Assembly: GCA_021789595.1 (NCBI GenBank)
Contig: JAJYJJ010000014.1
Location: 1-58,554 of the forward strand
Origin: Nitrospirota bacterium
GTDB lineage: Bacteria; Nitrospirota; Thermodesulfovibrionia; UBA6902; JAJYJJ01
DNA length: 58,554 nt
Reading direction: 5' to 3'
How positions within the stretch are numbered: the stretch's first letter is position 1; each line of letters opens with the position of its first letter. The notes beneath the pieces were generated by a model that was not told the origin of the DNA, searched no databases, and was given only the letters and a program-made list of their open reading frames with translations. This document shows positions 1-58,554 of this stretch, piece after piece. The position numbers and the translations under genes are program-made.

Positions 1-649
1 AAGGGCCTTTATCCATATCTATGCGGGCATTTATCATTGGGTCAAACCTGAACTTAAGGCCGAGTCCATCTGCGTATCTCTTCATCAAAGGGATTTCATT
101 GACATTCTGCCTCAATGCCATTGTCTTGAGCTCGAGCGGGACATTATTTTTAAGAAGCAGCTCAATGCCGTTTATGCACCGCCTAAGACCTTTTGTCCCT
201 GTGATGGCTTCATAGGTCTTTTCTGTAGCTCCATAGAGGGTTATCTCTGTTGAAAACGGCTTCCACTCTGCAAGAAGATCTGCAATCTCCTCGTTGATAA
301 GTGTCCCGTTAGTAAACAATGTTATGAGCATGCCTTTTTTCTTTGCATGGAGGTATATCTCCTTAAAGTCAGGCCTGAGAAGTGGTTCGCCTCCTGTAAG
401 CAAAAGCCAGAGACAACCCTCATCTGCAATCTCGCTGATGATATTGGTTATCATACCGATATTCATCTCTCTTGCCATTTCTCCTCTATCATAGGCAGGC
501 GTGTTGCAATAGCAGTGTATGCAGTTATTGTTGCATCTGAAGGTTAACTCAAGGCTGCCTGAAAGAGGCACCCTCTTGTCAGAAAGCCGCTTGTGAAACC
601 CCTCGCTCCACTCGCCGTAAGACAGTTCCTGAATCCTTGGACAGTCCAT
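1..649 (-). CDS. Radical SAM/SPASM-type peptide maturase (PqqE-like), C-terminus cut by window edge
   Basis: The reading frame starts at the ATG at 649 and runs off the left end of the window, so only about 216 N-terminal residues are visible. A radical SAM cluster motif C39-x3-C43-x2-C46 (RCNNNCIHCYC) is followed by the SAM-binding LLTGGEPLLRPDF motif and a typical radical SAM barrel (TLFTNGTLI). The family cleaves S-adenosylmethionine with a [4Fe-4S] cluster; PqqE-like members modify ribosomal peptides. The gene starts 10 nt after a PqqD-like gene, the usual partner of such maturases. No precursor peptide is visible here; it may lie beyond the edge. The C-terminal SPASM cysteines cannot be checked. 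The substrate is unknown. Confidence 0.85.
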   Translation of the reverse strand, partial: MDCPRIQELSYGEWSEGFHKRLSDKRVPLSGSLELTFRCNNNCIHCYCNTPAYDRGEMAREMNIGMITNIISEIADEGCLWLLLTGGEPLLRPDFKEIYLHAKKKGMLITLFTNGTLINEEIADLLAEWKPFSTEITLYGATEKTYEAITGTKGLRRCINGIELLLKNNVPLELKTMALRQNVNEIPLMKRYADGLGLKFRFDPMINARIDMDKGP

Positions 650-659
650 AGCGCTTGCT

Positions 660-950
660 TTATTCAGCTAAAGGGTTTAGCGACCTTAATGCCCTGAGCC
701 CTTCGAGTGCAGCTATAAATTCCTTTATGTCTGCATCTGCCTGTTCAGGCGTGACATCGTATTCCTCAAGGATGGTATTTTTGATATCCTCGGTAGAATG
801 TGTTCCATCAATCAATTCCCATATCCTTGCTGCTATCTCATTTAAGATATAGATATTGTCGAGGTCGGCAGCATTGCTCTTTATGGGCACGAGGAATGTC
901 TCGGTCTCAATCCTTCTGAAGACCATGGAGGGATCCTTCTCGTAAATCAT
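660..950 (-). CDS. PqqD-like peptide-binding protein (RiPP recognition element)
   Basis: A 96-residue protein with the PqqD fold signature: a short beta-rich start, then NAADLDNIYILNEIAARIW and WELIDGTHSTEDI, where a hydrophobic core and the conserved 'N..A..IW.LIDG' pattern precede a helical tail with the EEYDVT..QADADI pattern. PqqD-family proteins bind the leader of a precursor peptide and present it to a radical SAM enzyme. Here the radical SAM gene follows within 10 nt on the same strand, supporting a two-component maturation unit. It lies downstream of a sensor kinase and a lone receiver. Family assignment is good; the substrate is not known. Confidence 0.8.
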   Translation of the reverse strand: MIYEKDPSMVFRRIETETFLVPIKSNAADLDNIYILNEIAARIWELIDGTHSTEDIKNTILEEYDVTPEQADADIKEFIAALEGLRALRSLNPLAE

Positions 951-1002
951 AATTAATTATGGCCTCGATTTCATGGGTTTGTCAAGGAATCCTCGCAGTC
1001 TG

Positions 1003-1350
1003 TCACCTGGCGATGAGTTTTTTTATGGTCTTCTTCAACTCATCAAGGTCAGAGGATTTTACGATATATGCCTCAGATGCCCATACAGCAAAATCATCCC
1101 TGTAGTCGTAGGCTGTCGACATTATTATTGGCAGCCTCGGCTTTTTCTCCTTCATCTTCCTCAGGAGTTGTATGCCGTCTATATCAGGCATCCTGATGTC
1201 GAGCGTAACGAGGTCAATGTCCTCCCTCTCAAAGATAGATAGTGCATCCTCGCCTGTTCCTGCTGTATATACCTCGTAACCCTCATCCTCAAGCTCGTCC
1301 CTATAAAGCCTCTGGATGTTCTTGTCATCATCCACAACAAGGATCTTCAT
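1003..1350 (-). CDS. Single-domain response regulator (CheY-like receiver)
   Basis: A 115-residue protein made only of a receiver domain. MKILVVDDDKNIQRLYRDE supplies the acidic pocket, LVTLDIRMPD the phospho-acceptor aspartate (about residue 52), MSTA the switch Thr/Ser and YIVKSSD the conserved lysine. There is no output domain, so it probably acts through protein contact or as a phosphorelay intermediate. It starts only 3 nt after the stop codon of the large sensor kinase, so the two are very likely a cognate pair. Confidence 0.93.
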   Translation of the reverse strand: MKILVVDDDKNIQRLYRDELEDEGYEVYTAGTGEDALSIFEREDIDLVTLDIRMPDIDGIQLLRKMKEKKPRLPIIMSTAYDYRDDFAVWASEAYIVKSSDLDELKKTIKKLIAR

Positions 1351-1353
1351 AAC

Positions 1354-4300
1354 CTATTCCTCCTTTCTTAACGGCAGATATACCCTGAATGTTGTGCCTT
1401 TGTCTTTTTCACTTTCCACCCCTATCCTGCCTCCGTGTTCCTCTATAATACGGTTGGTTATGGCAAGGCCAAGGCCTGTGCCAGATGCCTTTGTAGTAAA
1501 AAATGGGTCAAAGATAAATTTAAGTGCTTCCTCATCTATCCCTGAACCTGTATCCGAGATTTCTACAACTGCTGCTCCAACATCTTTGGTGCTTCTTATT
1601 GTTATAACACCTTTCTCGGTGATTGCCTGCTCTGCATTTTTTATTATGTTTAGGAATGCCTCTTTGAGCCTGTTCGTATCACCTGTTATCAGAAGAGGTT
1701 CGGGGGAAGGGTCTTTTCTTACCTCTACACCTGACTTCAAAGACGGGGTGATGAGGCTAATAATAGAATCTAAAAGGGAATTTATGTCAAAGGGTTCTAT
1801 GCTTAACCGTGCCTGCCTCACAAAGCTCAGGGTCTCATCCAGCATAGCTTCAAGCCTGTCAACCTCACGGACTATTATCTCCGCATATTCCTTTTGCTCG
1901 CCAGCAAGTCTTTTTGCAAGCCTCCTTGCAAACCCGCCGATAGGAGTAAGAGGATTTCTTATCTCATGCGCTACCCTCGCCGCCATCCCTCCGAGGGCAG
2001 CCATCTTCTCTGAACGGGCAAGCTGCTCCTTCAACCTGTTCAGCTCCGTTATATCTCTTGCTATGTGGACGGTGCCGATGAAGTTTCCTGCCGTGTCGTA
2101 GATTGGAGAGCTTGAAACCACATATACATCATCTGTCTTATAATAGAAGCCCTTTACTTCCTCGATATAGGACTTGCCTGTGTCGACTGTTTTCCAGTGC
2201 GGACACTCGTGCCACGGCCCGGTTTTCCCATGGAAAACCTCATAGCACTTCTTCCCTATAATATCCTCGTATGGCTTACCCACGGTCTCACTGACTGCCC
2301 TGTTGATCTTCTTCAAGACATAGTTTTTGTCGGTGAAATATACGATGTCTGATATGGATTCAAAGATATTTTCAAGCTCTGCCTCTGCCAGGGATACCTT
2401 CTTAAATAGCTGTGCGCTTTCGATAGCAGATGAGACATGGTTTGCAAAGCTTACAAGGAAACGAAGGTCATCATCTGTTATAGGCCTTCTGTTAAAGAGA
2501 TTGTCTACCCAGATGATCCCCACTACCCTGTCTTTTGCAATGAGGGGCACTGCTGCAAATGCCTCTGTGCCCAACTGCTGGATGAGTATTGGGTCAACCA
2601 CCGGGTCGAATTTTGCATTTGCGATATTCACAGCCTTTTTTTCCTTTACAATGCGGGAGAGGATGCTGTCTCCGTCAAGGCGTATCTGGATATTCTGACT
2701 CAACCTGTCGAGGAAGGAATCCTTTTTAAGCGGTCCTGTCTCTATCTCTCTCATAAGGTCTTCAAGGCCTTTTTTCTCTATGGACAGACCCTCCCATATC
2801 TTCCATGCCTCATCAGGACTTGCCGGACCAACGCCCATTACACCCCTCAGATATTTACCTTCCTCATCAACAAGGAAGAGCAGTGCCCTGTTAAAGCCAA
2901 GGCCGTCACTCATTGTAACGGCAGTAAGGATCATCCTCAGGAGCCTGTCAACCTCGAATGTGCTCCTTACGGCAGAGCTTATAAAGGAAAGTCTTGATAG
3001 TTCCAGGTTTCTCCTCACAAGCTCTTTCTGAACCCTCTTTTTCTCTGATATATCGCGGGATATTCCGCTGATGCCTATAACCTCGCCTGCGGGGTTCAGG
3101 ATTGGTGAAAGTGTAAGGCTGACCTCTATTATTGAGCCGTCCTTCCGCTGTCTGACTGTTTCCATATCCCTTATTATCTCCCCTTTTTTCAGCCTTTCGA
3201 TATATCCCTTCTCTATTTCTATCAGATGTGACGACACCATGGGTAAGAATCTGGTAAGCGCCTCCTGCTCTGTGAAACCATAGATAATCTCTGCTGCACG
3301 GTTCCATGAGGTGATAACACCATTAATGTCCGATGTGACAATAGCATCCGCTGAGTTGTCTATTATGCCCTCAAGATATTCCTTTGTCTGTGCTACCTCT
3401 TTGTAGAGGTCGAATATCTCATCCTGATACATTATCCGTTCTGTTATATCCTGTATGAAGGCTATTACCTCGGTTATCCCTCCCGTAGCATCCCTGAGAG
3501 GATAGGTTGATATCTGGATATGTGATGTGCTTCCATCCTTTATGTATTTTTGGGTCTGGCTGTGGGATTTGGCATTATCAAAGGTCAACCGTACCATTTC
3601 CTGTAATTGGATGCCTTCATTATTGAATATTTCACTACAGTCCTTTCCGAGGATATCATCTAACCTTTTCCCTATCAACTCTTCGATAAACCTGTTGGCA
3701 AAGACTATCCTGAATCCCCTGTCAAATGTAATGATTCCGCCCTGAACACTCTCGAATAGTATCTCCAGACGTCTCTTTGCCTCGATGGCCTCTGCCTCAC
3801 GCCTTGAAAGGTCCTCATAGAGCCTTGCATTTTCTATTGCTATGGAGGCAGTAGAGGCAAGCGCATTAACCGTATTCAGATCGTCTTCATCAAAGGCCTC
3901 ACCTTCCATTTTGTCATAGAGTCCTATGGTTCCTATGACCCTCTCACCTATCTTAAGGGGGACACAGATAACAGAGGTCACCTCTAAATTAGGTGTCCTC
4001 ATCTCAGCGGGCATCTCTGCCATATCCTCTATCAAAAGCGGACTGCGTTTTTGGGCAACCCATCCAGGGATGCTTTCGCCGAGCTTGACTGTCATTTGCC
4101 TTTCCATCTCTTTTGGAATTCCATAAGATGCCTTTATTATAAGTTCATCTCCTTCAAGAAACCTTATCATGCAGCCCTTTGCTCTGAGGAGTTTTGCGGC
4201 CTCCTCTGCGATCCTTGACAGCAGCTCATCGAGATTCAGAAGCGATGTCAATGCCTTTGTCATCTCATAGATAGAGGCAATCCTTTCAAACTGTTTTAAT

Positions 4301-5547
4301 GTGTTCTCATATAGTTCTGCGTTCTTTATTGCACTGCTAAGATTATGAGAGATTATCTTGAGGATATCTATCTCATCGGCGGTGTAATGATTAGGCAGTA
4401 TTGTTCTGATAACTATGAGGCCGAGGCAGCGGTCATCCCTTAATATCGGGACAGACAGGAGGGATTTGAAGTTCTGCACTGCATCAGGGTAGTTCTTATA
4501 CTGCTCATCAGTTGTTATATCCTCTATGCTGAGCGGCCTGTGCCCTGAGGCAGATATGCCGAGGATGCTTCCCTTTGCAGGAAAGCATTCTCCCTCTGTA
4601 TCCCTGCCTGCGCCATTTGATGCAACCAGGCAAAGGTTCTGCTTCACCTCATTGTACAGGTATATCTCGCATACATCCCTGTTAAACTTTTTGGCAATGA
4701 CCCCTGTTATCCTTTTGAATATCTCTGTCAGGTTGAGGGTTGAATTTGCAATACCCGAGACCTCAAGGATGATCTCGGACTCTGTCAGCTTTTCGGTTAA
4801 CCTCCTGTGGGATGCCTCTATGGCCTCTGCCATTACATCGAAGTTTCTTGATAGAAGCCCGAGTTCATCCGATCTTTTGATGCCTATCCTGTATGTAAGG
4901 TCTCCTTTGCCAATGTTTTCAGCCGCCTGTGCAAGTTTGCTGATCGGTGATGCAATAGTCCTTGAAAGGATGGAATTCAGTATTATGGTGAGGGCAAAGA
5001 AGGAAGAAAAGGCTATGATAAAAGATACCCCTATATCCTGCCTTACGGTCTTGCCAAGTTTTATTGCCTGTATCGTCTCGGCAAGGGTGTCTTTACGAAG
5101 TTTAGAGATGTCTAAAGACAGACTCCTCTGTCTCTCTTCAAGTTCACTTAGATTCTTGAGAACCCTTCTGTTTCCAACAGGATTGTCCTCTGCGATAATC
5201 TCTTGTGCAATATCTCTTGCCTCATCAAACTCCTTTCCTATCCCTGATGTAGATATGCCCTTGATGGAAGAGATTGCACCAAAGGCCTTGTATACCCTGG
5301 AAAGGGCATAATGGAATTCCCTTCTTTCAGCAGGGTTGCCGGTGTGCGCCCATTGCTCAACAGCTATAAATAAGTTTAATAAGGAATTGTCAAGCTCCTC
5401 TGTGTCATTGTGGTTTGTGATTGCAGTGTCCATGTGCTCTATGTCCCTTGCTACGACATCAACCGTATGAAAGGCGAAAGCCCCTATGGCGCCCACTGCT
5501 ATAAGAAAAACGATAGAGAATAAGGATAACTTTCCCCTGAGGGTCAT
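1354..5547 (-). CDS. Giant membrane sensor histidine kinase, HAMP-GAF-GAF-PAS-PAS-GAF-PAS-HisKA-HATPase
   Basis: A 1397-residue hybrid of many sensor modules. Order by eye: TM helix (about 8-28), helical periplasmic domain (to about 175), second TM (about 178-200), HAMP (SPISKLAQAAENIGKGDLTY), two GAF domains (about 265-580), two PAS domains with PAC tails (about 600-850), a third GAF (about 870-1045), a further PAS containing KKCYEVFHGKTGPWHECPHW, then HisKA with phospho-acceptor His in ARVAHEIRNPLTPIGG and an HATPase with DTGSGI and GTGLGLAITNRI. No receiver is fused; the receiver is the next gene. The start overlaps the glgA stop by 4 bp. It is much longer than typical kinases; the signals it senses are unknown. 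Confidence 0.93.
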   Translation of the reverse strand: MTLRGKLSLFSIVFLIAVGAIGAFAFHTVDVVARDIEHMDTAITNHNDTEELDNSLLNLFIAVEQWAHTGNPAERREFHYALSRVYKAFGAISSIKGISTSGIGKEFDEARDIAQEIIAEDNPVGNRRVLKNLSELEERQRSLSLDISKLRKDTLAETIQAIKLGKTVRQDIGVSFIIAFSSFFALTIILNSILSRTIASPISKLAQAAENIGKGDLTYRIGIKRSDELGLLSRNFDVMAEAIEASHRRLTEKLTESEIILEVSGIANSTLNLTEIFKRITGVIAKKFNRDVCEIYLYNEVKQNLCLVASNGAGRDTEGECFPAKGSILGISASGHRPLSIEDITTDEQYKNYPDAVQNFKSLLSVPILRDDRCLGLIVIRTILPNHYTADEIDILKIISHNLSSAIKNAELYENTLKQFERIASIYEMTKALTSLLNLDELLSRIAEEAAKLLRAKGCMIRFLEGDELIIKASYGIPKEMERQMTVKLGESIPGWVAQKRSPLLIEDMAEMPAEMRTPNLEVTSVICVPLKIGERVIGTIGLYDKMEGEAFDEDDLNTVNALASTASIAIENARLYEDLSRREAEAIEAKRRLEILFESVQGGIITFDRGFRIVFANRFIEELIGKRLDDILGKDCSEIFNNEGIQLQEMVRLTFDNAKSHSQTQKYIKDGSTSHIQISTYPLRDATGGITEVIAFIQDITERIMYQDEIFDLYKEVAQTKEYLEGIIDNSADAIVTSDINGVITSWNRAAEIIYGFTEQEALTRFLPMVSSHLIEIEKGYIERLKKGEIIRDMETVRQRKDGSIIEVSLTLSPILNPAGEVIGISGISRDISEKKRVQKELVRRNLELSRLSFISSAVRSTFEVDRLLRMILTAVTMSDGLGFNRALLFLVDEEGKYLRGVMGVGPASPDEAWKIWEGLSIEKKGLEDLMREIETGPLKKDSFLDRLSQNIQIRLDGDSILSRIVKEKKAVNIANAKFDPVVDPILIQQLGTEAFAAVPLIAKDRVVGIIWVDNLFNRRPITDDDLRFLVSFANHVSSAIESAQLFKKVSLAEAELENIFESISDIVYFTDKNYVLKKINRAVSETVGKPYEDIIGKKCYEVFHGKTGPWHECPHWKTVDTGKSYIEEVKGFYYKTDDVYVVSSSPIYDTAGNFIGTVHIARDITELNRLKEQLARSEKMAALGGMAARVAHEIRNPLTPIGGFARRLAKRLAGEQKEYAEIIVREVDRLEAMLDETLSFVRQARLSIEPFDINSLLDSIISLITPSLKSGVEVRKDPSPEPLLITGDTNRLKEAFLNIIKNAEQAITEKGVITIRSTKDVGAAVVEISDTGSGIDEEALKFIFDPFFTTKASGTGLGLAITNRIIEEHGGRIGVESEKDKGTTFRVYLPLRKEE

Positions 5548-6992
5548 CCCCTTACCTTTTTTATGGCCTTTTCATAAAGGGCGATATACTGCCTGGCAGA
5601 GCTGCCCCATGAGAAGTCTGCCTCCATGGAGTTCTTTATGATGCTATGCCAGAGCCTCTTGCTGCTATAAAACTCTACTGCTGTTGATATTGCCCTCAGC
5701 AATGCCCTGTGAGAGTATTCCTTGAAGAGAAAACCGTTGCCAGAGCCCTTCTTCGGGTCAAACTCTGTGACGGTGTCTGCAAGCCCGCCTGTCCTTCTTA
5801 CAACAGGGATGCTCCCGTATCTCAAGGCGATTAATTGGCCGAGGCCGCATGGCTCATATCTTGAAGGCATAAGGAACATATCAGAGCCTGCATATATCTT
5901 ATGTGCAAGTGCATTGTCAAATCCTATGGTTACAGAAACACCTCCCCTGTTTTTTTCACCGATGTCTTTGAATATCTGATGGAATGGCTCATCGCCTTTA
6001 CCCAGGATAACAACCCTGGCATTCAGTGCAAGAACCTTTTTTATTGCCTCTGCTATAAGGTCAAGCCCTTTCTGTGCGGAAAGTCTTGATACGATCCCTA
6101 TTATGGGCTGCCTTAAAGTGCCCTTTAGATTAAGCTCCTTCTGCAATGCCTTTTTGCATTGAGCCTTTCCATCCATATCGCTGATGCTATAGTTGGCAGG
6201 AAGCAGCGTATCGTCCTCAGGGTTCCACTCGCTGTAATCTATGCCGTTTACAATGCCGTAGAGATCTTCCTGTCTTTTCTTGAGCACACCGTGAAGGCCA
6301 AAACCGTATTGCTCTGTAAGTATCTCCTTTGCATATGTCTTGCTGACGGTTGTTACGATATCTGAAAATACGATGCCTGCCTTCAGGAGATTTATCTTTC
6401 CATAAAACTCCAGGTTTTCCATATTGAAAAACTCCCATCCAAGGCCTGTTAAAGGCATATCCAGATGCCAGAACAGCCCCTGATACCCGAGGTTATGGAT
6501 GGTGATGAGTGCCGCTGTATCCTTGAATTCAGTTTTATAAAGCGTCTTAAGATAGACAGGGACAAGGCCGCTCTGCCAGTCATTGCAGTGGATAATGTCA
6601 GGCCTTATCCCGATTGCCTTACAGGCCTCAAGGATTCCCCTTGAATAGAATATGAACCTCGATGCATTGTCAGGGAAATCTCCATCAGGGGTACCGTATA
6701 GTTCATCCCTGTCAAAGAATTTATTGTTTTCAATAAAGTATGCAGGCACCTCATCGTCTGTCTCTGCATACCATACGGAGCCTTCTTCCTTCTGGCCGCC
6801 GAGCGGAACAGTAAACCTCCTCTTCAGCGACCTCAGCCTGAAGTTTTCCCTCACCCTCTTATAAAGTGGAAGGACAAGGGCTACATCCACCCCCATCTTC
6901 TGATACTCCTTTGCCAGCGCCCCTGTCACATCGGCAAGGCCGCCTGTCTTGACAAATGGGGTTGCCTCTGGTGTAGCAATCAACACCTTCAT
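5544..6992 (-). CDS. glgA: Glycogen (starch) synthase, ADP-glucose type
   Basis: A 482-residue GT5 family enzyme that transfers glucose from ADP-glucose to the growing alpha-1,4-glucan. It begins MKVLIATPEATPFVKTGGLA, with the KTGGL motif (K15) that binds the nucleotide sugar, and has the C-terminal PSRYEPCGLGQL catalytic motif and RRTGGLADTV. The start at 6992 is chosen over an in-frame codon at 7064 because the family always begins at MKVL, there is a purine-rich GGGGGC ribosome site before it, and it then overlaps the galT stop by exactly 4 bp (ATGA). Its grouping with galT suggests storage polysaccharide and galactose/UDP-sugar metabolism in one operon. Confidence 0.96.
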   Translation of the reverse strand: MKVLIATPEATPFVKTGGLADVTGALAKEYQKMGVDVALVLPLYKRVRENFRLRSLKRRFTVPLGGQKEEGSVWYAETDDEVPAYFIENNKFFDRDELYGTPDGDFPDNASRFIFYSRGILEACKAIGIRPDIIHCNDWQSGLVPVYLKTLYKTEFKDTAALITIHNLGYQGLFWHLDMPLTGLGWEFFNMENLEFYGKINLLKAGIVFSDIVTTVSKTYAKEILTEQYGFGLHGVLKKRQEDLYGIVNGIDYSEWNPEDDTLLPANYSISDMDGKAQCKKALQKELNLKGTLRQPIIGIVSRLSAQKGLDLIAEAIKKVLALNARVVILGKGDEPFHQIFKDIGEKNRGGVSVTIGFDNALAHKIYAGSDMFLMPSRYEPCGLGQLIALRYGSIPVVRRTGGLADTVTEFDPKKGSGNGFLFKEYSHRALLRAISTAVEFYSSKRLWHSIIKNSMEADFSWGSSARQYIALYEKAIKKVRG

Positions 6993-7981
6993 ATCTTTGC
7001 CCCCTTCATGAATTTTGCAGCCTCCTCGGGAGGTGTTGGATTTATATAAAAGCCTGAACCCCATTCAAAGCCGGCGATCTTTGTCAGCTTGGGCATTATC
7101 TCCATGTGCCAGTGGAAGTATTCATTGTCCTCATCGCCAAAGGGAGATGTATGGAGCATCATATTGTAAGGCGGCGTATCAAGGGTCTTGTCTAACTGTC
7201 TTAATGTCCTCTGGAGTATGACTGATAGTTCTGGAAAGTTGTCCTTCGGGTTTATTGCAGAGCTGTGTTTCTTTGGCAGTATCCATGTCTCAAAGGGCGC
7301 CCTCGGCGCAAAAGGTGAAATGGCAATAAAATTGTCTTCCTCTGATATTACCCTTATCTTGCTTTCAATCTCCTGTCGTATCATGTCGCAGAATATACAC
7401 CTCTCCTTGTAGTCATAGTAGTGTCTTGCGCCGTCGAGCTCTGCCTTTACCTCTCTCGGAATAACAGGAAGGGCAATGAGCTGTGAATGGCTGTGTTCAA
7501 GGGATGCGCCTGCTGCCTCGCCCTCGTTCTTAAAGACAAGGACATATCTGAACCTGGGGTCATTCTTCAGGTCCTCAATCCTGTAATAGTATGCCCAGAT
7601 GACATCCTCTACTGCCTTAAGAGACATGCTGGATAATGTCAGGTCATGCGAAGGAGTTTCTATAATTACCTCATGTGCCCCTATGCCGTTCATCTTGTCA
7701 TAGATCCCATCGCCGATCTTGTCCAGATCCCCTTCTATCTGCAGGGCAGGGAATTTATTCGGCACTACCCTGAGTGTCCAGCCAGTGGTGTTGGGTTTAC
7801 TTCCATCCGGCCTGAATGCAATTATCTCCTTTGGTGTTGTATATTCATTGCCTATGCAAAAGGAGCAAAATCCGCCCTTTCGTTTTGAGACCTGTGAGCC
7901 ATAATCTGTCGGCCTTTTCCCCCTCTCTACGGATATAATAACCCATCTACCTAATATCGGATCCTTTCTAAGTTCAGGCAT
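6989..7981 (-). CDS. galT: Galactose-1-phosphate uridylyltransferase
   Basis: A 330-residue member of the HIT-superfamily GalT group, which swaps UMP between UDP-glucose and galactose-1-phosphate (or related sugar phosphates, including ADP-sugar variants). A zinc-site CxxC is at C39/C42 (GGFCSFCIGNE) and a second cysteine pair in RCIFCDM. The active-site HxH is seen as LEHSHSQLIALP, in place of the classical HPHGQ, and FHWHMEIMP provides a further HxH zinc site. GGAGG ribosome site at ideal spacing. It heads the apparent operon with glgA. Confidence 0.92.
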   Translation of the reverse strand: MPELRKDPILGRWVIISVERGKRPTDYGSQVSKRKGGFCSFCIGNEYTTPKEIIAFRPDGSKPNTTGWTLRVVPNKFPALQIEGDLDKIGDGIYDKMNGIGAHEVIIETPSHDLTLSSMSLKAVEDVIWAYYYRIEDLKNDPRFRYVLVFKNEGEAAGASLEHSHSQLIALPVIPREVKAELDGARHYYDYKERCIFCDMIRQEIESKIRVISEEDNFIAISPFAPRAPFETWILPKKHSSAINPKDNFPELSVILQRTLRQLDKTLDTPPYNMMLHTSPFGDEDNEYFHWHMEIMPKLTKIAGFEWGSGFYINPTPPEEAAKFMKGAKI

Positions 7982-8041
7982 CTTAACCTCCGGATTAAAC
8001 TGTTCCAGCTATAGAAACAGGTGTTATCTGAATCTTGATTC

Positions 8042-8071
8042 TTCATTATATCATACAAAATAGGCTATAAT
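8042..8071 (+). promoter_or_regulatory. Putative sigma-70 promoter with -10 only 7 nt from the start codon
   Basis: A perfect TATAAT lies at 8066-8071, with a weak -35 (TTCATT, 8042-8047) 18 nt upstream. The ATG of the hydrolase gene is at 8079, so transcription would begin at or next to the start codon. No purine-rich ribosome site lies between. Confidence 0.4.
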
Positions 8072-8078
8072 CCCCCCT

Positions 8079-9044
8079 ATGAAGCCCCTATTTCATACAA
8101 GACTCTTGAATGACCTGTTTGAAGACCCGTGCCTTTATATAAGGTTGCTCAGAGAGAGGAGGGCAATACTCTTTGACCTCGGCTTTACACAGTCCCTTAA
8201 ACCAAGGGATATTATCAAGATAACCGATGTATTTGTATCACACACCCATATTGACCACTTTATCGGTTTTGACCCTGTATTCAGGGTTCTCCTGAGGCGG
8301 GATGTGCCTTTAAGGCTCTATGGCCCGAGAGATTTTACAGACCATGTGGAGGGAAAACTCAAGGGCTACACATGGAACCTCATTGCCGACTACCCGTTAC
8401 GGATCGAGGTCTACGAGATAGAGGATGATTTTATTGAAAAGACGGTCTTTGAAGCCCATGGCCTCTTCAGGCGTCAATGTATCGGCAAAGAGGCATTTAA
8501 TGGCCTTGTCCTCAGGGAGGAATCATTCTGTATAAAGGCAGTTATCCTCGACCACCAGATACCATGCCTCGGTTTTTCCCTTGAGGAAGACTACCATATT
8601 AACATAGATAAGGCATCCCTGAGGAGGCTTGGCCTTTCAGTCGGCCCCTGGCTTGGGGAATTCAAAAGGGCTATAAGGCTTGGCATTAAAGACAGGGTAT
8701 TTACAATAGGGGAGAGGGATTATGGGATGGAAGAGCTTATGGGTATTGCACTGATAACAAGGGGACAGAAGTTTACCTATATAGTTGACTGCCTTGGAAG
8801 CCAGGAGAATATAAAAAAGGCCGTAGGGCTTGCTGCGGGTTCGGATGTGCTTTACTGCGAGGCATCTTTTCTTGAGGCAGATAGAGAAAGGGCGAATGAC
8901 CGCTACCACCTCACTGCAAGGGATGCTGGAAGGATTGCAAGGGAGGCAGGTGTTGGCAGGCTTGTTGTCTTTCATTTTTCGCCGAGATATAGCGATAACT
9001 ATGAGTTACTGTGCCGTGAGGCTGAAGGACAATACGGCAGGTAA
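8079..9044 (+). CDS. RNase Z-like metallo-beta-lactamase-fold hydrolase
   Basis: A 321-residue protein with the binuclear zinc motif VSHTHIDHFIGFD (H55, H57, D59, H60) near the N-terminus, as in tRNase Z and related phosphodiesterases. Later metal ligands are plausibly the histidine in VILDHQIPCLGF, the aspartate in YIVDCLGS, and the histidine in VVFHFSPRYSD. The HFSPRY motif is characteristic of the RNase Z branch (tRNA 3' processing). It begins without a Shine-Dalgarno sequence directly after a TATAAT box, so the mRNA may be leaderless. It converges on the HPP gene with a 13-nt gap. Whether it is the true tRNA 3' endonuclease or a paralogue cannot be settled by eye. Confidence 0.8.
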   Translation: MKPLFHTRLLNDLFEDPCLYIRLLRERRAILFDLGFTQSLKPRDIIKITDVFVSHTHIDHFIGFDPVFRVLLRRDVPLRLYGPRDFTDHVEGKLKGYTWNLIADYPLRIEVYEIEDDFIEKTVFEAHGLFRRQCIGKEAFNGLVLREESFCIKAVILDHQIPCLGFSLEEDYHINIDKASLRRLGLSVGPWLGEFKRAIRLGIKDRVFTIGERDYGMEELMGIALITRGQKFTYIVDCLGSQENIKKAVGLAAGSDVLYCEASFLEADRERANDRYHLTARDAGRIAREAGVGRLVVFHFSPRYSDNYELLCREAEGQYGR

Positions 9045-9057
9045 GAATGCTTTAATC

Positions 9058-9603
9058 CTACATCCAGTATTCGGGGTATCTCCTTTTTGCTGACAGGTTA
9101 TTAACTAAAAGCGCAACGATTAAGAGTATTACGGCTCCAAGTCCTGCAGGGACAAATGCATAGAGAAATCCGAGGTCATGTATCTTTTTACCGCCTATAA
9201 CCGCAATCAATGCAGTTGCACCTCCAGGCGGATGGAGGGTCTTTGTAACAAGCATTGCTGCAATTGCAAGAGAGACGCCAATTGCAGCGGCTATCCAGAT
9301 GTTACTGCCGAACATCTGATAACATGCCACCCCTGCAAGCCCTGATATTACATGACCGCCTACAAGGTTCCTCGGCTGTGCAAGAGGGCTTTTTATCGCT
9401 GCATAGATGAGGACTGCTGAGGCGCCAAATGAGCCTATGATTAAGGTCATGTCCCTCGGTTCGAAATATCTTGATGAAAGGTAACCGCAGATACCTATAC
9501 CAGCGGCTGAGCCGAGCCATGACCATAAGACCTCTGACAACGAGACTCCAGGCGGGCTTTTTGCACCACCTCTCATCTTTGAAAGGTATTCATCTATCTT
9601 CAT
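9058..9603 (-). CDS. HPP family integral membrane protein
   Basis: A 181-residue protein with about four transmembrane helices and the eponymous motif TLHPPGGATALIAVIGG. HPP proteins are membrane proteins, some implicated in nitrite transport in plastids and cyanobacteria; bacterial roles are poorly known. The start overlaps the stop of the CBS gene by 4 bp (ATGA), so the two are translationally coupled. In other bacteria HPP and CBS domains occur fused in one chain, which supports a working pair here. Confidence 0.85.
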   Translation of the reverse strand: MKIDEYLSKMRGGAKSPPGVSLSEVLWSWLGSAAGIGICGYLSSRYFEPRDMTLIIGSFGASAVLIYAAIKSPLAQPRNLVGGHVISGLAGVACYQMFGSNIWIAAAIGVSLAIAAMLVTKTLHPPGGATALIAVIGGKKIHDLGFLYAFVPAGLGAVILLIVALLVNNLSAKRRYPEYWM

Positions 9604-10178
9604 CTATTCCCCATCACCCTGACTATATCTGCCCTTGAGATAATCCCTGTGAGCTTGCCCTCCACATCCACAACAGGGAGCCGCTTGATCCTCTTATCAT
9701 CCAAGATCTTTGCCACTACCTTTATGTCATCGTCAGGCCGTGCTGTTATAGGAGGCGATGTCATTATATCCTCAACCTTACTGCCTGCCCTTCGCTCTGG
9801 CATGGGTTCTCCGAGGAGATGTTTTACAATGTCTCTGAATGTGTGCCCTCTCTTAAGCCCGACCATGGAAAGGACATCGGCCTCTGTTATAATGCCGATT
9901 ACATGATTTTCATCATCAACTACTGGAAGACCGCTCACCCTGTGTTCTGAAAGGAGCCTTGATGCCTCATGGATGTCGGCATCTTTCTTGATAGTTACTA
10001 CATCTGTCGTCATTGCATCCTTTACAGGGAGCTTCCATGAAAGCCTCTCTTTGGCATGTCTTAGTGCTATCCTGTAGATGTGTATGAGGTCTTCTTCTGT
10101 GACATCCACATAGCCCTGTATCTCTTTAAGGGCATCCCTTATATCTTCGTCTCTTAGCTCTATATCCTTATCATCCAT
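9600..10178 (-). CDS. CBS-domain pair regulatory protein
   Basis: A 192-residue cytoplasmic protein with two CBS domains: VKDAMTTDVVTIKKDADI and VEDIMTSPPITARPDDDI, each followed by a GxPVVD core. CBS pairs bind adenine nucleotides and regulate an attached or partner protein. The start at 10178 (MDDKDIELRDEDI) is preferred over the open frame that continues to 10307, because that extension reads through an intergenic palindromic repeat and GGATC lies upstream of 10178. It overlaps the HPP membrane gene by 4 bp, so it probably gates or senses for that protein. Confidence 0.88.
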   Translation of the reverse strand: MDDKDIELRDEDIRDALKEIQGYVDVTEEDLIHIYRIALRHAKERLSWKLPVKDAMTTDVVTIKKDADIHEASRLLSEHRVSGLPVVDDENHVIGIITEADVLSMVGLKRGHTFRDIVKHLLGEPMPERRAGSKVEDIMTSPPITARPDDDIKVVAKILDDKRIKRLPVVDVEGKLTGIISRADIVRVMGNR

Positions 10179-10230
10179 AATAGATCCTAATACAAACGCA
10201 TTAAGTAAGTTGACATAACTCTTTAGTATT

Positions 10231-10293
10231 GTCATTCCCGCTTGTCGGGAATCCTTCCTTCTTGAAGAAAGATTCTGGACAAGCCAGAATGAC
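10231..10293. repeat. Nested inverted repeat: two similar hairpins forming a larger palindrome
   Basis: The left arm (10231-10253) and right arm (10271-10293) match as an inverted repeat at 19 of 23 positions. Each arm is also its own hairpin: ATTCCCG/CGGGAAT around CTTGT, and ATTCTGG/CCAGAAT around ACAAG. The differences between arms are compensated inside each small stem. It resembles the GTCATTC...GAATGAC intergenic repeats scattered in many bacterial genomes. It lies in the 273-nt gap between the CBS gene and mqnE. Confidence 0.75.
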
Positions 10294-10353
10294 AGAAGAT
10301 GTAACACTACTTATTTCGTTTGCTATAATATATTTTCAATGATGGCAGGAAGG

Positions 10354-10371
10354 ATATGATTTATATCATAT
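10354..10371. promoter_or_regulatory. Palindrome resembling a CRP/FNR-family operator upstream of mqnE
   Basis: ATATGAT-TTAT-ATCATAT is a perfect 7+4+7 palindrome whose core TGAT-N4-ATCA is the CRP/FNR half-site layout. It lies 81 nt upstream of the mqnE start and 24 nt downstream of a TATAAT (10324-10329) that lacks a convincing -35. No CRP/FNR gene is in the window, so the assignment is tentative. Confidence 0.35.
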
Positions 10372-10451
10372 AAATGCCTCTCTTTCTGTCTTCGTATCCA
10401 GGAGAAGTCTATCCACTTGCCCAAATGTCCCATTAAAATTTATAATTAAAC

Positions 10452-11594
10452 ATGCTTGCTGATATTGAGGAAAAGGTGATGTCGGGGGAGAGGCTTTCCT
10501 TCGAGGACTGCATAAGGCTTTTCAAGAGCGATGATATATTTACCATCGGCAGGCTTGCCTCCCATGTGGCAGAAAAGAAAAATGGAAAGAATGCTTATTT
10601 TGTGGTCAATCGGCACATAAATCCTACCAACATCTGTGTCAACAGGTGTAAATTTTGTGCCTTCAGTCGTTCAAAAGGAGAGGAAGGCGCTTATGAATTA
10701 ACAATAGAAGATATTATCCAGAAGCTTAAAACAAATGGCTTGAATTTCAAAAATCCCCCCTCACCCCCCTTTACTAAAGGGGGGCAGGGGGGGATTACCC
10801 AAAGTCATTTTTCAGAAGTTCACATAGTCGGCGGCCTGCATCCTGACTGGCCGTTTGAATACTACACCAATATGCTTTCAACCATAAAAAAAGAATTCCC
10901 ATCCATAGCTATTAAGGCATTCACTGCGGTAGAGGTTGATTATATGTCAAAGATTAGCGGCTTGAGTCTTGAGTATACCTTGATGGCCCTTAAGGAAAAC
11001 GGCCTTGACCTTATGCCTGGCGGAGGCGCAGAGATATTTGCAGATGCTGTGAGGAGCAGGATCTGTCCGGAAAAAATAATAGGCGATAGATGGCTTGAGG
11101 TGATGGAAACTGCACATCGTATTGGGATAAAGACCAATGCCACCATGCTTTACGGTCATCTGGAAGATATAGAAGACAGGGTTGAGCATCTTTTTAGATT
11201 GAGGGACCTGCAGGACAGGACAGGCGGTTTTCAGGCATTTATCCCTCTCGCATATCATCCGAAGAATACCGAAATAGGCGGTTTCTATTCATCGGGAATA
11301 GATGATTTAAAGACCATTGCCATTAGCAGACTTGTCCTCGATAATTTTGATCACATCAAGGCTTACTGGATAATGCTTGGAGAAAAGGTCTCACAGGTTG
11401 CGCTTTTATTTGGCGCAGATGACATTGACGGCACAATCATAGAGGAAAAGATAACCCACTCGGCAGGAGCAATGTCAGAAGAAGGAATGACAAAAGAAGA
11501 ACTGATATACCTTATAAAAAAGACAGGTAAAACACCAGTCCAAAGGGATGCTTTTTATAATACGATAGAAAATGAAAACCTTTTTTGCCGTTAA
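10452..11594 (+). CDS. mqnE: Aminofutalosine synthase (radical SAM), futalosine menaquinone pathway
   Basis: A 380-residue radical SAM enzyme that joins 3-enolpyruvyl-benzoate to an adenosyl radical to give aminofutalosine. The cluster motif is ICVNRCKFCAFSR (CxxxCxxC), with HIVGGLHPDWPFEYY, LMPGGGAEIFADAVR and the C-terminal HSAGAM region typical of MqnE rather than MqnC. Between QKLKTNG and SEVHIVGG the protein carries about 20 extra residues (NPPSPPFTKGGQGGI) encoded by a palindromic C-run/G-run repeat inserted in frame. The insert precedes a conserved beta strand and may be a surface loop. mqnC follows after a toxin-antitoxin pair. Confidence 0.93.
   Translation: MLADIEEKVMSGERLSFEDCIRLFKSDDIFTIGRLASHVAEKKNGKNAYFVVNRHINPTNICVNRCKFCAFSRSKGEEGAYELTIEDIIQKLKTNGLNFKNPPSPPFTKGGQGGITQSHFSEVHIVGGLHPDWPFEYYTNMLSTIKKEFPSIAIKAFTAVEVDYMSKISGLSLEYTLMALKENGLDLMPGGGAEIFADAVRSRICPEKIIGDRWLEVMETAHRIGIKTNATMLYGHLEDIEDRVEHLFRLRDLQDRTGGFQAFIPLAYHPKNTEIGGFYSSGIDDLKTIAISRLVLDNFDHIKAYWIMLGEKVSQVALLFGADDIDGTIIEEKITHSAGAMSEEGMTKEELIYLIKKTGKTPVQRDAFYNTIENENLFCR
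10752..10796. repeat. Palindromic C-run/G-run repeat inside mqnE
   Basis: Runs of six C (twice) face runs of six and seven G around a TTTACTAAA centre, an almost perfect 45-bp palindrome. It is read in frame as NPPSPPFTKGGQGGI. The same repeat type, in the same translation phase, recurs at 40215-40252 before the csgH-like gene. Confidence 0.85.
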
Positions 11595-11623
11595 ATGTAT
11601 TATAATGCGTATAGGAGGTGTAT

Positions 11624-11863
11624 ATGAATACAGCACGATTAAACATAACCCTGCCCGAAGATGTGGCAAGAATACTTTCCGGAGTAAAAAACAAATCCGC
11701 CTACATAGCTGCGGCCATAAGAGAACGGCGGCAGATAGAGGAAAAGGAAAAGATGCGTAAAAAGATAGAGGCCGCCTACCGCGAGGCAGCAAAAGAGGAT
11801 TACGAAACATATAAGGAATGGGAAGACACGCTGAAGGACGGACTCGAAGATGACACGCGGTGA
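11624..11863 (+). CDS. Ribbon-helix-helix type antitoxin
   Basis: A 79-residue protein. The N-terminus MNTARLNITLPEDVARIL is a typical MetJ/Arc (ribbon-helix-helix) DNA-binding strand and helix, and the charged C-terminal helix (rich in Glu, Lys and Tyr) would wrap the toxin. ATG 11624 is chosen over a GTG at 11618 because AGGAGG (11613-11618) sits 5 nt before it. It overlaps the MazF-like gene by 14 nt, the usual antitoxin-first order, and probably autorepresses the pair. A TATAAT at 11601-11606 could be its -10. Confidence 0.85.
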   Translation: MNTARLNITLPEDVARILSGVKNKSAYIAAAIRERRQIEEKEKMRKKIEAAYREAAKEDYETYKEWEDTLKDGLEDDTR

Positions 11864-12185
11864 TATATATCTCGTGGATTTTGAGCCTTCCAAGGGAGCA
11901 GAGATAAAAAAGAAAAGGCCTGCCCTGATTATTTCCTGCAACGAGGCGAACAAACATCTGAGAACAGTTATGGTTATTCCTTTCTCGTCAAAAACTGAAA
12001 AAGTTTATCCATTTGAGGTTTTTGTGAAGAAAAAGGACAGCGGGCTTGATGTGGATTCCAAACTTAAAATACCCCAGATGAGAGCGGTTGATAAAGAGTG
12101 TCTGACAAAATACATCGGCACGCTTGATAACCATTTGATAAACGAAGTCGAGAACGCGATAAAACTGCATCTCGGAATGGAATAA
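11850..12185 (+). CDS. MazF/PemK family endoribonuclease toxin
   Basis: A 111-residue toxin of the MazF/PemK fold that cleaves mRNA at short sequence motifs. Family marks are RGDIYLVDFEPSKGAEIKKK, RPALIISCNEANKHLRTVMV, IPFSS and QMRAVDKECL. It overlaps the antitoxin gene by 14 nt. The pair sits exactly between mqnE and mqnC, which elsewhere are often adjacent, and so looks like an insertion into a menaquinone operon. Transcription of mqnC may pass through or start in this module. Confidence 0.9.
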   Translation: MTRGDIYLVDFEPSKGAEIKKKRPALIISCNEANKHLRTVMVIPFSSKTEKVYPFEVFVKKKDSGLDVDSKLKIPQMRAVDKECLTKYIGTLDNHLINEVENAIKLHLGME

Positions 12186-12197
12186 TAGGAATAGGCT

Positions 12198-13319
12198 ATG
12201 CTGGAATCGTTAATTATGAATAGAATAGATAAAAATACAGCCTTTAATCTTCTAAAAAACTCCGACCTGCTTGATCTTGGCGAGATGGCCGATTCTATCA
12301 GAAGGTCTTTTCACCCCGATGGCATTGTAACCTTCATTATTGACCGGAATATCAATTACACCAATGTCTGCATCAATAAGTGCAGGTTCTGCGCCTTTTA
12401 CAGGGATGCTGAAAGTCCCGATGCCTACCTTCTCAGCAAGGATGAGATATTCAAAAAGATAGATGAGACCATCGCCCTCGGAGGCACACAGATACTCCTC
12501 CAGGGAGGCCTTAACCCTGTGCTTGACCTCGATTATTATACAGACCTCCTTGGTTCTATAAAGAGAAGGTATGATATTAATATCCACGGCTTCTCGCCGC
12601 CTGAGATATGTTATATGGCAGACAGCAACGACCTGACAGTAAAAGAGACGCTGATGATCCTGAAGCACAGTGGGCTTGATTCAATCCCCGGCGGAGGCGC
12701 AGAGATTCTTTCAGACCGTGTCAGGAGGACGATAAGTCCCAGAAAGATTACCTCGGATAGATGGCTGGATGTGATGGAAAAGGCACATGGGCTTTTTATG
12801 AGGACAACTGCAACCATGATGTTTGGAAGCGTCGAGGGGCCGGAGGATATAGTAGAACACCTCGATAGGATAAGGACACTTCAGGATAAGACAGGAGGTT
12901 TCACTGCCTTTATTCCATGGAGCTTTCAGCCGGGCAATACAGAATTAGAACAGAAGTCAGAATACAACCCCCCCACCCATCCCTCCCCCTCGAGGGGGGA
13001 GGGTAAGGGAGGGGGTGGTAGTAACATTCATCCTGCCACTGCGGTGGATTATTTGAAAGTGCTTGCACTTTCAAGAATTTATCTCGATAATATCAAAAAT
13101 ATTCAGGCATCGTGGGTTACACAGGGATTGAAACTTGCACAGGTTGCCCTGAGATTTGGGGCCAATGATATGGGTTCAACAATGATAGAGGAAAATGTCG
13201 TTGCCTCAACATGGGTAAGTCATATGATAACCAAGGACGAGCTCATAGAGGCTGTAAGGGCCGCAGGCTTCAAGCCGGCACAGAGGGACACCTGCTACAA
13301 TCTCATCAGGATTTTTTAG
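12198..13319 (+). CDS. mqnC: Dehypoxanthine futalosine cyclase (radical SAM), futalosine menaquinone pathway
   Basis: A 373-residue radical SAM enzyme that cyclises dehypoxanthine futalosine. The MqnC signature IIDRNINYTNVCINKCRFCA carries the CxxxCxxC cluster; ILLQGGLNPVLDLDYYTDL and SIPGGGAEILSDRVR follow, and the C-terminal CYNLIR is typical. Between FQPGNTELEQ and HPATAVDYLKVLALSR there is a foreign, Pro/Gly-rich stretch (NPPTHPSPSRGEGKGGGGS) encoded by a palindromic C-run/G-run repeat, at a point where the family usually has a short loop. The start is ambiguous between 12198 and ATG 12216. Confidence 0.93.
   Translation: MLESLIMNRIDKNTAFNLLKNSDLLDLGEMADSIRRSFHPDGIVTFIIDRNINYTNVCINKCRFCAFYRDAESPDAYLLSKDEIFKKIDETIALGGTQILLQGGLNPVLDLDYYTDLLGSIKRRYDINIHGFSPPEICYMADSNDLTVKETLMILKHSGLDSIPGGGAEILSDRVRRTISPRKITSDRWLDVMEKAHGLFMRTTATMMFGSVEGPEDIVEHLDRIRTLQDKTGGFTAFIPWSFQPGNTELEQKSEYNPPTHPSPSRGEGKGGGGSNIHPATAVDYLKVLALSRIYLDNIKNIQASWVTQGLKLAQVALRFGANDMGSTMIEENVVASTWVSHMITKDELIEAVRAAGFKPAQRDTCYNLIRIF
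12967..13019. repeat. Palindromic C-run/G-run repeat inside mqnC
   Basis: A C-rich arm (CCCCCCACCCATCCCTCCCC) faces a G-rich arm (GGGGGGAGGGTAAGGGAGGG) around a TCGA centre. It is a different repeat family from the mqnE one, though built the same way. It is translated without a stop as NPPTHPSPSRGEGKGGGG. Confidence 0.85.
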
Positions 13320-13323
13320 AGGC

Positions 13324-13353
13324 TTGACACAGGATGCAATTTCTTGATATGTT
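13324..13353 (+). promoter_or_regulatory. Heat-shock operon promoter
   Basis: TTGACA (13324-13329) and TATGTT (13348-13353) are separated by 18 nt. The CIRCE operator begins 2 nt after the -10, over the expected transcription start. Confidence 0.7.
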
Positions 13354-13354
13354 A

Positions 13355-13381
13355 TTAGCACTCTATCATTGTGAGTGCTAA
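13355..13381. promoter_or_regulatory. CIRCE operator (HrcA binding site)
   Basis: A perfect consensus: TTAGCACTC, nine bases, GAGTGCTAA. It lies between the promoter and hrcA, so HrcA would repress its own operon (hrcA-grpE-dnaK-dnaJ) when GroEL is free. No groESL is in the window. Confidence 0.96.
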
Positions 13382-13399
13382 ATGCTGGAGGACTCAGAT

Positions 13400-14446
13400 A
13401 TGCTTGATGAAAGGGGCAAAAAGGTTCTCTGGGCTGTTGTCCAGACATATATAGGCTATCCCGACCCTGTAGGGTCAAGGGTTGTTACAAAAAAATATGC
13501 CTTTGGCCTATCCCCTGCCACAATAAGGAATATAATGTCTGACCTTGAGGAGCTTGGCTACCTTAGCCAACCGCACACATCAGCAGGAAGGATTCCAACG
13601 GATAAAGGTTATAGATTTTATGTGGATAACCTGTTGATGGGTAGAAATCCTATAGCGGAAGACAGGGAGGTTTTGTTGCAGATAAACGGAAGGCTTAAGG
13701 ATATAAATGAGGATATAAACTGTCTTATTGAGGATACATCGAGGATGCTGTCTAACTTTTCGCACTATCTTGGTGTTGCCACTGCCCCAAGGCTTACAGA
13801 GACAAGGCTGAGACATATAGAACTGGTGAGGCACAGGGGGAGGCATATCCTTGTTATCCTTGTCTCCAGTGAGGGGATAGTTAAAAACAGGATCATTCCT
13901 CTAAGAGAGGAAATCCCGCAGAAGATACTCAATAAGATATCGCAGTACCTTAATGAGGAGTTCACCGGGATGACCCTCCGTGAGATAAAGGGCAAGATAG
14001 TGAAGGAAATGTCAAAGGAGAAAGTGGTATTTGGCAGGCTTGTCTCTCAGGCCATAAGACTTTTCCGTGAGATTCTGAACACCCAGACAGATGATGCCTA
14101 TTCAGAGGATGTCTATATAGATGGTTTATCGAGTGTCTTTGATATGCCTGATTTTGCAAACCTTAGCAGGATCAAAGAGGTATTCAAGGCAATTGAGAAC
14201 AAATATATAATTGTGAAGCTCCTTGACAGGCTGATAGAGTTCGAAGGTGTACAGATTCTGATAGGCTCTGAAAATCAGATAGAGGATATGCATGAGATGA
14301 GCATGGTTATCTCCACATATAAACATGGAGGCGCGGTCCTGGGCACAATCGGTGTGCTTGGTCCGAAGAGGATGGACTATTCAAGGGTTATTCCGATTGT
14401 GGATTATACGGCTAAAAGGATTACAAACATAATATCAAAGAGTTGA
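13400..14446 (+). CDS. hrcA: Heat-inducible transcription repressor HrcA
   Basis: A 348-residue repressor. The N-terminal winged helix is seen in GLSPATIRNIMSDLEELGYL and HTSAGRIPTDKGYRFYV, followed by the dimerisation region and the C-terminal GPKRMDYSRVI motif. The start at ATG 13400 is preferred over ATG 13382 because GGAGG (13387-13391) lies between the two and 8 nt before 13400; 13382 would abut the CIRCE box. It binds the CIRCE element directly upstream. Confidence 0.95.
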   Translation: MLDERGKKVLWAVVQTYIGYPDPVGSRVVTKKYAFGLSPATIRNIMSDLEELGYLSQPHTSAGRIPTDKGYRFYVDNLLMGRNPIAEDREVLLQINGRLKDINEDINCLIEDTSRMLSNFSHYLGVATAPRLTETRLRHIELVRHRGRHILVILVSSEGIVKNRIIPLREEIPQKILNKISQYLNEEFTGMTLREIKGKIVKEMSKEKVVFGRLVSQAIRLFREILNTQTDDAYSEDVYIDGLSSVFDMPDFANLSRIKEVFKAIENKYIIVKLLDRLIEFEGVQILIGSENQIEDMHEMSMVISTYKHGGAVLGTIGVLGPKRMDYSRVIPIVDYTAKRITNIISKS

Positions 14447-14456
14447 GGTGCCTGAT

Positions 14457-15041
14457 ATGGGTGATATAGACGACAGAGAGCAAACAGGGCAATCGGCTAA
14501 CAGCGAAGGGGTAGAGCTTAAGGCAGAAGAGATTGCCTCAGGGGAGATTGAGGGATTGGAAAAGGAGCTGTCAGAGCTAAAGGATAAATATGTCAGGCTT
14601 TATGCTGATTTTGAAAATTATAAAAAGAGGGTGATGAGGGAAAAAGAAGAGCTGCTAAAATATGGTAACGAGAGCCTTATGAGTGAGTTGATAACTGTTG
14701 TTGACCACCTTGAACTGGCCATACAGCACTCAAAGGACAGCACTGAGGGGATTGTAGAAGGGGTTGATATTACACTGAAGGAGATGCAGAACATCCTTAA
14801 GAAATATGGTATCTCAAAAATAGAGGCACTCGGAGAGCCTTTTAACCCTCAACTACACCATGCCATGGCGCAGATAGAGTCCGAGGGCCATGAGAATATG
14901 GTCGTTGAAGAGTTCAGGAAAGGCTATTTTTTTAATGACAGATTGTTAAGGCCTGCATATGTAGGGGTGTCAAAGAAGCCTGAAAATAATCAAGACAGTA
15001 AAGAAACGGAGAATATAACGGAGAATATAAAGGAGGATTAA
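14457..15041 (+). CDS. grpE: Nucleotide exchange factor GrpE
   Basis: A 194-residue co-chaperone that releases ADP from DnaK. The long N-terminal coiled coil contains the family motif [12 protein letters not shown], and the C-terminal beta domain contains FNPQLHHAM and [19 protein letters not shown] 14457 has GAGGTG 6 nt upstream and is preferred over the GTG at 14448 that forms part of that ribosome site. It lies one codon after the hrcA stop and just before dnaK. Confidence 0.95.
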
Positions 15042-15042
15042 G

Positions 15043-16950
15043 ATGGGAAAGGTAATAGGGATAGATTTAGGAACAACCAATTCTGTTGTTGCAGTTATGC
15101 AGGGTGGAGAGGCTGTTGTAATTCCAAACCAGGAAGGCACCAGGACAACTCCCTCTGTAGTTGCCTTTACAGAAAAAGGTGAGCGACTTGTTGGGCAGGT
15201 TGCAAAGAGACAGGCGATAACAAACCCTGAGAACACGGTATTCTCTATAAAGCGTCTTATGGGAAGGAAGTATAATTCACCCCAGGTAAGCTCTGCCCTG
15301 AAGAGGCTTCCATATAAGATAGTAGAGGCATCAAACGGAGATGCACATGTCGAGATAAGGGGAAAGATATATTCTCCGCCTGAGATATCTGCCATGATAC
15401 TTCAGAAGCTAAAACAGGCTGCAGAGGACTATCTCGGAGAGCAGGTTACTGAGGCAGTTATAACGGTCCCTGCCTATTTCGATGACAGCCAGAGACAGGC
15501 TACAAAGGACGCAGGCAGAATCGCAGGACTAAATGTCCTCAGGATAATCAATGAGCCAACCGCTGCATCCCTTGCCTACGGCATTGATAAAAAGAAGGAG
15601 GAGCGCATAGCGGTATATGACCTTGGAGGCGGAACCTTTGATATCTCTATACTCGAGATCGGCGAAGGGGTCGTTGAGGTAAAGGCAACGAATGGAGATA
15701 CATATCTTGGCGGTGACGACTTTGACCTCAAGATTATTGACTGGATGGTTGATGAATTCAGGAAGGAATACGGTATAGATCTGAAAAAGGATAAGATGGC
15801 GCTTCAGAGACTCAAAGAGGGGGCTGAAAAGGCAAAGATAGAGCTTTCCTCTGCAATGGAGACAGAGATAAACCTCCCATTTATAACAGCAGATGCATCA
15901 GGGCCAAAGCATCTCCTCATGAAGCTTACAAGGTCAAAGTTTGAACAGCTTGTTGATGACCTCATAAACAAGACCATCGAGCCCTGTAAAAAGGCACTTG
16001 CAGATTCAGGGCTTGACCAGAAGGATATTAATGAGGCAATCCTTGTTGGCGGCCAGACAAGGACGCCCAGGGTTCAAACAGTTGTCCAGTCCTTCTTTGC
16101 AAAGGAGCCGCATAAGGGTGTCAACCCTGATGAGGTTGTTGCTGTCGGCGCTGCAATCCAGGCAGGTGTTCTTAAAGGTGAGGTAAAGGAGGTTCTTCTT
16201 CTTGATGTTACGCCTCTTTCCCTTGGTATTGAGACACTCGGCGGCATCTTTACAAAGCTTATCGAAAGAAATACCACCATACCAACCAAGAAGAGCCAGA
16301 TATTCTCTACAGCGAGTGACAACCAACCTGCGGTGACTATCAAGGTGCATCAAGGCGAGAGGGAGATGGCTTCTGACAACAAGATGCTTGGGGTATTTGA
16401 ACTCGTTGGTATACCCCCTGCACCGAGGGGAATACCACAGATAGAGGTTACATTTGATATAGATGCAAACGGCATCCTCCATGTTTCTGCAAAGGACCTC
16501 GGCACGGGTAAGGAGCAGTCAATCAGGATTACTGCCTCAAGCGGTCTTACAGAGGAAGAGATAAAGAACATGACAAGGGATGCAGAGTCGCATGGAGAGG
16601 ATGACAGGCGAAAGAGGCAGCTTGCAGAGGCAAGGAATGAGGCAGATAACCTCATCTATCTCACAGAGAAATCTCTAAGGGATTACGGCGATAAACTGAC
16701 ATTGAAAGAAAAACAGGAGATAGAGGAGGCGGTTGAGGCCTGCCGTAAGGCAAAAGACACAGCCACAGACGCCTCAGACATAAAGAGGGTAACAGAGCAG
16801 CTTACAAGGGCGTCGCATAAGTTTGCAGAGCACATCTATAAAACTGCAGGTGCTGGCCAGCCAGAAGAGCAGGCATCAGGCAAAAAGCCGGAGGAAGATG
16901 TTGTAGAGGCTGAGTTCGAGGAAGTTGATAAGGATAAAAAGAAAGACTGA
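15043..16950 (+). CDS. dnaK: Molecular chaperone DnaK (Hsp70)
   Basis: A 635-residue Hsp70. The ATPase domain shows [35 protein letters not shown] and [13 protein letters not shown]; the linker is [19 protein letters not shown]; the substrate-binding domain and helical lid follow. The C-terminal tail ends in acidic residues ([17 protein letters not shown]). GGAGG lies 6 nt before the ATG, which is one base after the grpE stop. Part of the CIRCE-controlled operon. Confidence 0.98.
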
Positions 16951-16965
16951 GGATGTAGTTGAGAC

Positions 16966-18078
16966 TTGAAGGACTATTACCACATATTGGGCGTTGACAG
17001 AAACGCAACAGACGCTGATATAAAGAAGGCATACAGACGGCTTGCAATGCAGCACCACCCTGACAGGAACCCGGGGGACAAGGCTGCCGAGGAGAAGTTC
17101 AAGGAGATCAATGAGGCATATAGCTGCCTCTGTGATGCAGAGAAAAGGGCCAACTATGAGAGGTTCGGAACTTCAGAGGGTTTCGGCGCTGAGTATGGGC
17201 CATTTCCTTCAGGCTTTGGCGATATTTTTGAAGACATATTCGGCGATTTCTTCAGCGCATTTACAGGCAGGCAGAGGCTAAGGCCTGCAAAGGGGCCTGA
17301 CCTCAGATACGACCTTGAGATAGACCTGAGAGAGACCGTCTTTGGCGCAGAGAAGATTATAGATATCCCGCGGTATGAGAATTGCGCAGGCTGCGGCGGC
17401 AGCGGCTCAATGCCTGGGAAAGGCCCTGTGACCTGCACTGCATGTAAAGGCACTGGACAGATAAGGATGCAGCATGGTTTTTTTAGTGTCTCAAGGACAT
17501 GCGGCCGCTGCGGCGGCACAGGCAGGATAATCACAGACCCCTGTCGTGAATGTTCGGGCACAGGCAAGGTAAGAAGACTGCGCAAGGTCTCTGTAAAGAT
17601 ACCTCCAGGCGTTGATACAGGAAACAGATTAAAACTCTCAGGCGAAGGAGAGGCAGGCAGCCATGGCGGGCCAAATGGAGACCTGTATGTCATCATTACT
17701 GTAAAGCCGCATCCATTTTTCCATAGGGAAGGCATTGACCTTGTCTGTGAGGTGCCAATATCGTTTCCCCATGCAGCACTTGGCACAGAAATAGATGTCC
17801 CTACTATTGATGGGGTTAGTAAACTCAGCATCCCCCCCGGCACTCCATCGGGCAAACTCTTTCATATAAAAGGGAAGGGTATTCCAAGACTTGGAGCAAG
17901 AGGCAGGGGCGACCAGATAGTGAAGGTATATGTTGATGTGCCTAAGAAGCTTACACCGAGACAGAGGGAGCTACTTGAGGAGTTTGCCTCTATAAGCGGC
18001 GATGGGCTGTCAAAGGGTTTTATGGATAGGCTCAAGGATCTTTTTGGCAAGGAAGATGCGGTCCATAAGAAAGGCTGA
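16966..18078 (+). CDS. dnaJ: Chaperone DnaJ (Hsp40), TTG start
   Basis: A 370-residue co-chaperone that stimulates DnaK ATPase. J domain with HPD (MQHHPDRNPGDKAAEEKF), Gly/Phe-rich linker, then four zinc-finger repeats: CAGCGGSG, CTACKGTG, CGRCGGTG and CRECSGTG, and the C-terminal substrate domain (GDLYVIITVKPHPFF). The first codon is TTG at 16966, since the protein must begin KDYYHILGVDRNATD and no ATG or GTG lies in frame upstream; the GAGGATG ribosome site is about 10 nt away, so translation may be modest or coupled to dnaK. Confidence 0.95.
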   Translation: MKDYYHILGVDRNATDADIKKAYRRLAMQHHPDRNPGDKAAEEKFKEINEAYSCLCDAEKRANYERFGTSEGFGAEYGPFPSGFGDIFEDIFGDFFSAFTGRQRLRPAKGPDLRYDLEIDLRETVFGAEKIIDIPRYENCAGCGGSGSMPGKGPVTCTACKGTGQIRMQHGFFSVSRTCGRCGGTGRIITDPCRECSGTGKVRRLRKVSVKIPPGVDTGNRLKLSGEGEAGSHGGPNGDLYVIITVKPHPFFHREGIDLVCEVPISFPHAALGTEIDVPTIDGVSKLSIPPGTPSGKLFHIKGKGIPRLGARGRGDQIVKVYVDVPKKLTPRQRELLEEFASISGDGLSKGFMDRLKDLFGKEDAVHKKG

Positions 18079-18107
18079 TCATATAACGATCATCATGTCG
18101 AGATTTC

Positions 18108-18836
18108 ATGTCCCCAAGGATATTCCTTTTAGAAGATGTATTTGACAAAGACATTGTTTCCATAAAAGGGGACAATGCAAGATACATCTCAACCGTCCTG
18201 AGGTGTAATACAGGAGAGCCCCTTACCCTTCTTGATAATCGTGGTAACAGCTATAGCGCTGTTATTGTCAAATCACTGCCGTCTGAGGTAGTAGTAAGAC
18301 TCACAGGAAAAGACGAGGATATAAAGACAGAATTGCCCATTGACATAACGCTTGCACAGGCAATACCAAAGGGTGATAAGATGGACATAATCATTCAGAA
18401 GGCCACAGAGCTTGGGGTAAAAAGGATAATACCCATTGTGACAGAAAGAACAGAGGTAAGGATAACAAGAAGGCTAAATCGCTGGAAGGAGATTGCAATT
18501 TCAGCAGCACAACAATCCAGGAGATTAAGGATACCTGAGATAGAGTCCCCTGTTGGATTTAATAGTTTCATGGCCGAAGCATCATCTGGAATAATATTCT
18601 GGGAAAAATCTGAGAACAGCCTTAAAAAGGTAATAAGGGATTATAAACCAGGCGGCAGTATAACTATTGTGATAGGCCCTGAGGGAGGCTTCTCAGATGA
18701 AGAGATAAAGGCAGCGTCAGAGAGGGGATTTCAGCATGTGTCCCTTGGGCCAAGGATCTTAAGGGCAGAGACAGCAGCTATCGTTGCGGTAAGTATAATC
18801 CAGTACGAGCTTGGAGACCTTCAGGAAGATAATTAG
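18108..18836 (+). CDS. rsmE: 16S rRNA m3U1498 methyltransferase RsmE
   Basis: A 242-residue SPOUT-class enzyme that methylates U1498 of 16S rRNA. It starts PRIFLLEDVFDK, has TLAQAIPKGDKMDIIIQKAT, then the knotted SAM site IVIGPEGGFSDEEIKAA and SLGPRILRAETAAIVAVSII. It follows dnaJ by 29 nt, an association seen in many bacteria (dnaJ-prmA/rsmE). The ribosome site before 18108 is weak. Confidence 0.95.
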   Translation: MSPRIFLLEDVFDKDIVSIKGDNARYISTVLRCNTGEPLTLLDNRGNSYSAVIVKSLPSEVVVRLTGKDEDIKTELPIDITLAQAIPKGDKMDIIIQKATELGVKRIIPIVTERTEVRITRRLNRWKEIAISAAQQSRRLRIPEIESPVGFNSFMAEASSGIIFWEKSENSLKKVIRDYKPGGSITIVIGPEGGFSDEEIKAASERGFQHVSLGPRILRAETAAIVAVSIIQYELGDLQEDN

Positions 18837-18847
18837 AAAACAGAAAA

Positions 18848-19012
18848 TTACTCTGCCTCATTTATAGAGGATATCTTTTCAGATGGAACAACAATCCAGC
18901 CGCTTTCTGCCTCAAGATATACCTCCTCTTCCGCAACCTCAACCAGCTTCCCCTTATATACTATTCCATCTGCCTCTACCACAACGACCTTTCCAATAAG
19001 TTCTTCTATCAT
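18848..19012 (-). CDS. Small beta-barrel-like protein of unknown function
   Basis: A 54-residue protein (MIEELIGKVVVVEADGIVYK...) of alternating hydrophobic strands: KVVVVEADGIVYKGKLVEV, then EEEVYLEAESGWIVVPSEKI. The pattern suggests a small SH3- or Sm-like barrel, but the family is not recognised. Start at 19012 with AAGGTG 5 nt upstream is preferred over the in-frame codon at 19045. It is encoded opposite to rsmE with a short gap. Confidence 0.55.
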   Translation of the reverse strand: MIEELIGKVVVVEADGIVYKGKLVEVAEEEVYLEAESGWIVVPSEKISSINEAE

Positions 19013-19279
19013 CTTGCACCTTATGTTACAAAAATATTCTTGCAATTTCCACTATAAAGTGGTAAAAATTCTGTAATTGCTTTGAGAGTTTGAAAAGGAC
19101 GAAAAAGGATTAGGCGTTGATCTTAATATTGCTCGTTACTCCAAGTAATAGACACGCTGACAGATGAAAACTAAGAATGTCAAAAAGCAAGACCTGTCCC
19201 TACATGTATTCCCACGAGAAGTAAAATTAAACTAACAATTGGTATAATTATATAAACCGATTTTATATAGGAGGAAGTC

Positions 19280-19474
19280 ATGAGCAAAAAGGAACTGCTT
19301 ATAAGTGAGATTGAACGAGTTCCAGAGCCTTTTCTTGACGAAGTTTTGGACTTTGTCCATTTCTTGAAGACAAAGATAATTAAGGAAAGGCTTGATACTG
19401 CTATTGCAAGCGAATCCTCTCTCAAAAAGGATTGGCTGAAGCCAGAGGAAGACGAAGCATGGCAAAATTTGTAA
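19280..19474 (+). CDS. Antitoxin of a MazF-type pair (DUF2281-like)
   Basis: A 64-residue acidic protein. MSKKELLISEIERVPEPFLD and EVLDFVHFLKTK match the short DUF2281/VapB-like antitoxins that begin with 'EIEKLPEELLEEVLDFVEFL'. GGAGG lies 6 nt upstream of the ATG. It overlaps the toxin gene by 16 nt. A TATAAT at 19243-19248, within an AT-rich near-palindrome (GGTATAATTATATAAACC), may be its promoter and autoregulatory site. Confidence 0.8.
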   Translation: MSKKELLISEIERVPEPFLDEVLDFVHFLKTKIIKERLDTAIASESSLKKDWLKPEEDEAWQNL

Positions 19475-19791
19475 AAGGCGATGTCGTTGTTGTTCCTTTC
19501 CCTTTTTCTGACCTAACCCAGGCTAAAAGGCGTCCTGCTTTAGTCATTTCAAAATTAGAAGGTGATGACTTAATTCTTTGCCAGATAACCAGTAAAAACA
19601 TCAAAGACAGCTATGCAATTTCGATTGACGATAAAGACTTTGAAATGGGAGGGTTAAAACAGCCAAGCAATGTGAGACCTAATCGCATATTTACAGCAGA
19701 CAGCCATATTGTTCTCTATAAAGTTGGCAATCTTTCAGCCAACAAGCTCAACGAGGTTATTGAAAAGGTAGTTGAAATTATACGGGAATGA
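19459..19791 (+). CDS. MazF/PemK family toxin (second copy)
   Basis: A 110-residue MazF-like endoribonuclease: MAKFVKGDVVVVPFPFSDLT, KRRPALVISKLEGDDLILCQ, and the conserved S/T-containing ITSK, with LKQPSNVRPNRIFTA corresponding to the catalytic loop. ATG 19459 preceded by GAGGAAG is preferred over the upstream in-frame TTG at 19432. It belongs to a different MazF subgroup from the toxin at 11850 and has a different antitoxin family, so the two modules were probably acquired separately. Confidence 0.88.
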   Translation: MAKFVKGDVVVVPFPFSDLTQAKRRPALVISKLEGDDLILCQITSKNIKDSYAISIDDKDFEMGGLKQPSNVRPNRIFTADSHIVLYKVGNLSANKLNEVIEKVVEIIRE

Positions 19792-19825
19792 AAAATTTAT
19801 CCGTGCCTGCAACGGACGGCTAACA

Positions 19826-19872
19826 CGTTGCAAAAGACTTACATCCAAACCTTTCAGGCTTCTTTTGCAACG
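19826..19872. repeat. 12-bp perfect inverted repeat after the toxin-antitoxin pair
   Basis: CGTTGCAAAAGA (19826-19837) and TCTTTTGCAACG (19861-19872) are exact reverse complements around 23 nt. No T-tract follows, so a simple terminator is unlikely. The rest of the 223-nt gap between the toxin gene and folD holds no gene that I can see. Confidence 0.6.
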
Positions 19873-20014
19873 GAACCGATCTACTCATTTCTACAGAAAT
19901 CGTCAATAATTAATGCCCTTTGAAACTGTAGATTAGCAGGTGGAATCAGTAAGCGGAACTTAATCATACACTGTCTGCCAGGACAAGTGCTGAATTTTAC
20001 ACCTTAACTGTAAC

Positions 20015-20881
20015 TTACAGTCCTATCTTTATCCCTGCCTGCATCTTTGCTGCCTGGACTGTATTATACACAAGCATGGCTATTGTCATCGGCCCGGCGC
20101 CGCCGGGGACAGGCGTTATATATGCTGCCCTCTGTTTTGCAGCATCAAAATCTACATCCCCTACAATCTTGCCTTCTGGCGTTACATTTATACCTATATC
20201 AATCACCGCTGCCCCTTCTTTCACCATATCGCCTGTTATCATCTTTGCCCTGCCGATGGCAACGCATAGTATATCAGCCTTGAGGCATTCTTCCTTAAGG
20301 TTTGGCGTCTTGCTGTGGCAGATGGTCACGGTTGCATTCTTCCTCAGAAGCAGAAGTGCTAATGGCTTTCCGACAATAACGCTTCTTCCAACAACAACAG
20401 CATGCCTGCCTGAGGGGTTGATCCCGTATGCCTCAAGCATCTTCATCGCACCGTGCGGTGTACAGGGGATAAAACCTGGCTCATCAAGCACAAGCTTTCC
20501 AAGGGCATCAGGGCCAAAACCGTCCACATCCTTTTCAGGTTTAATCCTGTTCATTACCTCTTTCTCATTAAGCCCCTTTGGCAGCGGAAGCTGGACAAGT
20601 ATGCCGTTCACATTTGCGTCATTGTTTAACCTGTCAATGAGGCTTAAAAGCTCTTCCTGTGTTGTAGTATCTGGAATCTTATAGGCAAAACTCGCTATGC
20701 CTATCTCCTCGCATGCCTTTTCCTTTGATGCAACATATTTCTTTGACGCAGGGTTTTCGCCGACAAGGACAACTGCAAGTCCTGGATTGATTCCCTTTGC
20801 CTTTAATCCTGCAATCTCCTTTTTCAGGTTCTCCCTTATATCTGCTGCTACCTTTTTACCGTCAATTAATTCTGCCGCCAT
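20015..20881 (-). CDS. folD: Bifunctional methylenetetrahydrofolate dehydrogenase / methenyl-THF cyclohydrolase
   Basis: A 288-residue enzyme of one-carbon metabolism. The catalytic Y49-x3-K53 pair appears in YVASKEKACEEIGI, followed by QLPLPKGLNEKEVMNRI, KDVDGFGPDALGKL, PCTPHGAMKML, the NADP-binding VVVGRSVIVGKPLALLLL and the closing PGGAGPMTIAMLV. It starts 10 nt after the folE stop, forming a folate/one-carbon pair. Confidence 0.97.
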   Translation of the reverse strand: MAAELIDGKKVAADIRENLKKEIAGLKAKGINPGLAVVLVGENPASKKYVASKEKACEEIGIASFAYKIPDTTTQEELLSLIDRLNNDANVNGILVQLPLPKGLNEKEVMNRIKPEKDVDGFGPDALGKLVLDEPGFIPCTPHGAMKMLEAYGINPSGRHAVVVGRSVIVGKPLALLLLRKNATVTICHSKTPNLKEECLKADILCVAIGRAKMITGDMVKEGAAVIDIGINVTPEGKIVGDVDFDAAKQRAAYITPVPGGAGPMTIAMLVYNTVQAAKMQAGIKIGL

Positions 20882-20891
20882 AGATCCTCCT

Positions 20892-21455
20892 TTAATCCCT
20901 TTTCTTTATGAGTTCAAGCAGTTCTTGTCTTGTTGACTCTTTGCTTCTAAATATACCTCTGACCGCTGATGTCACGGTTCTTGAACCAGGCTTTTTTATC
21001 CCCCTCATGCTCATACACAGGTGTTCAGCATCTATTATGACCATGCATCCTTTAGGCTGGAGCCTTTCCATTATCAGGTCTGCAAGCTGGCTTGTTAATC
21101 TCTCCTGCACCTGAGGCCGTTTGGCAAATATCTCCAGCGCCCTTGCGAGGGCGCTTATGCCGACAATCCTGCCGCCTTCTGGTATGTATGCGATATGCGC
21201 CTTGCCTGCAAATGGGAGTAAATGGTGTTCACATACCGAATAGAAGGGTATATCCTTGAGCAGTACCATCTCATCGTGTTTCTCGCCTTCCATTGGCATA
21301 AGGACCTCCTCAGAAGGAGTGCCGAGCCCTGAGAATATCTCCTCATACATCTCGGCAACCCTTTCGGGTGTCCTCTTCAGTCCCGGCCTTTCAGGGTTTT
21401 CGCCAATCCCCTCAAGGATGAGCCTTACACCCTTTTCTATCTTTTTTGCATCCAT
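20892..21455 (-). CDS. folE: GTP cyclohydrolase I
   Basis: A 187-residue enzyme that makes dihydroneopterin triphosphate, the first step of folate/pterin synthesis. Zinc and catalytic residues are in [19 protein letters not shown] and [20 protein letters not shown]. The start at 21455 lies only 17 nt from a good -10 box (TAAAAT) and has no clear Shine-Dalgarno sequence, so the leader would be about 10 nt. Upstream of folD. Confidence 0.97.
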
Positions 21456-21472
21456 AGGCGTATAGCGTGCCT

Positions 21473-21502
21473 ATTTTAGCATTAGCGATTGATGTGTGTC
21501 AA
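21473..21502 (-). promoter_or_regulatory. folE promoter
   Basis: On the minus strand TTGACA (21497-21502) and TAAAAT (21473-21478) are 18 nt apart. The -35 lies inside the left arm of an inverted repeat shared with the divergent gene. Confidence 0.6.
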
Positions 21503-21525
21503 AAATTTCCTTTTGATTTTTGACA
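21497..21525. promoter_or_regulatory. Inverted repeat carrying back-to-back -35 boxes
   Basis: TGTCAAAAAT (21497-21506) and ATTTTTGACA (21516-21525) are a perfect 10-bp inverted repeat with 9 nt between. Each arm provides a TTGACA -35, one for folE (minus) and one for the phosphatase gene (plus, with TAGATT at 21544-21549 as a possible -10). It may be only two promoters or may also be an operator. Confidence 0.5.
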
Positions 21526-21605
21526 CGGCTGTTAAGAAAATGATAGATTAACCTGCTTGCTTTAATAAAAAAACTAAACAAATTTAATTGAGGAGGTCTA
21601 TATTC

Positions 21606-22232
21606 TTGGTCAGGCTTTATCTTGTCAGACACGGTCATGTAGGCAATGCAGAGACGCAGAAGAGATATAATGGCCAAGCTGATGTGGAGCTTTCAGAGCA
21701 GGGCATCAGTGATATGGAGAGGATAACTGAGATACTCAGGGACAGGCCTCTGAAGGCAATCTATGCCACCGGCCTTAAAAGGACAATAAAAGGGGCTGAA
21801 ATAATAGGCAGATACCATCATAATACATCCATTACAATAGTCAGGCATCTGATGGAAAGGAAGATAGGCAGATGGGAGGGCCTTACATTTCAAGAGATTA
21901 CAGAGAAATATCCTGAGGATATAGATGCGTGGAAGTCAGACCCTCTGAATTTTACCCCTTTAGGTGGTGAAAGTCTTCAGTCCCTATATAAAAGGGTTAT
22001 ACCGGCCTTTGACAGGATAGTTTCTTCCCACAACGACGATGAGGTCTTAATAGTCGGCCATGGGGGCACCAACAGGGTTATCCTCGCACATATCCTTGGT
22101 ATGGATATGTCGAATATATTCAGATTAGAGCAGGATTACGGATGCCTTAATGTAATAGATTTTTTTGAAAACAATATCCCTCTGCTAAGGCTTTTGAACG
22201 GCCTTGAACTTCCTCCGGGTAGTGCTTTATAA
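21606..22232 (+). CDS. Histidine phosphatase superfamily (phosphoglycerate mutase-like) protein
   Basis: A 208-residue protein with the catalytic LVRHGHVGNAE motif at the N-terminus, the second-site MERKIGRWEGLTFQEI and the C-terminal VGHGGTNRVIL. Such proteins are phosphatases or mutases; the KIGRWEG pattern is close to alpha-ribazole phosphatase/cobalamin-type and broad-specificity members. The TTG at 21606 with AGGAGG 9 nt upstream is preferred; no ATG exists. The substrate cannot be inferred. Confidence 0.85.
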   Translation: MVRLYLVRHGHVGNAETQKRYNGQADVELSEQGISDMERITEILRDRPLKAIYATGLKRTIKGAEIIGRYHHNTSITIVRHLMERKIGRWEGLTFQEITEKYPEDIDAWKSDPLNFTPLGGESLQSLYKRVIPAFDRIVSSHNDDEVLIVGHGGTNRVILAHILGMDMSNIFRLEQDYGCLNVIDFFENNIPLLRLLNGLELPPGSAL

Positions 22233-22266
22233 ATTCCCCTATTCTCTATTCTTCCTGATAAAAATA

Positions 22267-22291
22267 ATACTTGACAATTTTAGTAAACTAT
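22267..22291. promoter_or_regulatory. IscR type 1 binding site
   Basis: The 25 bases from 22267 agree with the type 1 IscR consensus (ATASYYGACTRWWWYAGTCRRSTAT) at 23 of 25 positions; the mismatches are symmetric (positions 10 and 19). The site covers the -35 and most of the spacer of the iscR promoter, so [2Fe-2S]-IscR should repress the operon. Confidence 0.8.
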
Positions 22292-22299
22292 TCTATTTT
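22271..22299 (+). promoter_or_regulatory. isc operon promoter, leaderless layout
   Basis: A perfect TTGACA (22271-22276) and TATTTT (22294-22299) are 17 nt apart. The iscR ATG is at 22306, 6 nt after the -10, so transcription should begin at or next to the start codon. Confidence 0.75.
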
Positions 22300-22305
22300 A
22301 AAAAT

Positions 22306-22770
22306 ATGTTAAGGTTATCAACAAAAGGGCAATACGGTGTGAGGGCCATGTTTGAGATAGCAAAGAGCTACAGGTCAGGGCCCATGACAATAAAGGAGAT
22401 AGCAGAGAGGCAGAATGTGTCTGTAGCATACCTCGAACAGATAATGAATAAACTGAGGCGAGGTGGACTGATAGATAGTGTTAAGGGGCCTGGAGGCGGT
22501 TATGTCCTTAGCAAGGAGCCATCCACGATAAGCATTGGAGACATATTAAAGGCGCTTGAAGGTCCTGTTGCCCTTACCTCCTGCCTCGGCCCTGGGGCAG
22601 ATACATGCAACAAGGTAGATATATGCGTTATGAGGCTTCTGTGGAAGAAGCTGGGAGATAAGATAGAGGAGTTCCTTGAGGAGACAACGCTGATGGACCT
22701 TATAGGAACCGACAAGGGTTTGATGGTGAAAGGGTTTGGTTATGGTGGTGGAGAAGTTAAAGTTTGTTGA
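22306..22770 (+). CDS. iscR: Rrf2 family Fe-S regulator IscR
   Basis: A 154-residue Rrf2 protein. MLRLSTKGQYGVRAMFEIAK and the winged-helix EIAERQNVSVAYLEQIMNKL are typical, followed by the GPGGGYVL wing. The cluster cysteines are C93, C101 and C107 (CLGPGADTC...DIC), with a longer first gap than in E. coli IscR. The start at 22306 is set by homology; the longer frame from 22204 is intergenic. No ribosome site precedes it. Its own predicted binding site covers the promoter, and the following genes are sulfur-transfer and scaffold proteins, so it should control Fe-S cluster assembly. Confidence 0.92.
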   Translation: MLRLSTKGQYGVRAMFEIAKSYRSGPMTIKEIAERQNVSVAYLEQIMNKLRRGGLIDSVKGPGGGYVLSKEPSTISIGDILKALEGPVALTSCLGPGADTCNKVDICVMRLLWKKLGDKIEEFLEETTLMDLIGTDKGLMVKGFGYGGGEVKVC

Positions 22771-23029
22771 GGGTGTCAGGCCGGATGTGACTGCAGATAT
22801 TGTGCTTATGATGTGTCCTATGCACCTGCTTACTGTAGAGCAGAAGATGAAGGAGCTTAAGGTTGGTGAGGTGCTGGAAATCCTTACGGATTACGATGGT
22901 GCATTAGAGGATATTCCTGCATGGTGTGAGAAGACAGGAAACGAGTTTATCGGAATAGAAGATGCAAGTAATTTTTTCAGGATGTATGTGAGAAAGTTAT
23001 CTGAGAGCCATCCAGACGGAAAGGAGTAA
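22742..23029 (+). CDS. TusA/SirA-family sulfurtransferase-like protein
   Basis: A 95-residue protein of the TusA fold. The active Cys25 sits in MMCPMHLLTVEQKMKELKVG; the usual CPxP motif is CPMH here, so the second proline is missing. EVLEILTDYDGALEDIPAWC matches the TusA strand-helix 'LxVLTDDPGAxxDIPxWC'. The gene starts inside the end of iscR (29-nt overlap) with AAAGGG upstream, and iscS-like begins 2 nt after it. In this operon it probably carries persulfide sulfur to or from the IscS/IscU proteins. Confidence 0.8.
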   Translation: MVVEKLKFVEGVRPDVTADIVLMMCPMHLLTVEQKMKELKVGEVLEILTDYDGALEDIPAWCEKTGNEFIGIEDASNFFRMYVRKLSESHPDGKE

Positions 23030-23031
23030 AG

Positions 23032-24225
23032 ATGAGAAAGGCATACTTAGACCATGTGGCAACAAACCCGCTGAACCCGGAGGTCTTTGAGGCAATGCTC
23101 CCTTATTTCAAGGAGGAATTCGGCAATCCGCTGAGCATCTATGACCTGGGGACAAGGGCCAAGACAGCTATAGAGGATGCGAGGCAAAAGGTGGCATCAC
23201 TGATAAATGCAAGACCTAACGGGATAATATTTACCTCAAGCGGTGCTGAGGCAAACAATTTTGCCCTGCGCGGTATTGCCCTTGCCAATCAGGAGAAAGG
23301 GAAACATCTTATCGTTTCCAAGATGGAGCATCACTCGATCCTGAATCCTGCAAGGTCCCTTGAGAGGATGGGCTTTGCTGTAACATATCTGCCGCCTGAT
23401 AAATACGGAATCATAGAGCCTGATGTTCTGAGAAAGGCTATTACAAAGGAGACCATCCTTATATCTGTTATGCACGCCAACGGAGAGGTCGGGACAATAG
23501 AGCCGATAAAGGAGCTCTCTGCCATTGCCAGGGAAAGGGGTATCCTGTTTCATACTGATGCAGTTGTATCAGCAGGTAATATCCCTGTTGATGTGAAGCA
23601 GCTCGGTGTTGACCTTCTTACGCTTTCTGCACACCAGTTTTACGGCCCAAAGGGTGCTGGCGCACTTTATATCAGAGAAGGTATAAGGATAATGCCGTTG
23701 ATATACGGCGGCATCCAGGAGGGCGGAAGGAGGGCAGGAACAGAGAATGTCCCTGCCATAGTGGGTATGGGAAGGGCTGCTGAGATTGCAAAAAGGGATA
23801 TGGACAAAAGGTATGCCCATGTGAAGCTGCTCAGGGACAAACTCATATCAGGCATTATGCAGACTGAAAATGTATATCTCACAGGCCATCCTGAAAAGAG
23901 GCTTCCCGGTCATGCGAGCTTCTGCATTGAATTTATAGAGGGAGAGTCCATGCTCTTGATGCTGGCGATGCAGGGCATTGATGTGGCAAGCGGCTCTGCC
24001 TGTACTTCCAAGGCCCTGAAGGCATCTCCTGTGCTTCTTGCCATGGGGATCCCTGCAAGTCTTGCACAGGGCTCAATAGTATTTACCTTTGGAGAGGGAA
24101 ATACGGATGAGGATGCGGATTATGTCCTTCAGGTATTCCCACAGGTGGTAAAAAGGCTTAGAGAGATTTCACCATACAGCCAGGGCTTGGGTGATAAGGA
24201 GGCAGGGAAATGTATTCGGAATTAG
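23032..24225 (+). CDS. IscS/NifS-like protein lacking the PLP lysine
   Basis: A 397-residue protein of the cysteine desulfurase fold, alignable end to end with E. coli IscS. The mobile sulfur-accepting cysteine is intact (C324 in ASGSACTS), as are the PLP-stacking His (H100) and Asp176. However the Schiff-base lysine (K206 in E. coli, SGHKIYGPKG) is Gln202 here (SAHQFYGPKG). T76 is Ala72, N155 is Gly151, Q183 is Val179, and the substrate-binding Arg of the IRFSLGR motif is Val350. The cofactor and substrate site thus look dismantled while the fold and persulfide loop remain. It overlaps iscU by 16 nt. It may act as a sulfur carrier or scaffold partner rather than a PLP desulfurase, or use an unusual chemistry. 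Confidence 0.88.
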   Translation: MRKAYLDHVATNPLNPEVFEAMLPYFKEEFGNPLSIYDLGTRAKTAIEDARQKVASLINARPNGIIFTSSGAEANNFALRGIALANQEKGKHLIVSKMEHHSILNPARSLERMGFAVTYLPPDKYGIIEPDVLRKAITKETILISVMHANGEVGTIEPIKELSAIARERGILFHTDAVVSAGNIPVDVKQLGVDLLTLSAHQFYGPKGAGALYIREGIRIMPLIYGGIQEGGRRAGTENVPAIVGMGRAAEIAKRDMDKRYAHVKLLRDKLISGIMQTENVYLTGHPEKRLPGHASFCIEFIEGESMLLMLAMQGIDVASGSACTSKALKASPVLLAMGIPASLAQGSIVFTFGEGNTDEDADYVLQVFPQVVKRLREISPYSQGLGDKEAGKCIRN

Positions 24226-24590
24226 TCATGGAGCACTTTACAAATCCGAGGAATGTCGGGGAGATCGCGGATGCTGACGGTGTCGGCACAGAGGGCAATC
24301 CTGTATGCGGCGATGTGATGAAGCTTTCAATCAAGGTTGAGGACGGCAGGATAGTAGATGCAAAGTTCAAGACCTTTGGCTGCGGCGCTGCCATTGCCGT
24401 ATCCAGCATGGTTACAGAGATGGTAAAGGGAAAGACCGTAGATGAGGCCCTTGAGATCTCGAAGGAGGCAGTTGCCGAGGCGCTTGGCGGGCTGCCGCCG
24501 CAGAAGATGCACTGCTCTAACCTCGGTGCCGATGCCCTCAGAAAGGCGATAGAGGATTACAAACAGAAGAAGGCAGGCCAAACCCCTTAA
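24210..24590 (+). CDS. iscU: Fe-S cluster scaffold protein IscU
   Basis: A 126-residue scaffold on which [2Fe-2S] clusters are built. All ligands are present: C33 and D35 (NPVCGDVM), C58 (FGCGAAIA) and H101-C102 (KMHCSNLG). The ATG lies 16 nt inside the end of the IscS-like gene, indicating coupled translation. Its stop overlaps by 4 nt with the stop of the convergent NtrC-type regulator. hscA, hscB and fdx are absent, so this is a minimal isc operon. Confidence 0.95.
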   Translation: MYSELVMEHFTNPRNVGEIADADGVGTEGNPVCGDVMKLSIKVEDGRIVDAKFKTFGCGAAIAVSSMVTEMVKGKTVDEALEISKEAVAEALGGLPPQKMHCSNLGADALRKAIEDYKQKKAGQTP

Positions 24591-25957
24591 TTCCTTTTCC
24601 TGAGGCCGAGGTGGTTCAGCTTGAGTAAGAGCGTGTTTCTGTGAATGCCGAGGAGGCGGGCTGCCTTGCTCTGATTCCAGTTTGTCCTTTCCATAATGGT
24701 GAGGAGATATTGGCGCTCAAACTGCATCTGGACCTTTTTTAGAGGCATATCTTCCCTGAGGTGCCCTTTATTGGGGAGAAGGATCTCTATGGGAAGGTCA
24801 TTAACACCGATAACCCTGTTGTCGCAAAGTGTAATGACCCTTTCTATAAGATTTTCAAGCTCCCTTATATTTCCCGGCCAGTCATATGCGATCAGACAGT
24901 CCACGGCCTCCCTGGAAAAGCCTTTTATCTTCTTCTTTAAGCTTACATTGTATTTTGCAATGAAATGCTTCACAAGCAGCGGGATGTCCGCTCTTCTTTC
25001 CCTGAGCGGCGGCAGGTGTATGGGTATGACATTGAGGCGGTAGAAGAGCTCTTCCTTAAAGGCCTTATCTTTTACTGCATCCGTAAGGTTTCTGCTTGAG
25101 GCTGCAATTACCCTGACATCTACCTTTATAGTTCTCAGACCGCCAACCCTTTCTATTTCCCTTTCCTGTAATACTCTGAGCAGCTTCGATTGAAGGTTAA
25201 GTGCAAGGCAGTTGATCTCGTCAAGGAATATCGTCCCGGTATTTGCTATCTCAAATTTGCCTATCTTGGATGAGAATGCCCCTGTGAATGCGCCTTTTTC
25301 ATGACCAAACATCTCATTCTCAAGCAGCTCCGATGGTATGGCAGCACAGTTTACGACAACAAATGCCCTGTCTTTTCTCAGGCTTCGCCTATGTATCGCC
25401 CTTGCAACAAGCTCCTTGCCTGTCCCGCTTTCTCCTTGAAGAAGTACTGTGCTGTCGCTTCTGGCGACCTTATCTATTGTTGAATACAGCTCAAGCATCT
25501 TGCTGTCTGCGCCAACAATATCTTCAAACATCTGATAACGCTCTACCTCTGAACGGAGATAATTCACTTCACGGACAAGTGAGCGCTTTTCCATCGCCTT
25601 TTTTACTATAGAGATGACCTCCTCTATATTGAACGGCTTGGTGATATAATCATAGGCTCCCATCTTCATTGCCGTAACTGCTGTACTTATCTCACTGAGG
25701 GCTGTAACCATGATGACCTCTGTATCAAGCCCCATCTCCCTGACCTTCCTCAGAACCTCCATTCCATCTACTATGGGCATAAGGATGTCAAGCAGAATCA
25801 GATCCACAGGTTTTTCCTTTAGTAGTTCAATGGCCTCCCTTCCTCCCTCTGCCTCAAGGATATCGAATTCATCCTTAAAAAGGAGTTTGAAAGATTCCCT
25901 AACCCCCCATTCATCATCTACAACAAGAATTGTTGGCCGAAGTTTATTTTCCATCAT
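24587..25957 (-). CDS. NtrC-family sigma-54-dependent response regulator
   Basis: About 456 residues: receiver (ILVVDDEWGVRESF, phospho-Asp in LILLDILMPIVDG), AAA+ domain with Walker A GESGTGKE, the sigma-54 contact loop HEKGAFTGA, and a C-terminal Fis-type helix-turn-helix (NWNQSKAARLLGIHRNTLLL). It would activate sigma-54 promoters. Three tandem ATGs (25960, 25957, 25954) follow a TATAAT (25965-25970), which overlaps the more distal ATG at 25966; 25957 fits the 6-8 nt leaderless spacing seen for other genes here. No cognate kinase is adjacent. Confidence 0.93.
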   Translation of the reverse strand: MMENKLRPTILVVDDEWGVRESFKLLFKDEFDILEAEGGREAIELLKEKPVDLILLDILMPIVDGMEVLRKVREMGLDTEVIMVTALSEISTAVTAMKMGAYDYITKPFNIEEVISIVKKAMEKRSLVREVNYLRSEVERYQMFEDIVGADSKMLELYSTIDKVARSDSTVLLQGESGTGKELVARAIHRRSLRKDRAFVVVNCAAIPSELLENEMFGHEKGAFTGAFSSKIGKFEIANTGTIFLDEINCLALNLQSKLLRVLQEREIERVGGLRTIKVDVRVIAASSRNLTDAVKDKAFKEELFYRLNVIPIHLPPLRERRADIPLLVKHFIAKYNVSLKKKIKGFSREAVDCLIAYDWPGNIRELENLIERVITLCDNRVIGVNDLPIEILLPNKGHLREDMPLKKVQMQFERQYLLTIMERTNWNQSKAARLLGIHRNTLLLKLNHLGLRKRN

Positions 25958-25964
25958 CATTAAC

Positions 25965-25970
25965 ATTATA
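25965..25970 (-). promoter_or_regulatory. -10 box of the NtrC-type regulator
   Basis: On the minus strand TATAAT lies 7 nt before the ATG at 25957, with a weak TTTGCA 16 nt upstream. No Shine-Dalgarno sequence intervenes. Confidence 0.4.
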
Positions 25971-26055
25971 GATGAAAAAGATAAAATGCAAAACTAAAAA
26001 TATCAATGAGGCCAAAACAGGAAGAGGGACTGACCCCTCCCGCCAGGGGAGGGGC

Positions 26056-26102
26056 TGTATTTTTGATTTTGACGCCCTGCGCTCTTGGCGCAGGGTATTC
26101 AC
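26056..26102. repeat. 47-nt hairpin repeat, copy 1 (leader of gspK)
   Basis: Identical over all 47 bases to 34881-34927. It contains a stem CCCTGCGC/GCGCAGGG with a TCTTG loop. Another hairpin (CCCCTCCC/GGGGAGGGG) lies just upstream at about 26034-26054. The repeat ends 72 nt before gspK, in the 217-nt divergent gap between the NtrC-type regulator and gspK. Confidence 0.85.
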
Positions 26103-26174
26103 GATCATACAGGTTAGCACAGGTATACGCCCTGTTGAATTTCTATTGTCTTTCGTTTAATCTATAGCATAGTC

Positions 26175-27134
26175 ATGGATATACATCATTTTAGCAGGAA
26201 AGAGCAGGGCTTTGCCCTCCTGATAACCCTGTGGGTGCTTGTATTCCTGAGCATCGTTACCATGAGTTTTATTTTTATGATGCGGCTTGGCCTTGCAAGC
26301 ACACGGAACTTCAAGGAAGAGACAGTGGCGTATTATAATGCAATGACAGGTTACCAGGAGGCGATTGACTTCCTTATGGAGGACAAAGACCCTACTGTGG
26401 ACTTTATTGATACAAATGGCAATCTGATACTTGAGCCTGAAGGTAAGTCATTTAAGGTACAGAGCAGCGGCCCTGGCAGGTTGGATGTAAAGATAGAGGA
26501 CGAGGAAAGCAAGATAAATATAAACACAGCAGGCGCAGATGTCCTTACGAGGCTGTTCCTGAAAGCAGGTGTATCTGACGAGGATGTCGGCCCAATAGTT
26601 GACTCTGTGCTTGATTGGAGGTCGCCGGCAGGAACCCACAGGCTTCTGGGTACAAAGAGCGAATATTACGAATCCCTTGATGAGCCGTACATGGCCAAAG
26701 ACGGCCCTTTTGATACGCCAAGAGAGTTGTTGTTGGTAAAGGGGGTAGATAAAAAGATCCTCTATGGAGACCCTGACAAAGGCACAGAAGGCATTATAAA
26801 ATATATAACAACATTCACACCTGGTCCAATAAATATAAACACCGTTCAACCCGATGTTATGGAGATACTCGGTCTTACCCCTCAGGAGATAGAGGGCATA
26901 ACATTTCTCAGGGAGGGGAAATTTGGCCCGATGAAAGGGATTGCAGCAGGCCTGCTTCAGAGGGGGATTGCCTATACAGCATCGAATTATTTCAGGATAG
27001 AATCAACTGGTTCCTCGCCTGACGGCAAGATCAATGAAAGGATAACAGCAGTTGTGCAGCGGATTCCTTCAGATAAGGGCTACAAAATCCGTGTCCTGTA
27101 TTGGAAGGCAAATGTCCAGAGTATTAGGAGTTGA
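26175..27134 (+). CDS. gspK: Type II secretion minor pseudopilin GspK
   Basis: A 319-residue pseudopilin. The prepilin peptidase site is KEQGFALLITLWVLVFLSIV, followed by the transmembrane helix. The large globular domain contains INTAGADVLTRLF and INTVQPDVMEILGLTPQEI, the two SAM-like helix-hairpin repeats typical of GspK. It caps the pseudopilus tip. First of a run gspK-L-M-C-D; gspE-J are not in the window. Confidence 0.92.
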   Translation: MDIHHFSRKEQGFALLITLWVLVFLSIVTMSFIFMMRLGLASTRNFKEETVAYYNAMTGYQEAIDFLMEDKDPTVDFIDTNGNLILEPEGKSFKVQSSGPGRLDVKIEDEESKININTAGADVLTRLFLKAGVSDEDVGPIVDSVLDWRSPAGTHRLLGTKSEYYESLDEPYMAKDGPFDTPRELLLVKGVDKKILYGDPDKGTEGIIKYITTFTPGPININTVQPDVMEILGLTPQEIEGITFLREGKFGPMKGIAAGLLQRGIAYTASNYFRIESTGSSPDGKINERITAVVQRIPSDKGYKIRVLYWKANVQSIRS

Positions 27135-28443
27135 TCTAAGGGAATCCTTTCTCGGCCTCTCTGTGTTAGAGAGGGCTATGGGAATTACAAGGCCCATAAC
27201 GAGCAAGGAGATAAGGCTTCCCCAGGATGAAGCAGGGGGAAGGTCAGCCATAATAGAAGGCCTCAGGGAGATATCAAAGGACAGGATGCCCGACACAGTT
27301 GTCCTCGGCATATCTATAAGCCAGTTTATAAGCCGCTTCCTGGAGCTTCCGAGATTGAACGAGAAGGAATTGTCCCAGGCAGTGCCGTTTGAATTTGAAA
27401 GACACCTTCCGCTTCCAATAGATGAATTCTATACATGTTTCCTTCCATTGCAGGGCCCGAAGGATAAAAAAGATAAAACCAGGGTTATTGCCTTTGCAGT
27501 AAAAAGGGGCCTCATTGACAGCCTTATCAGCATGTTTAAGGATGCAGGACTTGATGTATCCTCTATAAGGTTTGGTTTTCTTGAGGCCATGAACAGCATT
27601 AAAGGCACATACAGCGATTCCATGGTTATAATGGCAGACAACGGGATATACGCTGCTATCTTTCAGAAAGGAATCCTTTCATACATAAAGGCCATTCCCT
27701 ATAGTTCTGTGGATGCCCTGTCTGCTGAAATAGAAAGACTTAAAGATAGGATGGAGTTCAAGGATATGATCTCCATCAGTGGTGGATTAACCCCTGAATT
27801 ACTCGGCATCAAGGCTCGTTCATCGCCTTTAAATGTCGCATACTGCCTTGCAGAATCTGCATTTAAGAGAGGACCTTTCACCGCTGAGATTCTTCCTGTT
27901 GAGATGCGGCCAGGAAAGAGAAATACGCATTTATATCTGGTCACATCCATGTCTGCTGCTGTTGTACTGCTTGCAATAGTCTATCTATTTTTAGGTTTCT
28001 TCAAGGATTATCTCACATTGAGGGATATAATGGAGAGGATAAAGGCCGAGGGGACAAAGGCAGCAGGATTTATAGAAGAAAAAAATCAGGTAAAGGATAT
28101 AAAAAACAAGAAGGCATTTATAGACATATTTGCTGCCTCAAGGAATACCCCTGACATTGCCCTTCAGGAGCTCAGCAGTATCATTCCTAAACAGGCATGG
28201 ATTACAAACCTGAAAATTGATGACAAGGGCAGGGTGGAGATTGAAGGTTATGCGCAGAAGGCATCATCGCTTATAGCGATAGTCGATGAATCAGGGTTTT
28301 TCGAGGGCGCAGAGTTCTCTTCACCCATAACCAGCATGATGGGGAAGGACAGGTTTTCCATAAGGATGTTTATAAAAAGGTCGCAGATGCCTGACCTGAC
28401 AGGGTTCAAAGAGACAAAGAAAAAGATAGAAAGAAAAAGATGA
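27112..28443 (+). CDS. gspL: Type II secretion cytoplasmic-membrane protein GspL (PilM/GspL-like)
   Basis: A 444-residue protein beginning MSRVLGVDLRESFLGLSVLE. The first 270 residues form an actin-like (PilM/GspL cytoplasmic) domain (SQAVPFEFERHLPLPIDEFY, VMADNGIYAAIF, ISGGLTPELLGI); one transmembrane helix (about residues 285-305, SMSAAVVLLAIVYLFLGFF) is followed by a periplasmic PilN-like part. ATG 27112 is chosen by homology and lies inside the end of gspK (23-nt overlap). It links the secretion ATPase to the inner-membrane platform. Confidence 0.85.
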   Translation: MSRVLGVDLRESFLGLSVLERAMGITRPITSKEIRLPQDEAGGRSAIIEGLREISKDRMPDTVVLGISISQFISRFLELPRLNEKELSQAVPFEFERHLPLPIDEFYTCFLPLQGPKDKKDKTRVIAFAVKRGLIDSLISMFKDAGLDVSSIRFGFLEAMNSIKGTYSDSMVIMADNGIYAAIFQKGILSYIKAIPYSSVDALSAEIERLKDRMEFKDMISISGGLTPELLGIKARSSPLNVAYCLAESAFKRGPFTAEILPVEMRPGKRNTHLYLVTSMSAAVVLLAIVYLFLGFFKDYLTLRDIMERIKAEGTKAAGFIEEKNQVKDIKNKKAFIDIFAASRNTPDIALQELSSIIPKQAWITNLKIDDKGRVEIEGYAQKASSLIAIVDESGFFEGAEFSSPITSMMGKDRFSIRMFIKRSQMPDLTGFKETKKKIERKR

Positions 28444-28453
28444 AAAGAAAAAG

Positions 28454-29068
28454 ATGAAGAGACGCAGGCTTTTCACAGGACTCCTTATATTGCTGGCCGT
28501 TGTGCTTGGTTATATCTTTTTAGATATGCTTACGCAGTATAGAAACGAGATCAGGGATTCCATAGCAGAGGAATACAGGACGCTGAATAACTATGACAGT
28601 GCAATTAAGGATGCAAGGGACATAGAAAGGGAACTGGTCGAATACAGGCAGCAGATCAATTCCCTTGAATCGCACATACTTACATCAGGCACAGCCTCCA
28701 TGGCTGCCGCAGAACTTCAGGGCATTGCAGAGGACAGTGCATCAAAGGCAGGGATAAATATCCTTAGCGTAAGGCCCATGAATACGATGGATTACAGGGA
28801 CTATACAGAGGTGCCAATCCAGGTTGATGGAACCGGGAACATAAAACAGTTCAGGGATTTTCTAAAATCCCTTGAGGACAGCAGGATATATCTCAGGGTA
28901 GGCAGACTGACTGTGACGGTAACAAACACAGTGTCGCCAAAGGAATTAAATCTAAAGCTTGTTGTTTCAGGCATTATAAAAAGACGCCATGGAGAAAAGA
29001 CAGCACCCACAGGCGGCAGGGTTGAGAGCCCTTTGACACAAAATGAGACAGAGGAGATAATCAGGTGA
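28454..29068 (+). CDS. gspM: Type II secretion protein GspM-like
   Basis: A 204-residue bitopic protein: basic start MKRRRLF, one transmembrane helix (residues 8-25), a coiled coil (about 30-75) and a small periplasmic ferredoxin-like fold (VPIQVDGTGNIKQFRDFLKS). This PilO/GspM plan and the position between GspL and GspC support the name; sequence identity in this family is low. It lies 10 nt after gspL. Confidence 0.8.
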   Translation: MKRRRLFTGLLILLAVVLGYIFLDMLTQYRNEIRDSIAEEYRTLNNYDSAIKDARDIERELVEYRQQINSLESHILTSGTASMAAAELQGIAEDSASKAGINILSVRPMNTMDYRDYTEVPIQVDGTGNIKQFRDFLKSLEDSRIYLRVGRLTVTVTNTVSPKELNLKLVVSGIIKRRHGEKTAPTGGRVESPLTQNETEEIIR

Positions 29069-29646
29069 GAAGGTGGCTCCCCTTAGAACTAATCCTCGGC
29101 ATACTGTTGATATTCCTTATCTGGAAGGTATATTATGTAGCGATGCTCTATAGCCCGGCAAATGAATCAGGAGAGGCAGTCGCACAGCATAAGGCAGAAA
29201 AGGTCAAGATAAAACTGCCTGCCTTTACTGCCTTTGACGCTAAGGTCGTGCTTGAAAAAAACCTCTTTCATCCTGACAGGAATGCAGATGTATTAAAACC
29301 GCCTCCGCCTGCAAAGGCAGGGCTTGTTCCACCTAAAAAACCTGATATGGCCTTAAAAGGCATTGTCACAGGCCCTGATGGCGAACTTGTCGCATTGATA
29401 CAGACAGACAGGGCAATGACAAAACAATACAGAAAAGGGGATACCTTTGATAATGTCGAGGTTGTTGATATAAAGCCAAACAAGGTATATCTGAAATGGA
29501 TGAATGAGGATCTTGAGCTGACCATGTGGGAGGTTAAGACCATAACCCCTGCTGATCTGCTGAAGGGTAAAGCAAACGGGATGCCTGTACAACCCCGAAC
29601 AATGCCTGTAGTGCCGCAAAGGGCTGTGCCGAAAATTCAGCAATGA
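29065..29646 (+). CDS. gspC: Type II secretion protein GspC-like
   Basis: A 193-residue protein with a GTG start overlapping gspM by 4 bp (GTGA). One N-terminal transmembrane helix (PLELILGILLIFLIWKVYYV) precedes a Pro-rich linker and the HR domain (MALKGIVTGPDGELVALIQT, YRKGDTFDNVEVVDIKPNKV). GspC joins the inner-membrane platform to the secretin. The PDZ or coiled-coil C-terminus of classical GspC is missing; it ends in a short Pro-rich tail. Confidence 0.82.
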   Translation: MRRWLPLELILGILLIFLIWKVYYVAMLYSPANESGEAVAQHKAEKVKIKLPAFTAFDAKVVLEKNLFHPDRNADVLKPPPPAKAGLVPPKKPDMALKGIVTGPDGELVALIQTDRAMTKQYRKGDTFDNVEVVDIKPNKVYLKWMNEDLELTMWEVKTITPADLLKGKANGMPVQPRTMPVVPQRAVPKIQQ

Positions 29647-29650
29647 AGGA

Positions 29651-31624
29651 ATGAGGATGAAGAGGTTTATTCAGAGCATTTCCTTGATGACAGTGGCACT
29701 CTTCTTTATTGTATCCTGTGTAAAGAAGACACCTATAGAGCAATCTGCGCCGCTGCCAAAGGAACAGCCAAAGGCAGAGGCAACACAGCAGCCGCAACAG
29801 AGGCCTGAGACAACGCCGAGGGTTGTGATGCAGGCTCCGCAGGGCATTCAGGTTGAAAAGGGCGGAGAGGAAAAATACATAGTGCTCAATTTTGATGGGG
29901 CGGATATAAAGACGGTCATCTCAACCATCGGAGAGCTGCTCGGAATAAACTATATCCTCTCGCCAAATGTAAGCGGCAATGTCACAATCCAGTCATTCAA
30001 GAAATTCCCCATGAAAGACCTCTTCTCGATATTCCAGAGCATACTTGAGATGAACGGGCTGACAGCGGTCAGGGACGGTTCGCTTTACAGGATTGTCCCG
30101 ATAGAGACGGCAAAACAGCAGCCCACGCCTGTTGAATCAGGCAAGGAGGTCAAGGTCTATCTCGATTCAAGCTTTGTAACACAGATAATCCCCATTCAGT
30201 ATGTGAAGGCATCTGATGCAGCAAATGTCCTGAAAAACTTCACACCGCGCGGGACAGACATTACCGTATATGAGCCGAACAACCTCCTCATTATAACTGC
30301 TCCGCCGCAGGCCATGGCAAGGCTTATGAAGATACTCGAGGCCATAGACATATCAGAGACAGAGAGGGAATCTGCAAGGACATTTGTCTATTATGTCGAA
30401 AACGGCGACGCAAAGAAACTGGCAGACATCCTTAAGACCATATATGTGGAGAAAAAAGGAGTCGCACCAAGGCCGGCTGTGACTGCAACACCTATAAGGC
30501 CTCTAACCCTGCCCGGGGTGCAGCAACTGCCTGGAACGACCATAGTCTCAGGAGAGGTTGAGGGAGAGGTGTCAATAACGCCTTATGAAGACATCAATGC
30601 CATTATTATTAAGACAACGCCGAGGAATTTTCTTACCATTGCAGAGACATTGAAGAAGCTCGACATACTTCCAAAGCAAGTGCTGATAGAGGTCATGATT
30701 GCAGAGGTGACACTCGGCAACAGTGACAGCATGGGGGTTGAATGGACTTTGCAGAGGGCGCTTGGCGGGCACAGATGGGGGACATTTGGATTAAGGGGGA
30801 CAATGCCGAATGCAACCGGTAGCACAGCAATAGCCCCATTCCCTGTTCCAACGATAACGACGACCAATACTCAGACAAGCTCCACTACAACCTCTACTAC
30901 AACAGGAACCAATCCAAACCTCCCAGGCCTTGTTGCAGATGTGCTTGATTCAACAAGGCTTTTCGAGGTGCTTGTAAACCTGTATGGCTCATCGAACAGG
31001 TTGAATGTCCTTGCAAGCCCCCATATACTTGCCCTCGACAATAAAGAGGCAAAGATAGAAATAGGCAGTGAAATCCCTATAGCAACAGGCCTCCTGCAGC
31101 AGCCTGCAACTGGAGCAACTGCAACATCATATGCCTTTGTTGCAGCAGGCCAGATACAATACAAGACCGTAGGACTTCTGCTTACTGTTACGCCGCATAT
31201 CAATGACAAAAACCAGGTAACCCTCAAGATAAATCAGGAGGTAAGCAGTAAAGGGGCAGACCAGGCCCTTGCCGGCATAACCTCCCCGACCTTCATTACG
31301 AGAAAGGCCCAGACAACAGCAGTTGTCCAGAACGGCCATACCCTTGTGCTTGGAGGGCTTATCCAGGAAAGCAGAAACACAACCAAGGCAGGCATCCCGT
31401 TTTTGAGCAGGCTTCCAATCATAGGAATGCTCTTTGGAAGCACGACAACATCCGTGGATAGAACAGAGCTGCTCATAATGGTCACCCCCCATGTGGTAAG
31501 CAGCAAAGAGGAGGCTGACAGGCTGACAAATGAATTTCAGGAAAAGGTAAGGACTATCAAGAAACGCCTTGAGGATTATAAAGAGGTAATGAGGCCAAAG
31601 GATGCAGATACAAAAAAACAATGA
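29651..31624 (+). CDS. gspD: Type II secretion secretin GspD (lipoprotein form)
   Basis: A 657-residue outer-membrane channel. The signal peptide ends in a lipobox (FFIVSC23), then a Pro/Gln-rich linker. N0 domain (VLNFDGADIKTVISTIGELL), N1-N3 domains and the secretin core (VLASPHILALDNKEAKIEIG, VGLLLTVTPHINDKNQVTL, VLGGLIQESRNTTKAGIPFL) follow. A Thr/Ser-rich stretch at about 410-430 occupies a membrane-distal loop. The lipid anchor would make a separate pilotin unnecessary. It starts 4 nt after gspC. Confidence 0.95.
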   Translation: MRMKRFIQSISLMTVALFFIVSCVKKTPIEQSAPLPKEQPKAEATQQPQQRPETTPRVVMQAPQGIQVEKGGEEKYIVLNFDGADIKTVISTIGELLGINYILSPNVSGNVTIQSFKKFPMKDLFSIFQSILEMNGLTAVRDGSLYRIVPIETAKQQPTPVESGKEVKVYLDSSFVTQIIPIQYVKASDAANVLKNFTPRGTDITVYEPNNLLIITAPPQAMARLMKILEAIDISETERESARTFVYYVENGDAKKLADILKTIYVEKKGVAPRPAVTATPIRPLTLPGVQQLPGTTIVSGEVEGEVSITPYEDINAIIIKTTPRNFLTIAETLKKLDILPKQVLIEVMIAEVTLGNSDSMGVEWTLQRALGGHRWGTFGLRGTMPNATGSTAIAPFPVPTITTTNTQTSSTTTSTTTGTNPNLPGLVADVLDSTRLFEVLVNLYGSSNRLNVLASPHILALDNKEAKIEIGSEIPIATGLLQQPATGATATSYAFVAAGQIQYKTVGLLLTVTPHINDKNQVTLKINQEVSSKGADQALAGITSPTFITRKAQTTAVVQNGHTLVLGGLIQESRNTTKAGIPFLSRLPIIGMLFGSTTTSVDRTELLIMVTPHVVSSKEEADRLTNEFQEKVRTIKKRLEDYKEVMRPKDADTKKQ

Positions 31625-31651
31625 TATAATAGCCTTGATTACAGAAAGGAG

Positions 31652-32056
31652 GTGAAAAACATGAGGCTACCCTTTAAAATGCCATTAATTATCTATCTAA
31701 TCTTTGCCCTTCTCGTTATCTCTGCTGTGCCAAAGGGGCTTGAGGCTGCCTTTGTGCCATCGGAGGTAGTAGGAGTATCATCGATAGACAGGGCTGCTGA
31801 TCTGGCCAGGATTGAAAAGGCGCTTGAGATGAAGATGGTGAAGCAGAGGCTCGGAGCGCTCGGCTTAAGTCAGGATGAGATAAGGGCAAGGATAGGCCAG
31901 TTGAGCGACTATCAGATCCACCAGCTTTCTCAGAACATAGACAAGCTGAGGGTTGGAGGAGACGATGCCCTCGGCGTAATAATCGCCCTTCTTGTTATTA
32001 CAATACTCGTCGTACTGATCCTGAACCTCACAGGGCATAAGGTGGTAGTGAAATAG
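31652..32056 (+). CDS. PA2779 family protein
   Basis: A 134-residue protein with a signal peptide (LIIYLIFALLVISAVPKGLEA) and a C-terminal transmembrane segment (GVIIALLVITILVVLILNL). The middle is the conserved helical region RIEKALEMKMVKQRLGALGL and SQDEIRARIGQLSDYQIHQL of the PA2779 group. The family is uncharacterised but almost always lies next to a PA2778-type cysteine peptidase, as here. GGAGG upstream; a terminator follows. Confidence 0.85.
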   Translation: MKNMRLPFKMPLIIYLIFALLVISAVPKGLEAAFVPSEVVGVSSIDRAADLARIEKALEMKMVKQRLGALGLSQDEIRARIGQLSDYQIHQLSQNIDKLRVGGDDALGVIIALLVITILVVLILNLTGHKVVVK

Positions 32057-32080
32057 GCCAATTTTTAAAACGGTACTAAC

Positions 32081-32113
32081 AGGGTAAGGGTTTTAGCCCT
32101 TACCCTTAATTTT
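32081..32113 (+). terminator. Rho-independent terminator after the PA2779-like gene
   Basis: AGGGTAAGGG and CCCTTACCCT form a perfect 10-bp stem with a TTTTAG loop, followed by TAATTTT. It separates the gspK-PA2779 transcript from the peptidase gene. Confidence 0.75.
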
Positions 32114-32121
32114 CTCCAGGT

Positions 32122-32697
32122 GTGGAAAAGATAGTGGATATGAAATTAATGAGAAAGATAGTCATAACCCTTATCCTTATACTTTCAGCGTGTGCTCCGC
32201 ATAAAATAGACATCGCAGGGCTTGATGTCTATATAAAGGCCGTGCCATTTTTCCCGCAGGAGGATAATCAGTGCGGGCCGTCCTCATTGGCAATGGTCAT
32301 TGATTACTGGGGAGGCAGGGTAAGCCCTGATGATATCGCAAAGGAGATATTCAGTAAAGGTGCAGCAGGCACGCTAAACCTCGATATGCTCATATATCCA
32401 AGAGAAAGGGGATTCGATGCAAGGCAGTTTGACGGCACCTTGGATCTATTGAAAGACATGCTTTCAAAGGGTTATCCTGTAATCGTCCTTGTAGATTATG
32501 GAATAGCATTTTATCAGATCGACCACTATATGGTTGTTATCGGCTATGGAAAGGGTGGCATCATTGCACATTCAGGCAGAGAGGCAGATAAGTTTATACC
32601 ATATGATGAATTCATGAGGATATGGAAAAGAGGAGACTACTGGATGCTTCTGATAAAACCAAAAGGGCAGGAGGTTGACAAAAGGGATGGACGATAG
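32122..32697 (+). CDS. PA2778 family C39-like cysteine peptidase, lipoprotein
   Basis: A 191-residue protein. The lipobox is LILSAC (about residue 24). The papain-like C39 core has the oxyanion Gln and catalytic Cys in QEDNQCGPSSLAMVIDYWGG and the catalytic His in DHYMVVIGYGKGG; the usual third acidic residue is replaced in IIAHSGRE, which appears typical of the PA2778 branch. It would act in the periplasm on an unknown substrate. The first codon could be 32122 or a later in-frame ATG (32140, 32149). The TPR gene overlaps its end. Confidence 0.85.
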   Translation: MEKIVDMKLMRKIVITLILILSACAPHKIDIAGLDVYIKAVPFFPQEDNQCGPSSLAMVIDYWGGRVSPDDIAKEIFSKGAAGTLNLDMLIYPRERGFDARQFDGTLDLLKDMLSKGYPVIVLVDYGIAFYQIDHYMVVIGYGKGGIIAHSGREADKFIPYDEFMRIWKRGDYWMLLIKPKGQEVDKRDGR

Positions 32698-33154
32698 ATA
32701 TACGGCTTCAGGAATACTTCTATCTGTTCTGCTCCTGTCTTCCATAGCCTTTTCATCATGTGCCCTGCCAAGAATCATTGTGCTTGATGACCCGCTCAGT
32801 CCTGAGGAGCATCTCAATCTCGGCGTTACATATGAGGCAAAGAAGGAATTTGACCTGGCAATCAAACAATACAAGATGGCCATGAAGGGCGATACAGAGG
32901 CAAGGGCATTCTTATACACAGGCAATGCCTATTTTGAGAAGGGAGATGCAGGAGAGGCGGAAAGGTATTATAAGAAGGCTATAGACAGAGACCCGAAACT
33001 TGCTGATGCCTATAACAACCTCGCGTATCTGTATGCAAAGGAAAAGAGAAATCTCAGGGAGGCAGAAGAACTTATCAACAAGGCAATAGCCTTGAATCCG
33101 TCAAAGGAATCTGCATACAGGGATACCCTCAGAGAGATAAAAGGCCTTCAATAG
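32687..33154 (+). CDS. TPR-repeat lipoprotein
   Basis: A 155-residue protein with a signal peptide and lipobox (SSIAFSSC) and three tetratricopeptide repeats (EEHLNLGVTYEAKKEFDLAI, ARAFLYTGNAYFEKGD, ADAYNNLAYLYAKEKRNLRE). ATG 32687 is preferred over the upstream TTG. It overlaps the peptidase gene by 11 nt, completing the PA2779-PA2778-TPR trio; it is probably an adaptor for the peptidase at a membrane. Confidence 0.85.
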   Translation: MDDRYTASGILLSVLLLSSIAFSSCALPRIIVLDDPLSPEEHLNLGVTYEAKKEFDLAIKQYKMAMKGDTEARAFLYTGNAYFEKGDAGEAERYYKKAIDRDPKLADAYNNLAYLYAKEKRNLREAEELINKAIALNPSKESAYRDTLREIKGLQ

Positions 33155-33179
33155 CAACTTCTGTTTTTTATGTTTCCCT

Positions 33180-33506
33180 TTATTTTTTACCTTTCCTTCC
33201 CGTCTTCAGCGTATCCTCAACCCAGCACATAGCAGCAGATGCGAGTGGAAAGCCTGCTGTATTAATCATCAGCAGGACTGCATGCCTTATCTCATCAGGG
33301 CTTGCCCCTGCCTCGATAGCCCTCCTCGTGTGGGAATGAACTGCGCCCTCTGACCTTAAACATGCTGCTGCTGCAAGCTGGATGAGATGCTGTGTCTTTT
33401 CATCTATCGGCCCTTCTTCCCTTATGGCTGCAGCAAGGGCCTCCTGTGCCTTGATGATCCTGCCGTATCTCTTTGAAAGAGTTGAAAACCATCTTGGAAC
33501 CGCCAT
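33180..33506 (-). CDS. Carboxymuconolactone decarboxylase/AhpD family protein
   Basis: A 108-residue protein with the family core TQHLIQLAAAACLRSEGAVH, HSHTRRAIEAGASPDEIRHA and VLLMINTAGFP. The redox CxxC of AhpD is absent (SEGAVHSH in its place), as in many uncharacterised members, so a peroxidase role is not supported. It is transcribed against the TPR gene with a 25-nt gap. GGAGG precedes the ATG. Confidence 0.85.
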   Translation of the reverse strand: MAVPRWFSTLSKRYGRIIKAQEALAAAIREEGPIDEKTQHLIQLAAAACLRSEGAVHSHTRRAIEAGASPDEIRHAVLLMINTAGFPLASAAMCWVEDTLKTGRKGKK

Positions 33507-33583
33507 AATAACCTCCCTTGTTTTTTATTTTATTACCAGTATACCACATGCCTGATACGAATTCTATGGGCAGGCAAGGATGT

Positions 33584-33611
33584 TTGCAATAATAGCGATA
33601 TAGTGTATAAT
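33584..33611 (+). promoter_or_regulatory. Promoter of the first LuxR-type regulator
   Basis: TTGCAA (33584-33589) and TATAAT (33606-33611) are 16 nt apart, about 40 nt before the ATG. Confidence 0.5.
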
Positions 33612-33652
33612 CTAAACAGAGCCGTTCTTATTGGGTAGAAGGGGGATAGGTT

Positions 33653-34288
33653 ATGGCAATAAGACTTGTCATTGGTTGTTGCAGCTATCTTTTTAGTGAA
33701 GGCTTGAAGAGGCTACTTGAGGATGATAGTGAGGTAAATACCATCGGGATATTCACTGAAGGCATGGACCTGAAGGAGATAATAAAACTCAATCCGCATC
33801 TAATCTTGGCTGACTTCAACATCCTTCTTGGCCTTACTGCTGATTTTGCAATTAATAAAAAATTGAAGATCCTTCTCATTGATAACGGTGTTCCTCTCAT
33901 AAATGCACAGATACCAGAGCTGCTTTCAAGAGGGGTAGTGGGCATCCTTCCATCTGGTACCGATTCAATCCTTTTAAAAAAGGCAATAAAGGCTGTCTCT
34001 CTGGGGGAATTGTGGATAGACCGCAAGACCATAAAGAATATCCTCTCAAAGGAACCTTCTATGGCAATAGTAAATTTCACCAAACAGGAAGAAAAGATAG
34101 TGTCCCTGATATGTCAGGGATACAGGAACAAGGAGATTGCCCAAAAGCTTAATATCAGCGAGCAGACAGTGAAGTCCCATTGCAATAATATTTATAGGAA
34201 AGCAGGGGTATCGGACAGGCTGCAGCTTGCCCTTTACTCTTACAGGATATGGCCTGAGTGTATCAAAGGTGTTAGAACGAGGGTATAA
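33653..34288 (+). CDS. LuxR/CsgD-like regulator with degenerate receiver
   Basis: A 211-residue protein with an N-terminal receiver-like domain and a C-terminal LuxR helix-turn-helix (FTKQEEKIVSLICQGYRNKE, IAQKLNISEQTVKSHCNNIY). In the receiver part the acidic pair is replaced (VIGCCSY), although an aspartate remains in LILADFN, so phosphorylation by a kinase is doubtful, as for CsgD and VpsT. It lies just upstream of a PilZ gene and the curli genes, which suggests it controls matrix production. AAGGGGGATAGG provides the ribosome site. Confidence 0.88.
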   Translation: MAIRLVIGCCSYLFSEGLKRLLEDDSEVNTIGIFTEGMDLKEIIKLNPHLILADFNILLGLTADFAINKKLKILLIDNGVPLINAQIPELLSRGVVGILPSGTDSILLKKAIKAVSLGELWIDRKTIKNILSKEPSMAIVNFTKQEEKIVSLICQGYRNKEIAQKLNISEQTVKSHCNNIYRKAGVSDRLQLALYSYRIWPECIKGVRTRV

Positions 34289-34291
34289 ATC

Positions 34292-34387
34292 ATGTATGAC
34301 CTTTTGAGAAAAAAAATAGCCTTTATGGTAATTCCAAAGGCTCATAGAAGAGCGTATATTGAGACAGATATTTTTAGGGGGGGATAA
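34292..34387 (+). CDS. 31-residue small ORF coupled to the PilZ gene
   Basis: An ATG at 34292 with AGGG 8 nt upstream opens a 31-codon frame (MYDLLRKKIAFMVIPKAHRR, then AYIETDIFRGG) whose TAA overlaps the PilZ ATG by one base (TAATG). It is basic and resembles nothing known. It may be a real small protein or a leader that couples translation; a 7-bp hairpin (AGCCTTT/AAAGGCT) lies inside it. Confidence 0.35.
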   Translation: MYDLLRKKIAFMVIPKAHRRAYIETDIFRGG

Positions 34388-34752
34388 TGTTAAGGCTTAT
34401 ATGCCCCAAGTGTAATAAGGATTCATATAGCGCTGATGTCGAATCCTATAGGCCATGCCCTTATTGTGGATATGTTTTCAGTGGGAAATACGGGCCTGAC
34501 AAGAGGAGTGCAAACCGTATGGAACGGAAAATCCCGTTTGTCTTTCCTTATCAGGGACAGAGCCTTAAGGCAAGCGCTGTGGATTTTTCTGAAAAGGGGA
34601 TTGGCATAAAGATATTCGGCGAGCCGCCCATTGCAGTAGGCGATACCATAGATCTTTCTATCGGAGACCTCCAGATCAAGGCAAAGGTCGTGTGGGTGAA
34701 ACATAAGTCTGATGAATCCATGGTAATGGCCGGCCTTGGAAGGTTAAACTAA
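34387..34752 (+). CDS. Zinc-ribbon PilZ domain protein (c-di-GMP receptor)
   Basis: A 121-residue protein. The N-terminal zinc ribbon uses C6/C9 and C24/C27 (LICPKCN, RPCPYCGYVF). The PilZ domain follows: an RxxxR-type motif in RSANRMERKIPF and the D-x-S-x-x-G motif in AVDFSEKGIGIKI, the residues that bind c-di-GMP. It is likely a c-di-GMP effector for the neighbouring matrix genes. The strong G-run (GGGGGGG) before the ATG serves as ribosome site. Confidence 0.9.
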   Translation: MLRLICPKCNKDSYSADVESYRPCPYCGYVFSGKYGPDKRSANRMERKIPFVFPYQGQSLKASAVDFSEKGIGIKIFGEPPIAVGDTIDLSIGDLQIKAKVVWVKHKSDESMVMAGLGRLN

Positions 34753-34780
34753 AGTTCAAAATCCCTGAACTTTAGTTTTT
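34746..34780 (+). terminator. Rho-independent terminator at the end of the PilZ gene
   Basis: AAACTAAAGTTCA and TGAACTTTAGTTT form a perfect 13-bp stem around AAATCCC, followed by TT. The stop codon lies in the left arm. Confidence 0.7.
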
Positions 34781-34827
34781 AAACACATCTCAAACCTCTT
34801 CTTAGGGAAATTATAACCTTCTGTGGA

Positions 34828-34856
34828 TTGAACAGTCCTTCTGGCTGTAGTAATAT
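34828..34856 (+). promoter_or_regulatory. Promoter of the second LuxR-type regulator
   Basis: TTGAAC (34828-34833) and TAATAT (34851-34856) are 17 nt apart. The predicted leader of about 90 nt contains copy 2 of the 47-nt hairpin repeat. Confidence 0.5.
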
Positions 34857-34880
34857 ATATCCCAAATCAAGCGATAAAAT

Positions 34881-34927
34881 TGTATTTTTGATTTTGACGC
34901 CCTGCGCTCTTGGCGCAGGGTATTCAC
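34881..34927. repeat. 47-nt hairpin repeat, copy 2 (leader of LuxR-type gene)
   Basis: Identical over 47 bases to 26056-26102. Similarity resumes after a 6-nt insertion (ATCATACA...GG in both). It ends 25 nt before the probable start of the regulator gene and, in the same phase, is open to translation. Confidence 0.85.
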
Positions 34928-34952
34928 ACAAAGAATCATACACGCAGGGGGG

Positions 34953-35651
34953 ATTAAAATAAACATACTCATTGACATAGGCAGCCGTCTCATCGCAGAG
35001 GCCTTATACGAACTTCTGAAAAAACAGCAGAACGGGTATCAGATATTTGTGGCTGCTGACAGGAGGCCTGCCGATAGTTTCAAGCCTGATATTATCCTCG
35101 CGGATATTAACAACATAAATCAAAGACTATTTTCTCAATATCCTGAGGCAAAGGTTATCCTTGTGGATACAGGCCTAAAACAAGAGGACATCATCACTGC
35201 ACTGCTTTCTTATAAGATATGCGGCGTGCTTTCAGCCTGCACAGACCTTCGCCTGTTTAAAAAGGCGATAAAGGTTGTAAGTGAAGGGGAGATATGGATT
35301 GATAACACCACTGTTAAGTTGCTTTTGCAGAATGCAGGAGCCATGTCTAAGACAGGGAAAATAAACGGCATTACCGAGAGGGAAAAAGAGATCGTGGAGC
35401 ATGTATGTCAGGGCCTCGGGAACAAAGAGATTGCATCGAGGCTTTTTCTGAGTGAACAGACTGTCAAGGCACATCTGAACAGGATCTTCAGAAAGTTCAA
35501 TATCAGCAGCCGCTCTCAACTGGTATCCATAGCCATAAGATCACTTAAGCTAAACATAGTATTAGCCTTAGCTTATGATTTTTTCGCATCTATAGATTTT
35601 TATAATGTCAAGGTATTTCTCCACAATACCTTAGCAACCTTTGCCTCATAA
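34953..35651 (+). CDS. LuxR/CsgD-like regulator with degenerate receiver, non-canonical start
   Basis: About 232 residues. The helix-turn-helix (ITEREKEIVEHVCQGLGNKE, IASRLFLSEQTVKAHLNRIF) and pseudo-receiver (IILADINN) match the paralogue at 33653. The first ATG/GTG in frame (GTG 35049) would delete a third of the receiver; alignment with the paralogue (AIRLVIGCCSYLFSEGL against KINILIDIGSRLIAEAL) puts the start at ATT 34953 or ATA 34959, just after AGGGGGG. So a rare start codon is likely, or the gene has lost its start. The last 35 residues are unlike LuxR proteins and contain an 8-bp hairpin (35610-35632). It directly precedes csgE. Confidence 0.8.
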   Translation: MKINILIDIGSRLIAEALYELLKKQQNGYQIFVAADRRPADSFKPDIILADINNINQRLFSQYPEAKVILVDTGLKQEDIITALLSYKICGVLSACTDLRLFKKAIKVVSEGEIWIDNTTVKLLLQNAGAMSKTGKINGITEREKEIVEHVCQGLGNKEIASRLFLSEQTVKAHLNRIFRKFNISSRSQLVSIAIRSLKLNIVLALAYDFFASIDFYNVKVFLHNTLATFAS

Positions 35652-35759
35652 GCCACAACTGCCACCCGGGCATCCAATCAAGAAATGCCAGTTAATCTTT
35701 TGATTTAAAACCGAAGTTAATCTGACTACCCAAAAAAATTAACCTATTTCCCCCTCAAA

Positions 35760-35794
35760 AATACCAGGTTGACCAATAGATTCTATCTGGTATT
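35760..35794. promoter_or_regulatory. Inverted repeat upstream of csgE, candidate operator
   Basis: AATACCAG (35760-35767) and CTGGTATT (35787-35794) are perfect inverted arms with 19 nt between, 53 nt before csgE. It could bind one of the LuxR-type regulators or be a leader hairpin. The rest of the 195-nt gap shows no gene. Confidence 0.4.
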
Positions 35795-35846
35795 CTGCTA
35801 AAGTGGAATCAAGGACTTAAAACAACCCAACGATGCGAGGGAAAAG

Positions 35847-36278
35847 ATGGCGAGGTATTTTCAGATGAATAAGAAGTGGGGCGGGTTGATATTGGCAGTT
35901 GTTCTCCTGCTTTGTTTTTCAGTTTCATGGGCACAGGAAGAGGGATTAGACGGGCTGCTGCTTGACCAGACCCAGACGAGAGCAGGCCATGAGTTTTACC
36001 GGGATTTTGTCACCTTCTGGGAGGCCCCTGAAGGGATTGAGGGTTTCAATATCTTCATTGGTGAGAGGGCAAGTGCCCAGTGGGGAAGCTGGATCTGGAT
36101 TAAGGTAAATGATATGACGGTCTATAGAAAAATGCTCAAGCCGCAGACACAACAGATACAGGAAGCAGCAAAAGAGGGAGTCGAGGTGGTGAAGAGGTAT
36201 CTTTTCTATCGCTACTCTGAGGACAAAAAGAGATTAGAGCAGTTGGAGCATGGCGATATGTCAGGAGAGGATATATAA
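35847..36278 (+). CDS. csgE: Curli secretion specificity factor CsgE
   Basis: A 143-residue periplasmic protein with a signal peptide (LILAVVLLLCFSVSWAQ). LDGLLLDQTQTRAGHEFYRD, the ERASAQWGSWIWIKVND core and FYR repeat in YLFYRYS align clearly with E. coli CsgE (SARWGSWITITVN). It gates and guides amyloid subunits into the CsgG channel. First gene of csgE-F-G-B-A-A-H. Confidence 0.92.
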   Translation: MARYFQMNKKWGGLILAVVLLLCFSVSWAQEEGLDGLLLDQTQTRAGHEFYRDFVTFWEAPEGIEGFNIFIGERASAQWGSWIWIKVNDMTVYRKMLKPQTQQIQEAAKEGVEVVKRYLFYRYSEDKKRLEQLEHGDMSGEDI

Positions 36279-36302
36279 AAAATCTGGACAGGAGGTAAGG
36301 AG

Positions 36303-36719
36303 ATGAAAAGGCTATTATTAATTGGTGTTTCTTTGATTGGCGTTCTGTTTTTGCTGGATGCAGCCTTTGCCACAGAATTGGTTTATGTGCCGGTAAACCC
36401 GTCTTTTGGAGGCAATCCAGCTAATGGGCAGTGGCTGATGAATTCGGCGTCGGCCCAGAACAAGTTCAAGGACACTTCTACAGCCACCCAGCAGAAGAGT
36501 CCATTCCAGAGCTTCGAGGACAATCTAAACCGGGAGCTCCTGAGCAGGCTGGCGCAAAAGATAGTGGATATGGCATTTGGCGAGGGCGGCCTTCAGCCGG
36601 GGACATATCTAATTGGCGGCTACACCATTGATGTCGGGACAGACTCTAACGGTATAACCGTTGTTATCACAGACCCTGCAACAGGTAATACATCCACGAT
36701 ACAAATTCCATATTATTAA
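36303..36719 (+). CDS. csgF: Curli nucleation/anchoring protein CsgF
   Basis: A 138-residue secreted protein. After the signal peptide the mature N-terminus TELVYVPVNPSFGGNPANG matches the conserved CsgF segment that inserts into the CsgG pore; the tail has the typical TIDVGTDSNGITVVITDP strand pattern. GGAGG upstream, 24 nt after csgE. Confidence 0.93.
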   Translation: MKRLLLIGVSLIGVLFLLDAAFATELVYVPVNPSFGGNPANGQWLMNSASAQNKFKDTSTATQQKSPFQSFEDNLNRELLSRLAQKIVDMAFGEGGLQPGTYLIGGYTIDVGTDSNGITVVITDPATGNTSTIQIPYY

Positions 36720-36749
36720 ATTTGAGGTACTAAATTTAAGGAGGCAACA

Positions 36750-37652
36750 ATGAGGATAAGACAAGACATTAAAAAGACGATAACAGTGATGAGCTTGGGT
36801 GTCCTTCTGACAGGCTGCGCATCTACTATGGCCTCGATAAAAACCGTTCCTGCAACACTCGGCTATGTAACCGCAGTGCATAAGGATTTGATCTCGCTGC
36901 CTCCGCCGAAGAATAAGATAGTGGTGGCTGTCTATAGTTTCAGGGATCAAACAGGGCAGTATAAGCCTCAGGCTAATGTTACCTCTTTTTCCACTGCTGT
37001 TACACAGGGGGCAACCTCAATGCTGATCCAGGCCCTTATTGATTCAGGCTGGTTTATACCGGTAGAAAGAGAGGGGCTGCCTGACCTGCTGACCGAAAGA
37101 AAGATCAGTCGGGCAGCAGCAATGTCTAACCATGAAGACAAGCAGCCTCTGCCGTCTTTAATACATGCCCCTCTCATATTGGAAGGGGGCATAGTCGCTT
37201 ATGAGACGAATCTGGTTACAGGCGGTTTCGGAGCCAAATACTTCGGCGTAGGCGGCTCTGTGGAAACAAGGAGGGACCAGGTAACCCTCTACCTGAGGGC
37301 CGTGGATGTCAATGATGGAAGGGTTCTCAAGTCCCTTTCAACCACCAAATCCATACTCTCGAGGGAGATAGACTTAGGGATATTCAGGTTTATCAGGCTC
37401 AACCACCTCCTCGAGGTGGAGACAGGTCTGAGCACAAACGAACCGCCTCAGATGTGCGTCCTTGAGGCGATAGAGAAGGCGGTTTACGGTATGGTGGTAG
37501 AAGGTATTGTGGATCACCTGTGGGCATTAAAAAACCCGGCAGATATCAGGTCGTCTCCTGCGATCCTGCAATATCTAAAAGACAAAAAGGGAGAGATGGT
37601 TCAATTCGACAAAGATGGCAACCTCATTTCCCTGAAGGGGACATCGCGGTGA
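36750..37652 (+). CDS. csgG: Curli secretion channel lipoprotein CsgG
   Basis: A 300-residue outer-membrane lipoprotein. Lipobox LLTGC23; the mature part starts with a PATLGYV region, then KIVVAVYSFRDQTGQYKP, GWFIPVEREGLPDLLTERKI and ILEGGIVAYETNLVTGG, all typical of CsgG. Nonameric CsgG is the curli export pore. AGGAGG ribosome site. Its stop overlaps the next start (TGATG). Confidence 0.95.
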   Translation: MRIRQDIKKTITVMSLGVLLTGCASTMASIKTVPATLGYVTAVHKDLISLPPPKNKIVVAVYSFRDQTGQYKPQANVTSFSTAVTQGATSMLIQALIDSGWFIPVEREGLPDLLTERKISRAAAMSNHEDKQPLPSLIHAPLILEGGIVAYETNLVTGGFGAKYFGVGGSVETRRDQVTLYLRAVDVNDGRVLKSLSTTKSILSREIDLGIFRFIRLNHLLEVETGLSTNEPPQMCVLEAIEKAVYGMVVEGIVDHLWALKNPADIRSSPAILQYLKDKKGEMVQFDKDGNLISLKGTSR

Positions 37653-38272
37653 TGACAATGAGGCACATGATACATTTATTGATAGCAGCACTGAGCCTGA
37701 TGTATCTATTTGCACCGGGCATTCAGGGGGTTGCCCTTGCTGATGGCAATACAGTTAGCCAGTATCAGAGCGGTTCTGACAACATTGCCAATGTCAGGCA
37801 GACAGGTTTGAACAATAAGGCATATGAGCAGCAGTATGGCAGCGATAATGAGGCTGATATTGCACAGGATGGGGACCTCGATGAGGCCTATCAAACCCAA
37901 TACGGTGATGGAAATCTCTCGGAGATTGACCAGTCAGGACAGGGCAATACAGCAACAACAATGCAGTATGGTTATGGCAACTATGCTGTTCAATGGCAAA
38001 ACGGCCTTTATAACACCGCCTATATTGAGCAGGCCGGCACTGACAATTGGGCTGAGCAGTATCAGTCAGGCGGGGGGAATAATGCATACATCAGCCAGGA
38101 AGGAGATGCCAACAGTTCTTATCAAAAGCAGAACGGCAATAACAACTATGCCTCCTCTACAGTGATCGGCAGCAGCAATGTAAGTTCCCAGATACAGAAC
38201 GGCAATGGCCTGTCATCAGCAGTGACACTCGTGGGAAACGGCATTGTTGTTTCTGTTATACAGGGTCCATAG
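37652..38272 (+). CDS. csgB: Curlin minor subunit (CsgB-like)
   Basis: A 206-residue secreted amyloid protein starting MTMRHMIHLLIAALSLMYLF. After the signal peptide, about seven repeats of 20-22 residues follow the curlin pattern S-x5-Q-x-G-x2-N-x-A-x3-Q, for example GSDNIANVRQTGLNNKAY and GTDNWAEQYQSGGGNNAY. The last repeat (SSAVTLVGNGIVVSVIQGP) is degenerate, as in nucleator-type subunits. The ATG shares one base with the csgG stop. The frame extending upstream to 37520 lies inside csgG and is not used. Confidence 0.88.
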   Translation: MTMRHMIHLLIAALSLMYLFAPGIQGVALADGNTVSQYQSGSDNIANVRQTGLNNKAYEQQYGSDNEADIAQDGDLDEAYQTQYGDGNLSEIDQSGQGNTATTMQYGYGNYAVQWQNGLYNTAYIEQAGTDNWAEQYQSGGGNNAYISQEGDANSSYQKQNGNNNYASSTVIGSSNVSSQIQNGNGLSSAVTLVGNGIVVSVIQGP

Positions 38273-38297
38273 ATATGATAGATATGGGTCCATAGAT
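38263..38297. repeat. Short direct duplication after csgB
   Basis: GGGTCCATAGAT occurs at 38263-38274 and 38286-38297, a 23-nt duplication that includes the csgB stop. Further on, 38351-38377 holds a run of GACGAAA/GACGAAG heptamers. The rest of this 131-nt gap shows no gene. Confidence 0.6.
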
Positions 38298-38403
38298 GCT
38301 CCGGGCTCAGGCCTGCGGGCAGGAAAGGGGGGATACCAATGTAAAAGAAGGACGAAAGACGAAGGACGAAGGACAAACAATCAAAAAAGTAAAGGGGGAT
38401 GTT

Positions 38404-39339
38404 ATGAAAAAGTCTTATCTAATGTTAATCATTATGTTGATTTCGGCTCTGGGAGTTGTGGGTCTTGCATATGCCGACAGCAACTATGCTGAAATCAACC
38501 AGACAGGCACAGATGCATCAAACCCAAATGTGGCTGTACAGGTTCAGTCTGATTACTATCAGAATGCCCTGATAAATCAGTACGGGGCAGGAAACCATGC
38601 CTACCAGAACCAGTCAGGGACATCAAGCTCACAAGCAAGTGGTGATTCTAACTATGCACAGATTGACCAGACAGGCACAGACAACTCAGCGTCCCAGACG
38701 CAGTACCAGGACGACACCTGGGGGGGCCACGACAACCAGGCATATATAGACCAGACAGGCACATCTGACAGTGCCTCGCAGAACCAGTCAGGCGAAGGAA
38801 ACTATGCCTATATCTATCAGAGCGGCATAGGCAAGAGCGCCTCACAAACCCAGACTGGAAACCACAACTCAGCCTATATCTATCAGTATTCAGACTATGA
38901 CACTGCTGTCCAGAACCAGAGCGGTGCATACAACTACGCTGAGATAGTTCAGGGTTATGACGGTCCTACAAGCTACAATTATGCTGAGCAAAACCAGTAT
39001 GGATGGTATAATTACGCCTATATAGACCAGGAGGGCTCAGGCGGAAACTATGCAAGGCAGGATCAGTATGGATTATGGTATAACTATGCCGCTATCTATC
39101 AGGATGGGGATTATAATGGAGCCTATCAATACCAGAATGGATATGGCAACGTCGCCTATATCAACCAGACCGGAGACTGGAACTGGGCTGAGCAATATCA
39201 GACAGGCTCTTACCATTATGCCAGCGCTATACAGAATGGCTCCTATAATTACAGCCACCAGGAGCAGTGGAATTCCTCGAATGTTAGCTATGTAAACCAG
39301 ACCGGGACAGGCAATTACGCCTGGGTGGTTCAGTATTAA
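38404..39339 (+). CDS. Curlin major subunit-like amyloid protein, Tyr-rich (copy 1)
   Basis: A 311-residue secreted protein. ATG 38404 with AAAGGGGG upstream; signal peptide MKKSYLMLIIMLISALGVVG to AYA. About twelve curlin repeats (YAEINQTGTD, AYIDQTGTSDSASQNQSGEG, NYAYIYQSGIG, VAYINQTGDWNWAEQYQTGS) rich in Tyr, Asn, Gln and Gly. The C-terminus (YSHQEQWNSSNVSYVNQTG ... YAWVVQY) mirrors the last repeat of E. coli CsgA, which ends ATAHQY. About twice the size of CsgA. It is the likely fibre subunit, exported by CsgG. Confidence 0.88.
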   Translation: MKKSYLMLIIMLISALGVVGLAYADSNYAEINQTGTDASNPNVAVQVQSDYYQNALINQYGAGNHAYQNQSGTSSSQASGDSNYAQIDQTGTDNSASQTQYQDDTWGGHDNQAYIDQTGTSDSASQNQSGEGNYAYIYQSGIGKSASQTQTGNHNSAYIYQYSDYDTAVQNQSGAYNYAEIVQGYDGPTSYNYAEQNQYGWYNYAYIDQEGSGGNYARQDQYGLWYNYAAIYQDGDYNGAYQYQNGYGNVAYINQTGDWNWAEQYQTGSYHYASAIQNGSYNYSHQEQWNSSNVSYVNQTGTGNYAWVVQY

Positions 39340-39367
39340 CCCTCTGTAAACATGCAAAGGAGGCAGT

Positions 39368-40057
39368 ATGAAAAGGATAATCATCTTAGGTTTAGTGCTC
39401 CTTCTGGCCTCAGTTTCAACTGTCCTGGCAGATGATGGCTACAATAATTATGGTGAAGTCAATCAGACCGGGACAAACAATTTCGCCTACCAGGAGCAGG
39501 GTAGCAGCACATATGATACCAACATCGCATATATTGACCAGTACGGGACATCTAACTCAGCATCTCAATACCAGGTGTATAGTCCCCCTGGCGGCCCTAA
39601 CTATGCCTATAAGTACCAGTCTGGTACGGGTAATGTAGGCTATCAGACCCAGATAGGCCACGATAATGTAGCCCTTGACTATCAGATCGGATACTACAAC
39701 TGGGACTCCCAATATCAGGATGGAGAGTCTCACTATGCCTACATATATGAGTTAGGTGCATATAACTGGGCAGCCCAGGAACAGTATGGGGCATATAATT
39801 ATGCCACTATCTATCAGGACGGTGCATACAATGGGGCATATCAAGTACAGTGGGGGGCATTTAACACCGCTGATATCTATCAGTCAGGCGTAGATAACTA
39901 TGCCGAGCAGTGGCAGATAGGCGCATTCCATTATGCCCAAGCAACACAGATTGGCGGCCCTAATAATTACAGCCACCAGGAGCAGTGGAATTCCTCTAAC
40001 ACCAGTTATGTAAACCAGAGCGGACAGGGCAGTTACGCATATGTCTATCAGTATTAA
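39368..40057 (+). CDS. Curlin major subunit-like amyloid protein, Tyr-rich (copy 2)
   Basis: A 229-residue secreted protein with signal peptide MKRIIILGLVLLLASVSTVL to ADD and about eight curlin repeats (YGEVNQTGTNNFAYQEQGSS, NVGYQTQIGHDN, YNGAYQVQWGAFNTADIYQS). Its C-terminus (YSHQEQWNSSNTSYVNQSG ... YAYVYQY) is nearly the same as that of the preceding curlin, so the two are paralogues that diverged in number of repeats. GGAGG upstream. A terminator-like hairpin follows. Confidence 0.88.
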   Translation: MKRIIILGLVLLLASVSTVLADDGYNNYGEVNQTGTNNFAYQEQGSSTYDTNIAYIDQYGTSNSASQYQVYSPPGGPNYAYKYQSGTGNVGYQTQIGHDNVALDYQIGYYNWDSQYQDGESHYAYIYELGAYNWAAQEQYGAYNYATIYQDGAYNGAYQVQWGAFNTADIYQSGVDNYAEQWQIGAFHYAQATQIGGPNNYSHQEQWNSSNTSYVNQSGQGSYAYVYQY

Positions 40058-40088
40058 GGTATAGGAAAATACTGATGGAGATTTGGGG

Positions 40089-40117
40089 GGGCAGTTTTTG
40101 GACTGCCCTTCTTCTTT
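40089..40117 (+). terminator. Terminator-like hairpin after the second curlin
   Basis: GGGCAGT and ACTGCCC form a 7-bp stem with a TTTTGG loop, followed by TTCTTCTTT. It could partly end transcription so that subunits outnumber the chaperone encoded next. Confidence 0.5.
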
Positions 40118-40119
40118 AG

Positions 40120-40260
40120 ATGAAGGTGATGAAGATGAAACATTCATGTATTAGAAAGACACAAAGGGGAATAAAAATCTTCCCTAACCCTTTTTCAAAG
40201 AGGGGGATTTCAAATATTCCCCCCTTTAACAAAGGGGGGCGAGGGGGGATTTTCAGGTGA
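40120..40260 (+). CDS. 46-residue small ORF built from a palindromic repeat, coupled to csgH
   Basis: ATG 40120 opens 46 codons (MKVMKMKHSCIRKTQRG...) that read through the C-run/G-run palindrome as NIPPFNKGGRGGI and stop at a TGA overlapping the csgH GTG (GTGA). There is no good ribosome site. It is probably an accident of the repeat being open in this phase, but it gives the same peptide as the mqnE insert. Confidence 0.2.
   Translation: MKVMKMKHSCIRKTQRGIKIFPNPFSKRGISNIPPFNKGGRGGIFR
40174..40253. repeat. Double palindromic C-run/G-run repeat before csgH
   Basis: A degraded copy (40174-40211: TTCCCTAACCCTTTTTC facing AAAGAGGGGGATTT) is followed by a well-preserved one (40215-40252: CCCCCCTTTAACAAAGGGGGG plus GAGGGGGG). 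Its last G-run lies 8 nt before the GTG of the csgH-like gene and would serve as its ribosome site. Confidence 0.8.
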
Positions 40261-40628
40261 AAAGGATTGTTGCAATGCTTCTTCTTGTATATCCCGTGGT
40301 TTATAGTTTTAACCCCACAGCTTATTCCGGGCAGTACAAGGCATGGATAAGCATCAGGCCTGATAACTCAACGATAGGCATAGATGCCTTTTGTCAATCT
40401 ACTGAGGATGGTTATGTGAGGTACAGGTTAGAGGCAAGAAAGGCTGGCAGGGCAGGCGAGGCAAAGACTTCCCAGTCAGGTCTTGTATATCTCAGAAGCA
40501 AGGGGGAAATACAGCTTTCGAGGCTGACCATGGGAATCTCTGCAATGGATAGATATGAGATAAGGTTAGAGGTCTATAAGGAAGGAAAGCTGGTAGCGGA
40601 AGATTCTATATCCTATCCCAATCCTTAG
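40257..40628 (+). CDS. csgH: CsgH/CsgC-like curli chaperone
   Basis: A 123-residue secreted protein with signal peptide (IVAMLLLVYPVVYS) and an immunoglobulin-like beta sandwich. YRLEARKAGRAGEAKTSQSG and RYEIRLEVYKEGKLVAEDSI resemble CsgH of alphaproteobacteria, which, like E. coli CsgC, stops premature amyloid formation in the periplasm. The GTG start uses the G-run of an upstream palindromic repeat as ribosome site. Its place at the end of the curli genes supports the role. Confidence 0.75.
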   Translation: MKRIVAMLLLVYPVVYSFNPTAYSGQYKAWISIRPDNSTIGIDAFCQSTEDGYVRYRLEARKAGRAGEAKTSQSGLVYLRSKGEIQLSRLTMGISAMDRYEIRLEVYKEGKLVAEDSISYPNP

Positions 40629-40693
40629 GCAGGGAACCTGTCTGTTGACGCAGTATGTATTTTATGGTAATCTTCTTCTAATTATTGGGCAAA

Positions 40694-42727
40694 ATGGCGA
40701 ATAAACTTTGCACAGATAGGGCAGAACATCTCCAGGAGCTTTTCCTGTCTGCGAACTGGAAAGGCTATTTCAAGACCATTTCTGATACCATTGGATTTAA
40801 TCTTAGTGTTTTCTCAGAGGACGGCAGCCTTATCTTTTCTACTGATGATTACTACCCCATTTGCAGGCCTTTACTGTCTTCCCCTGATTTCAGGGCTAAA
40901 TGCGATGCCTATTGCCGCTGTACCATGATGAGCGCCATTAGCAAGGGTAAGCCCGTAATCTACAAGTGTTATGCAAAGATGATGAGTTTTGCCCTGCCAG
41001 TTGAATACCTCAGCGAGAAGGGAATAATCCTGGGACAGGGGTCGTTTTCCAGCTATGAGGATTTTCTCGAGTTTATGGGTCGTTTAAGCCTCTTTAAGGT
41101 TAGAGATTTCTCTGTGACAGGCCCACTTAAATTTACCACTGCCGAAAATGCAAGGAATGCGTGTCGTCTTGTGGACAGCTCTATAAATCAGCTTTTAAAA
41201 AATAGTCAGGACGCCATTTTACTTAAACAAAAAATGGACAGCCTGAAAGATGTCCTGGGTATGTGGGGTGTTGCTGCTAAGGAGCAGCCAGAAACAGTTT
41301 ATAAATATATGATTGCCAACCTATTCACACTGCTTGACATAAAGCATGTTGCAATCCTTACCCTGGACAGACAGCGAGGCGTCTTTACAAGTCTTTACAG
41401 CGTGAAGGATGAGGGGCCGACAGAGGCATTCAGCATCAAAGCCGATGATATAATACTGCAGGCACTTCGAAAGGGCAAACCATTTGTTTCATCAATGGAT
41501 CCTTTTATGGCTGGCAGGATTGATTTCCTGAAAGACCTGGAGATCTTTTATTTCTTCCCTATCTTAACCAGGCCGAGATTAGAGAGTGTCCTGGGCATAT
41601 TTGGCAGCCCTCTTAAAGCGGGTGACATAAGTATTATCAATGCATTCTGCAAACAGACAGCAATATCCATAGAAAACCAGCGATTACACCATGAACTGTG
41701 TAGAAAACTTGATATATTTGCTGCCATCTCAGAGCTCACAAAGACCATAGCCCCTATCTTCGACTATAAGGCCCTGCTGCAGACAATCCTTGATAAGTCT
41801 GCTGATCTGCTTAAGGCGGAGCAGGGCTCCCTGATGCTGCTTGACCGCGAGACCGAGGTGCTGCTTCTTGAGGCAAAAAAAGGTATAGGCGATGGCATAA
41901 CAGAAAAACTCAGGATTAAAAAGGGCGAAGGCATAGCGGGGAAGGTGGCTGAATTTGGTGAGCCCTTCCTTGTAGAGGATGTAGAAAACGATCCGAGGAT
42001 TAAACAGAAAAACAGACTGCGGTATAAGACAAGATCATTTGTCAGCGTGCCTGTAAGGATAGAAGACCGCATTATCGGCGTGCTGAATCTATCGGATAAA
42101 ATAACAGGCGAGGCCTTTGATGAAGATGACCTGAAACTTATCCAGTCCTTTGCTACGCAGGCCGCTATTGTAATGGAAAGGAATTCGTTTTATACACAGA
42201 TAGAAGAGCTGAGAAGGTTATCCATAACTGACCCCCTCACAGGCCTGCTGAATCGCAGATACCTGCTCGACAGATTGGAAGAGGAGCTGTCGCGTTCTCA
42301 GAGGCATGGTCGGCTGTTCAGTCTTCTTATGCTGGATATAGATGGGTTTAAGGATTACAACGACACATTCGGCCATCCTATGGGTGACAGGGCACTTAAG
42401 GCTATATCAGAGGCCATATTGAACTCTGTGAGGTCTATAGATATAGTATCCCGTTACGGCGGCGATGAATTTATGGTAATCCTGCCAGAAACCGATAAGG
42501 CGTTGGCCGTCAGTATAGCAGAGAGATTGAAGAGTGATGTGGGAAAAACCGAACTGGCAAACAGCCTGACAGACGCAGGATTATCGCCGTCAAATCTTAC
42601 ACTCAGCATCGGCATAGCCTCCTATCCCGAGGATGGCAATACAACAGAGATGCTCATTGAGCATGTTGACAAGGCTCTTTATCTTGCGAAAAATAAAGGG
42701 AGGAACAGGATAGAGGTGTTTTCATAG
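40694..42727 (+). CDS. PocR-GAF-GAF-GGDEF diguanylate cyclase
   Basis: A 677-residue protein. An N-terminal PocR-type sensor domain (ISDTIGFNLSVFSEDGSLIF and a cysteine cluster CDAYCRCTM) is followed by two GAF domains (the second with the typical GEGIAGKVAEFGEPFLVEDV and SVPVRIEDRIIGVLNLSDK) and a GGDEF domain. The active site RYGGDEFMVILPE and an RxxD inhibitory site (RSID, 5 residues before GGDEF) are intact, so it should make c-di-GMP with product feedback. ATG 40694 is preferred over the TTG at 40685. One base separates it from the next gene. Confidence 0.93.
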   Translation: MANKLCTDRAEHLQELFLSANWKGYFKTISDTIGFNLSVFSEDGSLIFSTDDYYPICRPLLSSPDFRAKCDAYCRCTMMSAISKGKPVIYKCYAKMMSFALPVEYLSEKGIILGQGSFSSYEDFLEFMGRLSLFKVRDFSVTGPLKFTTAENARNACRLVDSSINQLLKNSQDAILLKQKMDSLKDVLGMWGVAAKEQPETVYKYMIANLFTLLDIKHVAILTLDRQRGVFTSLYSVKDEGPTEAFSIKADDIILQALRKGKPFVSSMDPFMAGRIDFLKDLEIFYFFPILTRPRLESVLGIFGSPLKAGDISIINAFCKQTAISIENQRLHHELCRKLDIFAAISELTKTIAPIFDYKALLQTILDKSADLLKAEQGSLMLLDRETEVLLLEAKKGIGDGITEKLRIKKGEGIAGKVAEFGEPFLVEDVENDPRIKQKNRLRYKTRSFVSVPVRIEDRIIGVLNLSDKITGEAFDEDDLKLIQSFATQAAIVMERNSFYTQIEELRRLSITDPLTGLLNRRYLLDRLEEELSRSQRHGRLFSLLMLDIDGFKDYNDTFGHPMGDRALKAISEAILNSVRSIDIVSRYGGDEFMVILPETDKALAVSIAERLKSDVGKTELANSLTDAGLSPSNLTLSIGIASYPEDGNTTEMLIEHVDKALYLAKNKGRNRIEVFS

Positions 42728-42728
42728 G

Positions 42729-44402
42729 ATGCCTTTCAGGACACTCCAGGAAAAGGATTTCTTCGGCAGAAAAGGAGAACTGACAGACCTATACCGCAGA
42801 TGCCTCGATACAGAAAAGGGCGCTGCACAGAGCATCTTTCTTTCAGGGCTCAGGGGGATTGGCAAGACAGAGCTGCTCAAACAGTTATTCAACCATCTGT
42901 TCTGGAGACAGGATAATGTAGTCCCTTTTTACTACTCTGTAAATAATGCCATACTATCTGCAGCGGAGTTTTCAAGAGACTATCTGACGCGCTACATCTG
43001 CCAGAGGCTTGCCTTTGAGAAGAAGGAGACATCCTTCGTATATCTTGATGGGCTGTCAATTGAAGGATTATATCGTGTTTTAGAGGAAAGAAAAGCCGCC
43101 TGGGCATTGGAGGCTCTTGACAGCTATAGCCAGAACCGCCATGAACCTGCAGATTCCCTGCGCATTGCATTGAACCTGCCGCATCAATCAGCCCTCTGTA
43201 CCGGAAAGCCTGTGGTGGTAATGATAGATGAATTTCAAAGACTGAAAAATCTGCATATCGGTGGAGCTACTGACCCGATGCTTGTCTGCCTCTTCGAGAT
43301 GCCCCTGTCTTCAAGAAATACACTGCATCTGATTACGGGCAATCAGGCTGAGATTCAGGAGATGCCTGTCTCTGCCAATCTTGCGAGGATATATGTGCAG
43401 CCGCTTCGATTAGAGGATGCTGCCTTGATGTTTTTGTCCCTGCTTGATGCATATGGAATCAATATTGATGCAGCGCCTCATCCTCTGCTTGACCATCTCG
43501 GTGGCAACCCATTTTACATAAGATGTACAGCAGGGGCAGCGGGCCTGAAGAAAGAGCCGGGTGAGAGGGATTTCTGGACAGTCTATATAGATGAGGTCAT
43601 GAAAGGAAACATCTACCTCTATTGGTCATCGGTCCTGAGAGACTCTTTCCCTGAACTGAGCATGAGGGAAAAGGCCATTGAGGTGATCAATACAATCTAT
43701 CATGCAGAGGAACCACTTACTTCTGACAGGATTCAGAGAGCAGTCTCTTTGAGCAGGGAACATACAGGAGTGATAGCAAATGTACTCTATCTCTCGGGTT
43801 TTGTAAGCGGTGAGTTCGGTGTTTTAAGGGCACCCGGAGACCTGGTTTTAATGGACTTTATAAACTGCCTCTATATGAGGGAGTTCTCAGGAAAATCCTA
43901 TAGCGATACCGGGGCAGTAATGCTTGAGCGAACATCAGGTGCAAAGCATAAATGCATCTCTTTTGAAATGACAATACCGATGATCAGAGAGGCAGAGCTT
44001 GTTGCAGCCCGGTGCCTCGAACAGGTAGGCAAGAATCTGCATTTAAACCAGGATGTCATCGGCCAACTGCAGATGGCTGTTATCGAGGCATGCATAAACG
44101 CTATGGAGCACAGCAAAGGGGAAGACGGGAAGATATATCTGAGTGTTGATCTTAAAGAAGACCGCCTGGAGATCTCTATTGAGAGCACCGGCAGGGAATT
44201 TGTGTCGCAAGAGGTAGGTGAGCCGTTTGTTGGCAGGGGCATCAGGGAAGATGATAGCAGGGGGTGGGGAGTAAAACTTATGAAGAACTTTACAGACTCG
44301 GTAAGATTTGAAAAGACAGAAAGAGGGACAAGGGTTGTTTTAGTAAAAAAACTTCAGGGGGCAGTGGAAGCTGACAAGAATGAGACAGCAGCCAATGAAT
44401 AA
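42729..44402 (+). CDS. Fused AAA/STAND-type ATPase and RsbW-like anti-sigma kinase
   Basis: A 557-residue protein. N-terminal ATPase of the archaeal-ATPase/ORC-like class: FFGRKGELTDL, Walker A GLRGIGKT (40-47), Walker B VVMIDEFQRLKN, sensor HLITGNQAEIQ, then a winged helix (AEEPLTSDRIQRAVSLSREH). The C-terminal 150 residues are a GHKL ATPase of the RsbW/SpoIIAB type: QMAVIEACINAMEHSKGE (N box) and RGWGVKLMKNFTDSV (G box). It overlaps a STAS-domain gene by 23 nt, the usual partner of RsbW proteins. Suggests a partner-switch controlled by an NTPase sensor. I do not recognise this fusion as a described family. Confidence 0.85.
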   Translation: MPFRTLQEKDFFGRKGELTDLYRRCLDTEKGAAQSIFLSGLRGIGKTELLKQLFNHLFWRQDNVVPFYYSVNNAILSAAEFSRDYLTRYICQRLAFEKKETSFVYLDGLSIEGLYRVLEERKAAWALEALDSYSQNRHEPADSLRIALNLPHQSALCTGKPVVVMIDEFQRLKNLHIGGATDPMLVCLFEMPLSSRNTLHLITGNQAEIQEMPVSANLARIYVQPLRLEDAALMFLSLLDAYGINIDAAPHPLLDHLGGNPFYIRCTAGAAGLKKEPGERDFWTVYIDEVMKGNIYLYWSSVLRDSFPELSMREKAIEVINTIYHAEEPLTSDRIQRAVSLSREHTGVIANVLYLSGFVSGEFGVLRAPGDLVLMDFINCLYMREFSGKSYSDTGAVMLERTSGAKHKCISFEMTIPMIREAELVAARCLEQVGKNLHLNQDVIGQLQMAVIEACINAMEHSKGEDGKIYLSVDLKEDRLEISIESTGREFVSQEVGEPFVGRGIREDDSRGWGVKLMKNFTDSVRFEKTERGTRVVLVKKLQGAVEADKNETAANE

Positions 44403-44748
44403 TTTTTCCATATCCTTAAAAGCCGCCAAAGATGTAGTTGTCATAATGCCCAGGGGATATGTCAATGACCTTGGCGCCGAGCGTCTGGAGCATACCTGCG
44501 AGCAGTATTTTGATAAGGGTTTGAAAAAGATTGTGATAAACTTTTCGGACATGCAGCATATAAACAGCATCGGGGCATCAGTCCTTACAGATATAGTGCA
44601 GAAGACTGCAGAACATAGGGGTTACCTCTGTTTTACAAATATGAAGAAGGTTCACCTTGATGTCTTTGAGATGTTAGGTATTACAAAACATGTTCGGGTA
44701 TTCAAGGAAGAGAAGGATGCCCTGAGTTTTCTGAAGGATATAGGCTGA
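44380..44748 (+). CDS. STAS-domain anti-sigma factor antagonist (RsbV/SpoIIAA-like)
   Basis: A 122-residue protein with a single STAS domain: VVIMPRGYVNDLGAERLEHT, then KKIVINFSDMQHINSIGASV, where the serine after Asn (NSIG) is in the place of the phosphorylated Ser of SpoIIAA (DSSG), and LCFTNMKKVHLDVFEMLGI. It overlaps the RsbW-like gene, so the two should bind each other, phosphorylation setting free or capturing the target. ATG 44395 is an alternative start. Confidence 0.9.
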   Translation: MRQQPMNNFSISLKAAKDVVVIMPRGYVNDLGAERLEHTCEQYFDKGLKKIVINFSDMQHINSIGASVLTDIVQKTAEHRGYLCFTNMKKVHLDVFEMLGITKHVRVFKEEKDALSFLKDIG

Positions 44749-44749
44749 G

Positions 44750-45979
44750 ATGAAGGGAAGATGGGACCTAAAACGTCTGGTTTTTAATCTCTCGTCTCTT
44801 GTTGAACTCGGGCAAGAGGTTACATCATCCAAGGGCATTAACGAGAAGATGAAGACCACCCTCCATGTTGTCACAGGCATGTTTTCTGTGCCAAGGGCTG
44901 CCCTGCTTGTATATAACTCAACTCGCAGCAGCCTTGAGGTCCTTACATACAAGGGCATCAGGGGGATGGATGGAACCAGAGTGTATATAAAGGCAAAACA
45001 TATAAAGACCTTTAAAAAGAATGAGCCATGCAGCATAAATGAGATAAAGAACAACTCCTTTTACGAAGATAACCATGATGCATTCAAAAGACTTCAAACA
45101 AAGACATTTATCCCGCTGTTTGCAAAGGATGAATTTGTAGGCGCTATCAGCCTTGGCAACAGGCTGTCCAGAAAATCATACCTCCAGAGCGAAAGGGATG
45201 CGCTCAAGGTGATAGCAAATCAGATGTCAATAGCGCTGCATAATTCAAACCTGTTCAAGAAGCTTACAAACAAGGTTACTGAAAACAAAAGGCTGTATGA
45301 GAATATGAGGCGCATCTACCATGACACTATCCAGGCATTTGCTGCTGCTATTGACGCCAAGGATGTTTACACAAAAAATCACTCATACAGGGTGGCAAGG
45401 TATGCAGTGGCTATTGCAAGGGAGCTCGGATGGGGAGAAAAGGATGTCGAGGGCATATATGTCGCAGGCCTCCTGCACGATATAGGCAAGATAATACTTG
45501 ACAGGGGAGTAATAAACAAGGGCGAAGAACTTACCATAATGGAGATAACCGAGATAAGGAAACACCCGCAGATCTCATACGACATACTCTCCAAGATCAA
45601 GTTTCCGTGGAAGGATGTGGTGGATTTTGTAAGGCATCACCATGAGAGGGTTGATGGCAAAGGCTATCCTGATTCACTTATGGAGGCAGACCTCAGCGAT
45701 GGCGTAAAGATTCTTGCACTTGCCGATGCCTTTGACGCTATGACAACCGACAGGCCATACAGAAGAAAACTCCATCTCCTGGAGGCGCTCAGGGAAGTGA
45801 GAAAGTGCCTCGGAACGCAGTTTGACGGCAGGATATCGAGGGTTTTTTTCAGGGTGCTGCAGAAGGAGATTAAAGGGGAGGTCAGAGAGGCTCAGATCAT
45901 ACCCCATTTGGATAAGGACTTTGACCCTACGATTATAACCACGCTGCTTGAGGGTATTACTGCCGAACTTTCAGCATAA
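44750..45979 (+). CDS. GAF-HD-GYP c-di-GMP phosphodiesterase
   Basis: A 409-residue protein. An N-terminal GAF domain (TTLHVVTGMFSVPRAALLVY, FIPLFAKDEFVGAISLGNRL) and a coiled linker lead to an HD-GYP domain with H..HD..H..HH ligands: HSYRVARYAVAIARELGWG, LLHDIGKIILD, RHHHERVDGKGYPDSL and ALADAFDAMTTDRPYR. It should degrade c-di-GMP. It starts one base after the STAS stop, closing a four-gene operon with a cyclase at the other end. Confidence 0.93.
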   Translation: MKGRWDLKRLVFNLSSLVELGQEVTSSKGINEKMKTTLHVVTGMFSVPRAALLVYNSTRSSLEVLTYKGIRGMDGTRVYIKAKHIKTFKKNEPCSINEIKNNSFYEDNHDAFKRLQTKTFIPLFAKDEFVGAISLGNRLSRKSYLQSERDALKVIANQMSIALHNSNLFKKLTNKVTENKRLYENMRRIYHDTIQAFAAAIDAKDVYTKNHSYRVARYAVAIARELGWGEKDVEGIYVAGLLHDIGKIILDRGVINKGEELTIMEITEIRKHPQISYDILSKIKFPWKDVVDFVRHHHERVDGKGYPDSLMEADLSDGVKILALADAFDAMTTDRPYRRKLHLLEALREVRKCLGTQFDGRISRVFFRVLQKEIKGEVREAQIIPHLDKDFDPTIITTLLEGITAELSA

Positions 45980-45989
45980 CCCCTGTCAT

Positions 45990-46076
45990 TGGTGCCGGCG
46001 GAGAGAATCGAACTCTCACGGGGTTGCCCCCACCGGATTTTGAGTCCGGCGCGTCTGCCAGTTCCACCACGCCGGC
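45990..46076 (-). tRNA. tRNA-Leu (anticodon CAA)
   Basis: An 87-nt class II tRNA on the minus strand. Acceptor stem GCCGGCG pairs with CGCCGGC; anticodon arm CCGGA-CTCAAAA-TCCGG gives anticodon CAA; long variable arm TGGGGGCAACCCCG; T-arm GAGAG-TTCGATT-CTCTC; CCA is encoded (45990-45992). Confidence 0.96.
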
Positions 46077-46165
46077 ACGCATATGAAAGGTTTAGAATTC
46101 TGAGGCATGTTTCCAGCATTAAGCATAGCATAAAAAAGACTGCCTTTGAAAGCAGAGGAATCTTG

Positions 46166-47569
46166 TTAAAGCATAAATTCTGACAGATTAATATGGTACA
46201 GATTTGGATCCAGGGTCTTTACGATATTCCTCTTGTAGTTTCCTGTCTCCTCGTGTCTTTCTGTGAGGTCAACTGTTGGCCCCTTCACGCGGTTACCTTT
46301 ACTGTCAACAACTACCATCACCCTTGGCCTGCCTATAAATTCAGGGTTGGGATTTGTCTCAAAGATAAGACCGAGCTCCTTTGTATCAAGCATGACAAGT
46401 GTGCCTACTGGATATACTCCTACCATATTTATAAAGAACTTCAACAGCAGAGGGTCTATCTCGTCATTTGACCTTTCTATCAGAATGCTCAGTGCCTTGT
46501 CAGGTGCCAGTGGTACCCTTGAATATATCCTTGATGAGGTCATGGCGTCATACTGGTCAGCAATGGTAACGATCCTTGTAAAGAGGTCAAGTTCCAATCT
46601 CTCCCTTAGCTTCGGATAGCCCGATAGGTTGTTGTGGAGATGATGCTCGAATGCTACTATTACTGACCTTAATGCCGATTCATCAAAACCCTTTAACTTC
46701 AGCAGTGCCCTTACGCCCCAGAACGGGTGTTTCTTCATTATCTCCCATTCCTCATCCGTAAAGTTTGTTGGCTTATTCAGTATCTCAGGTGGAATCTCAA
46801 CCTTGCCTATGTCATGGAACAGGGCTGCAAGCCCCAGGTCTGTAAGGGACTTCCTGTTAAGCCCTATCCTCTGGCCAAGGGCAATGGACAGTATGCTGAC
46901 ATTTACCGAATGGTTGTATGTGTATTCGTCATATTCCTTTATCGCTGTCATACCTATGAGCAGGGATTCTTCTTCGAGGATCTGGTCGATGATGTTCTCT
47001 ATTACCCTCTTTGCCCTCTTGATGCCTGTCTTTTCCCCTGCCTTTATCTTTGTTATTATCCCTTTTGTATAGGAGACGGCATTAAAATATGTCCTCTTCA
47101 CTGCCCTTCGTGGATCATAGTCCTCGGGCTCTTCCTTTATCTTTTTTAGTTTGTCTATGCTTATCCTGTTCAGGCCTGATAGTTTTTCCAGCATGGTATC
47201 AAATGGATTTTCCGAAAAGCCTGCAGCCCATAACGCCCTTAAAAACACCTTTACATCGTCTATCTTCAACGGCTCGTAGATGATTATGCTTCCGACTCCC
47301 CGTTTCCTGAACTCCCTTATCAGGCAGTCAAAATTGAGTATATGTTCGAGGCTGTATCTTATCCTGTTGTCATTCATGTAGAAGAACTCGCCAATGAGCT
47401 CTATGGTCAGTCTGCCCTCTGCCTTGATGATGGGGTTGATGATAGCCAGAAATTTCTCTATGGCGTTTATAACAGCGATGTTATTAGGGTCGTGTATCTG
47501 TGAGGTCTTTACAGTGACCGCAAGCTGGTTTATTATATCCTTTGCCTCTTGATAGATCTGCTCTGGCAT
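46166..47569 (-). CDS. HD-GYP domain protein with novel N-terminal domain
   Basis: A 467-residue protein. The C-terminal half is an HD-GYP domain: NHSVNVSILSIALGQRIGLN, ALFHDIGKVEIPPEIL, EHHLHNNLSGYPKL and IVTIADQYDAMTSSRIYSRV, so metal ligands are present and c-di-GMP hydrolysis is plausible. The first 120 residues (EFFYMNDNRIR, EFRKRGVGSIIIYEPLKIDD) resemble the N-terminus of the HEAT protein encoded just upstream. The start overlaps the stop of that gene by one base (TAATG). A C-terminal beta region (VGTLVMLDTKELGLIFETNP) follows the HD-GYP. Confidence 0.9.
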   Translation of the reverse strand: MPEQIYQEAKDIINQLAVTVKTSQIHDPNNIAVINAIEKFLAIINPIIKAEGRLTIELIGEFFYMNDNRIRYSLEHILNFDCLIREFRKRGVGSIIIYEPLKIDDVKVFLRALWAAGFSENPFDTMLEKLSGLNRISIDKLKKIKEEPEDYDPRRAVKRTYFNAVSYTKGIITKIKAGEKTGIKRAKRVIENIIDQILEEESLLIGMTAIKEYDEYTYNHSVNVSILSIALGQRIGLNRKSLTDLGLAALFHDIGKVEIPPEILNKPTNFTDEEWEIMKKHPFWGVRALLKLKGFDESALRSVIVAFEHHLHNNLSGYPKLRERLELDLFTRIVTIADQYDAMTSSRIYSRVPLAPDKALSILIERSNDEIDPLLLKFFINMVGVYPVGTLVMLDTKELGLIFETNPNPEFIGRPRVMVVVDSKGNRVKGPTVDLTERHEETGNYKRNIVKTLDPNLYHINLSEFML

Positions 47570-49212
47570 TACATCAGCCTCTTGAGTGCTTCTATGGACA
47601 TATCCCTCAGGAGCCTGTTACCTGAGTTCTTTGTTTTTTCAAGTATGGGGATGGCATCCTTACAGCCCATGAGTCCTAAGGCATAGGCTGCGCAGGCCCT
47701 TAGCTCTGAGTTCTTTGACCTGCCAAAAAAGAATCTTTTCTTCTTAAGTGTGTTCGTAAGGAAGTCCGCAACCTCACTGTCAGCCCATGAGGCGAGAACC
47801 TCATAAAACTCCTTCTTCTCGTCAAATCCCCTGTTGAGGAATTCGTCACTGGTTATAACATCCATCAATATTCGTTTGGCTGCATCTGTTTTTATATTCC
47901 CTATAACCTTTACGGCTGCAGTTCTCACAGAGGGTTCGCTGTCAAAGAGTGCTGTCTTTAGATACGGCAGTCCCTGCGAGCCTGCCAGACTGCCAAGGGC
48001 CTTTATTGTCTCTTTCCTAACCCTCTGGTCAGGGTGTGTAATGACCTTGCTCAGATATTCTATGGAGGTCTTATCGCTTATCCTTCCAAGGATATATATG
48101 GTGTTCCTTACTACATACCATCTCTGGTCCTGTAGCCCGCGGGCAATGGCCCTGGTATCATACCTGCCTACATGGCAGAGCGCCTCTATGGCAAGCCTCC
48201 TTCCCCTTATGCTCCTTAGTTCGCCAAGGAGCCTCATCAGTGAAGGTATGGCGAACTTATCGAGGTGCTTGATGCAGGCCATAAAGTCTTTTTCATCTAA
48301 GACCACATCGCTGTCTATGATCTCGCCCACAGCGTTTATTACTGTGTCGCTTCCTGCAAAGGATAGAACTCTTTTTAATGGCATTGCCCAGTCATCGGAT
48401 AGATGCCCCTTTTCTATCATATCCCTGACCTTATCGAGCATGTAAGATGCCTTTAGAAAATCAGCCTTTTCTATGCAGTATTTAAAGGCATCTGCCAGGA
48501 AGCCGCATATCTCGGAGAAGACAGGGGGTTCTGCTGCCTGATAAAGCACCTCGAAAAGCACGGCTATAGCCCTGTCTATCTTGCTGCGGTATTCTTTTTC
48601 TATCTCCCTCGCAAGTGCCTGCAGGTCGCTGTCATTCAGTGATGCAACAGCCACCGATGTCTTTTCCGCCTCGGCAGTTAGTCCATCTCTGTATGCCTTC
48701 AGTATGTCGTCCTCTGTTGCAGATTTTTCCCTTACCTGCTTTATCATAGATGCCTCATAGTCCTCATCTTCGATAAGGAAGCTTTCATCCACAATATATT
48801 TGACATGCTCAAAGTCTTTTTCCCAGAGCAGAGTAACCACATCGTCATCTATGATCTCACGATCAAAATCAGAGGATAGTATCTTCAGAAAATCAATCAC
48901 CTCATCCTTTGTCAGACCCTTGAGAAATGTAATCTCCCTTACCCCATCCTTAAAGAAGAACAGCGCAAGGTTGTCTTCCTTGTCCTGATTGAAATAGACC
49001 TGTTCATTTGAATACACCAGTTCATTCTGTCTTATCCTCAGACGGAGATCATCGCCCATCGAGAAAAAGTCAGTAAATCTGCTATAGACATCATCCAGGG
49101 TCTTTGCATAGATAGGGTTGTTCGGCAGGTACATCCGTATAGTCTTTTTTGCCTTAAGGATTACCTGAATGATGTCCTTCACAGATTTTATTTCATCGGA
49201 GACTATGTCCAT
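47569..49212 (-). CDS. HEAT-repeat protein
   Basis: A 547-residue cytoplasmic protein. The first 120 residues form a domain shared with the HD-GYP partner (RIRQNELVYSNEQVYFN, LFFFKDGVREITFLKGLTKD). A charged helical middle leads to several HEAT repeats (RRLAIEALCHVGRYDTRAIA, VRKETIKALGSLAGSQGLPY, VRTAAVKVIGNIKTDAAKRI). HEAT arrays serve as protein-binding scaffolds. The ATG follows a TATCTT -10 by 8 nt with no ribosome site, so the mRNA may be leaderless. No enzymatic motif seen. Confidence 0.85.
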   Translation of the reverse strand: MDIVSDEIKSVKDIIQVILKAKKTIRMYLPNNPIYAKTLDDVYSRFTDFFSMGDDLRLRIRQNELVYSNEQVYFNQDKEDNLALFFFKDGVREITFLKGLTKDEVIDFLKILSSDFDREIIDDDVVTLLWEKDFEHVKYIVDESFLIEDEDYEASMIKQVREKSATEDDILKAYRDGLTAEAEKTSVAVASLNDSDLQALAREIEKEYRSKIDRAIAVLFEVLYQAAEPPVFSEICGFLADAFKYCIEKADFLKASYMLDKVRDMIEKGHLSDDWAMPLKRVLSFAGSDTVINAVGEIIDSDVVLDEKDFMACIKHLDKFAIPSLMRLLGELRSIRGRRLAIEALCHVGRYDTRAIARGLQDQRWYVVRNTIYILGRISDKTSIEYLSKVITHPDQRVRKETIKALGSLAGSQGLPYLKTALFDSEPSVRTAAVKVIGNIKTDAAKRILMDVITSDEFLNRGFDEKKEFYEVLASWADSEVADFLTNTLKKKRFFFGRSKNSELRACAAYALGLMGCKDAIPILEKTKNSGNRLLRDMSIEALKRLM

Positions 49213-49220
49213 CGTCTACA

Positions 49221-49249
49221 AAGATAACACACTTATAATCAATGGTCAA
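49221..49249 (-). promoter_or_regulatory. Promoter of the HEAT/HD-GYP pair
   Basis: Minus strand TTGACC (49244-49249) and TATCTT (49221-49226) are 17 nt apart; the ATG at 49212 follows the -10 by 8 nt. Confidence 0.55.
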
Positions 49250-49273
49250 TGGCCTGGCTGCAGGCACAGTCTC

Positions 49274-49302
49274 TTGAGGTTTTTGGATGTTAATAGTAAT
49301 CT
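49274..49302 (+). promoter_or_regulatory. Possible promoter of the nucleotidyltransferase gene
   Basis: TTGAGG (49274-49279) and TAATCT (49297-49302) are 17 nt apart; the ATG at 49309 follows by 6 nt. The -10 is weak. Confidence 0.35.
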
Positions 49303-49308
49303 CTATAT

Positions 49309-50433
49309 ATGAAACCAGAGGAAAGGCTTATACTCCTTCTTTCAAGGGTAGGATTATCGCCTGAGGCCTCAGAATCAGCATCCAGGCTGTTATCTGGGCA
49401 GATTGATTGGGATATGTTCATCGAGCAGGCCAATGCAAATGGAGTATCACCACTTATATATAAAAACCTCAAGGATATGAAAGGCGTCCCAGAAGAGATA
49501 TTATCGCGGCTGGAGGGTATCTACAGGGTCTGCCTGAGAAATAATGTTATAAATGCCGATGAGGCGGACAGGGTCATAGCTGTTTTTAAAAGGGCGTCAA
49601 TCCCAGTAATCCCTTTGAAAGGCTCTCTGGTATCCGAGTATATATTCAGGGATATAGGGCTTTATCCTGCCGGCGATATTGATATACTCGTAAGGCATTC
49701 CGACCTGAACAAGGCCACGGAGGTGCTCCTTGCTGACGGCTATACACAGATAGGACACGAGAGGGATTTTCTTGAAGGCTCTTATCACCTGCCATACATG
49801 GGGCAGTCCTGTCTTGTTGAACTCCACTGGAACCTCGCATTCAGGTATTTTGATATTCCACCTGATTTCTGGTGGGAGGACACTGTAGTGCAGGAGCACA
49901 ACGGCAGGAGCTACATCCTCTTATCTCCTGAGAGATATGTCATGTATACTGCCTTTCGCCTTTATGCCCGGGGTTTTACTCCATTAAGATTCCTCGTCAT
50001 AATCAGGGAGATAACAAGGCATTACAGGGATGTGCTGGACTACCATAGGTTGATGGAGTTTTCTGCCCGATACAGGATGGTCAAGCTCATGTCATTCACA
50101 CTCGGTCTTTTGAATGAGCTTCTCGATGCAGAGGTTCCTCCTGTATGCCCAGACACAGGCAGGGAGGTCTTCACCACAAAGCGGGGGCATAGATTTCTGC
50201 GGAGACTTGTCCTTTCCGGGTTCTTTAAAGGGGTAAAGAGACCCTCCATAAGGATGGCCGTCTTTACATTGCTTCAGGACAGCGTAGCGGAGACCTTTAT
50301 GGTGCTTTTAAAACGCTTATTCCCAGGATTGAGCGAGATAGCCCTCAGATACGATATACCGCCTAACTCTAAGAAGATATATCTTTACTATATCCTCAAC
50401 CCGCTGTTACTTATCCTTAGAAGGAGGCGATAG
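49309..50433 (+). CDS. Uncharacterised nucleotidyltransferase family protein (NTP_transf_5-like)
   Basis: A 374-residue protein with the fold marks of this family: VIPLKGSLVSEYIFRDIGLY, the catalytic Asp pair in PAGDIDILVRHSD, and VELHWNLAFRYFDIPPDFWW. Members occur in polysaccharide and exosortase clusters and are thought to move nucleotides or sugars onto acceptors; the reaction is not established. No Shine-Dalgarno sequence precedes the ATG. It faces the exopolysaccharide genes encoded on the other strand, with a 20-nt gap at its end. Confidence 0.85.
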   Translation: MKPEERLILLLSRVGLSPEASESASRLLSGQIDWDMFIEQANANGVSPLIYKNLKDMKGVPEEILSRLEGIYRVCLRNNVINADEADRVIAVFKRASIPVIPLKGSLVSEYIFRDIGLYPAGDIDILVRHSDLNKATEVLLADGYTQIGHERDFLEGSYHLPYMGQSCLVELHWNLAFRYFDIPPDFWWEDTVVQEHNGRSYILLSPERYVMYTAFRLYARGFTPLRFLVIIREITRHYRDVLDYHRLMEFSARYRMVKLMSFTLGLLNELLDAEVPPVCPDTGREVFTTKRGHRFLRRLVLSGFFKGVKRPSIRMAVFTLLQDSVAETFMVLLKRLFPGLSEIALRYDIPPNSKKIYLYYILNPLLLILRRRR

Positions 50434-50453
50434 ACTCCCGAGAGCAGATACCG

Positions 50454-51002
50454 CTAATCCATAAGGTGTTCATCTACATACTGGGCAAGGATTTCCTGTA
50501 CCTTCACAGGGGTTATGCCGCCATAATATTGATCTATAACTGCATGTGCCAGCTCATGTGCAAGGATATTGGATGAGGAATCCTCGGATGATATGTAGAT
50601 AACCCGCTCAAGGGGGAAATAAAATGAGATGAAATCAACCTTCTTTGAATACCTTTCCCTGTATATCTTATCTACCTCTTTTGAGTTATGTATTATTTTT
50701 ATGTCTACGCTAAAGTTTCTGGGATACATCTCAAGGATGGTCTCTACCCTTTCAAGGATGATGTCTACCTTTTCGGCAACCCGTCCTGATAAGGTATCGT
50801 CCCCTTTTGCCCTGTGTTTGAGCAGGTAATCAAGCGGCCCAATCCTGAGGCTGCTGTTAAACTCCTTCAGGTCATCAATGTCCGTATAGATAACCCTTGA
50901 GTATTTGGTCTTGATATCCTGCCCTTGTGCTGCTGTAATAGCAGGTATGCAGAGATAGACGATCAGGACTGCTGTAAGGACAGAGGCCTTGAATAGCATC
51001 AT
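50454..51002 (-). CDS. Secreted HExxH metallopeptidase-like protein
   Basis: A 182-residue protein with a signal peptide (VLTAVLIVYLCIPAITAAQG). Near the C-terminus SSNILAHELAHAVIDQYYGG holds a zincin HExxH motif (HELAH); the third ligand may be the Glu in KVQEILAQYVDEHL. The fold around it matches small gluzincin-like proteins of unknown substrate. It starts directly next to the stop of the HAMP gene, in the exopolysaccharide gene group. Confidence 0.75.
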   Translation of the reverse strand: MMLFKASVLTAVLIVYLCIPAITAAQGQDIKTKYSRVIYTDIDDLKEFNSSLRIGPLDYLLKHRAKGDDTLSGRVAEKVDIILERVETILEMYPRNFSVDIKIIHNSKEVDKIYRERYSKKVDFISFYFPLERVIYISSEDSSSNILAHELAHAVIDQYYGGITPVKVQEILAQYVDEHLMD

Positions 51003-51611
51003 CTATCCTGAGGTAGTATTATCCTTTGTCTGGAATAAGGCAAGTAATGCCTTGAGTTTTATAGCAGATTCTGCTGCTGTAGCTATGCTGTTTCTCAGTG
51101 TTTCCGGCATAGGTTCTTTCATCTCAAGCATCTGTTCAAGGTTTCTGTCTATATTATCGGCATGTCCCTTTAATTCCCCAATCCTTTCTGAAAGCCCTCC
51201 CACCATCTCATTTATCCTTTCAGCAAGCTCCTTCATCTCATCCTTTTCCCTGAGCCTTATCTTGAACGACAGATTGCCCCTTGTTATCTCCTCTATGGAT
51301 CTCTCTATCCTGTAGATCGGCCCTGCAACCCTGTGCGATATGAGTATGGAAAACAGGCCGATTACAATACCTATGAGGACTATATATATCCAGTATGTCT
51401 GCAGTATCTCAGGGATGAGTGCAAATGGTGTCCTGTCAAGTCTCAGGTGTGAGTCCTTGTAGACAACAGTCATGGTGTTTAAGGAGATTATGCTGAGGAT
51501 GATAGTGAATATGACTGTTGTGAGTATGACTGTAAAGAAGAATCTAAGGACGAATCTCCCCTGAAAGTCCTTCTTTATAAAATAGTTTCTCCGTCTCCAT
51601 GTTCTCTGCAT
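51003..51611 (-). CDS. Membrane protein with HAMP domain and no output module
   Basis: A 202-residue protein: basic N-terminus, TM helix (FVLRFFFTVILTTVIFTIIL), a short loop of about 35 residues, second TM (YWIYIVLIGIVIGLFSILIS), then HAMP (HRVAGPIYRIERSIEEITRG, NLSFKIRLREKDEMKELAER) and a coiled coil. There is no kinase, cyclase or chemotaxis signalling domain, so it must work through a partner. It lies 9 nt after the SurA-like gene. Confidence 0.82.
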   Translation of the reverse strand: MQRTWRRRNYFIKKDFQGRFVLRFFFTVILTTVIFTIILSIISLNTMTVVYKDSHLRLDRTPFALIPEILQTYWIYIVLIGIVIGLFSILISHRVAGPIYRIERSIEEITRGNLSFKIRLREKDEMKELAERINEMVGGLSERIGELKGHADNIDRNLEQMLEMKEPMPETLRNSIATAAESAIKLKALLALFQTKDNTTSG

Positions 51612-51620
51612 CTTCCCTCC

Positions 51621-52163
51621 TTATCTGACCAAAGCCTCATTTATCTTTATAGATGCCTTTTCCTTGAGATTATTGAACCATGCCTCTAATGCCTGCTGCT
51701 TGTTTTTTTCCTCGAGAGCTGCCCTTATCTTATCCTTGACCTCAGAGAAGGGCGGCCGTGGCTTGTCCATATTGTTATAGTAGTCTTCTATCTCTTTGTC
51801 TGTTACAGATACCTTTATCATGTCCATCTTTCTATTGATAAGGTTTTTAAGAAGGGTCTGTTCATAGTAGTTCTGTATTGAGCGGCGAAAGGACTCATCT
51901 TTATCAAGTCCCATCTTCTCTGCCTCCTGTATGAGAAGCTCCTTTGATATCATATCTTGAAGGAATGACCTTCTGTCTTTTTTCACATGTGTCATGGCCT
52001 CTGCCCTGGCAAGGGAATCCTCGAATTCTGTTTTTGTGATTACCCTGTTATTTATCCTTGCAACTACATCCTTATCTTCGGGCCTCTTCGGCATGAGGCT
52101 GTAGCCTAAGAACATCAGCGAAATAACAACCAATGCTATAACATAATACAGGTATCTCATCAA
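51621..52163 (-). CDS. Membrane-anchored SurA_N/EpsD-like chaperone without PPIase domain
   Basis: A 180-residue protein with one N-terminal TM helix (YLYYVIALVVISLMFLGYSL) and a SurA/PrsA-type N-terminal domain (VVARINNRVITKTEFEDSLA, LQDMISKELLIQEAEKMGLD). The parvulin (PPIase) domain is absent; the C-terminal helix KQQALEAWFNNLKEKASIKI completes the SurA_N fold. EpsD-like proteins of this sort occur in exopolysaccharide loci. GGGGG ribosome site. Confidence 0.8.
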   Translation of the reverse strand: MMRYLYYVIALVVISLMFLGYSLMPKRPEDKDVVARINNRVITKTEFEDSLARAEAMTHVKKDRRSFLQDMISKELLIQEAEKMGLDKDESFRRSIQNYYEQTLLKNLINRKMDMIKVSVTDKEIEDYYNNMDKPRPPFSEVKDKIRAALEEKNKQQALEAWFNNLKEKASIKINEALVR

Positions 52164-52226
52164 TAACCCCCTATACTTTCATAATATATCACATAATACA
52201 TCAAGGTCTTTCTGGATTCCAGTAAA

Positions 52227-54665
52227 TCAATGGTTGTCCTCTATCTCCCTGAGCCTTTTCCGGGCAAAGGCATTGTCAGGCTGAAGTATGAGCAGGGTCT
52301 GATATTGTTTTTTAGCCCTGTATGTCAGATGGAGGGCATCATAAGTCCTGGCAAGTCCAAACCTGAGTCCCGGGTCATCAGGGTTGAGGTTGACGCCTTC
52401 CTGCCATACATTAAGTGCCCGCTTTACATCACCTCTGTCCTCGAGGAATCTTGCAAATACCTGATATACGGATGCATCTCTTTTGCCCTCCCTGTGCATC
52501 AGGTCAAGACAGTATGTATACGCCTGTAATGCCAGGTCATCCTTCCCTACACCTGTAAGATAGAGGGCATACTGCAGATATGCCTGATAAGAGTCAGGGA
52601 TTGCCCCTTTTATTGAATCATCATCAAGGCCGTTAAGTATCATTGTGGTTATCATGGCGCGGGTCTTTGATGGGTCAAGTCCAATAGCCCTCTTTGTCTC
52701 CTCAATGGCCTTTTCTCTCTGGTGGATGAAGAAGAGCCATTGTGCATAGTTTCTGTGCCTCTCGTATGTGCTTGGGTCATAAATGACACCGAGCCTCAGG
52801 AAATGTCCGGCGTCCTGACAGCTTCCTATATTCCCATAAGCAATGCCGAGGATCTGGAGGTATTCAGCGCGGGCAGGATTTAACCTGACCGCTGTAGAGT
52901 AATCTTTAAGGGCATTATCCTTTTCCTGAAGAATGGATTCTATATTGCCGAGGCCAAAGTAATAACGGGCATTTCCTCTGTCCCAGAGTATGGCCTTTTC
53001 TATCAGATTCCTCTTTTCAACGGCTGTTGCAGGTGTCTCCTTTGAAAGGGGTTTGTCCTTTACAAGAGAGAAATACAGATCACCTACTGCTGATTTGAAC
53101 GCACCAAGGCTGAGGCCGAAGGCGATGGCTGCGACTGCAAAAGAGACAGGGATCCTGAGGCCCTTAGGGATAGTTATCTGAGCTGTTTTAAGGAGTGTTC
53201 CACCGTTTTCATTACTCAGCCTTGTGTGGGATGCCGCCAGTGAAAGCCCCATGAGGAACGAGAAAAAAAGCCCGTTTGCACCTATATGCAGGTTGAAATC
53301 AGTAAGACTGTGTATCAGGATGGCTATGATGCCTGTAAGCGCACCGAGGGACAGGAGCCTTGCATGGATATCCCTTCTCTGCCTGAGAAGCCTGAGGTTT
53401 GTCCTTATAAAGGCGAAGATTATATACATTGACAGCATAAGGCCGGGTATCCCGACCTCAGAGGCAAGCTCGATATAATCATTGTGGGCATGTTCCCACA
53501 CCTCTTGTGAAGGTATCGTCTTGTATTTTGGATATATATACTTATATGTCCCAAGCCCTGTGCCAAAGATAGAGAAATCCGAGATCATACCGCCTGTATC
53601 TTCCCAATTCTCCAGTCTGAAAACGGCAGAGGGGTCATGGTGCCTTAGTCCCTCGAATCGTTCTATAATCTTATCCCATCCAAACCAGCTTACAGAGAGG
53701 AAGATAAAAGAAAAGAGGACAAGGATAAACTTCCCCTTGCTCCTTGTAGAGCGCCGCCTTATAAGCATAATCCCCATAAAGAGCATGGAGAGGCTGAGGG
53801 CTGCAATACCGCCGCGGGAAAGGCTTAAAAACAGTGCAGTCCCCATAATGACAATAGAGAATCCAGCAAGGATAGATTCATTTCCAGCACCTATAGAGAA
53901 GAACTCCACTATGGTTTCCTTTAGTCTGCCTCTATATCTATGCGTATTGTGTGTTAAGAAAATAGTTATGCCTATGGGTATCAGCATCTCCATCAGACCT
54001 GCAAAGTGGTTTCTATTCACATAGGGGCCAAATGGAGATCCGCCTTCTGTCAGCGTCCTCAGCCAGTAGATCTTCCCGTTGTAAAGGAGTTTCTGAACGA
54101 TGCCAAACAGTGCAATCAGACAGCCAAATATCAAAAGCAGCGCTGATACCCTTTCGATGGAAGCCCTGTCCTTTAAGAGCTGAACAGCGAGAAAGTAGAC
54201 CACAAGATAGGATAGTATCCGGCTCAGTTCAATGGCAGTTGCATGGGGATAAAGGGAAAGGGTAAGCCATGGCAGACTGCCTCCTGCTGCATTGCCTATG
54301 GTCTCATGGTATATCCTGTATGCGGCAGGTGATATTATCTTTATGATGGATGGCGGCAGCGGGATAAGTTGCAGGACAACAATCCCTATAAAAAGCCCTA
54401 TCGGGATAATAAGCGGGATTTTAAGGAGCGATAATGATAAGGTATTGTTGTCTTTTTTGGTTTCCCCTACTGCTGTATTGAAAAACCATAAGAGAAAAAG
54501 GCCGAAACTTGCACCTTCCATTATGGCCAGAGACCATGGCTCTACAGTTGCAAATGCAAGTGGCGCAAAAAAAAGGATGGCAATCAACCCTTTGAGTTCT
54601 ATGCGCATCCTGTAGTGATGAGTTTCCGGGGTCGCTGCCCTCTTCAGGGTGTCTCCACTACCCAA
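52227..54665 (-). CDS. O-antigen ligase/Wzy-family polymerase fused to TPR repeats
   Basis: An 812-residue protein. About 490 residues hold 10-12 transmembrane helices with the Wzy_C-type periplasmic loop (GGSPFGPYVNRNHFAGLMEM, and EVWEHAHNDYIELASEVGIP, where the H-x2-ND motif is typical). The C-terminal part is a series of TPR repeats (ARYYFGLGNIESILQEKDNA, RAEYLQILGIAYGNIGSCQD). It should polymerise or ligate the polysaccharide handled by Wzc/Wza. A TTG start at 54665 has AAGGA 7 nt upstream; ATG 54608 is an alternative. Confidence 0.88.
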   Translation of the reverse strand: MGSGDTLKRAATPETHHYRMRIELKGLIAILFFAPLAFATVEPWSLAIMEGASFGLFLLWFFNTAVGETKKDNNTLSLSLLKIPLIIPIGLFIGIVVLQLIPLPPSIIKIISPAAYRIYHETIGNAAGGSLPWLTLSLYPHATAIELSRILSYLVVYFLAVQLLKDRASIERVSALLLIFGCLIALFGIVQKLLYNGKIYWLRTLTEGGSPFGPYVNRNHFAGLMEMLIPIGITIFLTHNTHRYRGRLKETIVEFFSIGAGNESILAGFSIVIMGTALFLSLSRGGIAALSLSMLFMGIMLIRRRSTRSKGKFILVLFSFIFLSVSWFGWDKIIERFEGLRHHDPSAVFRLENWEDTGGMISDFSIFGTGLGTYKYIYPKYKTIPSQEVWEHAHNDYIELASEVGIPGLMLSMYIIFAFIRTNLRLLRQRRDIHARLLSLGALTGIIAILIHSLTDFNLHIGANGLFFSFLMGLSLAASHTRLSNENGGTLLKTAQITIPKGLRIPVSFAVAAIAFGLSLGAFKSAVGDLYFSLVKDKPLSKETPATAVEKRNLIEKAILWDRGNARYYFGLGNIESILQEKDNALKDYSTAVRLNPARAEYLQILGIAYGNIGSCQDAGHFLRLGVIYDPSTYERHRNYAQWLFFIHQREKAIEETKRAIGLDPSKTRAMITTMILNGLDDDSIKGAIPDSYQAYLQYALYLTGVGKDDLALQAYTYCLDLMHREGKRDASVYQVFARFLEDRGDVKRALNVWQEGVNLNPDDPGLRFGLARTYDALHLTYRAKKQYQTLLILQPDNAFARKRLREIEDNH

Positions 54666-54668
54666 TTC

Positions 54669-56870
54669 TCATTCCTTATCATTTTCATCTTTTTTCTCCC
54701 TGTCGCCATAATAGTATTGATGGTAGGGATAATAGTGCAGGTAGTAATCCTCCTTATCCATGTCTACGGCATTGATGACAACACCTATGATCTTTGCATT
54801 TATATCGCTTAGAGCCTTTATCCCCCGTTTTATCATGTCCACTGTTGTCTTACCGCCCTTGACAATAAGTATTACGCCATCAGCATGGCTTGATAGTATA
54901 GCTGCATCGGTCACAGGCAACAGGGGTGGCGAGTCTATGATAATAACATCAAAATCCCCTGTCAGACCCTGCAGGAGCTCCTTCATCCTCCTTGAACTGA
55001 TCAACTCCGCTGGATCTGGCGGCAGGGGACCTGAGGTGATAACGCTCAGCCCTGGCACATAGGTCTCCTTGAGTATCGTTTTAAGTTCGGTTAGCCCTGC
55101 CAGGTAATTACTGAGTCCCAGTCGATTATCACGGTCAAACAGCAGGTGCATCTTCGGTTTTCTCAGGTCGGCATCTACAATGACAACAGACTTGTCTGTC
55201 TGTGCTATAGTGATCGCAAGATTTAATGCAGTGGTAGTTTTCCCCTCGTCAGGGGCAAAGCTCGATACCATAAGCTTTTTATACGGCCGTTCTGTAGAGG
55301 ATAAAAGTAGCCCTGTCCTTATTGCCCTGTATGCCTCTGAGATAGTTGACTTGGGGTCTGTATGCGGCAGCCCCTCTATCTTTCCGCCAGTGACCTCATC
55401 TAACCTTATCTTTGGTATGGCCCCAAGGAACGGAAGCTTGAGCTTTTCCTCCACATCCTCAGGTGTCTTGATGGTATTGTCCAGGTATTCAAGAAAGAAT
55501 GCAATCCCAACCCCGCCGAAGAGACCCACAATGATAGCCAGCATGATATTCATCTGCGTCCTCGGACTGATTGGGCCTTTGGGCACCTCGGCCTTATCCA
55601 CAACCCATATGTTGATGGATTTCGCCCCCTCTGTCAGGCTTGTTTCCTTAAGTCTCTTTAAAAGGGTCTCGTATATCTGCTGGTTGGTCTCCACATCACG
55701 CTTAAGCATGCTGTACTGAATAGACTTTTCGGATAAGGCTATTGCCTCGGCCTTATTCTCGCCGAGAAGCGACCTTAGATTTGCCTCTTTTGACCTTGTA
55801 AGTTCGTAGTTGCTTTTTATTGCGGCTATAACCCTTTTTACTTCAGATGCCTCCCTGTCCTTAATGGCCTTGAGGTCCTCTCTGAGCCGTATCATCTTTG
55901 GATGTTTTTCTCCAAACTTTGTTTTTAATTCCATTATCTCTGTCTCGGTCTTTATCTCGTTTGCCCTCAATGACTGAACTACAGGGTCTGCTGCCACCTC
56001 TGGGACTACAAGTGCCCTGTCAGGGCTGTCTGAAAGCCCCTTTACCTGATTGTAGAGCGCCTCTGCATCCTTTCTCTTTGTCTCTGCCATGACAAGCTGC
56101 GTGGCTAACTCCTGGAGTTTCTGAGGCGTGGCGCTGCCGCCTTTACTTTCTATATCAGCTATATTTGCGCCTTTCATATATGCATAAAGGGCGTTTTCTG
56201 AGTCCTCCAACTTTTTTTTCTGCTCCTCTATCTTATCCGTCATCCAGCCTATGGTCTCTTTTGTAACACCCATCTTTATATCAAACATCTGCTGCATGTA
56301 TGCCTGTGCAACGCCGTCTGCTATGGCAGCAGCCAGCCTTGGGTCGCGGTATTCATAGCTTATATTTATAATGTGGCTGTTCTTTATGGGCTCAACCTTC
56401 AACGGGCCTAATATCTGTTTTGCAAGGGCCAGTTCGGTCTCCTCGGTAATCTGAACTGGTTCGGATGTGGTTTTCTGGGCGTTATCCATATGGAAAAGCC
56501 CTTTTATGCCGTATATAATGCTGCCGAGCAGGCCTCTGGAGGCATGTCTCAGTGCAGTATTGAACTCTGGATTTCTGTCGAGGGAGAGGTTTTTTACGAC
56601 CTTTTCAGCAACAGCCGTGCTTTTGATAATCTCATACTGTGTCTGATAATAATCCTCATATGTGTCAAAGTAATACATATCTCTCAGGTTGATTATATTG
56701 GGATTTTCCCTCTCGATGAGCATCTTGGTGGTTGCCCTGTAGATGGGCGTTGTTGTCAGGCTGCCTATAGCAACCACTACTACCAGTACAATAAAGAAGG
56801 TGAGGACAGTTCCCCTCCTCTTATATATTACCCTCCAGTAATTCCTTAGATGTATCTCTTGTTCTTCCAT
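54669..56870 (-). CDS. Wzc-type polysaccharide co-polymerase / tyrosine autokinase
   Basis: A 733-residue protein. The Wzz domain starts EIHLRNYWRVIYKRRGTVLT with TM1 (about 20-40), a long periplasmic coiled coil, the Pro-rich second TM (PKGPISPRTQMNIMLAIIVG), then a BY-kinase domain: Walker A in SFAPDEGKTTTALNLA, Walker A' VVIVDADLRKPK, Walker B VIIIDSPPLLPVTDA. The C-terminal tyrosine cluster (YYLHYYPYHQYYYG) is the autophosphorylation tail. It controls chain length and export of the exopolysaccharide. Followed closely by the Wzy gene. Confidence 0.94.
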   Translation of the reverse strand: MEEQEIHLRNYWRVIYKRRGTVLTFFIVLVVVVAIGSLTTTPIYRATTKMLIERENPNIINLRDMYYFDTYEDYYQTQYEIIKSTAVAEKVVKNLSLDRNPEFNTALRHASRGLLGSIIYGIKGLFHMDNAQKTTSEPVQITEETELALAKQILGPLKVEPIKNSHIINISYEYRDPRLAAAIADGVAQAYMQQMFDIKMGVTKETIGWMTDKIEEQKKKLEDSENALYAYMKGANIADIESKGGSATPQKLQELATQLVMAETKRKDAEALYNQVKGLSDSPDRALVVPEVAADPVVQSLRANEIKTETEIMELKTKFGEKHPKMIRLREDLKAIKDREASEVKRVIAAIKSNYELTRSKEANLRSLLGENKAEAIALSEKSIQYSMLKRDVETNQQIYETLLKRLKETSLTEGAKSINIWVVDKAEVPKGPISPRTQMNIMLAIIVGLFGGVGIAFFLEYLDNTIKTPEDVEEKLKLPFLGAIPKIRLDEVTGGKIEGLPHTDPKSTISEAYRAIRTGLLLSSTERPYKKLMVSSFAPDEGKTTTALNLAITIAQTDKSVVIVDADLRKPKMHLLFDRDNRLGLSNYLAGLTELKTILKETYVPGLSVITSGPLPPDPAELISSRRMKELLQGLTGDFDVIIIDSPPLLPVTDAAILSSHADGVILIVKGGKTTVDMIKRGIKALSDINAKIIGVVINAVDMDKEDYYLHYYPYHQYYYGDREKKDENDKE

Positions 56871-56893
56871 ATTGCCTGCAATAATTTAAACCG

Positions 56894-57691
56894 TCAGAAA
56901 AAACTCTCCGGCACGACTATGACATCGTCCGGTTTAATGAGTTCATCCATCTTTGCGTTAGTCATGGTCTTTTCTTTATTGTCCTGCTTGCGAATTATCT
57001 TAACCCTGCCCTGTGCTGCCTTGTCTGTGAAGCCTCCTGCCATGGTTATCGCCTTTAGCACGGTGGTCCCTTCATCAAACTTATATGCATCTGGCTTTTT
57101 CACCTCGCCTGTTACATAGAAATAACCCGCCTTTGGTATATAGATGCTGTCGCCGTCCTGGATATTTACATCGAGGGATGTATCGCCCATTTCAACAAGC
57201 CTGTTCAGGTCTATGGTTATGGTTTGTTCTTCCTGGCTCTTGTTGTTTTTGGTGATCTTTCTTTTTATGATTGCCTTATTCCCTGCGTCCTTTGCCAGCC
57301 CACCTGCCTTTGAAAGGAGTTCGAGAAAGGTAGTAGTCCCTGAAAGTTCATAGAGACCTGGTTTTACTACCTCGCCTATGACGGTTATCTTTTTGCTCCT
57401 GTATTCCTCGATAAATACGCTTACCTGCGGGTCTACTATGTATCCATCGGCAAGGAGGGCGCTCAGTTTCTTTATTATCTGTTGGACGCTGAGATGGGCG
57501 ACTTTTACCTCGCCGATGAGCGGAAACATTATTGTCCCATCGCCGCTTATCCGAACAGTGGTGTTGAGGTCGGGGTGATCATAGACCGTAATCCTGAGGA
57601 CATCGCCTTCACCGACCAGATATTCCTGGGCAGCCGAGACAAACGGTATACTCAGAAAGACAAGGACTATAAGGATTTTATATACTTTCAT
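56894..57691 (-). CDS. Polysaccharide export protein (Wza/SLBB family)
   Basis: A 265-residue secreted protein with signal peptide (ILIVLVFLSIPFVSAAQ). Poly_export domain YLVGEGDVLRITVYDHPDLN and GTIMFPLIGEVKVAHLSVQQ, then two SLBB domains (KITVIGEVVKPGLYELSG, FYVTGEVKKPDAYKFDEGTT). No lipobox cysteine is visible, so it may be held by partners rather than a lipid anchor. It would form the periplasmic/outer-membrane export channel with the Wzc-type kinase 23 nt downstream. Confidence 0.93.
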   Translation of the reverse strand: MKVYKILIVLVFLSIPFVSAAQEYLVGEGDVLRITVYDHPDLNTTVRISGDGTIMFPLIGEVKVAHLSVQQIIKKLSALLADGYIVDPQVSVFIEEYRSKKITVIGEVVKPGLYELSGTTTFLELLSKAGGLAKDAGNKAIIKRKITKNNKSQEEQTITIDLNRLVEMGDTSLDVNIQDGDSIYIPKAGYFYVTGEVKKPDAYKFDEGTTVLKAITMAGGFTDKAAQGRVKIIRKQDNKEKTMTNAKMDELIKPDDVIVVPESFF

Positions 57692-57751
57692 ACTACTCCA
57701 TTATATCATAAAAGGGCTCATGTGTTTGATGCATTTAGTTAGTCTATCGAA

Positions 57752-58554
57752 CTATAGCGTAGTTGTAAGCCTCAGCAGGAAGGTATTGCTGTTATAATTG
57801 AATACATCAAAGCTCGAGTGTCGTGTGGTGTATTTATACTCAAACTCTGCCCTGAGCCATTTCTGCAATTGATAATCCATGCCAAGCCCTGCCCTCCATG
57901 TATCCTCTTTCCTCTGTTTAGTTTCTGTCCCGATGGTTATGTCCCCATTGAAGATATCCCTGCCATAGGCGGTATTGACAAAGCCTGTAAGCTTTGCTGT
58001 AAACCTGTCAAAGTATTGAACCTCGATGCCTGTTGTTGTAAAGTAACTGCTTCCGGCTATATTGGATTCATTTATCTGCCGTACAGCCTTAATAATAATA
58101 GAGCGTTTAGTATTGAATTTGTGGTCTATGGATGCCTGAAGGATTAAGCCCCTGAATGCCCCAAGTGCAGGGTCGTTAAACCGCTTTCGCCCATAGCCTG
58201 CTTTTACAGTGCCCTTGGATTTGGCAGTTATATCCCATGTAATGCCTCCGAAGAAATGCTGTTCCCTGCTGTTGGAATCCGATGCCACCTTATAATCTAT
58301 AAGGACATACTCATACTGTATAAATGCAGATGTCCTTGGAAGAAATCTATAGTAGAGATAACCCGATATTGTATTGTCAGCCCTGTTTCTGAAGGCATTC
58401 CTTTCGGCATCATAATCAACAATATAATATGAATAATCGGTCTGCAGCTTGAATCTGTCGCTCAGTTCATAGCTGACACTCGCTGATGCAAGATTTGTCC
58501 TGTAGAAGTCCAGTTCTGTGCCGATGGTTACCCCCCATGGGTCATGGTTTCTGA
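57752..58554 (-). CDS. Outer-membrane beta-barrel protein (EpsL-like), N-terminus cut by window edge
   Basis: The frame is open from the right edge of the window to the stop at 57752, about 267 residues. It is a series of amphipathic strands with Tyr/Phe girdles (FAAT-type turns absent), e.g. YELSDRFKLQTDYSYYIVDY, SGYLYYRFLPRTSAFIQYEY, WRAGLGMDYQLQKWLRAEFE, ending NSNTFLLRLTTTL with the C-terminal aliphatic/aromatic pattern of barrels. Such barrels (EpsL or BBP2-like) accompany Wza/Wzc genes in exopolysaccharide loci. The signal peptide lies outside the window. Confidence 0.85.
   Translation of the reverse strand, partial: RNHDPWGVTIGTELDFYRTNLASASVSYELSDRFKLQTDYSYYIVDYDAERNAFRNRADNTISGYLYYRFLPRTSAFIQYEYVLIDYKVASDSNSREQHFFGGITWDITAKSKGTVKAGYGRKRFNDPALGAFRGLILQASIDHKFNTKRSIIIKAVRQINESNIAGSSYFTTTGIEVQYFDRFTAKLTGFVNTAYGRDIFNGDITIGTETKQRKEDTWRAGLGMDYQLQKWLRAEFEYKYTTRHSSFDVFNYNSNTFLLRLTTTL

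Follow-up and report, generated by a model that had tools for sequence, protein, structure and literature searches.

A putative NTPase-driven partner switch encoded with cyclic di-GMP enzymes in Nitrospirota

Cyclase-linked partner switches are known. In the SiaABCD system of Pseudomonas aeruginosa, according to the cited part of its description, the kinase SiaB and the phosphatase SiaA act on SiaC, and unphosphorylated SiaC activates the cyclase SiaD (PMC8457831). In the HptB/HsbA-HsbD pathway of the same species, the anti-anti-sigma (STAS) protein HsbA is described in the passages cited as interacting with the cyclase HsbD (PMC5085249), and BgrSTUWV-BgrR of Sinorhizobium meliloti is mentioned as a partner switch on a diguanylate cyclase via the STAS protein BgrV (cited in PMC8457831). 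The module described here is located in a Nitrospirota contig (JAJYJJ010000014.1, assembly GCA_021789595.1), of which the whole stretch of 58,554 nucleotides that was analysed is referred to as the window. Its central protein, designated ATPW, is a fusion of an NTPase, a winged helix and an RsbW-type GHKL domain. No description of an ATPase-GHKL protein with a STAS protein and c-di-GMP enzymes was found in titles and abstracts of the open-licence literature, Nitrospirae included.

Gene order and domain composition

The module was composed of four genes on the forward strand, in the order PocR-GAF-GGDEF cyclase, ATPW, STAS protein and GAF-HD-GYP protein, with spacings of 1, -8 and 1 nt. The diguanylate cyclase (40685..42727, forward strand) contained PocR (E 1.9e-10), GAF and GGDEF domains, a GGDEF motif with an RxxD I-site pattern and, in PocR, four cysteines (residues 60, 73, 77 and 95). 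In the alignment viewed, these cysteines were kept in nearly all cyclase rows covering the domain, and their conservation suggests a putative metal or Fe-S site. A CsgH/CsgC-like gene ends 56 nt upstream of the cyclase gene, which itself ends 1 nt before ATPW (42729..44402, forward strand). In ATPW, AAA_16/ATPase_2 matched residues ~11-204 and HATPase_c_2 residues 426-540 (E 1.4e-16); the latter GHKL domain (44004..44348, forward strand) shows the N-box EACINAMEH and the G2 box SRGWG. The gene for the STAS antagonist-like protein (44395..44748, forward strand; STAS domain E 3.4e-13) has a mechanical ORF start at 44380; since most relatives begin at VNNFS, its start is likely the ATG at 44395 (MNNFS), giving an overlap of 8 nt with ATPW. 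It ends 1 nt before the gene of the GAF-HD-GYP phosphodiesterase (44750..45979, forward strand; GAF, HD_5 E 2.8e-32), which carries the motifs HDIGK and HHERVDGKGYP. Coordinates and domain matches thus confirmed the original prediction of a fused ATPase-RsbW gene overlapping a STAS gene, with cyclase and HD-GYP genes at 1-nt gaps.

Just downstream, on the opposite strand (window positions 46166-49212), the genes of a further HD-GYP-type protein and of a HEAT-repeat protein meet end to end. The curli genes are preceded by two ORFs (33653-34288 and 35049-35651) that resembled LuxR-type regulators, as judged by eye.

The NTPase arm of ATPW showed a Walker A motif (GLRGIGKT), a Walker B motif (VVMIDE), the sequence GGNPFY and a winged helix; Walker A/B, winged helix, GxP-type motif and fold match all agree with a STAND/archaeal ATPase_2 protein. 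In the AlphaFold model (mean pLDDT 84.5), the N-terminal ~400 residues matched archaeal ATPase_2 proteins (PABY2304, SSO1545) and NLR-type STAND NTPases, and the C-terminal ~130 residues (GHKL, residues ~410-541) showed the RsbW/SpoIIAB fold. A role in anti-phage defence was considered and rejected: PADLOC gave no match to ATPW or the STAS protein, and only for the HD protein did it return matches, weak ones to Cas3/Cas10.

Distribution and gene neighbourhoods

Matches to ATPW (E <= 0.001) were obtained in 41 of 61 genomes, including that of the window, a few of them short or partial. Full-length ATPW was also present in families f8, f9, f11, f17 and f25 of a 396-genome sample of the phylum; f25 lies outside the class of the window, and ATPW is thus found in at least two classes of Nitrospirota. 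Neighbourhoods were compared at 46 loci and 23 further loci, some of them duplicate records. The widespread unit was ATPW-STAS-GAF-HD-GYP, in the same order in f1, f6, f8, f9, f11, f17 and f25. Across the recurring units the STAS start overlaps the ATPW stop; the mechanical starts abut in one locus (L151), and in a few rows extended ORF starts make the overlap look larger. Because the three genes recur in this order with this overlap, the layout is not due to chance. Followed across genomes, the architecture of ATPase/GHKL protein, STAS protein and c-di-GMP enzymes proved to be conserved well beyond the genome of the window. The HHE..DG.GYP motif was found in 28/28 rows of GAF-HD-GYP orthologues. 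The serine of NSIG in the STAS protein, residue 58 when numbered from the start at 44395, aligned with SpoIIAA Ser58, and NS/NT-x-G occupied this position in 29 of 30 rows of STAS orthologues (some duplicate records; L137 ambiguous).

A cyclase gene was located upstream of ATPW in f1, f4, f6, some f8, f25, f2, f3 and f5, and no adjacent cyclase was present in f9, f11 and f17 (11 ATPW rows with STAS). The cyclase is therefore a lineage-specific partner of the ATPW unit. On the other hand, a clade of 34 rows (f2, f3, f5) has lost STAS and HD-GYP and consists of cyclase-ATPW only, the cyclase being upstream wherever the contig reaches. Genome-wide searches of f2, f3 and f5 found no STAS orthologue, apart from a weak match of 52 residues in G033; at E <= 1e-60, a GAF-HD-GYP orthologue was likewise not found. 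In the midpoint-rooted tree, the triads with and without a cyclase were placed on opposite sides of the root. The predicted bracketing by a cyclase and a phosphodiesterase therefore holds in the window but not as a fixed operon, since the presence of the cyclase varies independently of that of the STAS/HD-GYP pair. GAF-HD-GYP did not adjoin two STAS-positive loci, L143 and L147: in the genome of the former (G254) another contig begins with a partial GAF-HD-GYP match, and in that of the latter (G161), where ATPW-STAS is present, the orthologue was not found.

At L033 and L034 the called cyclase ORF beside ATPW was shortened (113 and 508 aa, compared with ~670 in neighbours). ATPW of L032, a record titled Nitrospinota, nested among the f8 rows with an end branch of 0.022, and this record is probably a mislabelled metagenome-assembled genome. 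Candidate relatives in KSB1, SAR324 and Acidobacteriota were rejected, since only the ATPase/winged-helix part matched and the GHKL, STAS and GAF-HD-GYP profiles gave no hit there.

Regarding the output, curli or matrix synthesis had been proposed. Among 30 genomes searched, CsgF was detected in that of the window only; of the 29 in which it was not found, 28 carry ATPW and the remaining one (G061) is not known to. Curli control was consequently rejected as a conserved role, and the module appears to serve signalling in general and not the regulation of curli.

GHKL domain and its erosion

The position of the G1 Asp, which contacts adenine, was set by alignment with RsbW and SpoIIAB. The N-box Glu/Asn/His and the G2 Arg-Gly were invariant in 27/27 STAS-linked ATPWs, and in all 27 the G1 Asp was replaced, by Ser in 25 and by Thr in two; in the window the residue is Ser486 (IESTG). 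Another RsbW of the same genome (contig C16) reads IEDSG at G1, and this speaks for a genuine substitution and against an error of alignment. ATPW scored below the NCBIfam equivalog cut-offs for RsbW (43.7 of 145 bits) and SpoIIAB (38.6 of 135 bits); it is GHKL/RsbW-like by fold and outside both equivalogs. No PP2C/SpoIIE phosphatase was found in the operon or nearby, the only SpoIIE match of the genome being in the mla cluster of C16. With the G1 Asp missing and no PP2C in the operon, ordinary kinase activity and a standard kinase/phosphatase cycle appear doubtful, and nucleotide-gated binding would be at least as likely as classical kinase activity for the GHKL arm. The proposed pairing of an RsbW-like and a STAS protein with c-di-GMP enzymes thus stands as a partner-switch-like unit but not as a standard phosphorylation cycle. 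The Ser-for-Asp G1 box makes the choice between kinase and binding switch directly testable.

The C16 genes (G000:C16:59785-61085; L097:5048-9734) constitute a second, canonical-looking partner switch of GAF-SpoIIE, RsbW (G1 IEDSG) and STAS. They directly precede mlaE-mlaF-mlaD-like genes, in the same order in L100 (G017) and L101 (G004), and phospho-control of lipid transport is possible.

Among the 32 complete STAS-less ATPWs, the lid/G2 was kept in none and the N-box Asn/His pair in a single one (L050). At equal ATPase divergence, the ratio of GHKL to ATPase identity was 1.18-1.43 with STAS and 0.89-0.93 without; by pairwise identities, GHKL is the more conserved half of STAS-linked ATPWs and the less conserved half of the others. 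Even in the model of a STAS-less member the GHKL fold is retained, and the PDB entries that it matched include RsbW (6m37). On the tree of the ATPase part (L049 and L136 left out), STAS presence and GHKL state each change once, so their co-loss counts as one event. A second erosion event is probable in G096 (L136), from another family, in which no STAS match was found genome-wide and the GHKL is partly eroded (N-box His to Tyr; RRWG); the ATPW gene is there followed by only 179 nt of contig. With a single change on the tree, and with partial erosion and a nearby contig end in the second case, the association of GHKL and STAS has little independent replication. This natural series with and without STAS constitutes a ready experiment on the role of GHKL after partner loss.

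Proposed mechanism and comparison with known systems

The reading that we tentatively favour, while giving it slightly less than an even chance, is an NTPase-driven partner switch that acts on c-di-GMP enzymes and not on a sigma factor; both its contacts and their direction are what we infer. ATPW would be the hub, with a STAND-like ATPase/winged-helix arm and an RsbW-type GHKL arm. The former would change state with nucleotide or another ligand and, where the cyclase gene is present, may work with the PocR-GAF-GGDEF cyclase, gene adjacency alone being no proof of contact. The GHKL arm would bind and release the STAS protein. Free STAS would most likely dock on GAF-HD-GYP and set its phosphodiesterase activity; HD-GYP is preferred over the cyclase as target because STAS tracks GAF-HD-GYP, and in G161, where this orthologue was not found, the target may differ. 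One signal could in this way shift c-di-GMP synthesis and breakdown together. It is possible, with considerable doubt, that a STAND-type NTPase cycle has replaced the kinase/phosphatase cycle, the Asp-less GHKL holding and releasing STAS by a nucleotide-gated conformation and so coupling the cyclase arm to the HD-GYP arm.

Alternatively, STAS could bind the GGDEF protein and set cyclase activity, with ATPW as a kinase-like binder that removes STAS. The activation of SiaD by unphosphorylated SiaC and the binding of HsbD by HsbA are precedents, and the cyclase gene is in the same run as STAS. However, the two are dissociable, as shown by the 11 STAS-containing rows of f9, f11 and f17, the STAS-less clade keeps its cyclase, and STAS tracks GAF-HD-GYP instead; this alternative seems unlikely. 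Even less probable is that the module's STAS protein is phosphorylated and dephosphorylated by the C16 system: that cluster has the only SpoIIE match of the genome, and its RsbW retains the G1 Asp, but it lies on a different contig.

A canonical anti-sigma system, in which ATPW would bind and inhibit a sigma factor and inactivate STAS by phosphorylation, with transcription (of curli or other genes) as output, would fit the resemblance of GHKL to RsbW/SpoIIAB in sequence and model and the STAS serine at the Ser58 position. Against it, the genome yielded only two sigma70-r3 proteins, which were 521 and 475 residues long in the loci read and whose length and sequence resembled those of RpoD; this search, outside which ECF types (without region 3) fall, found no SigB/SigF-like factor. 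Together with the family-wide absence of the G1 Asp, the operon without a phosphatase and the restriction of CsgF to the window's genome, these data make sigma-factor control, originally suggested as a possibility, very doubtful. Equally improbable is a DNA- or RNA-level regulator, in which an ORC-like ATPase and winged helix would bind nucleic acid under GHKL/STAS gating. In its fold ATPW does resemble Orc1/Cdc6 proteins whose structures were determined on DNA (2qby, 2v1u), but it matched non-ORC archaeal ATPase_2 proteins best and NLR STAND proteins next, and the winged helices of STAND proteins are usually structural.

If the NTPase-driven switch on c-di-GMP enzymes is true, partner switching would reach beyond sigma factors and single cyclases to c-di-GMP synthesis and breakdown, coordinated via one NTPase hub, in Nitrospirota. 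As to the Bacillus pairs RsbW-RsbV and SpoIIAB-SpoIIAA (6m36, 1th8), the GHKL domain aligned with RsbW and SpoIIAB and the STAS protein with SpoIIAA; the Bacillus proteins differ in being stand-alone kinases with the G1 Asp, a sigma-factor target and dedicated phosphatases. The module resembles SiaABCD in that there a STAS-type partner (SiaC) sets a co-encoded diguanylate cyclase (SiaD), whereas the cited part of the SiaABCD description includes neither an NTPase-kinase fusion nor an HD-GYP protein (PMC8457831), and the module of the window lacks a phosphatase and the G1 Asp. HsbA-HsbD differs in its HptB-pathway input, with no NTPase-fused GHKL protein in the passages cited (PMC5085249), and neither an NTPase-GHKL fusion nor HD-GYP appears in the brief citing description of BgrSTUWV-BgrR (PMC8457831). 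The module of the window would be a variant of these cyclase-linked partner switches.
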